From IMG/VR virus record IMGVR_UViG_3300044646_001128, positions 1 to 36,346 of that record: a DNA stretch of 36,346 nt, one strand, 5' to 3'. Origin of the DNA: a virus. Under the pieces are notes generated by a model that saw only the letters and a list, made by a program, of their open reading frames with translations, did no database searches and had not been told where the DNA came from. The position numbers and the translations under genes are program-made. How positions within the stretch are numbered: the stretch's first letter is position 1; each line of letters begins with the position of its first letter. This document shows, piece by piece, positions 1 to 36,346 of the stretch.

Positions 1-184
1 CTCTAAGTTGGCAAACGCAATGTTTAGAACTGGCGGAGAAGGTTCAGCCGTTCTCGATGACGTTATTCGCTACATGGAAAGAGCGGATAAAATTCGGCCT
101 GTAGACGACACGTGGAGAAACTTTTACTTAAGCAGCGGAAGAACGATGGCCCCAAGAATTTTAGACGTAATCTTAGGAAAATAA
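1..184 (+). CDS. C-terminal end of the wrap-around ejection/virion protein
   Basis: This is the last part of the gene that begins at 34444. Reading in frame from position 2 gives about 60 residues ending at the TAA at 182-184, with the final residues ILDVILGK. Bases 1-32 equal bases 36315-36346, so joining the ends restores one reading frame of 684 codons plus stop. No start codon belongs to this fragment. The next gene starts at 186, one base after the stop, so it is the distal end of the virion operon. Its function is treated with the main part of the gene. Confidence 0.9.
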   Translation, partial: SKLANAMFRTGGEGSAVLDDVIRYMERADKIRPVDDTWRNFYLSSGRTMAPRILDVILGK

Positions 185-185
185 C

Positions 186-548
186 ATGGCATTAACCAAC
201 AGCGTACTAATAACGGACACAGTAGCAGACATTCAGGTAAACCAGCGAACCGCTACAACCGACACAAATGAAAACGCCTGGGTAGCGGCGCAAGGTACAA
301 GCAAGCGGGTGTACCTCTTAAGCCTCGACTGGAGCGACGCATCAGCTACGGTCATCACCATCAAAAGCGCAGCGGATACAATTGCAGTGTTCGAGTTGGC
401 AGCTAACAGAGGCATCTCGGCCCCACTAACTATGCCGATCATGACAGCCCTTAACGAGGCGCTGAATATCACCACCTCGGCAATCGGAATACTGCGCATC
501 ACCTGGACCACCGACCAAAGAATCGCCTACAGACTGCGAGTAATATAA
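186..548 (+). CDS. Small virion-associated protein, paralogue of the next gene
   Basis: A 120-residue protein rich in Thr, Ala and Ile with a strong beta-strand pattern and no charged tail or membrane segment. It aligns along its second half with the following gene product: both have a 'LL-x-x-D-[WY]' segment, then an 'I-K-S'/'F-K-S' strand, then '[NG]EALN/K' and an aromatic-basic C-terminus. Small beta proteins of this kind occur next to fibre genes in many phages, where they may cap, decorate or anchor the fibre. That role is inferred from position only. It starts one base after the upstream stop and overlaps the next start (ATAATG at 545-550). Confidence 0.75.
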   Translation: MALTNSVLITDTVADIQVNQRTATTDTNENAWVAAQGTSKRVYLLSLDWSDASATVITIKSAADTIAVFELAANRGISAPLTMPIMTALNEALNITTSAIGILRITWTTDQRIAYRLRVI

Positions 549-934
549 TGAGCGCAATAGAAAGCACAGAGTCACGAACCTTTTACGTTGCAGGGCAAGC
601 CATTGGGACAATTATTCAAACCTGCATAGAGTTTGACGACAGCGCGGATGTGACAATAGCGACACCGACGAGCCCGGAGTGTATCTTTTTATTGGCGTAT
701 GACTATGCCGTAACGTCAGCCCACTCCCTAGTCTTTAAAAGTGGCACGGGAATTGTTAAGAGCTTGTCTTTCAGCGGCGCAACTAGCTTTGTGAGCGGCT
801 ACGTCAACACTGGGCTGCTGTTCACCGGGGCAGGAGAGGCGCTAAAAGCATCCCTCACAACGCCGGGATACCTAACGACCTTTCATACCACCTCGCACGA
901 AATAGCGGCAGCCTTTTTGAGGAAAACGATATAA
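548..934 (+). CDS. Small virion-associated protein, second paralogue
   Basis: A 128-residue beta-rich protein that resembles the preceding gene product over most of its length. Shared features are a 'LLAYDY' segment where the neighbour has 'LLSLDW', an 'FKSGTG' strand, and 'GEALKAS' against 'NEALNIT'. The pair looks like a tandem duplication that has diverged well below easy nucleotide recognition. Its stop overlaps the start of the tail fibre by one base (TAATG), so translation is probably coupled to the fibre. A role in the tail tip or fibre attachment, or as a decoration protein, is likely but not shown by any motif. Confidence 0.75.
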   Translation: MSAIESTESRTFYVAGQAIGTIIQTCIEFDDSADVTIATPTSPECIFLLAYDYAVTSAHSLVFKSGTGIVKSLSFSGATSFVSGYVNTGLLFTGAGEALKASLTTPGYLTTFHTTSHEIAAAFLRKTI

Positions 935-3708
935 TGGGCAGAATTAATTCCATCAACATTAAGGTTAGTGGCACAGACTTTAATGTTGAGACCACTGAGA
1001 CAACGCCCGAAGAGGTGGTAGGGTTTGCGCCGTGGGTGGAATTGCTCCCCCTAGCGCAGTGGCAGACTAATACCGGACTAACCGCGATTCAGTATATCAA
1101 TGCTCAAGACAGCGCTAGCGTGACCCTCGGAGCGCCAGACCTTGCCGACGTAGTAGCCGATAAGACCACCAACAGTCACGACCTCGACTTTGATCCAACA
1201 AGCAGATTGGCCAACCTTACAACCACTAATGGGATTATAGCGGAAGATTCGCCGGGGTTTAATTTAACAGCTTGCGCAAGCTTCACCGGCAACCCTGTAT
1301 CGAATCCGCTAATCCTCGCCTACTGCTTTCAAATCAGCCGCCTACCGACAGCAACCGAAACGCTCTATTCAATGGGGGCTGCTGCCTCGGATGTTTTTAG
1401 GAGCTTAGAGATAACAACCTCGGGCTACATTCAATACGCCTACAAGGATAACAGCGGCAATACTCTAACCAAAACAGGATCTACGGCCATTCCTTTTGAC
1501 CGTAAGATTATGGTCTTTTTGTTCCTCGAAAGAACCAAAGTGCGTGTTTTTCTGCATGATGGAATTTCTCTTGATCACGCGATCCAAATCACTGACGAGG
1601 GGGCTTTTAACGTTTCCTCAACCCTTGACATCCAAGCGATTAACTGTAAGTCCGCAAATGGCACCATCAGCCAGAACCGCACTAACGGCTATTACTTCGG
1701 TCATATATTAGCCGAAGCGGTGTCGTTAAAAACCTACGACATTATAGAACAAACATGTGCTATGTATGGCGTCCCATTCGCCTTAGCAGATGTCTCTACG
1801 CTTGATTCTGGTCTTGTTAGCTTAATTCAAGGACCCGGCGCGGGGAATCTAGCGACGCCAAAAGCCGACGTGGTAGATCTAGTTTCAGGCTTGACTTTTA
1901 CCGCAACCGGCACAATCCCAACAGCGGGAGATGGAAAATTCCACAAAGCGTTAAACTTAACGAACGTTGCAAGTACTATATTTACTAAAGCAACCGTTCC
2001 GGCAATTTGGGATATTTATAGTGGCAGTTACGGTGACTACACGCTGTATATCCGATACAAGACCGGGACTCTTGACGCTTCTACGCGAAACATTATTTGT
2101 CTCAACACCACAGGAGCACCGACCACAGAGAACGTTAGAGTACAGCTTGCCCCCACAACAAGTTTGATTGCGCTTGTTGTCGATAACTCAACTAAAGCCA
2201 CTACCACCGTAGCAGCGGCGAGTGATACGTGGTACGACATTGTTGTTAAGGGCGCGTCAGGAGTGCATACGTTCTCAGTTAACGGCGAGACCCCAATAAC
2301 CTTCACTCCGGGGACAAGAAGCACGGTAGGTGGGTACTTCGGCTTAGGCGCAATGTTTACAGCAGCTAGCACTATTCAACATCCGGGGCGCGGATTCCTT
2401 GACGTAGCAGCATTATGGAATCGCGCGTTAACGTCTGATGAGATAATTCAACTTCGCAAAGGCGGCAATGGTAGGGATGGGTTCTTTTCTTATTTATCCT
2501 CTGATATCTATACAGGCGGGAGCGTAACGTATGAGTACCGGGGGCCCCAGATTGCAGCGACAAACAACAACGCACTGCCTTTAACAGGCGCGGTGGCATC
2601 GGGGAACGGCGCAACATACCTTAGCTTTAAATCGCCACGGTCGGGCATACTAAAAGCCGTTGATTTTTGGTGGAAGTCGAAGTCTACAGGAGTTTACGCA
2701 GCAGGAACGGGAGGGACTTACACTCTAAGCGTGAGAACCGACAACGCCGGAGCCCCGTCTTCTACGGTAGTGGCAGAGGTTACGGGGATTACTGGTTTTG
2801 ATCGAGTGTCATCAGGAGGCAATACCGCTCAGGATTTTAGATCTCACACGCTAACCCCAATAACCGGCGGTGGGGCGATTACTGCGGGAACCCAATACCA
2901 CCTTTGCGTCTTAAACACCCACGCCAGCCCAGCAAGTAATTACATGTCGCTCAACGGGTCATCGACGTACAATAACAGCAGGTCTTTAAACCGCCCGACT
3001 ATGGATAACTTTACAGACTTTGCTATGAGGCTGGGGAACGGCTACGGCGGCGGGGCGTTCAATAGCTACACGTCAGGCGTAACTACAGGCAATGCGGTAA
3101 ACGTAACCTTCCACGTTGATACAGACAGCAGCGGAACGGCTGATTTCTGGTTTGGTAATCCATGGACGGATCCAGTATCCGGCAATTCAGGCGCCCTCTC
3201 AGTCCCTTTTAGTGGGGCAACTCGGATTCGGCAAAAACTCCCGATAGCGGCAGGAGATAGTTTTACTATCACATCGGTGAACGTCGCACTTACTAGAATC
3301 GGGGCAAGCACGGGGGTCTCGTACCGCTTTTTGGCCTCTAACGGGACTACTGTACTCGCAAGCGGGACAATCTCAGAGTCTAACTTTCCGTCCTTCGCGG
3401 CGACTAGCAGCACATCAAATCCATCATGGGGTAGGGCGGTACTTTCAAGCCCTTTAGCTATAACTGGAGGGAGCTTGTACTATCTTGAATTGTGGGCTGC
3501 TTCTGGGCAGTACTACCCGTCTGTTATGAACCACCAATCGCCATCCTACGGATCTTCGGCGATTCAAGGAGCGAACGGGGTTCGTGGCGGATGGTACGGC
3601 GGAACGAATGGAAATTTGCAGTTGAGTACAAATTCGGGCGTGTCGTATGGCACCTACAATAGTGGCAAGAGGTGTTTAGCATTTTATTTTGAGGTAACCG
3701 TACCTTAG
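934..3708 (+). CDS. Tail fibre / receptor-binding protein with lectin-like modules
   Basis: A 924-residue protein and the longest reading frame in the window. Roughly residues 105-285 and 290-515 look like two concanavalin/LamG-type beta-sandwiches. The second ends with 'LDVAALWNRALTSDEI', the usual closing signature of LamG-like modules. Residues 530-700 and 745-924 look like two further beta-sandwiches, each opening with a jelly-roll-like pattern and rich in Gly, Ser and Thr. Such modules bind carbohydrate, so this is the best candidate for host recognition. No catalytic depolymerase motif or intramolecular chaperone is recognisable. It follows the two small beta proteins with a one-base overlap and ends a transcription unit-like block at 3708. 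The C-terminal half is the part most likely to vary between relatives. Confidence 0.8.
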   Translation: MGRINSINIKVSGTDFNVETTETTPEEVVGFAPWVELLPLAQWQTNTGLTAIQYINAQDSASVTLGAPDLADVVADKTTNSHDLDFDPTSRLANLTTTNGIIAEDSPGFNLTACASFTGNPVSNPLILAYCFQISRLPTATETLYSMGAAASDVFRSLEITTSGYIQYAYKDNSGNTLTKTGSTAIPFDRKIMVFLFLERTKVRVFLHDGISLDHAIQITDEGAFNVSSTLDIQAINCKSANGTISQNRTNGYYFGHILAEAVSLKTYDIIEQTCAMYGVPFALADVSTLDSGLVSLIQGPGAGNLATPKADVVDLVSGLTFTATGTIPTAGDGKFHKALNLTNVASTIFTKATVPAIWDIYSGSYGDYTLYIRYKTGTLDASTRNIICLNTTGAPTTENVRVQLAPTTSLIALVVDNSTKATTTVAAASDTWYDIVVKGASGVHTFSVNGETPITFTPGTRSTVGGYFGLGAMFTAASTIQHPGRGFLDVAALWNRALTSDEIIQLRKGGNGRDGFFSYLSSDIYTGGSVTYEYRGPQIAATNNNALPLTGAVASGNGATYLSFKSPRSGILKAVDFWWKSKSTGVYAAGTGGTYTLSVRTDNAGAPSSTVVAEVTGITGFDRVSSGGNTAQDFRSHTLTPITGGGAITAGTQYHLCVLNTHASPASNYMSLNGSSTYNNSRSLNRPTMDNFTDFAMRLGNGYGGGAFNSYTSGVTTGNAVNVTFHVDTDSSGTADFWFGNPWTDPVSGNSGALSVPFSGATRIRQKLPIAAGDSFTITSVNVALTRIGASTGVSYRFLASNGTTVLASGTISESNFPSFAATSSTSNPSWGRAVLSSPLAITGGSLYYLELWAASGQYYPSVMNHQSPSYGSSAIQGANGVRGGWYGGTNGNLQLSTNSGVSYGTYNSGKRCLAFYFEVTVP

Positions 3709-3756
3709 ATTAAGCAGTTTATTTTTGCAGTTACTTTTTATCTAAAGAGGATTGTT

Positions 3757-4110
3757 ATGAGCAGAGAACTAGTTATCAGCCGCATTCGGGATTTCTTCAC
3801 TGAAGCTTTGGCAGCGGATGTTTTCCCACTCGAAGAGTCTATACGGTTTTGCAAAGAGCTTGAGCCGCTATTAGTTGAACAATCGACCCTAGAGGCTCGC
3901 AGCGTAGTTTTAGGTACCGCCGTTGTTGACTTCTTGACTAAGTATCCTGCTACTGACAAACCCGACTACAGAGAGTTGACGACGCTGAAAACAGAAGTGG
4001 AGAAGGTCCAAGCGGACCTCGAAGCGGCCAAGCTCGAAATCGCTAAGCTTGAAGCGGAGAAACTTGAAGCCGAGAAGGTCGTCGAACCAGAACCCATAGT
4101 TGAGCCATAG
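3757..4110 (+). CDS. Small acidic protein with C-terminal coiled coil
   Basis: A 117-residue protein preceded by AAAGAGG at a suitable distance before the ATG. The first 75 residues are predicted helical. Residues about 78-108 form a clear coiled coil with repeated 'LEAxKLE' heptads, followed by a Pro-Glu-rich tail (EPEPIVEP). I do not recognise a family. It opens the gene cluster that leads into the endolysin and could be a small scaffold, chaperone or lysis accessory. The sequence does not decide between these. Confidence 0.65.
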   Translation: MSRELVISRIRDFFTEALAADVFPLEESIRFCKELEPLLVEQSTLEARSVVLGTAVVDFLTKYPATDKPDYRELTTLKTEVEKVQADLEAAKLEIAKLEAEKLEAEKVVEPEPIVEP

Positions 4111-4112
4111 AC

Positions 4113-4304
4113 ATGAAGATTCACCTAGAATTCGAGCCCCACGAGCAGCAGGAAGTAGTAGACTACTTGCAAGCGCAAGACGAAGCGGCGATTCTGCATG
4201 ACTTTAGGGGCTCAATTCGAGGCATTTTGAAGCACTCGGACGATGAGGAACTAATCAAGTGTGCAGAGTGGGCAAGGGCTGAATTGGAGAAATTAGGAGA
4301 CTAA
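4113..4304 (+). CDS. Small acidic hypothetical protein
   Basis: A 63-residue, mostly helical, acidic protein, starting two bases after the previous stop and overlapping the endolysin start by one base (TAATG). The sequence is amphipathic with no Cys pairs, membrane span or known motif. The tight coupling on both sides supports it as real. Its placement directly before the endolysin suggests membership of a lysis/accessory cassette, but no function can be assigned. Confidence 0.6.
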   Translation: MKIHLEFEPHEQQEVVDYLQAQDEAAILHDFRGSIRGILKHSDDEELIKCAEWARAELEKLGD

Positions 4305-4840
4305 TGGCAACCGAAATCCTCAAAGGCTTAACCCTCGAAAAGTGGCAGCTGATACAGCAAGCCGCGTGCAAGCTTGATGTACCAACCTTGCACTTAGCGG
4401 CGATTATAGCCTTTGAGACTGCGGAAACCTTCGGTGCTCAGAAGGCTAATCCGCTCAGCGGTGCGATTGGGCTGATTCAGTTCACGCCTATAGGCTATCA
4501 ATCAATTAAGGGCAAAGGCTACAGTTATAAGGGCCTTGCGCTAATGACCTTTGAAGAGCAGTTATTAGGGCCGGTTGTGGATTATTTTCGTGCCAACAGA
4601 GGGGTTGGGTTACAAGGCTTGGCCGATCTCTATATGTGCGTCCTGGCCCCGGTAGCGGTCAACAAGCCCATGGATTTCGTGCTTTATCGGGCGCCAAATA
4701 AATCGTATAATCAGAATAGGGGCCTTGACGACGTGAAGAAAGGCTACATCACGAAAGCTGATGCGGCCCAGGAGGTTTTGAAGAAGCTTGAGAAGGTAAA
4801 GGCAAGAGTTAAAAAATTGGAGGCAACATGTCAAAGCTAG
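4304..4840 (+). CDS. Endolysin, lysozyme-fold lytic transglycosylase type
   Basis: A 178-residue protein with the pattern of a lytic transglycosylase/lysozyme-like domain. Glu38 in 'IAFETAETF' is in the position of the catalytic acid, and 'GAIGLIQFTP' (about 53-62) matches the conserved GLxQ/F motif that follows it. The family cleaves the MurNAc-GlcNAc bond of peptidoglycan. There is no signal peptide or SAR segment, so export would need a holin. The C-terminal 35 residues form a Lys/Glu-rich helix rather than a classical binding domain. The gene overlaps the next one by 13 bases. The membrane protein at 5459-5839 is the nearest holin or spanin candidate. Confidence 0.8.
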   Translation: MATEILKGLTLEKWQLIQQAACKLDVPTLHLAAIIAFETAETFGAQKANPLSGAIGLIQFTPIGYQSIKGKGYSYKGLALMTFEEQLLGPVVDYFRANRGVGLQGLADLYMCVLAPVAVNKPMDFVLYRAPNKSYNQNRGLDDVKKGYITKADAAQEVLKKLEKVKARVKKLEATCQS

Positions 4841-5013
4841 AGATCGGATTAGTATTGCAAGTATTTAGTTTCTTGGAAGGCATTTGGGAAACGCTGAACG
4901 ATGGCGACAGAACAGACGACTTTGATGATGGAATCAGAGCGTTAAAAAGGGCTTTCGGATTAGTCGATCACGATTGTTGCGACAAGGACAAGGAAGAAGA
5001 GAAGGAAGGGTAG
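4828..5013 (+). CDS. Small acidic protein
   Basis: A 61-residue protein starting inside the end of the endolysin gene, with 'TTGGAGG' as ribosome binding site just upstream. The N-terminal 20 residues are moderately hydrophobic but too short and interrupted for a confident membrane segment. The centre and C-terminus are very acidic, with a vicinal Cys pair (HDCCDKD) near the end. No family is recognised. It lies in the lysis cassette. Confidence 0.55.
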   Translation: MSKLEIGLVLQVFSFLEGIWETLNDGDRTDDFDDGIRALKRAFGLVDHDCCDKDKEEEKEG

Positions 5014-5016
5014 GTT

Positions 5017-5208
5017 ATGAGCTACTTCGTACTTGACAGCGACAAGCTAAGCGAACCAGCTTTAAAGGGATTACGAGATGCTATCCGTCTCGCCAAGCAA
5101 GCGCACACAACAGACTTAGAGCTACGGGTAAACGCTCAGGACGTTAGGAAGCAAGCGGACTGGGTGAAATACTTGGAAGAAGTCGAGACGACGGAGATAG
5201 AATCATGA
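5017..5208 (+). CDS. Small hypothetical protein
   Basis: A 63-residue helical protein with no recognisable motif, starting three bases after the previous stop and overlapping the next gene by four bases (ATGA at 5205-5208). The overlap and a preceding purine-rich site support translation. Function unknown. A role in the lysis or accessory cassette is suggested only by position. Confidence 0.55.
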   Translation: MSYFVLDSDKLSEPALKGLRDAIRLAKQAHTTDLELRVNAQDVRKQADWVKYLEEVETTEIES

Positions 5209-5462
5209 AGCACTACATACGAGTTAGCGCAATCAAAGCGGAACCTCTAACCCTCGGCGAGTATAACATTCGCCGTGGCTGGACTATCCCAGAAAATGAA
5301 GATCCTGCTACGGAAGGGTATTATGTTGAATATGAGGACGGCTATAAATCGTGGTGCCCAAAGGATAAGTTCGAGGTCGCGGCGGTTGAGGTCATAGAAA
5401 GTGATTGGCTTGAATTGCAGAGAAAGACATTGGAAGGATTACGGCCAGAGGTAGCAGTATGA
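5205..5462 (+). CDS. Conserved phage protein of unknown function ('RGWxIPxxE' type)
   Basis: An 85-residue protein with the pattern 'YNIRRGWTIPENEDP...GYYVEYEDGYKSWCPKD'. I recognise this layout from many phage genomes, where small proteins of about 80-100 residues sit near lysis or head genes without a known role. It is acidic and has a single Cys. It is coupled by ATGA overlaps on both sides (5205-5208 and 5459-5462). Confidence 0.7.
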   Translation: MKHYIRVSAIKAEPLTLGEYNIRRGWTIPENEDPATEGYYVEYEDGYKSWCPKDKFEVAAVEVIESDWLELQRKTLEGLRPEVAV

Positions 5463-5839
5463 ACTTCAGCGACATCCCTACTTATATCACCGCAGCCGGT
5501 ATTATCGGCGGCGCTCTAGCTTCTGTTGCTCTCTTTATCGGGCAAGGAATCAAAAAGACCACAAAAGCAGGGTCGGCTATCCTTACCGACCTTGCAACAG
5601 AGGGCGTGAAAAAAGTAACAGAAGGTGTCGCCATTCTAACCACGATTAATCTGAAGGTTGACAACATCGAACACAAGATGCACGAGGTTAAGACCGAGAT
5701 GGGTGAGGTCCAGGCGTTTATGAATAGCTCTCAGCGCGATAGAACCGAGTTGCACGTCAGAGTGGGAGACCTCGAGCGCAGGTTAACTACGCTCGAAGGT
5801 CGAGATCGTACTACGAATACCATCAGAGAATTTTCTTAG
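5459..5839 (+). CDS. Membrane-anchored coiled-coil protein; holin or inner-membrane spanin candidate
   Basis: A 126-residue protein with one hydrophobic segment at about residues 9-29, followed by a long soluble region. Residues about 65-115 have heptad spacing typical of a coiled coil. One N-terminal membrane helix with a coiled coil beyond it fits an Rz-like inner-membrane spanin, and also fits some small single-span holins. It is the only clear membrane protein near the endolysin, so it probably takes part in lysis, but which step is not decided by sequence. It ends one base before the convergent lipoprotein gene, with no hairpin terminator between them. Confidence 0.6.
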   Translation: MNFSDIPTYITAAGIIGGALASVALFIGQGIKKTTKAGSAILTDLATEGVKKVTEGVAILTTINLKVDNIEHKMHEVKTEMGEVQAFMNSSQRDRTELHVRVGDLERRLTTLEGRDRTTNTIREFS

Positions 5840-5840
5840 C

Positions 5841-6302
5841 TCAATCATTCCGTTCATTATTTTCTATCTCCAGTTTACATTCGCCAAACTTCACAGTCCA
5901 TTTTGCCTTTGGATTAAGGCTCAACGGGCCTTTATAGTGGCCTCTCAGCATACCCGCCGATGGGTTCGCACACCCGGCAAATAACAGCCTCTCGCACTTC
6001 TTAAGGCTACACACCTCAACAATCTCGAACGTCCTAATATTCCCCGGTAGCAAAAACGCAAAGTTCTTCGGGTTAGTATCAGACCGCTTGAACAGCGTGC
6101 CTCCTTTGCCGTCTCCGAAGGTCGCCGACTTACAGGACTTAAGCGGCGCATGAGGCGCACATCTATCTCCTGGCGTCGGGATATTGATCGGCGGCGCCCC
6201 TATAGTAGCCGTAGCGGTAGGCACCGGCGTAGGCGGCTTGTTTGGAGCCTCTGGGAGGGGGCAGCCGGTTAAGAGGCAGCTAATCAGTAGTAGTTTCTTC
6301 AT
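5841..6302 (-). CDS. Exported lipoprotein, Pro-rich and Cys-rich
   Basis: A 153-residue protein with a short signal peptide, 'MKKLLLISCLLTGC', whose 'LTGC' lipobox predicts lipidation at Cys14. The mature N-terminus is Pro-rich (about residues 15-45), and at least six further Cys suggest disulfides in the periplasm. I place the start at 6302 because AAGGAG lies just upstream; an in-frame GTG at 6323 would put that site inside the gene. It is the last gene of the leftward operon. Possible roles are superinfection exclusion or an outer-membrane spanin partner for the convergent membrane protein. It is longer than typical Rz1-like proteins, so the first role is at least as likely. Confidence 0.75.
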   Translation of the reverse strand: MKKLLLISCLLTGCPLPEAPNKPPTPVPTATATIGAPPINIPTPGDRCAPHAPLKSCKSATFGDGKGGTLFKRSDTNPKNFAFLLPGNIRTFEIVEVCSLKKCERLLFAGCANPSAGMLRGHYKGPLSLNPKAKWTVKFGECKLEIENNERND

Positions 6303-6507
6303 ATTCAAGCTCCTTATATTCACCAGTTTCGAAATGGCTATTTCGTTGTTCCATTAATATCTGCTCCACTATCTCAGCGGCCCCATACACCTCGTAGCCG
6401 TCAACATCAAAATGCCTTTCGGCGGGAACTTCTACAAGAGTCTTGGGGTCTTCATCTTGTGCCTCATATGCTGTTAGTGTTCTAACTTGTATGTATGCCA
6501 TCTTCAT
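6280..6507 (-). CDS. Small acidic protein of the leftward operon
   Basis: A 75-residue acidic protein with the C-terminus 'EYEETTTD'. It overlaps the lipoprotein start by 23 bases and follows the upstream gene after one base. A second ATG at codon 3 (6501) is also usable. No motif is recognised. It is accepted because of the continuous coupling of frames in this operon. Confidence 0.6.
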   Translation of the reverse strand: MKMAYIQVRTLTAYEAQDEDPKTLVEVPAERHFDVDGYEVYGAAEIVEQILMEQRNSHFETGEYKELEYEETTTD

Positions 6508-6508
6508 C

Positions 6509-6733
6509 CTACGCTATCTCCTGAAAATAATTATCCAGCCTTGCGAGAAAGGCGTTTCGCTCCTTGGGGTTATCAAAGACTATTGTTTCATCAGTTTTGT
6601 GCGAAAAGAAAAGCGTTAATGGCCAGTCGTCGCCCAGGCCCTTTTCTTCATCGTCATCGTCCCAAGTGGTATACCCAACGACATGATCTAGAATAATTCG
6701 AGTGCTATTCAGCAGCGTTATCCTATTCTTCAT
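6509..6733 (-). CDS. Small protein, regulator or accessory, unknown
   Basis: A 74-residue protein starting at an ATG with a near-perfect GGAGGTG site upstream, which favours 6733 over the longer frame beginning at 6763. The centre carries an acidic stretch 'TTWDDDDEEKG', and the C-terminus is a predicted helix. The gene overlaps the upstream one by 11 bases. No family is recognised. Confidence 0.6.
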   Translation of the reverse strand: MKNRITLLNSTRIILDHVVGYTTWDDDDEEKGLGDDWPLTLFFSHKTDETIVFDNPKERNAFLARLDNYFQEIA

Positions 6734-6941
6734 TTTGCACCTCCACGATTCCACTATCATCAAGAACTACTTCTCCGTATTCCCTCATCGCCCGGACCAC
6801 TACTCCCCATACATCATAATTTCCAATCACTGACACGGTACGACACCAATCAAGATCCTCGTTTAGTGTCCATATATCGCCGTTCTCTTGACAGCCCAAA
6901 CACATGCAGTGTGCCCGTTTGATCTTAATTTTAGGCTTCAT
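6723..6941 (-). CDS. Small Cys-containing protein
   Basis: A 72-residue protein with 'HCMCLGCQ' at residues 11-18 and another Cys at about residue 33. This could bind a metal, but the spacing is not a classical zinc ribbon. GAGGAGGTG precedes the start at good distance. It overlaps the upstream gene by four bases and the downstream one by 11. The function is not recognisable. Confidence 0.6.
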   Translation of the reverse strand: MKPKIKIKRAHCMCLGCQENGDIWTLNEDLDWCRTVSVIGNYDVWGVVVRAMREYGEVVLDDSGIVEVQNEE

Positions 6942-7192
6942 TTGGCACCTCCTCTAGTCGAGGCGTTGTCCAGTATCGCTGTTTGCATGGCATCGAATAC
7001 TTTTTGCATTTCGTCTCTATTGTCGCTTCCAGTAATAGTATGCTTTCCCACAGCGTCGAGAATGGTGATATCTCCCGTTTCTTCGAGTGAGAAACTGTTC
7101 ACGTTTAGCAAGTTAATGACTACCTCATGGTTTAATTTAAGGAGCACTCCCGTAATCTCTATGTCTTTTCTTGTCGCTTCCCTTAGGCTCAT
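6938..7192 (-). CDS. Small hypothetical protein
   Basis: An 84-residue protein with alternating hydrophobic residues suggesting a compact alpha/beta fold. The start at 7192 gives an ATGA overlap with the end of the thermonuclease-like gene and has a GGTGGAG site; an in-frame GTG at 7198 is less likely. It ends 'ASTRGGAK' and is coupled to the next gene by an overlap. No motif is recognised. Confidence 0.6.
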   Translation of the reverse strand: MSLREATRKDIEITGVLLKLNHEVVINLLNVNSFSLEETGDITILDAVGKHTITGSDNRDEMQKVFDAMQTAILDNASTRGGAK

Positions 7193-7638
7193 CTCCACCC
7201 TTTTTTAATCAAAGCATTTCGTTGTTTCTTCGTCAGTAGCCCGTCATACCGCGTCGACGGGTACCGCTTCCTCATCTCTACGTTCAAGCAACCTTTCTGA
7301 CTCTCTACGAGCCCTAGTGTTCGCCCGTACCTATCTTTCCCAAACCTCTCTACAGCCACGTAACTACCAGCTAGTCTGTCTACATCAAAGGCGGCACGGT
7401 AGTAGTGCCTTTCACCTCGCTCAGGCGTCTGAACCCCTATCAGGCGAACCCTCTCCGTGTTTTTCGGGTCTCTCGCAGGGCAAAATACCTCAATCGTATC
7501 GCCGTCAATCACCCGCGTAACAACGCATTCGAACGGTTGACCAAAGGCGACCTTTGAGAGCGCTACCCAGGCGCAAAGGGAAAAGAGGATAGCGACAAAC
7601 CTTATTAAGACCACCATATATCTATGTTCAGCGTCCAT
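7189..7638 (-). CDS. Exported thermonuclease-fold (SNase-like) protein
   Basis: A 149-residue protein. Residues 8-33 form a signal or anchor segment, and the rest is a staphylococcal-nuclease (OB-fold) domain. Against the Staphylococcus enzyme I see Asp45 and Asp47 in 'VIDGDTIEV', Arg65 in 'RVRLIG', Glu73 in 'TPERGE' and Arg106 in 'RYGR', matching most of the active site. The usual calcium-ligand Asp before 'TPE' is Gln70 here. The family cuts DNA and RNA with calcium. Export would place it in the periplasm, where it could attack incoming DNA or scavenge host DNA. The start at 7638 is favoured by AAGGAG and a TGATG junction with the upstream stop. Confidence 0.85.
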   Translation of the reverse strand: MDAEHRYMVVLIRFVAILFSLCAWVALSKVAFGQPFECVVTRVIDGDTIEVFCPARDPKNTERVRLIGVQTPERGERHYYRAAFDVDRLAGSYVAVERFGKDRYGRTLGLVESQKGCLNVEMRKRYPSTRYDGLLTKKQRNALIKKGWR

Positions 7639-7913
7639 CACTCCAACTCCTTCTTGATCGCAGCCCGGATACGATCAGGCGCATAGTCTAAGTACTCACA
7701 AATCTCTACGAACCCGAACCCTTCCGACTGGTCTTCAAATACCCACTCCAAGGCGTCTACCTTTTCAGCGTAGTAGCGTCTCGCTTCGTTACTATCAACC
7801 CTCCATTCGCGAAAAATGTCATCAATCGCTCTTTCAATTACAGCGACCAGCAAAGCCCTGTATGGATCTTTATTTGTTACTTCTACCCCTTCCGCTACGA
7901 ATGCCAGTTTCAT
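7638..7913 (-). CDS. Small helical protein, tandem paralogue of the upstream gene
   Basis: A 91-residue helical protein. Its C-terminal half, 'ALEWVFEDQSEGFGFVEIC', lines up with 'ALDWFLVDKPGFTFTLVC' in the product of 7910-8215. After that both continue with a leucine-containing stretch and a basic helix '[IR]RAAIKK'/'KIKRWI'. This Ala-Leu-[DE]-Trp...Phe...Cys layout occurs in small phage and prophage proteins that I associate with DNA-associated or regulatory roles, but I cannot name the family. It overlaps its neighbours on both sides. Confidence 0.65.
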   Translation of the reverse strand: MKLAFVAEGVEVTNKDPYRALLVAVIERAIDDIFREWRVDSNEARRYYAEKVDALEWVFEDQSEGFGFVEICEYLDYAPDRIRAAIKKELE

Positions 7914-8215
7914 ATTCCCACCTTATCCCCTTTTGTTATCCACCTTTTGATCTTCTCTAGCGTCTCCCCACGATCCATGTGCAGCAAGTCGCACACCAGC
8001 GTGAATGTAAAGCCAGGCTTATCAACTAAAAACCAGTCTAAGGCCTCACTCCTGACGCGACGCACTCCGTGTTGCGTCTCAGACGCTAACGGCTCAGCGA
8101 CGATATCAAGTAAAGCACGGCGAAGGACGTTGATTGCTAGGATCTGGTACCCGTCATAGCGTACCGTCTCTACGACTTCCTCGTTAATTTCGTTGATTAG
8201 GTCCGCCGGTTTCAC
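7910..8215 (-). CDS. Small helical protein, tandem paralogue of the downstream gene
   Basis: A 101-residue protein with a GTG start preceded by AAGGAG. It shares the order of helices and the 'ALxW...F.F..xC...L' pattern with the adjacent 91-residue protein, pointing to a local duplication. The last 30 residues (HMDRGETLEKIKRWITKG) could be the recognition part of a helix-turn-helix, but no standard domain is certain. It overlaps the next gene by four bases. Confidence 0.65.
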   Translation of the reverse strand: MKPADLINEINEEVVETVRYDGYQILAINVLRRALLDIVAEPLASETQHGVRRVRSEALDWFLVDKPGFTFTLVCDLLHMDRGETLEKIKRWITKGDKVGI

Positions 8216-8226
8216 TGAGTCGCTCC

Positions 8227-8559
8227 TTAGTTGAGGGTTTCTCTTTGTAACATCCTCCTATCTTCCGACCAGACCAATTTGTTTGATTGTTCTGGCGTAC
8301 CACTCACTACATTATGCACAACCTTTGCCGGTTCGTCACTACGGAATTTTACCTCGATTACGTCACCATTCGCCCGTTTTACCGATACTTCACGTGCGAT
8401 AGTAGCGTAGGCTCTCAGGTCGTTTAGAAGGTCATCCATGAGTTCGTCGTCAACGTCAGAATCTTCAAACTCCTCCTCTACCGCCACCGAAGGGCGGCGG
8501 GAGAGAAGAACGGCGAGGGAGAAGACCGACAGGATTGTATAAATTGCTTCAGGTTCCAT
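8227..8559 (-). CDS. Small membrane-anchored protein
   Basis: A 110-residue protein with one short hydrophobic segment at residues 5-21, followed by Arg-Arg and then an acidic stretch (EEEFEDSDVDDE). The remainder is a soluble alpha/beta region. This is consistent with an N-in or N-out single-span anchor with a cytoplasmic or periplasmic domain. AGGAG precedes the ATG. It begins the second part of the leftward operon after the hairpins at 8581-8652. Function unknown. Confidence 0.6.
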   Translation of the reverse strand: MEPEAIYTILSVFSLAVLLSRRPSVAVEEEFEDSDVDDELMDDLLNDLRAYATIAREVSVKRANGDVIEVKFRSDEPAKVVHNVVSGTPEQSNKLVWSEDRRMLQRETLN

Positions 8560-8580
8560 AACCTTTCTCCTAAGTTAAAA

Positions 8581-8602
8581 GGCAGACTATAACCGGTCTG
8601 CC
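8581..8602 (-). terminator. Leftward hairpin with U run, attenuator or terminator
   Basis: On the minus strand GGCAGAC and GTCTGCC form a perfect 7-bp stem with an 8-base loop, followed by TTTT (plus-strand AAAA at 8577-8580). It lies between recT and the downstream gene at 8227-8559, whose start is close by, so it probably lowers rather than stops readthrough. Confidence 0.55.
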
Positions 8603-8630
8603 AGCGGTAAGGGGGTGGGCGTGCTTACCT

Positions 8631-8652
8631 CGGCCGTCTTTCGACAGGGCCG
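8631..8652 (-). other. GAAA-tetraloop hairpin downstream of recT
   Basis: Read on the minus strand, CGGCC and GGCCG pair, then GTC and GAC enclose a GAAA tetraloop, with a 2-base bulge between the two helices. GNRA loops are typical of folded RNA. It sits 23 bases after the recT stop, so it could protect the recT mRNA 3' end or act with the next hairpin. Confidence 0.4.
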
Positions 8653-8674
8653 GCAAGGCTAGCCCGTTGGTGAC

Positions 8675-9469
8675 TTATGCGGCGGCCTCGTTTATCCTCT
8701 GTTCCTCAAGCGCATCGTTCAGATCGGAAAGGATCTTGTATTGCAGAGTGTGGTCGGTAACTTCGTTAAGCTTTTTCAACCCGTATCGCGCCTTTATCCC
8801 GTTCGCTACTTCGACGGGATAAGTAAGGGCTTTTAGGATCTCGTTAGCAGCCCGGACATACTCAGCCTGGGATGCCCTATCAAAAACCTCAGCTTCTACC
8901 GCTACCGGAGTAGCTTCCACGGCTTCAGGCGCTTCGACCTTCTTTTGTGCCCGCCTAGTTGGTGGGACTATCTCGGCCTCTATAACGTCGCTCATTTCTT
9001 CGGGCGTATACATGCCGTGTAAACAGCCTGGGTATATCGTCCTAACCCCCTCAGAGATACACCGAGAACGCTTCATTGCGGCGCCAAACTTGTGGTGTAA
9101 GTTGCCAAGCCCAGCAGCCTTAACGCGGTCGTCGTCCCAAGTGATTGTCACAGAACCGCCTTTTGGGTGACTGAATTTCATGGTTACCACTCTGTCGTTG
9201 TACTCTATCGCCTCGCTAACCCCGTCAGCAGCTTGGAAGTTAGCAAGCATGACTTCGGCTTTTAAAGTGGGCACTGCGTTGCCTTTAAACTCCATCATGT
9301 GATAGCGCCGTGTGGCGGTCATCGGGTGCAGCCCTTCGGCTTGCGCTAATAACATCAGACTGGCGGCTTTTTGCTTAGTATCGATACCCGGAAACATCTT
9401 TGACTCGGCTACGTAAACAGCCATTTTCTCAACGTCATTAAGTGGTATTACTGGCAGATTGTTGCTCAT
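8675..9469 (-). CDS. recT: RecT-family single-strand annealing protein
   Basis: A 264-residue protein matching phage RecT-type annealing proteins. Recognisable stretches are 'LLAQAEGLHPMTATRRYHMM' near residue 45, 'KGGSVTITWDDDRVKAAGL' and 'MKRSRCISEGVRTIYPGCLH' near the centre, and 'GMYTPEEMSDV' before a low-complexity Ala/Glu/Val linker. The C-terminal 60 residues form a separate helical region. RecT proteins anneal complementary single strands, usually with an exonuclease partner. No RecE-like gene is adjacent; the PD-(D/E)XK candidate at 16499 or the VRR-NUC protein at 18204 could fill that role. AGGGGA precedes the ATG. It is followed by structured RNA. Confidence 0.88.
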   Translation of the reverse strand: MSNNLPVIPLNDVEKMAVYVAESKMFPGIDTKQKAASLMLLAQAEGLHPMTATRRYHMMEFKGNAVPTLKAEVMLANFQAADGVSEAIEYNDRVVTMKFSHPKGGSVTITWDDDRVKAAGLGNLHHKFGAAMKRSRCISEGVRTIYPGCLHGMYTPEEMSDVIEAEIVPPTRRAQKKVEAPEAVEATPVAVEAEVFDRASQAEYVRAANEILKALTYPVEVANGIKARYGLKKLNEVTDHTLQYKILSDLNDALEEQRINEAAA

Positions 9470-9481
9470 GATTCTTTTCCC

Positions 9482-10021
9482 CTATTTAATCCGTAAACTC
9501 TTTTCCTGACTCGGCTTTAACTCGGCCCAGTCGCATACTGCCCCTTCCGGTAGCTCTTTCAAGTACTTCTTAATCTCAGCCTTTTGCGGTTCATACTTCA
9601 CTCGCATGTACTCAGCTGGCACCAACTCTTCCAAGCCAATAAACAGCTCATCAGGCTTCTTAGCGAGCGACAGCCTAACAAACTGGCCGTCAATCTTTTG
9701 ACGTCCCGATATTTCCATATTTCTGATTAAGTACTTCCCTAACCGCTCAGCTTTGTTTTCTGCGTCGCGGGCGAACTGAGCTACCCGCAACGACTCCTTT
9801 CGGGCAGCTTCCGCCGTGGCTTCCAAGACCTTTATATACCTGGCAACGTTTTCAGCCTTCTGGTCGAACTCGTACCCCATTTCGGCCATGACACCGAACA
9901 AATCGCTTATCCGGCGGTCCTTTTCCTCGTCCGAAAGGCTCGTATCGTCAACCACCCGATCATAGTCTTCCATCAACTTTTGGAGGTCTTCGCCTAGCAT
10001 CCAGAGCGTGTTGTTCGTCAT
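9482..10021 (-). CDS. Gp157-like phage protein, upstream of RecT
   Basis: A 179-residue protein with a coiled-coil N-terminal half (residues about 10-105) and a beta-rich C-terminal part that includes 'VRLSLAKKPDELFI' and 'PEGAVCDWAELKP'. This matches siphovirus Gp157 family proteins, which are regularly encoded beside recT-type genes and are linked to phage resistance in streptococcal phages. Its biochemical role is not established. It ends 13 bases before recT, and its start overlaps the upstream stop by four bases. Confidence 0.8.
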   Translation of the reverse strand: MTNNTLWMLGEDLQKLMEDYDRVVDDTSLSDEEKDRRISDLFGVMAEMGYEFDQKAENVARYIKVLEATAEAARKESLRVAQFARDAENKAERLGKYLIRNMEISGRQKIDGQFVRLSLAKKPDELFIGLEELVPAEYMRVKYEPQKAEIKKYLKELPEGAVCDWAELKPSQEKSLRIK

Positions 10022-10251
10022 TGCCTCACCCCATTAGTATTATGCCGTGCAGCATGGCCGTGCTCGCCCTTCAGCAAGTACGCTCGTAGCCCCAGCTCCA
10101 ACACTTCAGCTAATGGTATTTCCTGCATCTCCTGGCCTTCTCGGTGCAGTTCAATCACCAGCTTCCTTCCTGGCGTCACTTCGATATAATCACCAGCGTC
10201 CGTAGTCCCTTCGATCCTCGTTACTGCTTTCTTGTATTGTAGATTTTTCAC
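10018..10251 (-). CDS. Member 3 of a tandem family of small proteins ('PLxEVLxxGxRA')
   Basis: A 77-residue protein with a GTG start preceded by AAGGGGG. It ends its conserved part with 'IPLAEVLELGLRAYLL', like its two upstream neighbours, and then has an extra tail containing 'HGHAARHN'. The first part is a beta-rich segment. The three consecutive genes look like duplicates of one ancestor. Function unknown. Position before the Gp157-RecT pair suggests a recombination or early accessory role. Confidence 0.65.
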   Translation of the reverse strand: MKNLQYKKAVTRIEGTTDAGDYIEVTPGRKLVIELHREGQEMQEIPLAEVLELGLRAYLLKGEHGHAARHNTNGVRQ

Positions 10252-10279
10252 GTTTCCCCCTTATCTGCGTTTATTCTGC

Positions 10280-10498
10280 TTATTTGCAATTCTCTAGTGC
10301 CTTGATACCGGCATACAGCACCTCTGCCAGGTCGTACCGCTCAACGCTCTCACCATCCCCTGGAGTCTCTCCTTTGCTCACTATAATGTGCGGGCGATTC
10401 GGGCGAAGGAAGCAGCGCATCTCGTCGCCGTCTATTTCTCCTTGAATTACCCGCGAGCGGTCGCTGTAGTACAGATTCACTATATATTCGCGTGTCAT
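10280..10498 (-). CDS. Member 2 of a tandem family of small proteins
   Basis: A 72-residue protein ending 'YDLAEVLYAGIKALENCK', matching the C-terminal helix of the genes on each side. The N-terminal half resembles a short beta-sheet with 'FLRPNRPHIIVSK'. It overlaps the upstream gene by four bases (ATGA), with a GGGGGAAGGA ribosome binding site inside it. No known domain. Confidence 0.65.
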   Translation of the reverse strand: MTREYIVNLYYSDRSRVIQGEIDGDEMRCFLRPNRPHIIVSKGETPGDGESVERYDLAEVLYAGIKALENCK

Positions 10499-10728
10499 CC
10501 TTCCCCCCTTATCGCTCTAATGCCAGCACTCAGAACTTCCTGTAGTGGCCAGGACTCCGACGTTTCACCGTCATAGCGAATCTCCAACTGTTTATCGGTC
10601 GCTGTAAGGTCGCAGTACAAATGCGCGCCGTCTATTCGGGCTACTAAATCGTTTGTTACGTTGCCATAAAAGTGATCGTGTCCGAGCAGGACAGACACCC
10701 TTTCTTCGTCGCCGCACAATTCAAGCAT
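10495..10728 (-). CDS. Member 1 of a tandem family of small proteins
   Basis: A 77-residue protein ending 'WPLQEVLSAGIRAIRGEG', the same C-terminal pattern as the next two genes. The N-terminal half is beta-rich with several acidic residues. AAGGAG precedes the ATG. With its neighbours it forms a block of three related genes in about 710 bases. Confidence 0.65.
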   Translation of the reverse strand: MLELCGDEERVSVLLGHDHFYGNVTNDLVARIDGAHLYCDLTATDKQLEIRYDGETSESWPLQEVLSAGIRAIRGEG

Positions 10729-10936
10729 TGCTAATCTCCTTGTAATAATCCTTCCCCTTTTGCGTTGCGTAATAGCGGCTAAACTGCGCGAAGTGCATTG
10801 CGAACAGCATGCCTTTCTTCTCTAGCAATTTAACCGCTGTCTCTTGTGCAGAGCGGGCGGGCGGTTGTACGTAGTCTTTCTCGATTGCTGTCTTTAATAC
10901 GTCAATCAAGTCAGGCGTCGTCATTGTCGTATTCAT
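10721..10936 (-). CDS. Small helical protein
   Basis: A 71-residue protein with two predicted helices and a Tyr/Lys-rich C-terminus ('YYATQKGKDYYKEI'). It overlaps both neighbours, by four bases upstream and eight downstream, and has a GGTGA site. It is not assignable to a family. Confidence 0.55.
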   Translation of the reverse strand: MNTTMTTPDLIDVLKTAIEKDYVQPPARSAQETAVKLLEKKGMLFAMHFAQFSRYYATQKGKDYYKEISNA

Positions 10937-11151
10937 TTAATCTTCACCCCCAAGAACTTCCTTATCCCTACTTGCCTACGAGTCACCGACAGCTGCGACT
11001 CCTCGATAGTCTTTGTCTCAATGCCTTCCAGTTCGCCGTCTGTGTACTTATGGACGGTCGCCATAACCTCGATTTGGTCGTCCAGCCGGTCGCGTGGTCG
11101 GTCACGCTCCGCCTGTAGTATTCGGTTTACGTTGTCGCTATATCCCGTCAT
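10933..11151 (-). CDS. Small charged protein
   Basis: A 72-residue protein with a strongly charged N-terminus ('AERDRPRDRLDDQ') and a basic C-terminus. It overlaps the upstream gene by 14 bases. No motif beyond the charge pattern is visible. Its genomic coupling is the main reason to call it. Confidence 0.55.
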   Translation of the reverse strand: MTGYSDNVNRILQAERDRPRDRLDDQIEVMATVHKYTDGELEGIETKTIEESQLSVTRRQVGIRKFLGVKIK

Positions 11152-11341
11152 GGCTCATCCCCAGTTTAATTAGTTCACGTAAGTACTGCTTTCCTATATC
11201 GCTTTTCCCAATCTGGCGCGTCTTCAGCTCCCACTCGACTCTTGACCGTACCTCGTGGACTTGCTTGCTTAACGCAAACGCGGCCCTATTGATTGCGCCG
11301 TCATGTGGCTTTTGAACCTTGTCTATTTGTGTAACCTTCAT
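11138..11341 (-). CDS. Small basic helical protein
   Basis: A 67-residue, Lys/Arg-rich helical protein. The start at 11341 is chosen over 11377 because GGAG lies eight bases before it and the ATGA overlaps the upstream stop. The pattern 'AALxKQVHEVRSRVEWELK' is amphipathic and could bind nucleic acid, but no domain is recognised. Confidence 0.55.
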   Translation of the reverse strand: MKVTQIDKVQKPHDGAINRAAFALSKQVHEVRSRVEWELKTRQIGKSDIGKQYLRELIKLGMSHDGI

Positions 11342-11541
11342 TTCTTTGTCTCCTTCCAGCTTTCGCCATAACCGCAAATGATTTTGCTCTTATTCGCTAC
11401 CCGAAAATCACACGCACACCTCTCGTTCGTCTCGCTGTAGCACCACTCAACGCCAGCCGGTAGCGGCTCCTCCTTCGGCGCTTCAACCTTCCTTTCTTCC
11501 ACTTGTTGCGGCATAAACGCCGCGAGAATTTGCTCAAACAT
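11338..11541 (-). CDS. Small Cys-containing protein
   Basis: A 67-residue protein with four Cys in its second half (around 'EWCY', 'RCACDF' and 'IICGY'), possibly a small metal-binding or disulfide-stabilised unit. The first half is Glu/Pro-rich and probably disordered. GAGAGGA precedes the ATG. It is the second gene of the leftward operon after the histone-like one. Confidence 0.55.
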   Translation of the reverse strand: MFEQILAAFMPQQVEERKVEAPKEEPLPAGVEWCYSETNERCACDFRVANKSKIICGYGESWKETKK

Positions 11542-11579
11542 AAGGTCCTCTCAGCTCTAAATTGTGTTCACAGCTCAAA

Positions 11580-11594
11580 GCCCCTATGCGGGGC
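11580..11594 (-). terminator. Short GC hairpin after the histone-like gene
   Basis: GCCCC and GGGGC form a perfect 5-bp stem around a 5-base loop, six bases past the stop of the gene at 11601-11711. On the minus strand it is followed by TTTGAG, so it is at most a weak attenuator. Confidence 0.4.
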
Positions 11595-11600
11595 GCGGTA

Positions 11601-11711
11601 TTACTTCTTTGCAGCTTTTTTCTTCGCTACTGGCTTCTTTGCAGCCGCCTTCTTAGCGACAGTCTTTTTAGCTGCGACTTTTTTACTTGCTACTTTCTTG
11701 CTCATTTTCAT
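11601..11711 (-). CDS. Histone H1-like Lys/Ala repeat miniprotein
   Basis: A 36-residue protein made almost wholly of Lys, Ala and Val with repeated 'KKxAAKK' units, ending 'KKKAAKK'. This is the composition of bacterial H1-like and AlgP-like C-terminal tails, which bind DNA by charge. AAGGG precedes it, at a distance that favours the internal ATG at 11705 (34 residues). It is the first gene of the leftward operon and thus probably made early. It might compact or shield DNA, or simply be a basic leader peptide. No host histone-like domain precedes the tail. Confidence 0.6.
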   Translation of the reverse strand: MKMSKKVASKKVAAKKTVAKKAAAKKPVAKKKAAKK

Positions 11712-11776
11712 TTCCCTTAAAGGGTGGATAAGCCCACCGGGAGGCCAACCCAAGCCAGCCCCCCGCTAGTCTTTTC

Positions 11777-11795
11777 AATCGCTTAACCAGCGATT
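11777..11795. promoter_or_regulatory. Inverted repeat in the divergent control region
   Basis: AATCGCT and AGCGATT are a perfect 7-bp inverted repeat separated by TAACC. It lies in the 208-bp gap between the leftward operon and the recombinase gene and could be an operator or the foot of a leader hairpin. The rest of the gap is unusually pyrimidine/purine biased, with a short CC-rich stretch at 11746-11765. Confidence 0.4.
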
Positions 11796-11838
11796 TATTT
11801 CTACCCGTACCAAATTTTCTTATTTTGCGTTTTTCCGT

Positions 11839-11868
11839 TTGACATCAACGGGTGATTCGCTCTACAGT
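11839..11868 (+). promoter_or_regulatory. Candidate sigma-70-type promoter for the recombinase operon
   Basis: TTGACA at 11839-11844 is a perfect -35 hexamer, followed after 18 bases by TACAGT at 11863-11868 (four of six matches to TATAAT). The predicted start near 11875 is 45 bases before the recombinase ATG and abuts the palindrome at 11876-11891. Confidence 0.5.
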
Positions 11869-11875
11869 GTGTACA

Positions 11876-11891
11876 GTACTAGAACTAGTAC
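11876..11891. promoter_or_regulatory. Perfect 16-bp palindromic operator or recombinase site
   Basis: GTACTAG and CTAGTAC flank a 2-base AA spacer with no mismatch. It covers the predicted transcription start of the recombinase operon, which is the right place for an autorepressor operator. It could also be a recombinase binding site, since the recombinase gene follows. Confidence 0.55.
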
Positions 11892-11919
11892 GGGATGTAA
11901 ACAAAAAAATGAGCGTGAA

Positions 11920-12891
11920 ATGAAAAAAGTTGTAAAAAAATCATTTAAACTAGCAGTCGACAGGTATATCGAGCAAAGAAGGAAGGTAAGGGACTATTAC
12001 GGAGTGTTAAGGACCTATGCGCGGTACTGCGGTACAAATTGCGAGTATCTCGCACTACAAGAGGCGACCGAAGCGCAAGCCTTGGGATTTAGGGATTATG
12101 TGGTAAGGGAGTATTCAGCCGCTACGGCCAATAAGTACGTTAAAATACTTTCCTGCTTCGGTAGGGTTTTATGGGAAGGGGGATATCTCAATGCCAACCC
12201 TTGGGCGATGGTCCGAGTTCCGAACTCGAAAGGTAAAAGGGTCCGTTGGTACAGAGCGTTAACGATAGAGGAGGTGGGGAAAGTAGCGAGTCAGATAGAA
12301 GCAGGGGAGGGCCTCGAAGATCTTCGAGATGGAATAATCTTCAACCTCCTTTTTGTCCACGCGCTCAGAATTTCCGAAGCCCTCAACGCTCGGGCCGACG
12401 ACTATACGCAGGGGCAGATAACAATCAGGAGTCCAAAAGAGGGGGCGGACTTCGTTTTGACGCTTGACGAGGATACGAACAACAAGATCTCCCGGTTCCT
12501 AAAACTCAGGGGAAGGGAAGGGGGTTTCCTTCTCCCCTCAATTCAGAAAGGTGTTGTAAATGTTACTGTGTCTGTAGACCCAAAGACTATAAACAAGCGT
12601 TTGAAAAACTACGCCCAAAAGGCAGAGATTCCGGCGTTTACGACACACTCAGGACGCACTACAGCCATTACCAAATTACTGGAAGATGGGTATAATATAG
12701 ATCAGGTTCGCACTGTTTCGCGTCACAGTTCTGCATCGATGGTAGAGCGTTATGATAGGCGGCGGCACGAGGCTATTGTAGTTAAATATGAAAAACCTAA
12801 CGTTGAAAGGAGTATGTATGGCAAAAGCAAAGGAAACTCAAAAAAGCTGGCTGGAACCCATAGCCGTGCGATTAGAGCACGATCAGCTTGA
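11920..12891 (+). CDS. Tyrosine recombinase / phage integrase
   Basis: A 323-residue tyrosine recombinase. Residues about 1-100 form the SAM-like core-binding domain. The catalytic set is complete: Arg150 in 'HALRISEAL', Lys173 in 'SPKEG', His243-x-x-Arg246 in 'THSGR', His269 in 'SRHSSA' and the nucleophile Tyr278 in 'VERYDR'. The start at 11920 is preferred because upstream in-frame codons lie within the promoter. The Shine-Dalgarno is weak (GAGCGTGA). A 45-residue basic tail follows the Tyr and overlaps the next gene by 74 bases. Size and order fit a lysogeny integrase or a XerC-like resolvase; the sequence alone does not tell which. Confidence 0.85.
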   Translation: MKKVVKKSFKLAVDRYIEQRRKVRDYYGVLRTYARYCGTNCEYLALQEATEAQALGFRDYVVREYSAATANKYVKILSCFGRVLWEGGYLNANPWAMVRVPNSKGKRVRWYRALTIEEVGKVASQIEAGEGLEDLRDGIIFNLLFVHALRISEALNARADDYTQGQITIRSPKEGADFVLTLDEDTNNKISRFLKLRGREGGFLLPSIQKGVVNVTVSVDPKTINKRLKNYAQKAEIPAFTTHSGRTTAITKLLEDGYNIDQVRTVSRHSSASMVERYDRRRHEAIVVKYEKPNVERSMYGKSKGNSKKLAGTHSRAIRARSA

Positions 12892-13066
12892 GGAAGTCAT
12901 AAAGATAGGCGCGGCTGAAAAGAAGACTAAGAGCGCAATGGGCAAAATGCTTATCGAAATGGGGCTTGAAGTCTACAATCAGAAAGGGAGTTTAGCGCGT
13001 GAGAATGCTTATTTGAGGCGAAAACTCAAGACAATCAAGGACGTTTTAGAGCAGAACGGTATTTAG
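12818..13066 (+). CDS. Ribbon-helix-helix-like small regulator with coiled coil
   Basis: An 82-residue protein. Residues about 13-50 ('IAVRLEHDQLEEVIKIG' then a basic helix) have the beta-strand plus two helices of an Arc/MobC-type ribbon-helix-helix fold. Residues about 55-78 form a short coiled coil. GAAAGGAG precedes the ATG, so 12818 is chosen over an earlier in-frame ATG at 12788. The gene lies inside and beyond the recombinase 3' end. Likely roles are autorepressor of the palindrome-controlled operon, directionality factor for the recombinase, or replication partner. The fold call is by pattern only. Confidence 0.6.
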   Translation: MAKAKETQKSWLEPIAVRLEHDQLEEVIKIGAAEKKTKSAMGKMLIEMGLEVYNQKGSLARENAYLRRKLKTIKDVLEQNGI

Positions 13067-13109
13067 TATTTTGCCTTGGCTAAATTACTAAATATCCGCC
13101 CGGTGGCTT

Positions 13110-13127
13110 CTCTTAGCCCGATAAGAG
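13110..13127. repeat. Short inverted repeat, CTCTTA/TAAGAG
   Basis: CTCTTA and TAAGAG pair perfectly around GCCCGA in the 213-bp gap between the ribbon-helix-helix gene and the replication initiator. It may be an operator or weak hairpin. The rest of the gap is AT-rich, and a second stronger hairpin lies at 13184-13210. Confidence 0.3.
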
Positions 13128-13183
13128 GAGTTATCAAGAGCTACAAAATTTTAGTGATTTAGCGAAGGTGAAATAATAAAAAA

Positions 13184-13210
13184 GGCGCAAGAGGTACGAA
13201 CTCTTGCGCC
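13184..13210 (-). terminator. Strong leftward terminator hairpin
   Basis: GGCGCAAGAG and CTCTTGCGCC are a perfect 10-bp inverted repeat with a 7-base loop. On the minus strand the stem is followed at once by TTTTTT, the pattern of a Rho-independent terminator for leftward transcription. On the plus strand the sequence after the stem is TGGAAATT, which is not a good terminator. No leftward gene is visible immediately upstream of it. Confidence 0.6.
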
Positions 13211-13279
13211 TGGAAATTATTTTGCTCGAAGCGCACGGCAGTTAATGCGTGCGGGTACGACTAATCACTTTAATTACCC

Positions 13280-14470
13280 ATGAGCATTTTATCTGAAAAA
13301 AATTCCGTAGCCAACGACAAAGAGTATAAGTTCACGATCACCATCGGAGAGGCGAGAAGGTTTGGCATGCCAGCTTACGGCATACTGGAGATGATCCTTG
13401 CCAATCGAGCCAAATACTACCCTGTTATATTTCCGAATAGGAGGCAATGGGCCGAGCTGACTGGGATGAGTCGCGTGAGCTTAAGAGTTACCCTTTCGCA
13501 GTTTTTGAAGAAGGGGATTCTATCAATCGTTGAGACCGAAGAAGGCCAAAAAGTATACAAATACAACCGTAATGGTTCATTACAAAACGTTAATGAACCA
13601 TTACAAAACGTTAATGAGCCGCTAATGGTTTGTAATCAGTCATTACAAAACGTTAATGAACCATTACACCAAAGTGTAATGAACCATTACACAAACGTTA
13701 ATGAACCATTACAGTCGCACTATATATCCGAAAAATACTATCAAAGTACTAAAGAATTAAAAGAAGAAGAAGAGGGGCTATCGCCCCAGGTCGGCTTCGC
13801 CTCTTCTTGTGTTTCTGATTTTAGTTCTCCGGTTGTCATTCCTGATGAGATTCAGGAGCTGATTACTAATCCGCCGTTTGTTTCAGTTGTTGCAAAAAAT
13901 GCAACAACTGAGGTTGCCGAAACGGATTTCGGGAACCCTCCACAGACCGTAACAGCCTTCGGAGTCACCTACACAATCAGCAAGCCCGTAAACGCCTCAG
14001 GAAGCACCAACGGCACCACGGGCCATAGTGATACTAGCGTTGGCATGGTGCAGGAGCAGGAAGGGGGCAAAATGGAGGCTACGCAAGGGCGTGAGGTGGC
14101 TATCACAAAGCCAAAGAGCAACAAGCCGAAAAAAGCTAAGAGCTACACTCAGTACGCAGAACAGGATTTCTTTTGGCCTGACCACTGGACGGGGCGAGGA
14201 AGGCAAGCTTTACAAACGTGGGTTGAGTATAAGCGCGACACAGGGAAAGCCGTTCTACTCCAGAGCTATCAACAGCTAATCAAAAACTTCATTGGGGATG
14301 AGCCGGGGTTTGTGCTTGCCGTCGATCACTCAATCGCCAACGCCTACCAAGGACTATTCAAGCCCAACGGCCAACAGCTCAGGGAGGCACAAAAGCAGCA
14401 ACAACAAGCGCAGGTGAACAGCACCGACTGGCACGATCGCTTGGCTGAACTTTTGGCAATGGAGGAATAA
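13280..14470 (+). CDS. Replication initiator, lambda O-like organisation
   Basis: A 396-residue protein. Residues about 15-95 form a winged/helix-turn-helix domain ('RRQWAELTGMSRVSLRVTLSQ'). Residues about 98-152 are a repetitive linker with 'LQNVNEPL' units encoded by DNA iterons. Residues 155-290 are low-complexity. Residues about 295-380 contain 'FFWPDHWTGRGRQALQTWVE' and 'SIANAYQGLF', a C-terminal domain common in phage replication proteins. In lambda O the N-terminal domain binds iterons placed inside the gene, and the C-terminal part contacts the helicase loader; the same arrangement fits here. The next gene is a loader candidate. No primase or ATPase motif is present. Confidence 0.8.
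   Translation: MSILSEKNSVANDKEYKFTITIGEARRFGMPAYGILEMILANRAKYYPVIFPNRRQWAELTGMSRVSLRVTLSQFLKKGILSIVETEEGQKVYKYNRNGSLQNVNEPLQNVNEPLMVCNQSLQNVNEPLHQSVMNHYTNVNEPLQSHYISEKYYQSTKELKEEEEGLSPQVGFASSCVSDFSSPVVIPDEIQELITNPPFVSVVAKNATTEVAETDFGNPPQTVTAFGVTYTISKPVNASGSTNGTTGHSDTSVGMVQEQEGGKMEATQGREVAITKPKSNKPKKAKSYTQYAEQDFFWPDHWTGRGRQALQTWVEYKRDTGKAVLLQSYQQLIKNFIGDEPGFVLAVDHSIANAYQGLFKPNGQQLREAQKQQQQAQVNSTDWHDRLAELLAMEE
13569..13775 (+). other. Candidate replication origin inside the initiator gene
   Basis: Direct repeats beginning CATTACA...GTTAATGA occur at 13578-13598, 13599-13619 (tandem, 21-bp period), 13641-13661, a variant at 13662-13684, and 13685-13706, followed by a half copy at 13707-13713. 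The variant contains a perfect inverted repeat, CATTACAC/GTGTAATG (13662-13681), and GTAATG/CATTAC pairs at 13569-13583. An AT-rich, purine-biased stretch (13720-13775, TATATATCC then A-rich) follows and could be the unwinding element. This is the iteron-plus-AT-rich layout of lambda-type origins. Confidence 0.75.
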
Positions 14471-14473
14471 GAC

Positions 14474-15076
14474 ATGAACAACCAACAAGTTGAATTTCTA
14501 ATCTCCATGCTCCGTGATTGCTTCCCGACTTCTAAAGGCTATGACGGCCCTACGGTAGTTCAGAGTTGGCACACTATGGGCTTGTGCGACCTATCGTTCG
14601 ACAAAGTGCTTTTGGCTGTTCGCAAAGGCATCAAGGAAAACCGATGGGACTATCCGCCGTCAATCAACGACATCCTGAAAGCGTACAACGACGCGTCGCC
14701 AAAAGTCCCAATGGACTATGAGGGGCTGTCGAACGACTCGCAGATCAAGCACGCCATAGACATGCGAGTGAACAAACGGCATCCCGAGGTGGACCCTAAG
14801 AGGCAGTTTCGGGACATCGAAGAGCATCAGGAGGCTTTAGCTATTAACCGACAACAGCGGTTAAAATACCGTAATGAGCTATTCAAGGAGGTGAAACCGG
14901 AAGTTCAACGGCTCCTGAACTCAGGCATGAAAAGCGCGCAGATAGTCAGCCAGGTGTTTGGTGTCGAGTATGTCAAGTCGGATCATCGTAGGCATTTAGG
15001 GCAGGGCACTAATGACGTTGTTGACCTTGCAAAATCCATTGCTAAAGCACTACCGGGGGTGGGAAATGGAAGTTAA
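14474..15076 (+). CDS. Helicase-loader candidate, G39P-like
   Basis: A 200-residue protein with no ATPase motif, so it is not a DnaC-type AAA+ loader. Residues 5-70, including 'LRDCFPTSKGYDGPTVVQSW' and 'RWDYPPSINDILKAYND', have the helical pattern of the SPP1 G39P loader/inhibitor N-domain. That family carries the replicative helicase to the origin-bound initiator. The remaining sequence is charged and helical with a basic C-terminus. It follows the initiator gene by three bases with AGGAGGAATAAGAC before its ATG, matching the O-P arrangement. The family assignment is by pattern and would need a profile search. Confidence 0.6.
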   Translation: MNNQQVEFLISMLRDCFPTSKGYDGPTVVQSWHTMGLCDLSFDKVLLAVRKGIKENRWDYPPSINDILKAYNDASPKVPMDYEGLSNDSQIKHAIDMRVNKRHPEVDPKRQFRDIEEHQEALAINRQQRLKYRNELFKEVKPEVQRLLNSGMKSAQIVSQVFGVEYVKSDHRRHLGQGTNDVVDLAKSIAKALPGVGNGS

Positions 15077-15314
15077 AAAACAAGTCATCATCCGCACACC
15101 TCAACCCTCCCATAGTCTTGTCGCTCGATACGAGTGGAGGGACCAGTACGGGCACCTAATCCTCGACGAGACATATCACGAGGCGAAAGAGAGGCTAGGC
15201 GGCAATTTGTATCGATATGCAGTTTTGAAGGGCAGTAAGCCAGAACCAAGGGAGGAGCGGGAGGACTACGAAGAAAAGCCGAAAAGGCAACGAAAGAACA
15301 ACAGCAAATTCTAA
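15066..15314 (+). CDS. Small basic protein
   Basis: An 82-residue protein starting inside the end of the loader candidate, with GGGGGTGGGAA upstream. An in-frame ATG at 15012 would overlap by 65 bases and has a poorer site. The C-terminal third is a run of Arg, Glu and Lys, ending 'KRQRKNNSKF'. It may bind nucleic acid. No domain is recognised. Confidence 0.55.
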   Translation: MEVKKQVIIRTPQPSHSLVARYEWRDQYGHLILDETYHEAKERLGGNLYRYAVLKGSKPEPREEREDYEEKPKRQRKNNSKF

Positions 15315-15338
15315 TTAACTAAAAACGGAGAAAGACAA

Positions 15339-16502
15339 ATGTACGAACATCACGAAATAGCAAACATATTCCCTCTATTCGCAAACAGCGAACTAGAGGC
15401 ACTAACGCAGGACATAAAGAACCACGGGCTACGGGAAGCCATATGGCTTTACGAGGGGAAAATACTTGATGGGAGGAACAGATACCTTGCCTGTGGGTTA
15501 GCAGGGGTTATGCCTTCGTTTAGGCAGTATGAAGGCACTGACCCCGTGGGGTTCGTGGTGTCGCTGAACTTACACCGACGGCATTTGAACGAAAGCCAAA
15601 GGGGTATGGTTACGGCGAATATCGCGAGACTAAGCAAAGGCGGAGACAGCGGGGTAGTTAAAAGCAATGCGCAAATTTGCGCATTGAACATCCCTACGCA
15701 GACCGAAGCGGCCCAAATGCTTAACGTCAGCCGGCGCACCGTCCAGCATGCCAGGGCAGTCCAGGACGAAGGAGCACCGGAGCTAATCGAACAGGTAGTT
15801 CGCGGCAACGTCGCAGTCTCTACCGCTTCCGAAGTAGCGACCCTACCAAAAGAAGAACAAGCGGAGATCGTAGCCAAAGGAGAGAAGGCGATACTAGAAG
15901 CAGCTAAGAAGATACGGGCGGAGAAATTAGAGACTAGAAGGGTTGAGAAGATCGAGCGCATAGCAGAGATAAGCAGCCGGAGCAGGGATCTGAATATAGC
16001 TCAAAGGTTCCCTATCGTTTATGTTGATCCTCCGTGGCGCTACGAGGGGAATATCTGCGACGAGACCAGAGACCTTGATAACCACTACCCCACCATGACC
16101 GACGACGAACTAAGGAATCTCCCAGTTGCCAATATTGCGACCGACGACGCTATGCTATTCATTTGGTCGACCAATTCGCACCTACCCTTAGCTATAGAAC
16201 TAATCAAACACTGGGGGTTTGAGTACAAGAATAACTTTGCTTGGGTGAAGGACAAAGTAGGGCTAGGTGTCTACAACCGGGGTCAGCACGAACTCCTATT
16301 GGTAGCTCGAAAGGGCGGGATCCCAGTTCCCCCGCCACAAGGGCGGACCCCTTCCGTTGTACAAGCAGCAAGGTTAGAACATTCCGAAAAGCCAACCGAG
16401 TTCTATGAACTCATAGAGCGGGCCTATCCAGAGCTTCCCAAGATAGAACTATTCGCACGCAAAGACAGGACCGGCTGGGCAAGTTGGGGGAATGAAGTAT
16501 GA
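15339..16502 (+). CDS. ParB-like domain fused to MT-A70 adenine methyltransferase
   Basis: A 387-residue protein in two parts. Residues about 1-105 are a ParB/Srx-like domain with 'GKILDGRNRY' (40-49). Residues about 118-140 form a helix-turn-helix ('TQTEAAQMLNVSRRTVQ'). Residues about 225-385 are an MT-A70 methyltransferase with the catalytic 'DPPW' at 230-233. MT-A70 enzymes transfer methyl from S-adenosylmethionine to adenine N6. No cognate restriction gene is nearby, so it is an orphan enzyme that could protect phage DNA or mark replication status. The GGAG site lies before the ATG. Fusions of this type are known in phage genomes. Confidence 0.88.
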   Translation: MYEHHEIANIFPLFANSELEALTQDIKNHGLREAIWLYEGKILDGRNRYLACGLAGVMPSFRQYEGTDPVGFVVSLNLHRRHLNESQRGMVTANIARLSKGGDSGVVKSNAQICALNIPTQTEAAQMLNVSRRTVQHARAVQDEGAPELIEQVVRGNVAVSTASEVATLPKEEQAEIVAKGEKAILEAAKKIRAEKLETRRVEKIERIAEISSRSRDLNIAQRFPIVYVDPPWRYEGNICDETRDLDNHYPTMTDDELRNLPVANIATDDAMLFIWSTNSHLPLAIELIKHWGFEYKNNFAWVKDKVGLGVYNRGQHELLLVARKGGIPVPPPQGRTPSVVQAARLEHSEKPTEFYELIERAYPELPKIELFARKDRTGWASWGNEV

Positions 16503-17044
16503 GCTTTGCAGTCGACTTAGAATATTCTGAAAGTCAGGTGTTATTTGACTACTGGTCGGAGATTTACACAAAGGCTTTCGGAGAACATACCGCCACGGCT
16601 ATTACCGGGCCCAACTCGCAAAGGGACGGGTTGGACCGGGTAATAGTACTCCCAAACCAGAGACAAATTTTGATAGACGAGAAGGCCATCCGTAAACACC
16701 ACACCATTGAACACGAAGGAGAAATGCAGGACCGCCTGTGGATCGAGGAGTACAGCGTCTACGAGAAGAAAGTTCTGGGCTGGGGGCTAAAACCCCTTCG
16801 CGCGGACTATATCGCCTATGGGTTTCCGACGGCCAGAAGGTGCCACCTCCTTCCTGTAATCCAACTTCAAGCTGCATTTAAAACCCACGGGAGAGACTGG
16901 TTTAACCGAGGGTGGCGAGCTTTAACGGCGCTAGGGATGAACGACGGATATCGAACGAGCGGGTACAAGGTGCCAATGAACGTTCTTCGTAAGGCGATAG
17001 GGGAGGCAATGACGATACAACTAGAAACTTTAAACAACGTGTGA
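16499..17044 (+). CDS. PD-(D/E)XK nuclease candidate
   Basis: A 181-residue protein. Asp46 in 'RDGLDRVIVL' and the Asp60-Glu-Lys62 of 'ILIDEKAI' are spaced as in PD-(D/E)XK nucleases, with beta-strand-like surroundings. The gene overlaps the methyltransferase by four bases and precedes SSB. It may be an exonuclease partner for RecT or a resolvase. Few other motifs support this, so the family call is moderate. Confidence 0.5.
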   Translation: MSFAVDLEYSESQVLFDYWSEIYTKAFGEHTATAITGPNSQRDGLDRVIVLPNQRQILIDEKAIRKHHTIEHEGEMQDRLWIEEYSVYEKKVLGWGLKPLRADYIAYGFPTARRCHLLPVIQLQAAFKTHGRDWFNRGWRALTALGMNDGYRTSGYKVPMNVLRKAIGEAMTIQLETLNNV

Positions 17045-17054
17045 GGAGGGGAAA

Positions 17055-17444
17055 ATGAACAGATTAACAATCGCGGGAACGGTAGAGAAAACGGTGTCAC
17101 CAATCGGAAATTCCGACAAGCTCGGAGAGTTTTTAATCAGGGTGCCGGAGCGCAAAAAGACAGCGGCCGGGCAGTGGGAAGATTCCCATTCTTTCCTACC
17201 GGTAAAGGTTTTCGGGAAAGCTCTAGGGGTAGCACGAGCGCACCTCAAGACAGGCACAAGGTGCTTCATCACGGGCAAGTTGGAAGGGCGCGAGTATAAC
17301 GGGAAGTACTATACGTCGGTCGTCGCTGAGGAGGTTTTTGCGCTTGCAGGAGGGGAAGCAGGACAAGCGCCACGGGCAGGGAGCCAAGAGGCACCGCATG
17401 AGGCAGGCGCGCCGAGCTGGACAGAGGACGATATACCGTTTTAG
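17055..17444 (+). CDS. ssb: Single-stranded DNA-binding protein
   Basis: A 129-residue protein with the OB-fold of bacterial SSB ('NRLTIAGTVEK' at the N-terminus, 'HSFLPVKVFGK', 'GTRCFITGKLEGREY'). It ends in 'WTEDDIPF', the acidic C-terminal tip that SSB uses to contact partner proteins. It is shorter than host SSB (about 170-180 residues), as is usual for phages. GAGGAGGGGAAA precedes the ATG, and it follows the nuclease candidate after ten bases. It would coat single strands during replication and RecT annealing. Confidence 0.92.
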   Translation: MNRLTIAGTVEKTVSPIGNSDKLGEFLIRVPERKKTAAGQWEDSHSFLPVKVFGKALGVARAHLKTGTRCFITGKLEGREYNGKYYTSVVAEEVFALAGGEAGQAPRAGSQEAPHEAGAPSWTEDDIPF

Positions 17445-17453
17445 GAGGGTGAA

Positions 17454-17693
17454 ATGAATTTATATTTGCTAAGTCAGAAAGTAAACACAGGCTACGATAC
17501 CTACGACTCCTGCGTCGTAGCGGCAGAGTCGGCGGAGGATGCGAGGGTCATACAGCCACGTGAGATAGAGTTCGAGCAGGATGAAGACTTTAGTTTTTGG
17601 GTATCTCCGGAGCATGTAACCGTCACCTTTCTAGGAAGAGCAGCGGAGAGCATCAAAAGGGGAGCGATATGCTCCAGTTTTAACGCAGGGTAG
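17454..17693 (+). CDS. Conserved small phage protein, function unknown
   Basis: A 79-residue protein with the layout 'MNLYLLSQKVNTGYDTYDS' then 'VVAAESAEDAR' and an ending 'GAICSSFNAG'. I recognise this pattern from many phage early regions, where the protein lacks an assigned function. It follows SSB with AGGAGGGTG before its ATG and is strongly acidic. Confidence 0.7.
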   Translation: MNLYLLSQKVNTGYDTYDSCVVAAESAEDARVIQPREIEFEQDEDFSFWVSPEHVTVTFLGRAAESIKRGAICSSFNAG

Positions 17694-17700
17694 GAGGACT

Positions 17701-17922
17701 ATGAAAGGGAAAACCGTTTGGTTAGTGCAGTGCTGGTATGATTGGGAGCTTTGCGATGTTAGAGCTTTTGCTACGAAAATTTCCGCGCTCAAGTGGATTT
17801 CGAGGCGCTACCGTAAGAGCGGGAGGCATAGCCTGAGGTGCAACAGGGAGTCGTATGGCCTACTCGTGGAATCCACGGTGGACGCGGCATGCTACCGCGT
17901 CAGTAGAACTCTGGTAGAGTAG
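17701..17922 (+). CDS. Small basic protein
   Basis: A 73-residue protein rich in Trp, Cys and Arg ('ISRRYRKSGRHSLRCNRE'). TAGGAGG before the ATG is a strong site. It ends the rightward early block, before the non-coding stretch at 17923-18203. It could bind nucleic acid, but no motif is recognised. Confidence 0.55.
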   Translation: MKGKTVWLVQCWYDWELCDVRAFATKISALKWISRRYRKSGRHSLRCNRESYGLLVESTVDAACYRVSRTLVE

Positions 17923-17958
17923 TTTCAGCTAGTTAGCCACTCCCCTACCCTGCTGAAG

Positions 17959-18002
17959 TAGGCCAAAACTAGGTCAAACGAGGCCTCGTAGGTCAAGCGA
18001 GG
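17959..18002. repeat. Repeated TAGGYCAA boxes with central palindrome
   Basis: TAGGCCAAA (17959), TAGGTCAAA (17970) and TAGGTCAAG (17989) are three related boxes. The perfect palindrome CGAGGCCTCG (17979-17988) sits between the last two. An inverted copy, TTTGACC, occurs at 18072-18078. The cluster lies before the terminator and terminase genes and may be a regulator or packaging site. Confidence 0.45.
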
Positions 18003-18025
18003 GAAGGGGGAGGGGATTAGACCAC

Positions 18026-18048
18026 GGGGCTTTGCGGCCCCTTTTTTT
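18026..18048 (+). terminator. Rightward Rho-independent terminator
   Basis: GGGGC and GCCCC form a stem with a 6-base loop (TTTGCG), followed by seven T (18042-18048) and a second T run soon after. It closes the early/replication operon and separates it from the late genes. Confidence 0.8.
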
Positions 18049-18062
18049 GTCTTTTTTTACGA

Positions 18063-18122
18063 CTGAGTCACTTTGACCCACAAATGGGGCTTTTTGACTC
18101 AGCAAAATTATGGTACATTGTA
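18063..18122 (+). promoter_or_regulatory. Candidate late-gene control region
   Basis: CTGAGTCA (18063-18070) and TGACTCAG (18095-18102) form a perfect 8-bp inverted repeat. TTGACT at 18094-18099 overlaps its right arm and could be a -35 element, but the downstream -10 (ATTGTA at 17-base spacing or TACATT at 14) is poor, so an activator may be needed. The remaining 80 bases up to 18203 hold only a GCGAGC direct repeat near 18140 and no gene that I see. Confidence 0.35.
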
Positions 18123-18203
18123 GGGAGGATGGGAGGGACCGCGAGCTTGCGAGCGTGTCTTAATCCGAATTAGCTGTACCACCGACTACCTACTTTTACG
18201 ACG

Positions 18204-18593
18204 ATGAGAGAAGCGGAGACAGCCGAGGCGATAGCCCTCTGTAAGTATATGGAGCTACGCCACAGCAAGATTTTTGATCACATGTTTCACGTCCCTAACG
18301 GGGGGCTACGGAATAAAACCGTTGCCGCTAAGCTCAAAGCTCAAGGGGCTAAAGCCGGTGTCTCTGACTACTTCATCGCCATTCCCGTTGGTCGCTATCA
18401 TGGCCTATGGCTCGAACTCAAGGCGGGCAAAAACGGGCTAACTCCAACCCAGAAAGAATGGCTACGCAGGATGACGATCCAGAACTACGCATGTGTAGCA
18501 GCATGGGGCTGGGAAGCCGCAGCGCAGTGCATCGAGCAATACATCAACGGGCAGGTTGACAGGATTATTTTAGAGGATTTGGTGGAGCAATGA
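18204..18593 (+). CDS. VRR-NUC domain nuclease
   Basis: A 129-residue, single-domain VRR-NUC protein. 'VPNGGLRN' (30-37), Asp55 in 'AGVSDYFIA', Glu71 and Lys73 in 'LWLELKAG', then 'LTPTQKEWL', give the complete PD-(D/E)XK core of this family. VRR-NUC proteins cut branched DNA or act as structure-specific nucleases; in phages they often sit beside terminase or replication genes. No Shine-Dalgarno is evident before the ATG (TTTTACGACG), which is unusual in this genome. It overlaps the next gene by four bases. It opens the late region. Confidence 0.88.
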   Translation: MREAETAEAIALCKYMELRHSKIFDHMFHVPNGGLRNKTVAAKLKAQGAKAGVSDYFIAIPVGRYHGLWLELKAGKNGLTPTQKEWLRRMTIQNYACVAAWGWEAAAQCIEQYINGQVDRIILEDLVEQ

Positions 18594-18940
18594 AGGCAGC
18601 ATCAACGCATATTTTAGACGCCGCGTACTCGCTAATGGACTTGTCGCGGGAGCTTGAGAAGCACGAAAAAACTCAGGCGGCAAAGTTCTTGTTTTTGGCG
18701 CAAACATACTACCCAGCCTACCAAATGACGGGAATTTATGAGACGGCGCAGGATGCTATTGACGCAGTCCTTGGGACTCTCAAAGAAGGAATAGGCCCGG
18801 AAATGTACGATTCGGGGTGGGTTTTTTACGGCCCATTTAAGAAGAGGATAGCTACTATTCACATAAAAAAGATTGGAAGTTGGGATGACTGGGGCACGAT
18901 GGTTCCCGAGACAGACACAACCACGTGGAGCGCAAGATGA
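18590..18940 (+). CDS. Hypothetical protein
   Basis: A 116-residue protein with a helical N-terminal half and a mixed second half containing 'MYDSGWVFYGPF'. ATGA overlaps at both ends (18590-18593 and 18937-18940) and GGTGGAG before the ATG support expression. It lies in the VRR-NUC to terminase cluster. I recognise no family. Confidence 0.6.
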   Translation: MKAASTHILDAAYSLMDLSRELEKHEKTQAAKFLFLAQTYYPAYQMTGIYETAQDAIDAVLGTLKEGIGPEMYDSGWVFYGPFKKRIATIHIKKIGSWDDWGTMVPETDTTTWSAR

Positions 18941-19260
18941 GAACCCCTATAACGCTGTCATACATCTCTGGAATCGCGCGAGACTTCGAGCACACGGACT
19001 TGAAAAGCGTCAAGATTACAGACGTCCCGGTGTACTTTTGCTACCCGGACAGCAGGACTCTAGGCGTGATTGAAGACTCTTACGGCAAGACGCCCGACGG
19101 CTCCCCTTTCGCTACCAGGAAAGAGGCCGAAGAGTGGCTGAAAAGTTGGGTTGGCAAAGAGATATCAAAGCTACATGACAAGATTCGGGAGTACTCCGAA
19201 GGGCTGCATGTAGCACTGGGTAGGGACGTTGAAAGCATTGATGACGGTGTGCATGGCTAG
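18937..19260 (+). CDS. Hypothetical protein upstream of the small terminase
   Basis: A 107-residue protein whose ATG overlaps the previous stop (ATGA), preferred over an in-frame GTG at 18925. The C-terminal half has charged helices ('KEAEEWLKSWVGKEISKL'). It overlaps the small terminase start region. No family is recognised. Confidence 0.6.
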   Translation: MRTPITLSYISGIARDFEHTDLKSVKITDVPVYFCYPDSRTLGVIEDSYGKTPDGSPFATRKEAEEWLKSWVGKEISKLHDKIREYSEGLHVALGRDVESIDDGVHG

Positions 19261-19657
19261 GGGGACTAGACACACAAGAACCCTAACGGACGACGAGATT
19301 GAGCTCGCATCTTTCATGACCCTCGGGGGAGCATCTCAGGCTTCCGTGGCTAAGCGCTTAGGTTTGGCGCAAGCTACTTTTCACGATCATTATTCCGAAG
19401 TAGTCAGGCAAGCAATTGAAGAAAAGCACGGTTTTGTTGTCGGAAAATTGTACGATTGTATAAAAAAAGGCAACGTTCCATCAATTATTTTTTACCTCAA
19501 AACGCAGTGCGGATGGCGCGAAAAAGACGTTGATTTATCAAGTGAGACTATAGAGAAAATTGCACGCGGTGTTAGCCGATCAAGGGAGCTAAATTTAGAA
19601 GAATGGCAAGCCATGGTAGACAGCGAGCGGGCGAAAGCGAAGGCGAAAGCAGCATAA
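19253..19657 (+). CDS. Terminase small subunit candidate
   Basis: About 134 residues from the ATG at 19253; upstream in-frame TTG (19229) and ATG (19241) are also possible. Residues about 9-45 ('LTDDEIELASFMTLGGAS' then 'ASVAKRLGLAQATFHDH') form a helix-turn-helix of the type used by small terminases to bind the packaging site. 'GNVPSIIFYLKTQCGWREK' is a familiar C-terminal motif of this family. It directly precedes the large subunit and overlaps it by 55 bases. Small terminases form a ring on DNA that hands the genome to the motor. Confidence 0.75.
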   Translation: MARGTRHTRTLTDDEIELASFMTLGGASQASVAKRLGLAQATFHDHYSEVVRQAIEEKHGFVVGKLYDCIKKGNVPSIIFYLKTQCGWREKDVDLSSETIEKIARGVSRSRELNLEEWQAMVDSERAKAKAKAA

Positions 19658-21009
19658 CAAATGCGGCTTGGATACCTCAGCGCGGGCCGCAGTTACACGC
19701 TCTATATGCTACAAGGGTGCACGTCCTGCTATTCGGTGGGGCCAGGGGCGGCGGAAAATCGGATTACCTGTTAGGTGACTACTATCAGGATGTATACGAG
19801 TACGGCAAGCACTGGCAAGGCATTATGTTCCGGCGTACCTACCCCGAGCTTGAAGGACTGATCCAGCGCGGCAAATCAATGTTTCAGGATGCCGAATGGC
19901 TTGAAGGCAAGCGTCAATTTCAATGGAAGAACGGCGCGATTCTCAAGATGCGGCACGCTGAAAATGTGGCCGATGTCAGCAAGTATCAGGGCCACCAATA
20001 CGGCTGGGTAGGGTTCGATGAGATAACCAACCAGAAGGATGAGCAGGTATTTCGGCAGTTACTCGCTATCAACAGGTGGGCAGAATGCGAGCTGCCAACT
20101 AAGCGGGTAAGGCTATCAGGCAACCCAGGCGGACCGGGGCACCAGTGGGTTAAAAAGCTCTTTATCGACCCCGCTCCGGGCGGCTATGAGGTCATTAGCG
20201 ACGGCGACTTTCAGCGCCTCTTTATTCCCTCTCGCGTGCAGGACAATCAGATCCTCATGGAGGCAGACCCCCGCTATGTCAAAAACCTCGAGAGTATCGG
20301 CAGCGCTGAGCTCGTAAGGGCATGGCTCGAAGGCGACTGGAACGTTGTGCTAGGTTCATACTTCTCTGAATTTGGAGCGCAGAACGTAATAGCCCCTACG
20401 ACCTTACCAGCTCACTGGATGCGCTTCAGAGCTATGGATTGGGGCTTTCATGCCCCTTCTACTTGTCTTTGGATAGCCGTATCAGATGGCAGCATTGACG
20501 GCATACCAGACGGGGCTCTAGTCGTATACCGAGAGCTACAAAAGGCAGGGATGACAGCCGAAGAGTTTGCGCTAACGGTCGAATCTATGACAGCGGAGAC
20601 TATCGCATACTCCGTTTGCGACCCTTCAATGTTCGCTAAGCAATCCCAAATCGTCAAAGGTCCATCACTTGCCGAGGTCTTCCGTGGTCGCGGTATAGCA
20701 CTATCACCCGGTGACAATGAGCGCCTACCTGGCTGGATGCAGATACGGCAGCGACTAAAGGCTGGAATGTTGCTTATCTTCAGCACGTGCCGAGAACTGA
20801 TAGCCGAATTGCCTCTACTACAGCACGACAAGCTACACCCAGAGGACCTTGATACTACCGGACAGGACCACTTAGCGGATGCCCTCCGTTACGGGTGCAT
20901 GAGTAGACCATACATCAAACGCGAACCAGTCAAGGCCAAGCCGATTAAATCCTTCGGCGATTACAACTACAACGATTTACACAGAAGCATAGAGGCGCAG
21001 CATGAGTAG
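19603..21009 (+). CDS. terL: Terminase large subunit
   Basis: A 468-residue packaging ATPase-nuclease. Walker A is 'GGARGGGKS' (45-53), Walker B is 'WVGFDE' (135-140), and 'LSGNPGGPG' near 170 is the coupling motif. The RNaseH-like nuclease has Asp in 'RAMDWGF' (about 276), 'CDPSMF' and 'DHLADALRYG' near the C-terminus. It pumps DNA into the prohead through the portal and cuts the concatemer. The ATG lies inside the small subunit gene; no better start is found before residue 39. The stop overlaps the portal start by eight bases. Confidence 0.95.
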   Translation: MASHGRQRAGESEGESSITNAAWIPQRGPQLHALYATRVHVLLFGGARGGGKSDYLLGDYYQDVYEYGKHWQGIMFRRTYPELEGLIQRGKSMFQDAEWLEGKRQFQWKNGAILKMRHAENVADVSKYQGHQYGWVGFDEITNQKDEQVFRQLLAINRWAECELPTKRVRLSGNPGGPGHQWVKKLFIDPAPGGYEVISDGDFQRLFIPSRVQDNQILMEADPRYVKNLESIGSAELVRAWLEGDWNVVLGSYFSEFGAQNVIAPTTLPAHWMRFRAMDWGFHAPSTCLWIAVSDGSIDGIPDGALVVYRELQKAGMTAEEFALTVESMTAETIAYSVCDPSMFAKQSQIVKGPSLAEVFRGRGIALSPGDNERLPGWMQIRQRLKAGMLLIFSTCRELIAELPLLQHDKLHPEDLDTTGQDHLADALRYGCMSRPYIKREPVKAKPIKSFGDYNYNDLHRSIEAQHE

Positions 21010-23092
21010 TACAGAGCACGAAAACAAAGAATGGGCAACCGAACTAACGGCAGCATACAAAAGCCCGAACCGTGAACGCTTTTTACTCCAAGCCAAGAAA
21101 GCATGGTCGGCATACGACGCAGGGGCCAAGGAAGGCGCGAGGAAGTCAGGCGACAGCAGGGACTACGCTATATTCTGGTCTACGATAGAGACCAAGTTGC
21201 CGTATATCTTTAGTAACGTCCCTACCCCACGGACCCGCAGAACAGGCGCGGCAAGCAACCCGATAGACGCCAAGGCGTGTTTCATCTCCGAAGCTCTAAT
21301 GGAGCTACAAGTAGAAGGACAGGATTGCGAGTATATTTTTGAAGAGGTGGTTAAGAGCTACCTTATAACCGGCTTAGGTCAGTTGTGGGTACGCTACGAG
21401 CCAACAATCTCAGTAGACCCAACTGGACAAACTGAGGTATCACGTGAAGCGGTACGGTTTGACAGCGTGCACTATGATGACTTCCTCTTTCCCGATGTCC
21501 GCTCCTGGTCAGATGTCGAGTGGATAGCACGGCGCATATTCCTAACTGGCGAAGACATCAAAGAGCGGTTTAAGGTGTCAGGTGAGCAGATCGATAAGAT
21601 GACCTTTAAAACCGGCAACCGTGACGGCGAAACCATCGGCGTGATGAACCTTAACGGCAAGGACGACCTCCAGACCACGGCTATTTGGGAAGTCTGGTGC
21701 AAGCGTAGCCGGTCAGTGTATTTCTTCAGCGGCGATGATTTTGACGTGATGTTGACCACCAAAAGGCCATTAGACCCTGTTCGCTTCCGTGACTTCTTCC
21801 CTTGTCCACGTCCTTTGTTGGGCACTACGGGCACGGATACCTTATGGCCTATCCCTAATCACGTATACACGGCTACCTCGGAACAAACCATACAGAGCAG
21901 CAAGGCCACTCAGCGGGCATTGATCGAAAAAGCTATCCCGAAAGCATTATTAAACGGCGAGTTCGGCGACGAACTTAAGAAGCTATGGGACTCTAAGGTG
22001 CCTATCGGACAGGTCTTGGAGAATTGGATCCAGTTCACCAACAAAGGGGGATTCGAGGGGAACGTAGCCTATGCGCCAGTGCAGGAATATGTTAATTCAG
22101 CCCAGACGATGAGTCAGCAAATACAGGAAGAGCTAAACTCATACTGGGAGCTATGTGGCATCACGGACCTAATGCGCGGCATTGCAGACCCTCAGAATGC
22201 AGCGGCTACTAACCAGATGATATCGGACCACGGAGATACTAGGACCGAGCGCATTGTCAAAAAGGTGGCCGTATTCTTCAAACAGACCTACGGCTGCATG
22301 TATGACGTGATATGTGACGTTTTCTCACCTCAGTCTATGATTCGTGACAGCGGGCAGGATATGAACGATCCGAACGCTCAACAGGCCGTGATGCTACTCA
22401 AGAACGAAGGTCAAAGGCTCTTCCGTGTAGCTATAGAGACAGGCACAACCCTCGCAAGTAACAGCGGCACCAACCTTGCCAAAAGCACCGAGATGTTCAA
22501 CGTGTTGGGCCAGGTGCTAACGTTAGCTCTTCAGACAGCCGAAAAGGCCCCTTCGTACGCTCAGGCCATGCACTCGCTAATCATGCACACAGTACGCAGC
22601 ATGAGCGAAGGCAGGAAGATTGAAGAGGAGTTAGAACAGGCATTCCTACAGGGGCTCGAACAAGCCAAACAAGGCCAAGAACAGGCGATGCAAGCCCAAC
22701 AGGCACAACAGCAGCAAGAGCAACAAATGGCCCAGATGCAGCAACAGATGCAGGAGTACCAAATGCAGATTCAGAGCAGAGAAACGGGCGTCAACGAGTT
22801 TGAGGCGCAAATCAAACAATTTGTTGCACAAACTAATGCAGAGATTGAAAAGCTACGGCTACAGCTCGAAGGATCTACGGCAGCGCAAAAGCTACAGGTT
22901 GATATGCAGAAGACAGGCTCCAAGGTCCAGCAAGACCAACAGAAGGTAGAACTCGATGCGGCTAAGGTTGGCCGTGAGCTGGATATCAAAGAAGGCCAGG
23001 TGCTAGCAGATACGCAGCTCAAGAAGCAGGAGCTGGAGGATAAGCGGATTGTTAATACGGCGGAGTTGTTAACGACGGGGACGGTGAGATGA
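21002..23092 (+). CDS. Portal protein, P22 type
   Basis: A 696-residue protein of the long portal class used by P22-like podoviruses. It has an N-terminal helical wing, 'YAIFWSTIETKLPYIFSNVP' near residue 60, and a central '...YDDFLFPDVRSWSDVEWIAR' stretch conserved in such portals. The C-terminal 140 residues contain a Gln-rich coiled coil (about 545-620, 'QQAQQQQEQQMAQMQQQ') comparable with the P22 barrel. It forms the dodecameric ring at the packaging vertex. The GGCGCAGC before its ATG is only a weak site, so coupling to the terminase stop is likely. Confidence 0.92.
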   Translation: MSSTEHENKEWATELTAAYKSPNRERFLLQAKKAWSAYDAGAKEGARKSGDSRDYAIFWSTIETKLPYIFSNVPTPRTRRTGAASNPIDAKACFISEALMELQVEGQDCEYIFEEVVKSYLITGLGQLWVRYEPTISVDPTGQTEVSREAVRFDSVHYDDFLFPDVRSWSDVEWIARRIFLTGEDIKERFKVSGEQIDKMTFKTGNRDGETIGVMNLNGKDDLQTTAIWEVWCKRSRSVYFFSGDDFDVMLTTKRPLDPVRFRDFFPCPRPLLGTTGTDTLWPIPNHVYTATSEQTIQSSKATQRALIEKAIPKALLNGEFGDELKKLWDSKVPIGQVLENWIQFTNKGGFEGNVAYAPVQEYVNSAQTMSQQIQEELNSYWELCGITDLMRGIADPQNAAATNQMISDHGDTRTERIVKKVAVFFKQTYGCMYDVICDVFSPQSMIRDSGQDMNDPNAQQAVMLLKNEGQRLFRVAIETGTTLASNSGTNLAKSTEMFNVLGQVLTLALQTAEKAPSYAQAMHSLIMHTVRSMSEGRKIEEELEQAFLQGLEQAKQGQEQAMQAQQAQQQQEQQMAQMQQQMQEYQMQIQSRETGVNEFEAQIKQFVAQTNAEIEKLRLQLEGSTAAQKLQVDMQKTGSKVQQDQQKVELDAAKVGRELDIKEGQVLADTQLKKQELEDKRIVNTAELLTTGTVR

Positions 23093-23292
23093 CGACAAAG
23101 CACGACCTTTTTAGGGTGATAAAAGACTACACTTACTACGACTACGCTTACTACGCAGAAATACAAAGGAAAAGAGAAGAAGAGAGAGCAGGTAATGCTT
23201 TTGATTTCTGGCTCCTCATGATGTTGTCGCCGCTTCTCTTGCTGCTGGCTGTATGCGATGGGATTGGGTGGCTGTTTAGGCGCGTGAGGTAG
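23089..23292 (+). CDS. Small membrane protein
   Basis: A 67-residue protein with a Tyr-rich N-terminal region ('YTYYDYAYYAEI') and a hydrophobic segment near residues 40-58 ('WLLMMLSPLLLLLAVCDGIG') flanked by a basic C-terminus. Overlap of the portal stop by four bases supports translation. It may be a phage membrane protein made late; no family is recognised. Confidence 0.6.
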   Translation: MTTKHDLFRVIKDYTYYDYAYYAEIQRKREEERAGNAFDFWLLMMLSPLLLLLAVCDGIGWLFRRVR

Positions 23293-23297
23293 CCGAC

Positions 23298-23372
23298 ATG
23301 GACCACACGCTAATGATCATCGTCGGATTGTTTGTTATGTGGGTGGCGTATCAGAATTGGGAGGGCAAGTAA
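23298..23372 (+). CDS. Very small membrane peptide
   Basis: A 24-residue peptide, essentially one transmembrane segment ('MIIVGLFVMWVAYQ') after a short polar N-terminus. It starts six bases after the preceding stop and shares TAATG with the next gene. This tight packing argues for a real, translated reading frame, but the small size leaves doubt. Confidence 0.4.
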   Translation: MDHTLMIIVGLFVMWVAYQNWEGK

Positions 23373-23710
23373 TGGCTAGATACAGATATGATAAAGAGTC
23401 AGGGCGCATGTACGAGGTGGGCGATCCGGTATACGACCCACGCGTACACATCATCAATGACAATGCGGACGCAGAAGGTAAGGGCTATTTGTGGCATCCA
23501 GCCTTTGATGAGCATGAGCAGCATAAAGCATATTTCAGCAGTAAGAGCAAGTTTCGGGCAGAGACCAAGGCCCGTGGCTTTGAAGAGACCGGCACTGGTC
23601 GAGATCCGGACAAGGAACGGCGGTACAGAGATAATACGAAAGAAGTACAAGCAAAGATGCAAGAGGCCATAATACGGCACGTTAAATCACTCAATTTAAG
23701 GAATCCATAA
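23372..23710 (+). CDS. Small charged protein before the scaffold
   Basis: A 112-residue highly charged, Tyr-containing protein. GGGAGGG lies before the ATG at 23372; an in-frame GTG at 23339 is less favoured. It ends immediately before the scaffold start (gap of zero bases). A structural or assembly-accessory role is inferred from position. No family recognised. Confidence 0.6.
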   Translation: MARYRYDKESGRMYEVGDPVYDPRVHIINDNADAEGKGYLWHPAFDEHEQHKAYFSSKSKFRAETKARGFEETGTGRDPDKERRYRDNTKEVQAKMQEAIIRHVKSLNLRNP

Positions 23711-24877
23711 ATGGACGGCATAGAAACCGGCGCATCAGTAGAAGCTACTACAGAAGCGCCACAGGTCAGCGAAAGCGTAAGCCTAAACGATAAGATTGCG
23801 GACGTTGTCAAGGCTAACGTCAAGAAGTTTAGCGACGAAAAGCAGGAGGAAGTCAAACCGGTAGTCGCTGAGAGCATTCCACGTGAAGGCAAAGAGGACG
23901 TTAAGCCCGAGAAGGCGACGCAGAAGGAGGTGAAAGATGCGAAGCCAGTAACAGCTAAGGACGAGAAGCCCGAAGTAGTCAAAGCCCCTAATGGCTGGAC
24001 CAAGGAGGAAAAGGCGGAGTTCGAGAAGCTATCAGAGCCAGCCAAGAAGGCCATACTGCGATCCGAAGGTGAGAAAGAGTCAGCCTTCACCCAAAAGAGC
24101 ATGGAGCTTGCCAAGGTTTCAAGGACGCTTGAGAAGAACAAGGAGGCTATCGAGGCACATGAGTATGTTAAGCAGGTGGCCGAAAAGAGTGGGGCGCCTA
24201 CCCCGCGACACTTTATTGAGCGGATGGTTGAGGCTCAAGAGCAGAGCGTCCGCGACCCGGTTGGCTTCGTAGCTCGAATAACAGACCAGAACCCTATTGG
24301 GTTCGTCAAGGCTTTGATGCAGCGGTACGATATCGACGTTAGGCAGTTGGCAGCCGGACGGGACGACTTAGCGTTTGACACCCAGACGCATCAACAGCAA
24401 ACCGAAATGCAACGGATTCAGCGGGAGAACGCTGAAATGCGGCAGTACTTCGAGAATCAGAGACAACAGCAGGAACAAGCCCAAGTTAGCCAGCAACAAC
24501 AGCAGTATGACCAGGCCGTCGGCTCTATCGCGGATGCTATGGAACAGTTCTATGCAGACAAGTCCGAAGGGGAGAGGGAGGCAGCAACGCCATACCTTGA
24601 GCATGCGGTTCGGGTAGTAATGGCAGAGGCAGGTCAGAAGGGAGAGCAAATCAATTCCTACGGGGAGCTAATCCGCAGGGCGCATGCCAAGGCCTTAAGG
24701 CTTAACGACTCTTACAATCCACCTTTACCCCAAAGGGCAGACTACGCCAGCAGTCGGGCGGTAAGTCCTCACAGTAGAGGCGGTTCAGCTACCGGAGTAC
24801 CAACGACCACCCCCAAAGGTAGCTTCAACGACATGGTAGCCCAAATCGCAAGGAACAATCTTCGCAAGTACTCATAG
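23711..24877 (+). CDS. Scaffolding protein candidate
   Basis: A 388-residue, Lys/Glu/Gln-rich protein. Residues 1-95 are acidic and disordered. Residues about 95-180 ('NGWTKEEKAEFEKLSEPAKK') are helical. Residues about 225-265 are a Gln-rich coiled coil, and the C-terminus is basic ('AQIARNNLRKYS'). The helical, coiled-coil build with a basic C-terminus, and the position between portal and major capsid genes, are typical of P22-like scaffolds that guide capsid assembly and leave the head. The function is therefore inferred from order and composition. Confidence 0.75.
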   Translation: MDGIETGASVEATTEAPQVSESVSLNDKIADVVKANVKKFSDEKQEEVKPVVAESIPREGKEDVKPEKATQKEVKDAKPVTAKDEKPEVVKAPNGWTKEEKAEFEKLSEPAKKAILRSEGEKESAFTQKSMELAKVSRTLEKNKEAIEAHEYVKQVAEKSGAPTPRHFIERMVEAQEQSVRDPVGFVARITDQNPIGFVKALMQRYDIDVRQLAAGRDDLAFDTQTHQQQTEMQRIQRENAEMRQYFENQRQQQEQAQVSQQQQQYDQAVGSIADAMEQFYADKSEGEREAATPYLEHAVRVVMAEAGQKGEQINSYGELIRRAHAKALRLNDSYNPPLPQRADYASSRAVSPHSRGGSATGVPTTTPKGSFNDMVAQIARNNLRKYS

Positions 24878-24889
24878 AAAGGTGTTGAC

Positions 24890-24934
24890 AGTTATACGCC
24901 TTTTATGCGTCAATAAAAGCAAAGGCGTATAACT
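24890..24934. repeat. Long inverted repeat (cruciform) before the capsid gene
   Basis: AGTTATACGCCTTT (24890-24903) and AAAGGCGTATAACT (24921-24934) are a perfect 14-bp inverted repeat with a 17-base centre that itself contains TTTTAT/ATAAAA. TTGACA at 24885-24890 touches the left arm and TATAAC at 24928-24933 lies in the right arm, so a promoter under hairpin or dimer-protein control is possible. No T-run follows, so a terminator is unlikely. Confidence 0.6.
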
Positions 24935-24950
24935 CGCCTAGCATATCGCG

Positions 24951-25015
24951 TGAACAGCCATTGCGGCTACGGGATCGCCCTTCTCCTGAACAGCTTGGAT
25001 GCCATGCTACGGGAT
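24951..25015. repeat. Imperfect tandem repeat in the capsid leader
   Basis: TGAACAGC followed by GCTACGGGAT occurs twice: at 24951-24975, then from 24987 with a slightly longer middle up to 25015. The 10-bp GCTACGGGAT copies are 40 bases apart. The whole 188-bp gap (24878-25065) contains no gene that I can support. Confidence 0.5.
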
Positions 25016-25065
25016 AGAGATGGAATAACTAACACTTATTTTAATCTTTATAACGAGGCAACAAC

Positions 25066-26046
25066 ATGGCAGATCCAAATCTCAGCCAAATGACCTCGGC
25101 GACGTTCGAAGACGTTACCAAGGTCGTTTATGACAATTTCACCAACAACAACCCACTACTAGGCGAGCTCAAGAAAAAAGGAAACATTACCGAGGATTAC
25201 ACCGGCGGTGAGTACATCAGACAGACCCTAGCATACGCAGAAAACAGCACATACACGCACTACAGAGGAGCGGAAAGACTCAACATCTCTGAAGTAAGCA
25301 TCCTCTCAGCAGCCAAGTTTGACATCAAGCAAGTAGCTTTGAGCGTGACCATGAACGGTCTCGAAGAAGTCATGAACGCCGGGGAAGCCAAGCTAATCGA
25401 CTTGTTCCAAACCAAATCAATGGTGCTCAAAGGTACTTTCGAAAACAACTTCGAAACAGATTTGTTTAGTGCTGGAACGGCATCAGGCGGTAAGCAAATC
25501 GGCGGCTTGCAGTCTCTGGTAGCAGATACCCCAACGAGCGGCACAGTGGGCGGGATCAGCGCGGTGAATTACACCTGGTGGAGAAACGTGAGCTACGACG
25601 CATCAACAGATGGCGGCGCAGCTGCATCATCAGTGAACATCAAGACCTACCTAGATGCTGTAATGAGACAAGTTCGACGAGGGCAAGACCTTCCAGACTT
25701 CCTGATCGCAGACAACAACTATTACGCTTTCTACGAATCTTATTTGAGCGGTCTTCAACAAATCGTCGACGGCGGTTCTGGGAAGTCGCAAGGCTCAGGC
25801 GCAGATGAGTTGACCTACAAAGGCCGACGATTCGTGCTAGGCGGTGGTCGTAACGGTTCAGTACCAGCGGACCATGTTTACTTCCTTAACACTGATTATA
25901 TCAAACTAAAAGAAGCTAAAGGGCGAAAGCTAAAGATGCGCGAAGCAGTTAAGGCGATTGACCAAGACGCTGAAGTATCGCTAGCACTATGGGCCGGTAA
26001 CCTCGTGTTACCAAACCGCTTCGTACACGCCGTACTTAAAGCTTAA
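25066..26046 (+). CDS. Major capsid protein
   Basis: A 326-residue protein with the character of a phage major capsid subunit. It has an N-terminal helix ('MTSATFEDVTKVVYDN'), a central 'GGEYIRQTLAYAENSTYTHY' strand as in HK97-fold E-loop regions, and a C-terminal 'AEVSLALWAGNLVLPNRFVH'. No protease or N-terminal delta domain is seen, matching scaffold-assisted assembly. GAGGCAACAAC precedes the ATG, and the long leader with inverted repeat suggests strong or separately controlled expression. It is followed by a small beta protein and a terminator. Confidence 0.85.
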   Translation: MADPNLSQMTSATFEDVTKVVYDNFTNNNPLLGELKKKGNITEDYTGGEYIRQTLAYAENSTYTHYRGAERLNISEVSILSAAKFDIKQVALSVTMNGLEEVMNAGEAKLIDLFQTKSMVLKGTFENNFETDLFSAGTASGGKQIGGLQSLVADTPTSGTVGGISAVNYTWWRNVSYDASTDGGAAASSVNIKTYLDAVMRQVRRGQDLPDFLIADNNYYAFYESYLSGLQQIVDGGSGKSQGSGADELTYKGRRFVLGGGRNGSVPADHVYFLNTDYIKLKEAKGRKLKMREAVKAIDQDAEVSLALWAGNLVLPNRFVHAVLKA

Positions 26047-26060
26047 TAGGAGGCTAAGAA

Positions 26061-26600
26061 ATGACTATAGTAAATCAGACAAGCTTAGGACTGGCCGGGG
26101 TTAATATATACGAGACATCAAGCGATCAAAAGTTCGCATTAGGAACTCGAGTACGAGTCAACTACGGAGATAATAAAGACAAATCAGCCGAAGTTACTTA
26201 TGTAAAATCCCTCGGAAATCGAACAGCGGGCCTTTGTTATGAGATGCCGATGATCTCCGGAACGGACGCCTATCAGCTCGACACGATTATAACAACCGCG
26301 AACGCGGCAACTCTGTGCGGAGCTATCGGGAGGTCGGTTCGAGTTTGCGTTCCGTGCATCGCTTTAGCGACGAATGAGTTTGGGTGGGTTTTTGTTAGAG
26401 GGGTTATTCCGATACTCCTTGGAGCTAACTGTGTTGCGGGCGCTCCGCTTTACACAACGGCCACTAACGGAATGTTAGACGATGCCTCTGCTAGCTCACA
26501 CTTACTAGCAGGTGTTTGGGCGATAACTACAGTAGGTGGCTCCAACGCAACTACCGATTGTTTTGCAAACGGAGATCTATACGTAACCCAAACAGTATAA
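26061..26600 (+). CDS. Small capsid-associated beta protein, possible decoration protein
   Basis: A 179-residue Ala/Gly/Thr-rich, beta-type protein with Cys in the centre ('VRVCVPCIALATNEFGW'). AGGAGG precedes the ATG 14 bases after the capsid stop. A protein that directly follows the capsid and precedes a strong terminator is often a decoration or head-stabilising protein made in large amounts. No signature motif confirms this. Confidence 0.6.
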   Translation: MTIVNQTSLGLAGVNIYETSSDQKFALGTRVRVNYGDNKDKSAEVTYVKSLGNRTAGLCYEMPMISGTDAYQLDTIITTANAATLCGAIGRSVRVCVPCIALATNEFGWVFVRGVIPILLGANCVAGAPLYTTATNGMLDDASASSHLLAGVWAITTVGGSNATTDCFANGDLYVTQTV

Positions 26601-26609
26601 CGACCTAAC

Positions 26610-26635
26610 GGGGGGTCTAAAAAGCCCCCTTTTTT
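26610..26635 (+). terminator. Rightward Rho-independent terminator after the capsid genes
   Basis: GGGGG (26611-26615) pairs with CCCCC (26625-26629), with a CT/AG extension around an AAAA loop, followed by six T (26630-26635). It caps the capsid and decoration genes and would reduce, not abolish, readthrough to the tail genes. Confidence 0.75.
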
Positions 26636-26657
26636 AACCTTTTTAAACATAGACATC

Positions 26658-27464
26658 ATGGATTTTAGTCAAATACAACATGGCAACGTACAGCTCGATG
26701 GGTTGATGTCTAACCCCGAGTTCGCAGATCTTCTAGGTGAGGACTTTAAACAGTCACACGTCAAATGGAATGCTGAAGACGATGCAAAGCTAATCGTCAA
26801 ATTCATCAGCATGCCCAAGATTCTCTCCTTCGTTAGCAAGCAAACTGGCAAACCTAAGCTCATCCAAAGCGACTACGTATCAATCAGGCTTGATGAATAC
26901 AGTGAGCACGTCGTAGAGGTGGGCTTTGTCCGTGACGCGTACGGGAAAATTGAAGAAGTGGCAGGAATTCAGATTCCTTCACCTAAGCGCGAGGAGTACT
27001 TAGCCCGGTTCCCTAAAGCCTGGGAAGCGTACCAAAGGCAGTTTGAAAGAGCTGAAGGAACCCCACTAAGCCAGCTTAAAGGCATTACGCTGAATGAGAT
27101 TGCACAGCTATCAGTCTACAAGATTCGCACTATCGAGGCCCTAGCAGATTCAACAGACAGGCTCTACATACCAAGTGGCTCTCAACCAGCACACTTGGAT
27201 ATGAGAGATGGCGGTGGAAGTTACGTAGAACTGCGAGAAGCAGCTAGACGCTACGTCAAAGAGAATGGCGAGTTTGAAGCGGTAGTACAGGCTAAAGCAG
27301 AAGCGCAAGCCGAAGCGGCAGCCCTACGCGAGGTGGTCGCAAGACTACAAGCTGAACTAGCGGCTACTGGGCCGACAGACGCGCAGAAAATTGCAATTTA
27401 CAACGAACAGATCGCGCTAGACGAGAGACAAACAGCTCAGGCAAAGGCAGAACGTCGTAAATAA
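26658..27464 (+). CDS. Structural protein, function unknown
   Basis: A 268-residue protein. Residues 1-160 are mixed alpha/beta ('KLIVKFISMPKILSFVSK'). The C-terminal 70 residues form an Ala/Glu/Gln-rich coiled coil. There is no strong Shine-Dalgarno (ATAGACATC). It lies between the capsid terminator and the head-tail adaptor, which suggests a head-completion or connector role. Confidence 0.6.
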   Translation: MDFSQIQHGNVQLDGLMSNPEFADLLGEDFKQSHVKWNAEDDAKLIVKFISMPKILSFVSKQTGKPKLIQSDYVSIRLDEYSEHVVEVGFVRDAYGKIEEVAGIQIPSPKREEYLARFPKAWEAYQRQFERAEGTPLSQLKGITLNEIAQLSVYKIRTIEALADSTDRLYIPSGSQPAHLDMRDGGGSYVELREAARRYVKENGEFEAVVQAKAEAQAEAAALREVVARLQAELAATGPTDAQKIAIYNEQIALDERQTAQAKAERRK

Positions 27465-27472
27465 GGTACAAA

Positions 27473-28348
27473 ATGCCCTTAACGCTCCTACAGATTGTGC
27501 AAGACGCGGCGGTGCTGTGTGGGCTTGATAAGCCCAGCACCGTCGTTGGTTCTACGCATCCAACAGCGGTAAAAGCTTTGGCTATGTTGCACGTGGAAGG
27601 AGCGGCTCTACGGCGTGACTACAGTTGGGATGTCCTAAAAAGGCTTCACACGGTCACTTTAGTGGATGGTGCCCAAACCTACGCACTACCAACAGACTTT
27701 GAGCGGCATGTGTTCAGCACGCACTGGGATAGCGGGATGTCACTACCGGCAAGTATTGCGACCTCTCAAGACTGGCGCTATGTCAACAGCGCGAACTTTG
27801 TCTACACGACTTCCAAGATAGCCCGTTTCTGGACGTGGCTTAACAATCAGATTTACTTATATTCGACCCCCGACTCTACCGATGCTGGCAATACTATCAC
27901 TTTTGAGTATCAATCTGCTACTTGGATCCGTTATCGGACGTGGGTAGCTTCTACCGCATACGCAACGGGCAACAGGGTTTGGTACAACGGCAACCGCTAC
28001 ACGTGGGTATCAGGAACTACAAGCGGCAGCACTCCACCGACTCACACAACCGGCAACGCTTCAGATGGCGGTGTCACATGGGCATACAATTCAACCGAAC
28101 TACAGGAGCGGTTCGAGTATGACACAGATATTCCGCTACTTGACGGCGTGGTGCTTCAACTGTGCTTACAGGCTGCCCTATATGAGGATCTCGGACAGTC
28201 AGAACAGGCCGGGAATCAAAGGGCACGGGCGCAACAACTAGCGGCTCAAGTGTGCACCAACCTCAAGGGGATAAGCACCATCGCACTAACCGACATGGGT
28301 GTATCCGAAGGCGCGTTTATGTCTAACAACTCGGTGAGGCTGATATGA
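27473..28348 (+). CDS. Head-to-tail adaptor, P22 gp4-like, with inserted module
   Basis: A 291-residue protein. The N-terminal helical part ('LLQIVQDAAVLCGLDKP') and the helical C-terminus fit P22 gp4, which docks under the portal and closes it for tail assembly. Residues about 157-204 ('STAYATGNRVWYNGNRYTW' then Gly/Thr-rich) form an extra beta module resembling carbohydrate-binding inserts found in some phage structural proteins. Typical gp4 is about 165 residues, so the insertion explains much of the extra length. It overlaps the next gene by four bases. Confidence 0.8.
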   Translation: MPLTLLQIVQDAAVLCGLDKPSTVVGSTHPTAVKALAMLHVEGAALRRDYSWDVLKRLHTVTLVDGAQTYALPTDFERHVFSTHWDSGMSLPASIATSQDWRYVNSANFVYTTSKIARFWTWLNNQIYLYSTPDSTDAGNTITFEYQSATWIRYRTWVASTAYATGNRVWYNGNRYTWVSGTTSGSTPPTHTTGNASDGGVTWAYNSTELQERFEYDTDIPLLDGVVLQLCLQAALYEDLGQSEQAGNQRARAQQLAAQVCTNLKGISTIALTDMGVSEGAFMSNNSVRLI

Positions 28349-29475
28349 GCGCACCAATACCCCCAATGAATCCGGCCTGGGCGATGGGATGGGAGCGTGC
28401 GAACGGTCGCCCTCCTACACAAAGGGATTGGGAAGCGCAAATCAACCGGCAGCGTAACGGCGGAGTCGAAGAACCAACAACAGCTTCACAAGTTGGACAG
28501 TTCGCTGGGCCAGTTGGCACCGTTGCGGGTATGTATGCGGCTAGCAAGCTACCGGGATTGTTTGCAGGTAGTACAGCAGCCAAAGAGGGCGCTAAGGAAG
28601 GCGCGAAAGGCATTGCGGAGTATTTCGGCTTAGGTGGCGGTGGTAGCACAGCGGCAAATACCGGCATAGCCGGATCTATGGGCGGCACCGGCACAATGGG
28701 CGCGGGAATGTCTACGGCATCAGCAGCGGACATCGCAGCGGCAGAGGCGGCAGCGGCTAGTCAAGCCGGGGCGCTTGGAAGTACAGGACTTTACGGGACG
28801 GCCCTCACTTACGGGATCCCCGTTCTAGGCGCGGCCCTAATCGGTAACGGCGCATATAATATGTTCAAAGGCGATAAAACGTCGGGGCTATCAGATTGGG
28901 CATCTCGGGCATCCTTAGGCATAGCAACGGGCGGCATTTCTGAAATACTCAACGGGTTCGGGCTATTCGACAAACCACAAACCCAAGTAGAGGAATCCCG
29001 CTGGAAGGACCTCGGCGATCAAGGCTTCGGGGTTCCTGACTGGGTAGCTAACGGCACCGACATCAGCGCGAAAGGCGCAGGAGCACGGCCAGACCTTGCA
29101 GCGGATTTCATCGGATTAGCACCGACGGCAGGTGACGCGGTGGGCATGGGCGCAACTCCGGCGGGAACTTGGGTAAACAACAAGTTTGCCGAATCGCGTG
29201 ATGTGGGCGATTTGACCGCAAAAGACATCTGGGGATATGCAGCCCTTCCCGAGCTATTCGGCAAAGACTACGTGACAACCTCAGAAGCTAACCGCGAAGC
29301 TATAGCAGCAAAGGCGCTTGAACTTGGGCTAGTCAGCGAAGGCAAAGGAACTATCGACATCAAAGACGATCCAGCCTTGCGAGAGTACTGGACTAGCTTA
29401 ACAGCTCCAAAGAGCGATAATCAGCAGATTGCCGATACCGTCAAGGACACGGTTAGGAGGTTGTACAATAAATGA
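28345..29475 (+). CDS. Gly/Ala-rich virion or ejection protein
   Basis: A 376-residue protein with a Pro/Trp-rich N-terminus, a Gly/Ala-rich region (about 50-155) and a hydrophobic Gly-rich stretch near residues 150-175 ('LYGTALTYGIPVLGAALIG'). The C-terminal half is alpha/beta. Low-complexity, partly hydrophobic proteins like this are common among internal ejection proteins. It overlaps the tail hub gene by four bases. The role is inferred. Confidence 0.55.
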   Translation: MSAPIPPMNPAWAMGWERANGRPPTQRDWEAQINRQRNGGVEEPTTASQVGQFAGPVGTVAGMYAASKLPGLFAGSTAAKEGAKEGAKGIAEYFGLGGGGSTAANTGIAGSMGGTGTMGAGMSTASAADIAAAEAAAASQAGALGSTGLYGTALTYGIPVLGAALIGNGAYNMFKGDKTSGLSDWASRASLGIATGGISEILNGFGLFDKPQTQVEESRWKDLGDQGFGVPDWVANGTDISAKGAGARPDLAADFIGLAPTAGDAVGMGATPAGTWVNNKFAESRDVGDLTAKDIWGYAALPELFGKDYVTTSEANREAIAAKALELGLVSEGKGTIDIKDDPALREYWTSLTAPKSDNQQIADTVKDTVRRLYNK

Positions 29476-30986
29476 GCGTGAAGTTCTTTACCCTATCACC
29501 AGCACTAGGCGGACTAAAGAGCGACATCCCAGAGGAAAGGCTGACGGATGGAGACGCTACCATCCTCAACAACTTTAGCACCGACGGCTATCGGATTAAG
29601 CAAAGGGAGTATATCCAGAACACCAGAACCATGACCGGAACAGCGGGCAACTACGCAGGGATTGGGTATTTGGAGCTTGAAAGCTCCTCGATGATTATTT
29701 GCGGCACCACAACAGCTCTTTCTAAGTACACAAGTAGCGTCACATCAATCGCTACCGGGTACACCGATGCAGGGTGGTTCATGACTCCATGGCGGAAAAG
29801 GATGTTTATTTGCCGCTTCGACATGTCAACGTTTGCACCGGCGGCGTTTCACTCCTACGATGGGACGACCTTAACGGCAACGCCATACACAGTTAACGGC
29901 AGCACTAGCTACACCGTAACGCACATGGTGCCTCATAAGTCAAGAATGTACCTTGTGCTAAAAGAGACAGCAACGGGCGAGATCGACCTTTGGTATTCGG
30001 GGGTAAACTCAGTTTCGGGCGCTCTGACTGTAATGGATGCATCGGGGGAGTCCACAGGGCTTTTTAATCGCGGCGGGCACCTGCTAGCTGTAGGCTCGAT
30101 CTCTCGTATGAGTAGCTCTGGCGACGTTTCCCAGTTCGTGATGATATCAAGTCTCGGCGAGGTGGTGGTATACGAAGGTTCTAACCCGAGCGCGTCAGAT
30201 TGGGTGCTCGTCAGGCGATTCTCCATCCCTGTGCCAATTAAAATTCTACGCTACACAAATTCTGTAATATCGGCCAATGGTGATGTCTATGTGCTAACGC
30301 TCAACGGCGTAATCAGCATTAACGCCGTTATGAATGGAGACCCGATTGGAATCGTTGCCCCAATAGCGGACGACTTAAAAAATGCGTGGATAGGGCAAAC
30401 AACGCAAGACCTACTTACTCATTACTCCCATGGGATAGCGTTTAACGAGACTACAAAAGTGCTTGCCGCAACAATACCAGCAAACCCTAATGCTTTCGAA
30501 GTTGGTGGGATATGGCTTACTAACATGCGGACAGGCGCCTCGACCAGGTGGACGGTATCAGCAACTGGGATAACTGGCTACGACAGGAGTTTTGCTCTAA
30601 TACTAGGCGCTTCTATGTGGGCCATGAACGCAACCTCATCGCCTTCAGGTCAAGAGACGGCAGATTGGGAGTATGGGACATCGTGGAGCAACCTAGGGTC
30701 TCCATATACTCGCAAGACGATCAAGGCGATTAGGGTAAGACTTAAGAAAGGTACAGTCGCTTACACCGATGATATCTCGGTAACTATAGACGCCGACTTT
30801 CTTGACTCCTCAAATACTTACACCTTCGACTGGACCGTAACGGAGTCAACGACCAAGCCCGATCAGTGGATCCCAGTACAGAGCAGCGGGGAGCGGTTTC
30901 GCATACGACTAAGCGGCACTAAACTAACACAGCTCGAAATAGGGGCCATAGACATCAAGTTTGAAACCGGAACGGGGGTAATTTAA
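29472..30986 (+). CDS. Tail hub / packaged-DNA stabilisation protein, P22 gp10-like
   Basis: A 504-residue beta-rich protein. The opening 'GGLKSDIPEERLTDGDATIL' and repeated beta segments with 'GYTDAGWFMTPWRKRMFICR' fit the beta-propeller-like fold of P22 gp10 and related tail nozzle proteins. The C-terminus ('IRLSGTKLTQLEIGAIDIKF') is a compact beta module. It would bind below the adaptor, seal the packaged DNA and attach tail fibres. It starts with an ATGA overlap and ends with a TAATG junction. Confidence 0.75.
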   Translation: MSVKFFTLSPALGGLKSDIPEERLTDGDATILNNFSTDGYRIKQREYIQNTRTMTGTAGNYAGIGYLELESSSMIICGTTTALSKYTSSVTSIATGYTDAGWFMTPWRKRMFICRFDMSTFAPAAFHSYDGTTLTATPYTVNGSTSYTVTHMVPHKSRMYLVLKETATGEIDLWYSGVNSVSGALTVMDASGESTGLFNRGGHLLAVGSISRMSSSGDVSQFVMISSLGEVVVYEGSNPSASDWVLVRRFSIPVPIKILRYTNSVISANGDVYVLTLNGVISINAVMNGDPIGIVAPIADDLKNAWIGQTTQDLLTHYSHGIAFNETTKVLAATIPANPNAFEVGGIWLTNMRTGASTRWTVSATGITGYDRSFALILGASMWAMNATSSPSGQETADWEYGTSWSNLGSPYTRKTIKAIRVRLKKGTVAYTDDISVTIDADFLDSSNTYTFDWTVTESTTKPDQWIPVQSSGERFRIRLSGTKLTQLEIGAIDIKFETGTGVI

Positions 30987-32581
30987 TGGCAAAACTTTCA
31001 AAAGAGCAGCAAGCAAAGTACCACAAGCTATTCAAGAACCGTAGCCCTGAAGTTGCTCAGCAATACGACCAGTGGGTACAAGCGGGCAAACCCGGCGGTA
31101 CATTCAACCCCGATCAACCAGTCACGCCAGAAGCACCAGCGGGCGCGCCTCCTTCGATCGACCTCAGCAACCCTCAGAGCGTCATCAATGCGCAAGGGGT
31201 TATGAACGATCGCACAGTAACGCAATCAACCCCAAACGTTACTAATGACTTTGGATCACGCACGATAACGACCGATCCCGTTACTGGGCAGAAAACTGTG
31301 ACTGAAGGGCTAACCGGCGCGAACAAAGCGCTCATGGAGCAAGGTCAGGCCAATCAGGGCATGATCAATACCGAGTTCCAAAAGCAGATGGGCTATGCAG
31401 CGGAGCAAGGAAAGTTCGACCCTCGCAAAGGTCAGACCGAACAAAAAGCCTTCGACCCTTCCTCAATGGGCCAGCTTCCACAGTACCAAGACCCACGGCG
31501 CGGGGTAACGAATGTCTACCAAACCGGAGACGCGCGAGATGGTTTGCGCTCACTCTCGCGGTGGGAAGACCCACGAAATACGCAAATAGAGGCTCCGGGT
31601 TCTTTTCGGGACATGCAGCAGCAGACGTTTAGGGACGCACTCGATGAGTATACTTCATCAGTAAGAGAAGATCAGAGCTTTCGCCGCGATGCTTTAGAGC
31701 AACAGATGGCGAACGAAGGAATACCGCGCGATAGCGTCAAATATCAACGGGCAATGGCGCAATTTGAAAAAACAGCGGATCAGGGGATGCAGTCAGCTAT
31801 TCGGGCAGCTAAAAGAGATTCTCATGACGTTGGGAGCCAGGCCTTTCAAAACCAACTGAGAGGCCAAGGACAAGAGTTCGATCAGAATTACCGGAGCGGC
31901 GATCAACGGTTTAATCAAGAGTTCAACGCGCGCGGGCAACAATTCGGCGAGAACATTAATGCTACGAATCAGGTATTCGGCCAGCAAATGGGGCTACGTG
32001 GCCAAGAGTTTATGGAAAATCGGGCAACGGGACAGGATCAGTTTGATAGGGCCTATAACGCACGGGCGCAGGATGCGGGATTTCAAAGCCAGCAGTTCGG
32101 CCAACAAGATTCACTCAACAACAGAGCCGAGCGGATGACTAACGCTGAGTACATGACGCCATACCAAATAGCGGCGGGATTACAAGGGGCGCAAGGGCAG
32201 TACAAGGATCCAAATATGGGCGCCACTCAGAGTATTAACACCCCGACTATGGACATGCTAGGATATGGCACGAGCTACAACAATGCTCAGCAGCAGGGTA
32301 ATCAGTTCGGGCAGACGATGGACTTTAACCGGTGGGCTAAGCAAGGCGATTGGAATACTTCACGGTCTAACGCGGCAGCTTCGGGCGGTAGTAAGCTAGC
32401 AGACTCGAAAGAGATGGCGCGATACCAGGACGAGCTAGCCCGGAATAGATGGTGGGAGCAGCAGGGAGCAGGTGGCAATCAAGGGCCACAGCAGTCCGGG
32501 TGGGGAGATGTTGGCGGTAACTTTGTAGGCGGCGCTTTTAATGGCATTACAAACGGCATGATTAACAACTGGAGGCGCTAG
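30986..32581 (+). CDS. Gln/Asn-rich ejection-type protein with periodic repeats
   Basis: A 531-residue polar protein. Residues about 195-400 contain recurring short units such as 'GQEFDQNYRSGDQRF', 'NQEFNARGQQFGENI' and 'GQQMGLRGQEFMENR', a periodic amphipathic helical pattern. The rest is Gln/Asn/Gly-rich. No transmembrane segment. Position before further low-complexity genes and the length suggest an internal virion protein delivered with DNA. Function otherwise unknown. Confidence 0.55.
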   Translation: MAKLSKEQQAKYHKLFKNRSPEVAQQYDQWVQAGKPGGTFNPDQPVTPEAPAGAPPSIDLSNPQSVINAQGVMNDRTVTQSTPNVTNDFGSRTITTDPVTGQKTVTEGLTGANKALMEQGQANQGMINTEFQKQMGYAAEQGKFDPRKGQTEQKAFDPSSMGQLPQYQDPRRGVTNVYQTGDARDGLRSLSRWEDPRNTQIEAPGSFRDMQQQTFRDALDEYTSSVREDQSFRRDALEQQMANEGIPRDSVKYQRAMAQFEKTADQGMQSAIRAAKRDSHDVGSQAFQNQLRGQGQEFDQNYRSGDQRFNQEFNARGQQFGENINATNQVFGQQMGLRGQEFMENRATGQDQFDRAYNARAQDAGFQSQQFGQQDSLNNRAERMTNAEYMTPYQIAAGLQGAQGQYKDPNMGATQSINTPTMDMLGYGTSYNNAQQQGNQFGQTMDFNRWAKQGDWNTSRSNAAASGGSKLADSKEMARYQDELARNRWWEQQGAGGNQGPQQSGWGDVGGNFVGGAFNGITNGMINNWRR

Positions 32582-32582
32582 T

Positions 32583-33347
32583 ATGTGGTGGAATCAAAAC
32601 AGAATGGGCGGCTACGGCTACGGCGGATTCCAACAGCCACAAATGCAGGGCGGGTGGGGCAATGCTCAGCAGTCGCAATGGGGCGGTGGGTATCAGCCAC
32701 AGCAGAACTTCGGCGGCTTCGGCGGCTCCCCTTTCGGCGGCGGCCAGCAGTGGCAAGGCGGCGGGCAAAACTGGGGTGGTGGCTACGGCTACAACCAGCC
32801 CCAGCAACAACCCTATTTCGGCGGGATGATGGGCTATCAGCCAGAGCAGCGGCAGAGTTACGGGCAGTTTAATCAACCGCAGCAAGGCCAATACAACCAA
32901 GGCGGGGATATGGGGTTTAAACAACCGAGCATGAACCAAGGTGGTCGTCAAGCATATGGCGATTCGATGAGCCAAGGAAATCAGCAATTGCAAAGCCAAA
33001 TGAGGCAGCAAGACCAAGGCCAGCAAGGGTTTGCGCAGAGCTTTAACAAAACTCAAGGCGGTTCACAGCGCGAAGATGGCCCCGACGGTGGAAATAGAAT
33101 GGCGGCGGGCGGAATGGACAAATCAGCCATGATGAACGCTATGCAGTCGGGCGGCCAGTCTATGCAGAGCCAACAACAGATAGCACCAAGCACGCCAGTA
33201 GCTTCACAAGGTAACGAAATGGGCCGCTCAGGCGGGAATAAGTCGGAAATGATGGCAGCCATGCAACAATTTTCAGGCGGCCAACAACAGATGAGCGGCA
33301 ACGGCTCCCTAATGGGAATGTTTAGCGGCGGAGGATGGAAGAGATGA
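32583..33347 (+). CDS. Prion-like Gly/Gln-rich virion protein
   Basis: A 254-residue low-complexity protein: residues 1-110 are dominated by Gly, Gln, Tyr, Trp and Asn ('GGYGYGGFQQPQMQGG'), and the rest is Met/Gln/Ser/Gly-rich with a repeated pattern 'KSAMMNAMQSGGQ'/'KSEMMAAMQQFSGG'. GGAGG precedes the ATG and the gene is followed by an ATGA overlap. It resembles disordered proteins that phase-separate or coat surfaces. A virion or ejection role is inferred from its neighbours. Confidence 0.55.
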   Translation: MWWNQNRMGGYGYGGFQQPQMQGGWGNAQQSQWGGGYQPQQNFGGFGGSPFGGGQQWQGGGQNWGGGYGYNQPQQQPYFGGMMGYQPEQRQSYGQFNQPQQGQYNQGGDMGFKQPSMNQGGRQAYGDSMSQGNQQLQSQMRQQDQGQQGFAQSFNKTQGGSQREDGPDGGNRMAAGGMDKSAMMNAMQSGGQSMQSQQQIAPSTPVASQGNEMGRSGGNKSEMMAAMQQFSGGQQQMSGNGSLMGMFSGGGWKR

Positions 33348-34444
33348 GCTACTACGATCCCCTACTCGCTGAACTTGAGCAGTTAGACCAACCGAACTAC
33401 TTAACGCAGAGCGGCCAAGCAATGTCTATGCGCGGCGCTCCTATTCGCCCAGGCGGCGGCTTTTGGGGCAACCTTGCACAGCAGATTGTACCGGGATTGC
33501 TCGGGGCGGGGATGTCATATCTTGGGCAGCAGCAGAACAGGGGCGAGCAAGACGCGCTACTTGCAGCGGCTAAACTGGAAGACCCCCAAGCAATAGCGGC
33601 TTCACTCGAAGCGGGTGGATATAAGGATACAGCAGCAAAGGTATTGTTTGCGGCACAGGCGCAGAAACAGGCGGAAGCGCAGAAGATTGCGGACTTGAAG
33701 AACCAGTTTGAGCATAGCACGAAAGCGGCTTACCTACTTGCACAACCAGAACGCGATAGAGACGAGGCGTACAGGCAGGCGCAGCTAGGGCTTTCTCGCG
33801 GCAGCCAGTCGCTTCAAAGGGAGCAGCTACAGGCGGCCCGTGATGAAAAGATCGCGACTCTCGAAGCGATGAAAACCAAAGCCATACAAGACCTTGAGTT
33901 AAGAGGAAGCGGGGAGGTGATAAAAGACCCTACAGTCCAAGACTACAAAAAGGCCATACCTTACGGGTACGCACTAAAGCAAATCATCGAAAATGGTGGA
34001 GATTCGGGCATTGCGGGCATAGCAATAGACAAGGCGTTTTCGCGTATTGTTTCACCAGAAGCGGTAAACGAGGGCGATATAAAAATGCTATCTCAAGGGG
34101 CGGGGTTTACAGGACAAGCCAAGGACATAGGGAAGTGGTTAACTGGAGATGCGGGCAAAAACCCCGTTGCCTTAAGGATAATCGGAGACATTTCAAATCG
34201 AGTACTTGAAGGGAAGAGGCAAGCAGCGTTAGAGGCTCAAATAGGAGTGCAAGACCGATATAAATACTATGGGGCCAATCCTGAACGGGTTAGCACAGAC
34301 CTCCCCTCTATAGCAATCAAATCTCCTACCGAGATCCTCGCGCAGAAGAAGGCGGAACTTGCAACCCTACAAGCGAAAGCAGCAGGCAAAGACCCTAGCA
34401 GCAATGAGGCACTAGCGGCATTTATACGGGGGCTACAACCATAA
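33344..34444 (+). CDS. Ejection/internal virion protein
   Basis: A 366-residue protein. The start at 33344 makes an ATGA overlap with the upstream stop and has GGAGGATGGAAGAG before it; an ATG three codons earlier is possible. Residues about 35-62 are Gly-rich and weakly hydrophobic ('IVPGLLGAGMSYLGQQQ'). Residues about 65-190 are Ala/Gln-rich helices. A folded C-terminal part includes 'ISNRVLEGKRQAALEA'. Its last base overlaps the start of the wrap-around gene (TAATG). Confidence 0.6.
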   Translation: MSYYDPLLAELEQLDQPNYLTQSGQAMSMRGAPIRPGGGFWGNLAQQIVPGLLGAGMSYLGQQQNRGEQDALLAAAKLEDPQAIAASLEAGGYKDTAAKVLFAAQAQKQAEAQKIADLKNQFEHSTKAAYLLAQPERDRDEAYRQAQLGLSRGSQSLQREQLQAARDEKIATLEAMKTKAIQDLELRGSGEVIKDPTVQDYKKAIPYGYALKQIIENGGDSGIAGIAIDKAFSRIVSPEAVNEGDIKMLSQGAGFTGQAKDIGKWLTGDAGKNPVALRIIGDISNRVLEGKRQAALEAQIGVQDRYKYYGANPERVSTDLPSIAIKSPTEILAQKKAELATLQAKAAGKDPSSNEALAAFIRGLQP

Positions 34445-36346
34445 TGGGATTAACTCCTGAAGAACAAGCCAGAATGGAGCAATTACAGGCTGAAATAAGC
34501 CAGTTCGAGGCTCCTACTCCAACAATCGCGCCATCAACAGAGGGGCGCACATGGAACCGCTACGCCGACAACCTTGCACAACAGGCAATAGGCGGGCTCA
34601 CGCTCGGATATGACGATGAAATATTCGGCGGAATTGCTGGACTTGCTAATTACGTGACTGGTAAGGGCGCTACGGGCGAACAGATGCTCGACAAGTACCG
34701 CGCAGAAGATAAGGCGTTTCAGCAATCAGACCCAGCGGCGGCCATTCTTGCAGGCATTGGCGGCTCTATGATGATGCCAGGCGGAAGCGTCTTAGGCTTA
34801 GCCACAAAGGCAACGATGGGCGTCAATGCGGCCAAGGCGCTAAACTCTGGGATAGTCGGGCGGGTAGCTCAGGCAGTAACAGACGGAGCTATTGCAGGAA
34901 GCGGAGAAGCTGAAGGCGACTTTGCCAAGAGAATGATCGGCGGTCTCGCATCGGGGGCAATCTCAGGCGGTATTGGTGGCGGTGCTTCAGCAATCACTTC
35001 AGGCGGCGGAGCATTATACAACAAGGTGGGCCAGGCTCTAGGAGATGGCGCGTTTGACCCAACTATTCGCAAGATCGGCGACACTCTCGGCCTTGACGCC
35101 GTGACAGCTCCAATACTAAAGGAAGCGCAAGACAGAATAAACCTTGCAGCACAATACAACATACCGCTGAACGTTCTGGATTCAGTGACCGTTCCCGTAA
35201 CATCAGGCGGCGATACAGCCAAGAGCAGCCTATACAACCTTGCCAAGCAAGTAGCACAGACCCTCGACGGCGGGATCATGGAATCTCAAGTTGCATTGAA
35301 ACAACGGGGAGAGAACCGATTCGATCGCATCAACAGCATTCTGGACCAAATAGCACCAGGTAAGGGTGTTCGTGCAGCATCAGAAGACTTTTCAAGCATG
35401 GCAGAAGATGCGGTAAAAACAGCTCGTAAAAGCCTTGCACAAGAAGAAGGGCAGCTATTTAGGGACATGAAAGAGCAGTTCCCGAAAATAGGGGCCGAAA
35501 GGGCGAACAAGCTACTTGAAATCGAGACGCCGGACGGTATCGCCCCTGTGAAATCTCTACTTGATAGCGCCTACAAGACACACAAAATCGTGGCTATGGA
35601 GCAAGGCGCTCCGGCTATGTCAAAGGCTGATTTCGAGCGGTCAACAGAGGGATGGTTGAGCGTTAGAAAGGAAGTGAGCGACAGGCTAGAAGGCTTAAAG
35701 CAGAGCAATGACAGCTCTAAATACTCCGAAATGCGGCCCGTTGCCTCCCTGTTAAAAGTAATCGACAGTGAGATTAACGCAGCAACCGAAGGCGGGCTAA
35801 AAAAGGCAAACAAAGCATACGCCGACAGATACGCAGCCGAACCCGAAGTTCTTGACATCGGCGGAATAATCCAACGGATAGCTAAAGATAGGTCTTTAGG
35901 CGCTAGCCCTATCGCAAGGATCAAAGAGGTATACGGCGCTACTGCTATTGATTCAGCGGATATAGAGGCGGTATCAAGGTACTTACCCGATGATGCTAAT
36001 CGGCTGGGGTTAAGAGCGGGTCTCGGAGTCTCCTATAATGACAAGGGCGATAATCCAGCACGGGCGCTACTTAAGAGCGACAGAATAAAAAATCAAATGC
36101 AACGGATACTACCCGAACAGGAGGTGGCCCAGATTCGCCAGCTGCTAAACTTTGAGAACGCTATAAACACCAACACCCAAGGCCTAACACAAGGCAGCCC
36201 GACAAACTCAAATCAGTACTCGACGATAAAGGAAGTCCTGAAAAAAGTTCCTGGTGTTAGTCTTCTTAGTCGGTTGGCGGATGATATGCAGTCTCGAAAA
36301 ACGACAGACGAATACTCTAAGTTGGCAAACGCAATGTTTAGAACTG
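34444..36346 (+). CDS. Ejection/virion protein, split by the window edge
   Basis: An open reading frame that runs to the window end and continues at position 1, ending at 184. The joined protein has 684 residues. Residues about 100-180 are Gly/Ala-rich with hydrophobic patches ('ILAGIGGSMMMPGGSVLG', 'GGLASGAISGGIGGG') and might insert in membranes. Residues about 220-430 are helical and charged. The C-terminus contains 'LLNFENAINTNTQGLTQGSP', a sequence style I associate with DNA ejection (pilot) proteins of podoviruses. Such proteins leave the virion with the DNA and form a channel across the host envelope. The split arises from where the circular sequence was opened. Confidence 0.75.
   Translation, partial: MGLTPEEQARMEQLQAEISQFEAPTPTIAPSTEGRTWNRYADNLAQQAIGGLTLGYDDEIFGGIAGLANYVTGKGATGEQMLDKYRAEDKAFQQSDPAAAILAGIGGSMMMPGGSVLGLATKATMGVNAAKALNSGIVGRVAQAVTDGAIAGSGEAEGDFAKRMIGGLASGAISGGIGGGASAITSGGGALYNKVGQALGDGAFDPTIRKIGDTLGLDAVTAPILKEAQDRINLAAQYNIPLNVLDSVTVPVTSGGDTAKSSLYNLAKQVAQTLDGGIMESQVALKQRGENRFDRINSILDQIAPGKGVRAASEDFSSMAEDAVKTARKSLAQEEGQLFRDMKEQFPKIGAERANKLLEIETPDGIAPVKSLLDSAYKTHKIVAMEQGAPAMSKADFERSTEGWLSVRKEVSDRLEGLKQSNDSSKYSEMRPVASLLKVIDSEINAATEGGLKKANKAYADRYAAEPEVLDIGGIIQRIAKDRSLGASPIARIKEVYGATAIDSADIEAVSRYLPDDANRLGLRAGLGVSYNDKGDNPARALLKSDRIKNQMQRILPEQEVAQIRQLLNFENAINTNTQGLTQGSPTNSNQYSTIKEVLKKVPGVSLLSRLADDMQSRKTTDEYSKLANAMFRT
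36315..36346. repeat. 32-bp terminal direct repeat showing circular contig
   Basis: These bases equal positions 1-32 exactly, and the reading frame crossing the join is uninterrupted. The most likely cause is the assembly overlap of a circular or circularly permuted genome, rather than a biological terminal repeat, since it falls inside a gene at an arbitrary place. Confidence 0.9.

Follow-up and report, generated by a model that had tools for sequence, protein, structure and literature searches.

The stretch of DNA analysed here (the window) is a viral record of 36,346 nucleotides, which probably represents a complete circular genome, because its ends (1–32 and 36315–36346) form an exact 32-bp direct terminal repeat. 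The rightward early promoter has TTGACA (11839–11844, + strand) as its −35 element, for which the best predicted −10 is TACAGT (11863–11868, + strand) at a spacer of 18; together they score 10 of 12 matches. With this −10 as the best one, transcription would be predicted to start near 11875. Upstream lies a conserved intergenic region (11709–11838), which separates the rightward promoter from a divergent leftward Lys-rich gene. The leftward genes are, in order, the one for this 34-residue Lys-rich peptide, small ORFs, and then Gam-like and RecT-like genes.

Downstream of the promoter, a Xer-like tyrosine recombinase of 323 aa is encoded at 11920–12891 (+ strand). Its start is most likely the ATG at 11920, the TTG at 11839 being only the ORF caller's mechanical choice. 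XerA/XerC/XerD-type models match the protein, and the named proteins nearest to it, at 27–30% identity, are on plasmids; peptide-pattern searches of viral and genome contigs revealed no relatives. No clear Shine-Dalgarno sequence was seen for the gene, and a four-codon ORF (ATG AGC GTG AAA TGA, 11909–11923) has a stop that overlaps the likely start ATG 11920; translational coupling of this ORF with the recombinase may be possible for these two reasons. The end of the recombinase ORF is overlapped by the gene for an 82-aa putative ribbon-helix-helix (RHH) protein (12818–13066, + strand), which has the Shine-Dalgarno sequence AGGAG and is the proposed autorepressor. A replication initiator of the lambda O type (13280–14470, + strand) is the next gene of the rightward early region, and a helicase-loader (P-like) gene follows farther on.

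A palindrome at the predicted transcription start

A perfect palindrome of 16 bp, GTACTAG-AA-CTAGTAC, is located at 11876–11891 (GTACTAGAACTAGTAC) and is proposed here as an operator. Its dyad centre lies 39.5 bp past TTGACA, and its GTAC cores, at 11876 and 11888, are 12 bp apart. The initial annotation had described an exact palindrome behind a perfect TTGACA, at the predicted start, and both sequences are present as described. The sole match to GTACTAGNNCTAGTAC in the window is the palindrome itself, even when three mismatches are allowed. Each strand of the 36,346-base record has a single copy of the heptamer CTAGTAC, both copies belonging to this dyad, and no other inverted CTAGTAC pair with fewer than three mismatches and a spacer of 0–4 was found in the window.

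The symmetry by itself is hardly more than chance would give, because the 13 perfect inverted repeats of the window (arms ≥7, spacers ≤4) are about as many as 30 resamples gave (9.8, sd 2.6). The chance of such a repeat is 0.014 in the 75-bp segment after TTGACA and 0.07 in the 211-bp intergenic region. It is through its position and its conservation that the palindrome is notable. A scan of viral contigs detected the exact palindrome in at least 119 loci (at least 120 sites), many of the contigs being unrelated. Among the 120 sites listed, 90 lie inside long stop-free frames (≥150 codons) and only 3 are within 60 bp of an exact TTGACA, and the idea of a widespread promoter motif was rejected on these counts. 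Elsewhere in the window, a rarer and longer perfect palindrome of 22 bp (CAATGCGCAAATTTGCGCATTG) is located at 15665–15686 within a ParB-like/MT-A70 ORF.

Conservation of the site in a relative

Portal searches yielded five loci, including L124, from a record of 35,179 bp (hereafter G001), and L125, from a second record (hereafter G002). The window and G001 have the early region in common; G002, with a portal 72% identical, differs in this region and gave no RHH match. The evidence on conservation thus comes from a single informative relative, G001. The DNA of 11700–14500 had no match in phages, and alignments of the adjacent conserved gene, the RecT-like gene, and the helicase-loader gene each retrieved only G001 from viral contigs; the RecT-like alignment found nothing in genome contigs. 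A search of viral contigs with the conserved hairpin retrieved G001 and one further locus (L135), which is an unrelated chance match inside another phage.

The segment 11709–11844 is 79.6% identical in G001, with gaps. The sequence TTTTTCCGTTTGACA is identical in both genomes, as are TTGACA and the nine bases preceding it, while the −10 TACAGT is not kept, G001 having its own TATTGT at a spacer of 17. The RHH-like gene lies directly behind TTGACA in G001 and is the first gene after the recombinase in the window. No recombinase of PF00589 or PF00239 was found in G001 or G002, and one hidden in the gap of the G001 contig is unlikely, because the contig ends fall inside the O-like gene. The promoter had initially been labelled as that of the recombinase. 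This label is not supported, since G001 keeps the promoter region and the RHH gene in the absence of a recombinase, which assigns the promoter to the RHH/early operon. The site is likewise independent of the recombinase, and judging from the gene order of the two genomes, the palindrome would go with the early/RHH operon, the recombinase not being the reason for it. The lack of any recombinase in G001 also implies that the putative switch does not depend on integration.

In an ungapped reading of the two sequences from TTGACA, the bases as far as 11883 agree at only 4 of 39 positions. The following segment (11884–11909, + strand), which includes the right arm of the palindrome, is conserved and lies equally far from TTGACA in G001, with 20 of 26 bases identical (ACTAGTACG in the window and ACTATTACG in G001). 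The best in-register stretch of 22 bases has 17 matches, a value equalled by a fraction of 5e-5 of 20,000 shuffles of the G001 segment and exceeded by none; out of register (shifts −12 to 12), no stretch had more than 15 matches (shift 9), the next value being 14 (shift 4). The conserved position of the site relative to the promoter is thereby established.

The G001 segment carries an imperfect dyad, GTAACAG-ATTA-CTATTAC, with arms complementary at 6 of 7 positions, a spacer of 4 bp as against 2 bp in the window, and a centre 38.5 bp past TTGACA. The chance of such a left partner at a spacer of 0–6 in G001 is 0.025, a value that applies to a dyad recognised after the fact and in one relative. 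The pair C11879–G11888 of the window is A–T in G001. This change affects both sides of the dyad, as expected if the site is recognised with two-fold symmetry; in G001, one other pair has lost its complementarity. The initial annotation had named the palindrome's absence in close relatives with the same gene order as a refutation of its proposal. In the comparison, which covers G001 only, the perfect palindrome is absent, but the right arm is in place within an imperfect dyad with a two-sided change.

A candidate autorepressor operator and its alternatives

The ortholog of the 82-residue protein in G001 has 75 residues (locus L131, 16983–17210) and is 37–41% identical to it. Both orthologs independently match PHROG 3431, "Arc-like repressor" (E 3e-4 and 2e-4). 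In Pfam, the G001 ortholog matches RHH_5 (E 0.0014) and the window protein matches TraM (E 0.059), both under the cut-off. The AlphaFold models are poor (pLDDT 57 and 60) and contain helices only, the expected strand being missing. A PDB sequence search with the RHH-like protein gave nothing significant, the best hit (E 0.42) not being an RHH protein, and hhalign against an Arc/Mnt profile gave a probability of 0.2 with higher values for shuffled controls, in a comparison where two-sequence profiles have little power. The assignment of the 82-residue protein to the RHH family is weak, and the protein is referred to as putative throughout. No relatives of it were found in viral contigs, phages, or plasmids, and none of the G001 protein in phages. 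The RHH gene is 49.8% identical between the window and G001 at the DNA level, with gaps, and 37% at the protein level, while most neighbouring genes share 67–85% protein identity. The divergence of the gene, far beyond that of its neighbours (49.8% against 77–80% of DNA) and of the intergenic region (79.6%), fits a repressor–operator pair that is changing specificity.

It is proposed, with a probability of about 0.6, that the palindrome serves as the operator of the rightward early promoter, bound by an RHH autorepressor that is encoded on the same transcript and occupies the position of Cro. The dyad at 11876–11891 lies at the predicted start and its position is kept in G001, which places it for promoter occlusion by a bound protein. 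The 82-residue RHH-like protein would bind the palindrome as paired dimers, one per half, with CTA[GT]TAC as the proposed half-site, and would cover the transcription start and block RNA polymerase. Expression of the operon might then come as a burst after infection followed by damping, and the recombinase, which lies between the promoter and the repressor gene, would be under the same feedback in this phage. An operator at the start and an RHH-like candidate autorepressor within the operon had already been suggested from the sequence, and this suggestion gains support from the promoter, the conservation in G001, and the matches to PHROG 3431. We infer the RHH identity, the binding at the palindrome, and the repression by the 82-residue protein from these features.

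Another protein might bind the same operator, such as the recombinase, a repressor of the host, or a phage protein that went unrecognised. The weak RHH assignment leaves room for such a binder, as do the many small early proteins that have no family match. However, the recombinase is missing from G001 although the right arm persists, no HTH repressor was recognised, and the RHH-like gene comes first behind the promoter of G001 and next after the recombinase in the window, all of which makes a different binder unlikely. It is also conceivable that the perfect symmetry arose by chance on a conserved transcribed element that has no two-fold symmetric function. This would agree with the near-chance frequency of inverted repeats in the window, with the conservation of the right arm and the bases downstream of it while the left arm is not in register, and with the prevalence of long stop-free frames around the listed viral copies, which argues against a general promoter motif. 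Such a coincidence is nonetheless distinctly improbable, considering the low probability of a perfect repeat in the 75 bp behind TTGACA and the independent near-dyad of G001 with its two-sided change.

The XerA/XerC/XerD-type matches and the plasmid location of its closest named relatives would be compatible with a dif- or res-like site at which the adjacent Xer-like recombinase acts, and recombinase sites commonly adjoin their own gene. The 2-bp spacer of the palindrome, or its nearly symmetric 6-bp core AGAACT, is unlike a directional crossover region, and the palindrome overlaps the promoter start. Moreover, the promoter, the in-register right arm, and a dyad are all present in G001, where no PF00589 or PF00239 recombinase was found; a recombinase-specific site or promoter was rejected as the first choice for this reason, and a recombination site is very unlikely. 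An RNA hairpin at the 5' end of the transcript, with a 6-bp stem and a 4-base loop (−5.4 kcal/mol), that shields the transcript or adjusts how the recombinase is translated is hardly credible and was rejected, as the segment folds no better than shuffles (z-score −0.62; 47 of 200 fold equally well), its G001 counterpart lacks the hairpin (z +1.05), and there is no Rfam match.

An operator bound by the RHH-like protein thus remains the preferred reading, and the concept is close to P22 Mnt/Arc and SSV1 F55, RHH autorepressors at early promoters being already known in P22 and archaeal viruses. The Pant promoter of P22 immI resembles the window in having a TTGACA early-operon promoter, a small RHH repressor (putative in the window), and a perfect palindromic operator; on the annotated P22 record, the centre of the Mnt operator lies 38.0 bp past TTGACA, compared with 39.5 bp in the window. 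However, P22 has two RHH proteins, Arc and the divergently encoded Mnt, whereas the window has one putative RHH protein, downstream of the promoter. In contrast to immI, no antirepressor was seen in the window and replication genes come after the operon, and the similarity of the window protein to Arc and Mnt is not significant. P22 also has a separate immC with the C2 repressor. In lambda, the gene order is pR-cro-O-P. As in the Cro/pR arrangement of lambdoid phages, the putative regulator of the window comes first in a rightward early operon that continues with O-like and P-like replication genes, and a divergent operon of recombination genes (Gam-like, RecT-like), read leftward, is shared as well. 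The job proposed for the window protein is that of Cro, Arc, or Mnt, performed with the RHH fold. Unlike in the lambdoid Cro/pR region, an RHH-like protein would replace the HTH protein, and no CI or second operator region was recognised.

The initial annotation had stated that a CI-like repressor is not recognised, and the searches agree: no CI-like family was detected among 38 window proteins compared with PHROGs and 28 compared with Pfam, and HTH_3 had no match above the cut-off in the six frames of the window. The role in lysis–lysogeny suggested for the palindrome is possible, and a repressor at this position would be expected to be closer to Cro or Mnt in its action than to CI. Copy control, suggested at the same time, found no support. 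In a wider scenario, which is unlikely, a complete temperate phage would control its early operon solely through a rapidly diverging RHH repressor and the operator it binds. Close relatives would then differ in immunity type, and the recombinase gene, by lying between promoter and repressor, would couple integration or dimer resolution to this feedback loop.

A literature search turned up archaeal viral RHH regulators and RHH autoregulation in toxin–antitoxin systems. The SSV1 regulator F55 is described as an RHH protein that acts at early promoters, through sites overlapping the transcription starts, and that shuts down its own gene and sustains lysogeny with no CI protein involved (PMC5569661). 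As described there, F55 uses tandem ATAGATAG repeats at several archaeal promoters, whereas a single inverted dyad was found in the window, at a bacterial-type promoter. RelB, an RHH autoregulator, is described as binding in dimers to paired palindromic relO subsites with 12-bp half-sites on one face of the DNA (PMC2812701), and the GTAC cores of the window show the same 12-bp interval. RelB is, however, described as tolerating no added spacing between half-sites (PMC2812701), whereas the spacer is 2 bp in the window and 4 bp in G001, which counts against the preferred reading. RelB is moreover an antitoxin with RelE as co-repressor, and no toxin gene was recognised beside the window gene.

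Compared with these systems, the recombinase between promoter and repressor, seen in one of the two relatives, is a variation in arrangement. If the preferred reading is right, it would provide a testable early regulator for a group of phages in which no CI repressor can be recognised. The window and G001 would also constitute a ready-made operator specificity pair, with one symmetric base-pair change, different spacers, and proteins that are 37% identical.

Other elements of the early region

On the leftward side, the 34-residue peptide (11601–11705, minus strand) is Lys-/Ala-rich and histone-H1-like, and its counterpart in G001 has 29 residues. The leader of the leftward transcript (11705–11800, minus strand) is folded much more stably than shuffled sequences (z −3.93; 0 of 200) and is largely kept in G001; it has no Rfam match. 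On the rightward side, a hairpin with an 11-bp stem separates the RHH and O-like genes (13183–13211) and was called terminator-like on the minus strand; by eye, a hairpin is also present after the RHH gene of G001 (locus L131, from ~17217). In or near the O-like gene, 13569–13692 and 13883–13911 contain repeats as well as long inverted repeats with arms of 8, 12, and 14, which probably represent the replication origin. The corresponding gene of G001 carries repeats that differ from those of the window.

Follow-up and report, generated by a model that had tools for sequence, protein, structure and literature searches.

An O-like initiator gene and its neighbors

The stretch of phage DNA analyzed here, called the window, is a 36,346-bp record that looks complete. 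Its first 32 bp (1-32) recur as a direct repeat at the other end (36315-36346), which makes it either circular or terminally redundant. The gene at the center of this analysis resembles the O-like replication initiators of phages and holds a putative origin within its own reading frame. The features of the gene and its surroundings are as follows:

13280-14470, plus strand: O-like replication initiator gene holding the putative origin; 396 aa; PHROG 678, 345 and 270
13367-13564, plus strand: predicted N-terminal winged-helix/helix-turn-helix (HTH) DNA-binding domain, approximately residues 30-95; PHROG 345 and 678
13718-13773, plus strand: A-rich, presumed strand-opening region; top-ranked 40-bp AT window of the record
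13774-13787, no strand assigned: small predicted GC-rich hairpin GGGGC-TATC-GCCCC directly after the A-rich stretch
13979-14446, plus strand: conserved C-terminal domain, presumed to contact the helicase loader; PHROG 678 (residues 234-389) and identity with a sister phage
14474-15076, plus strand: probable helicase loader, counterpart of lambda P; weak match to PHROG 2289 'helicase loader' (E=3.7e-6)

The initiator was assigned by a PHROG profile search, in which the whole protein matched PHROG 678, 'replication initiation O-like', with E=1.2e-16 (best stretch, residues 234-389) and PHROG 345 with E=3e-6. When the N-terminal piece was searched alone, PHROG 345 was matched with E=5.7e-5 and PHROG 678 with E=4.7e-4 (about 5e-4). 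PHROG 270, which also consists of initiators, matches the N-terminal part as well. The N-terminal match to the O families is weak. An earlier, sequence-only reading of this DNA had placed the repeats described below inside the gene for an HTH initiator, and the similarity of both its N-terminal and its C-terminal part to O-like families bears this out. A Pfam search with the protein returned zero families above the cut-off; HTH_Crp_2 and RP-C matched the N-terminal domain weakly, below it. The initiator does not reach the cut-off of PF04492 (Phage_rep_O, the family of the lambda O N-terminus), whereas lambda O does with 5.7e-36. No relative was found when the PDB was searched by sequence, and the fold of the DNA-binding domain, predicted from one sequence without relatives, had a pLDDT of 46, which is too poor for use.

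The predicted replication module is in the lambda order, with the initiator followed by the probable loader, and a gene for a single-strand DNA-binding protein lies at 17055-17444. Between these, 15339-16502 encodes a 387-aa protein with N-terminal ParB-like partition similarity (PHROG 4715) and an MT-A70 methyltransferase domain. Upstream of the initiator gene, at 13184-13210, is a strong terminator-like stem-loop, GGCGCAAGAG...CTCTTGCGCC; the initiator gene of the sister phage also has an upstream hairpin.

The 60 bp that follow the repeat array are 72% AT and 52% A, compared with 53% AT and 32% A for the reading frame, and no 40-bp window of the 36-kb record is richer in AT than the one that adjoins the array. 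The AT-rich stretch that had been described after the repeats is thus confirmed, at 13718-13773. GC skew had been proposed as a check on the position of the origin. The cumulative minimum falls near 12 kb, where leftward genes give way to rightward ones, and at four-fold degenerate sites the skew is approximately zero in the rightward genes up to 5.8 kb as well as in those beyond 13.2 kb. Since the skew follows gene direction, it does not locate the origin; it was dropped as evidence and speaks neither for nor against an origin in the initiator gene.

The repeat array and its unit

The repeat array occupies 13569-13713, inside the O-like reading frame, with its start at residue 96 of 396. Half sites TAATG and CATTA alternate along it, so two dyad registers can be drawn. 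In the register TAATG-N3-CATTA there are seven copies spanning 13570-13711 (five perfect, one with one mismatch and one with two), and the inner spacer is 3 in 7/7 while the linkers vary. In the CATTA...TAATG register, the copies have inner spacers of 8, 8, degenerate, 8, 10 and 9. Complete TAATG-N3-CATTA units also stand at both ends of the array. We took TGTAATG-AAC-CATTACA, the full form of this dyad, as the unit because its spacer is constant, because complete units close the array and because lambda iterons are alike in this respect. In this register the features of the array are:

13570-13582, minus strand: iteron 1, inverted; TAATGAACCATTA on the minus strand
13591-13603, plus strand: iteron 2; TAATGAACCATTA
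13612-13624, plus strand: iteron 3, eroded; TAATGAGCCGCTA, two mismatches
13633-13645, plus strand: iteron 4; TAATCAGTCATTA, one mismatch
13654-13666, plus strand: iteron 5; TAATGAACCATTA
13662-13681, no strand assigned: perfect palindrome CATTACAC-CAAA-GTGTAATG at the iteron 5/6 junction
13677-13689, plus strand: iteron 6, the fullest copy; TGTAATGAACCATTACA at 13675-13691, in a codon frame that differs from the other six
13699-13711, plus strand: iteron 7, adjoining the A-rich stretch; TAATGAACCATTA

Iteron 1, which reads TAATGGTTCATTA, is the exact reverse complement of TAATGAACCATTA, including its center (GTT, not AAC). The sequence-only reading was right that an array exists at 13569-13713 and that part of it has a 21-bp tandem period. 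Its count of five repeats has to be replaced by seven dyads, and its unit, CATTACA...GTTAATGA, does not hold because the spacer varies. It had also suggested that the palindrome at 13662-13681 is a special high-affinity or autoregulatory site. In the TAATG-N3-CATTA register, the palindrome arises where the right arm of unit 5 and the left arm of unit 6 face each other; two neighboring units simply meet there.

The array is far beyond chance. Its score is 23; the highest score among 1000 codon shuffles is 10, and six other reading frames of the window score 4 to 6. There are five perfect TAATG-N3-CATTA dyads, while 5000 synonymous shuffles that preserve the protein contain 0.15 on average and at most 3. 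All perfect sites in the 36,346-bp record lie in the array, and a scan of the whole record found no perfect or one-mismatch dyad outside it. When up to two mismatches are allowed, the record holds 21 sites, those of the array included, against 13.7 expected. One of these two-mismatch dyads, TAATTACCCATGA at 13271-13283, overlaps the start codon of the initiator; it is chance-expected, though its position would suit autoregulation. Unit 6 is out of frame with the other six units and encodes MNHYT where they encode NEPLQ; its 13 bp of DNA are nonetheless identical. The DNA of this unit has been kept in another frame, which suggests selection on the DNA rather than on the peptide.

A sister phage and a survey of O-like genes

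The initiator (whole and as separate N- and C-terminal parts), the loader and a DNA pattern served as queries in scans of viral contigs, which returned only one close and one distant relative. No match in phage or plasmid collections was significant, and a scan of genome contigs gave none. The close relative, IMGVR_UViG_3300042879_002721 (L003), is a 35-kb phage contig. Its initiator shares 91% identity over 108 residues with the window initiator in the C-terminal domain, and the loaders are 70% identical, but the DNA-binding domains share 27% identity over only 41 aa. At the same site in its gene, the sister phage carries an array of six perfect GGATC-N5-GATCC dyads, and the linker peptide encoded there is unrelated to that of the window, with the palindromic array being read in more than one frame. 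After the array, CTATATATC is common to the two phages, and the hairpin stem is kept as GGGGC-TAAC-GCCCC. The DNA identity of the pair is at background across the DNA-binding domain and the iterons, resumes near 13718 in the A-rich stretch and reaches 88% further on. It follows from this pattern that the binding domain and the iterons were replaced together. The 15339-16502 protein has no match in the sister phage. The ends of the sister contig overlap inside its own initiator gene by 194 bases (L003 11-204 / L006 1987-2180) with 2 mismatches, and the overlap reaches into the iteron region, which suggests an assembly break at the repeats together with strain variation. The distant relative (C-terminus 30% identical) has its own array, built around TGCAA-N4-TTGCA.

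Such arrays were also sought in O-like genes of phages and of bacteria, the bacterial genomes being those of the phylum to which an E. coli genome belongs. Most of these genes have an in-gene palindromic array that scores above 20 codon shuffles per gene, a coarse null that makes arrays just above it doubtful; some have no significant array by this method. The arms differ widely, with TCCCT in lambda, TTTAC in P22, TTACC in an E. coli prophage, GTCTC in mEpX1, CGGGA in HK225, GTGCC in Ab31, TTCCC in Pmp10, and others. Fifteen dereplicated genes were hand-picked from the surveyed set for Mantel tests. Across these 15 genes, similarity of the DNA-binding domain predicts similarity of the iterons (r=0.53, p=0.0002), whereas similarity of the C-terminal domain does not (r=0.05, p=0.27). 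When one more near-duplicate was removed, the value for the DNA-binding domain was r=0.52 (p=0.0006). The window itself adds little to this correlation since the set holds no close relative of its DNA-binding domain. A lambda O gene whose protein is 100% identical was also met in contigs L007-L013, which are filed under Shewanella, Streptomyces, Neobacillus, Oceanobacillus, Leeuwenhoekiella and others; these copies are probably lambda control DNA contaminating public genomes.

A candidate in-gene origin, its rivals and its known counterparts

The locus is very probably a lambda-type replication origin embedded in the O-like initiator gene of this phage, with initiator binding and origin function taken over by analogy. 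Judged by its sequence, it is predicted to belong to the lambda-type in-gene class, of which it has every defining trait that sequence can reveal: an O-like gene, in-gene dyads between the two domains, an adjacent A+T-rich region and a loader gene, the last identified through a weak match. In lambda, each inverted-repeat iteron is occupied by O dimers, which open the neighboring A+T-rich region on supercoiled DNA (PMC5043065; PMC7466680), and by analogy the same steps would be expected here. Dimers of the initiator would bind the seven palindromic iterons in their own gene through the N-terminal winged-helix domain, and assembly on the supercoiled array would open the A-rich stretch at 13718-13773. 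The C-terminal domain would then recruit the loader encoded at 14474-15076, and the loader would bring the host replicative helicase for theta replication.

The same origin may be drawn in the register of the sequence-only reading, with CATTA-CAAAACG-TTAATG as the unit. Three exact copies of this unit exist, and its CAAAACG core also occurs in lambda iteron 1 (ATCCCT-CAAAACG-AGGGA), in L034 (GTCAC-CAAAACG-GTGAC) and in the sister phage (CGGAT-CAAAACG-ATCCG). We consider this register unlikely, as the inner spacing of its copies is 8, 8, 8, 10 and 9, a further copy is missing and the array ends in half sites (13569 and 13707) that it leaves unexplained, while the other register has a constant spacer throughout. 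The CAAAACG match to the lambda core was set aside as a sign of homology, since in the constant-geometry register this sequence is the linker between units. Another possible explanation is that both overlapping dyads (TAATG-N3-CATTA and CATTA-N8-10-TAATG) are bound, so that the initiator would form a continuous filament with shared half sites, unlike the separate dimers of lambda. This idea comes from the alternation of half sites at a near-constant period throughout the array; we regard it as improbable.

The remaining explanations deny the array a part in starting replication. HTH proteins commonly bind palindromic operators, and intragenic sites could block elongation, so the O-like protein might mainly repress its own gene or downstream transcription, with the true origin elsewhere. 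An operator cluster of this kind is very unlikely, given that the array lies in the linker just before an A-rich stretch, as in the lambda origin, and that no perfect or one-mismatch site accompanies it outside the array; the site at the start codon is no more than chance would provide. The array could also be the by-product of a NEPLQNV peptide repeat that slippage created in a flexible linker, the DNA itself having no role. Its 21-bp period and the identical codons of several copies fit a recent tandem duplication, and linkers between domains tolerate repeats. Against this, unit 6 keeps the DNA dyad in another frame with other residues, the sites do not arise when the synonymous codons of this protein are shuffled, and the sister phage, with its unrelated peptide, again has palindromic DNA repeats at this position, read in more than one frame. 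We therefore give this explanation very little credence. The least credible explanation is a site for partition or for control of methylation, serving for example the ParB-like/MT-A70 protein of 15339-16502. Sites of the parS type are palindromic, and this neighbor does have ParB-like similarity, but the sister phage keeps an array without a match to the protein, and other O genes, that of lambda included, have arrays without such a neighbor.

As a lambda-type origin, the locus adds a new iteron specificity to the class. The lambda-type origin itself has long been known, and phage-specific pairing of O and ori in lambdoid phages was reportedly described by Furth and Yates in 1978 and by Moore et al. 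in 1979, so the novelty is modest; PMC6022878 cites both of these papers. The window and the sister phage form a natural domain swap, in which the binding domain and the iterons change jointly, while the remainder of the initiator is retained along with the presumed strand-opening stretch and the loader. From the survey comes a rule open to testing, namely that the iteron arms can be predicted from the N-terminal domain. This rule would allow origins to be predicted in phages known from sequence alone, and the phage of the window is itself known only from an environmental sequence record.

Compared with known systems, the locus can be placed as follows. The iteron plasmid origins of F, P1 and RK2 have their iterons outside the rep gene. 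They share with the window repeated initiator sites that adjoin an A+T-rich region, but the units of the window are dyads inside the initiator gene. The iterons of these plasmids are bound by monomeric initiators (PMC5043065). The sister phage has a similar C-terminal domain and loader and the same array position, CTATATATC and hairpin, and differs in its DNA-binding domain and its iterons. Gene 18 of Salmonella phage P22 is O-like and has an annotated in-gene origin with four iterons, TTTAC-N7-GTAAA, an A-rich stretch and a GC-rich hairpin (CCCCC...GGGGG). Its DNA-binding domain is the nearest to that of the window in the survey, though weakly so; it differs in its arms and in the gene that follows, which encodes a DnaB-type helicase, with no loader. 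In ori-lambda, the iterons lie within gene O between the DNA-binding and C-terminal domains, with a loader gene downstream, and the annotated iterons likewise have constant inner geometry and variable linkers. The A-rich stretch of lambda is 68% AT, with A making up 50% of the strand that is A-rich in the window too (72% and 52% there), and is also followed by an inverted repeat. The sequence-only reading had proposed a lambda-type layout with different repeats, and this has stood: the array comes first, then the A-rich stretch, the hairpin and the C-terminal domain, all in the order and on the strand seen in lambda, with the loader-like gene next. The differences lie in the N-terminal domain, which is below detection by Pfam Phage_rep_O, and in the iterons, which are four TCCC-N9-GGGA in lambda and seven TAATG-N3-CATTA here, the first of them inverted.
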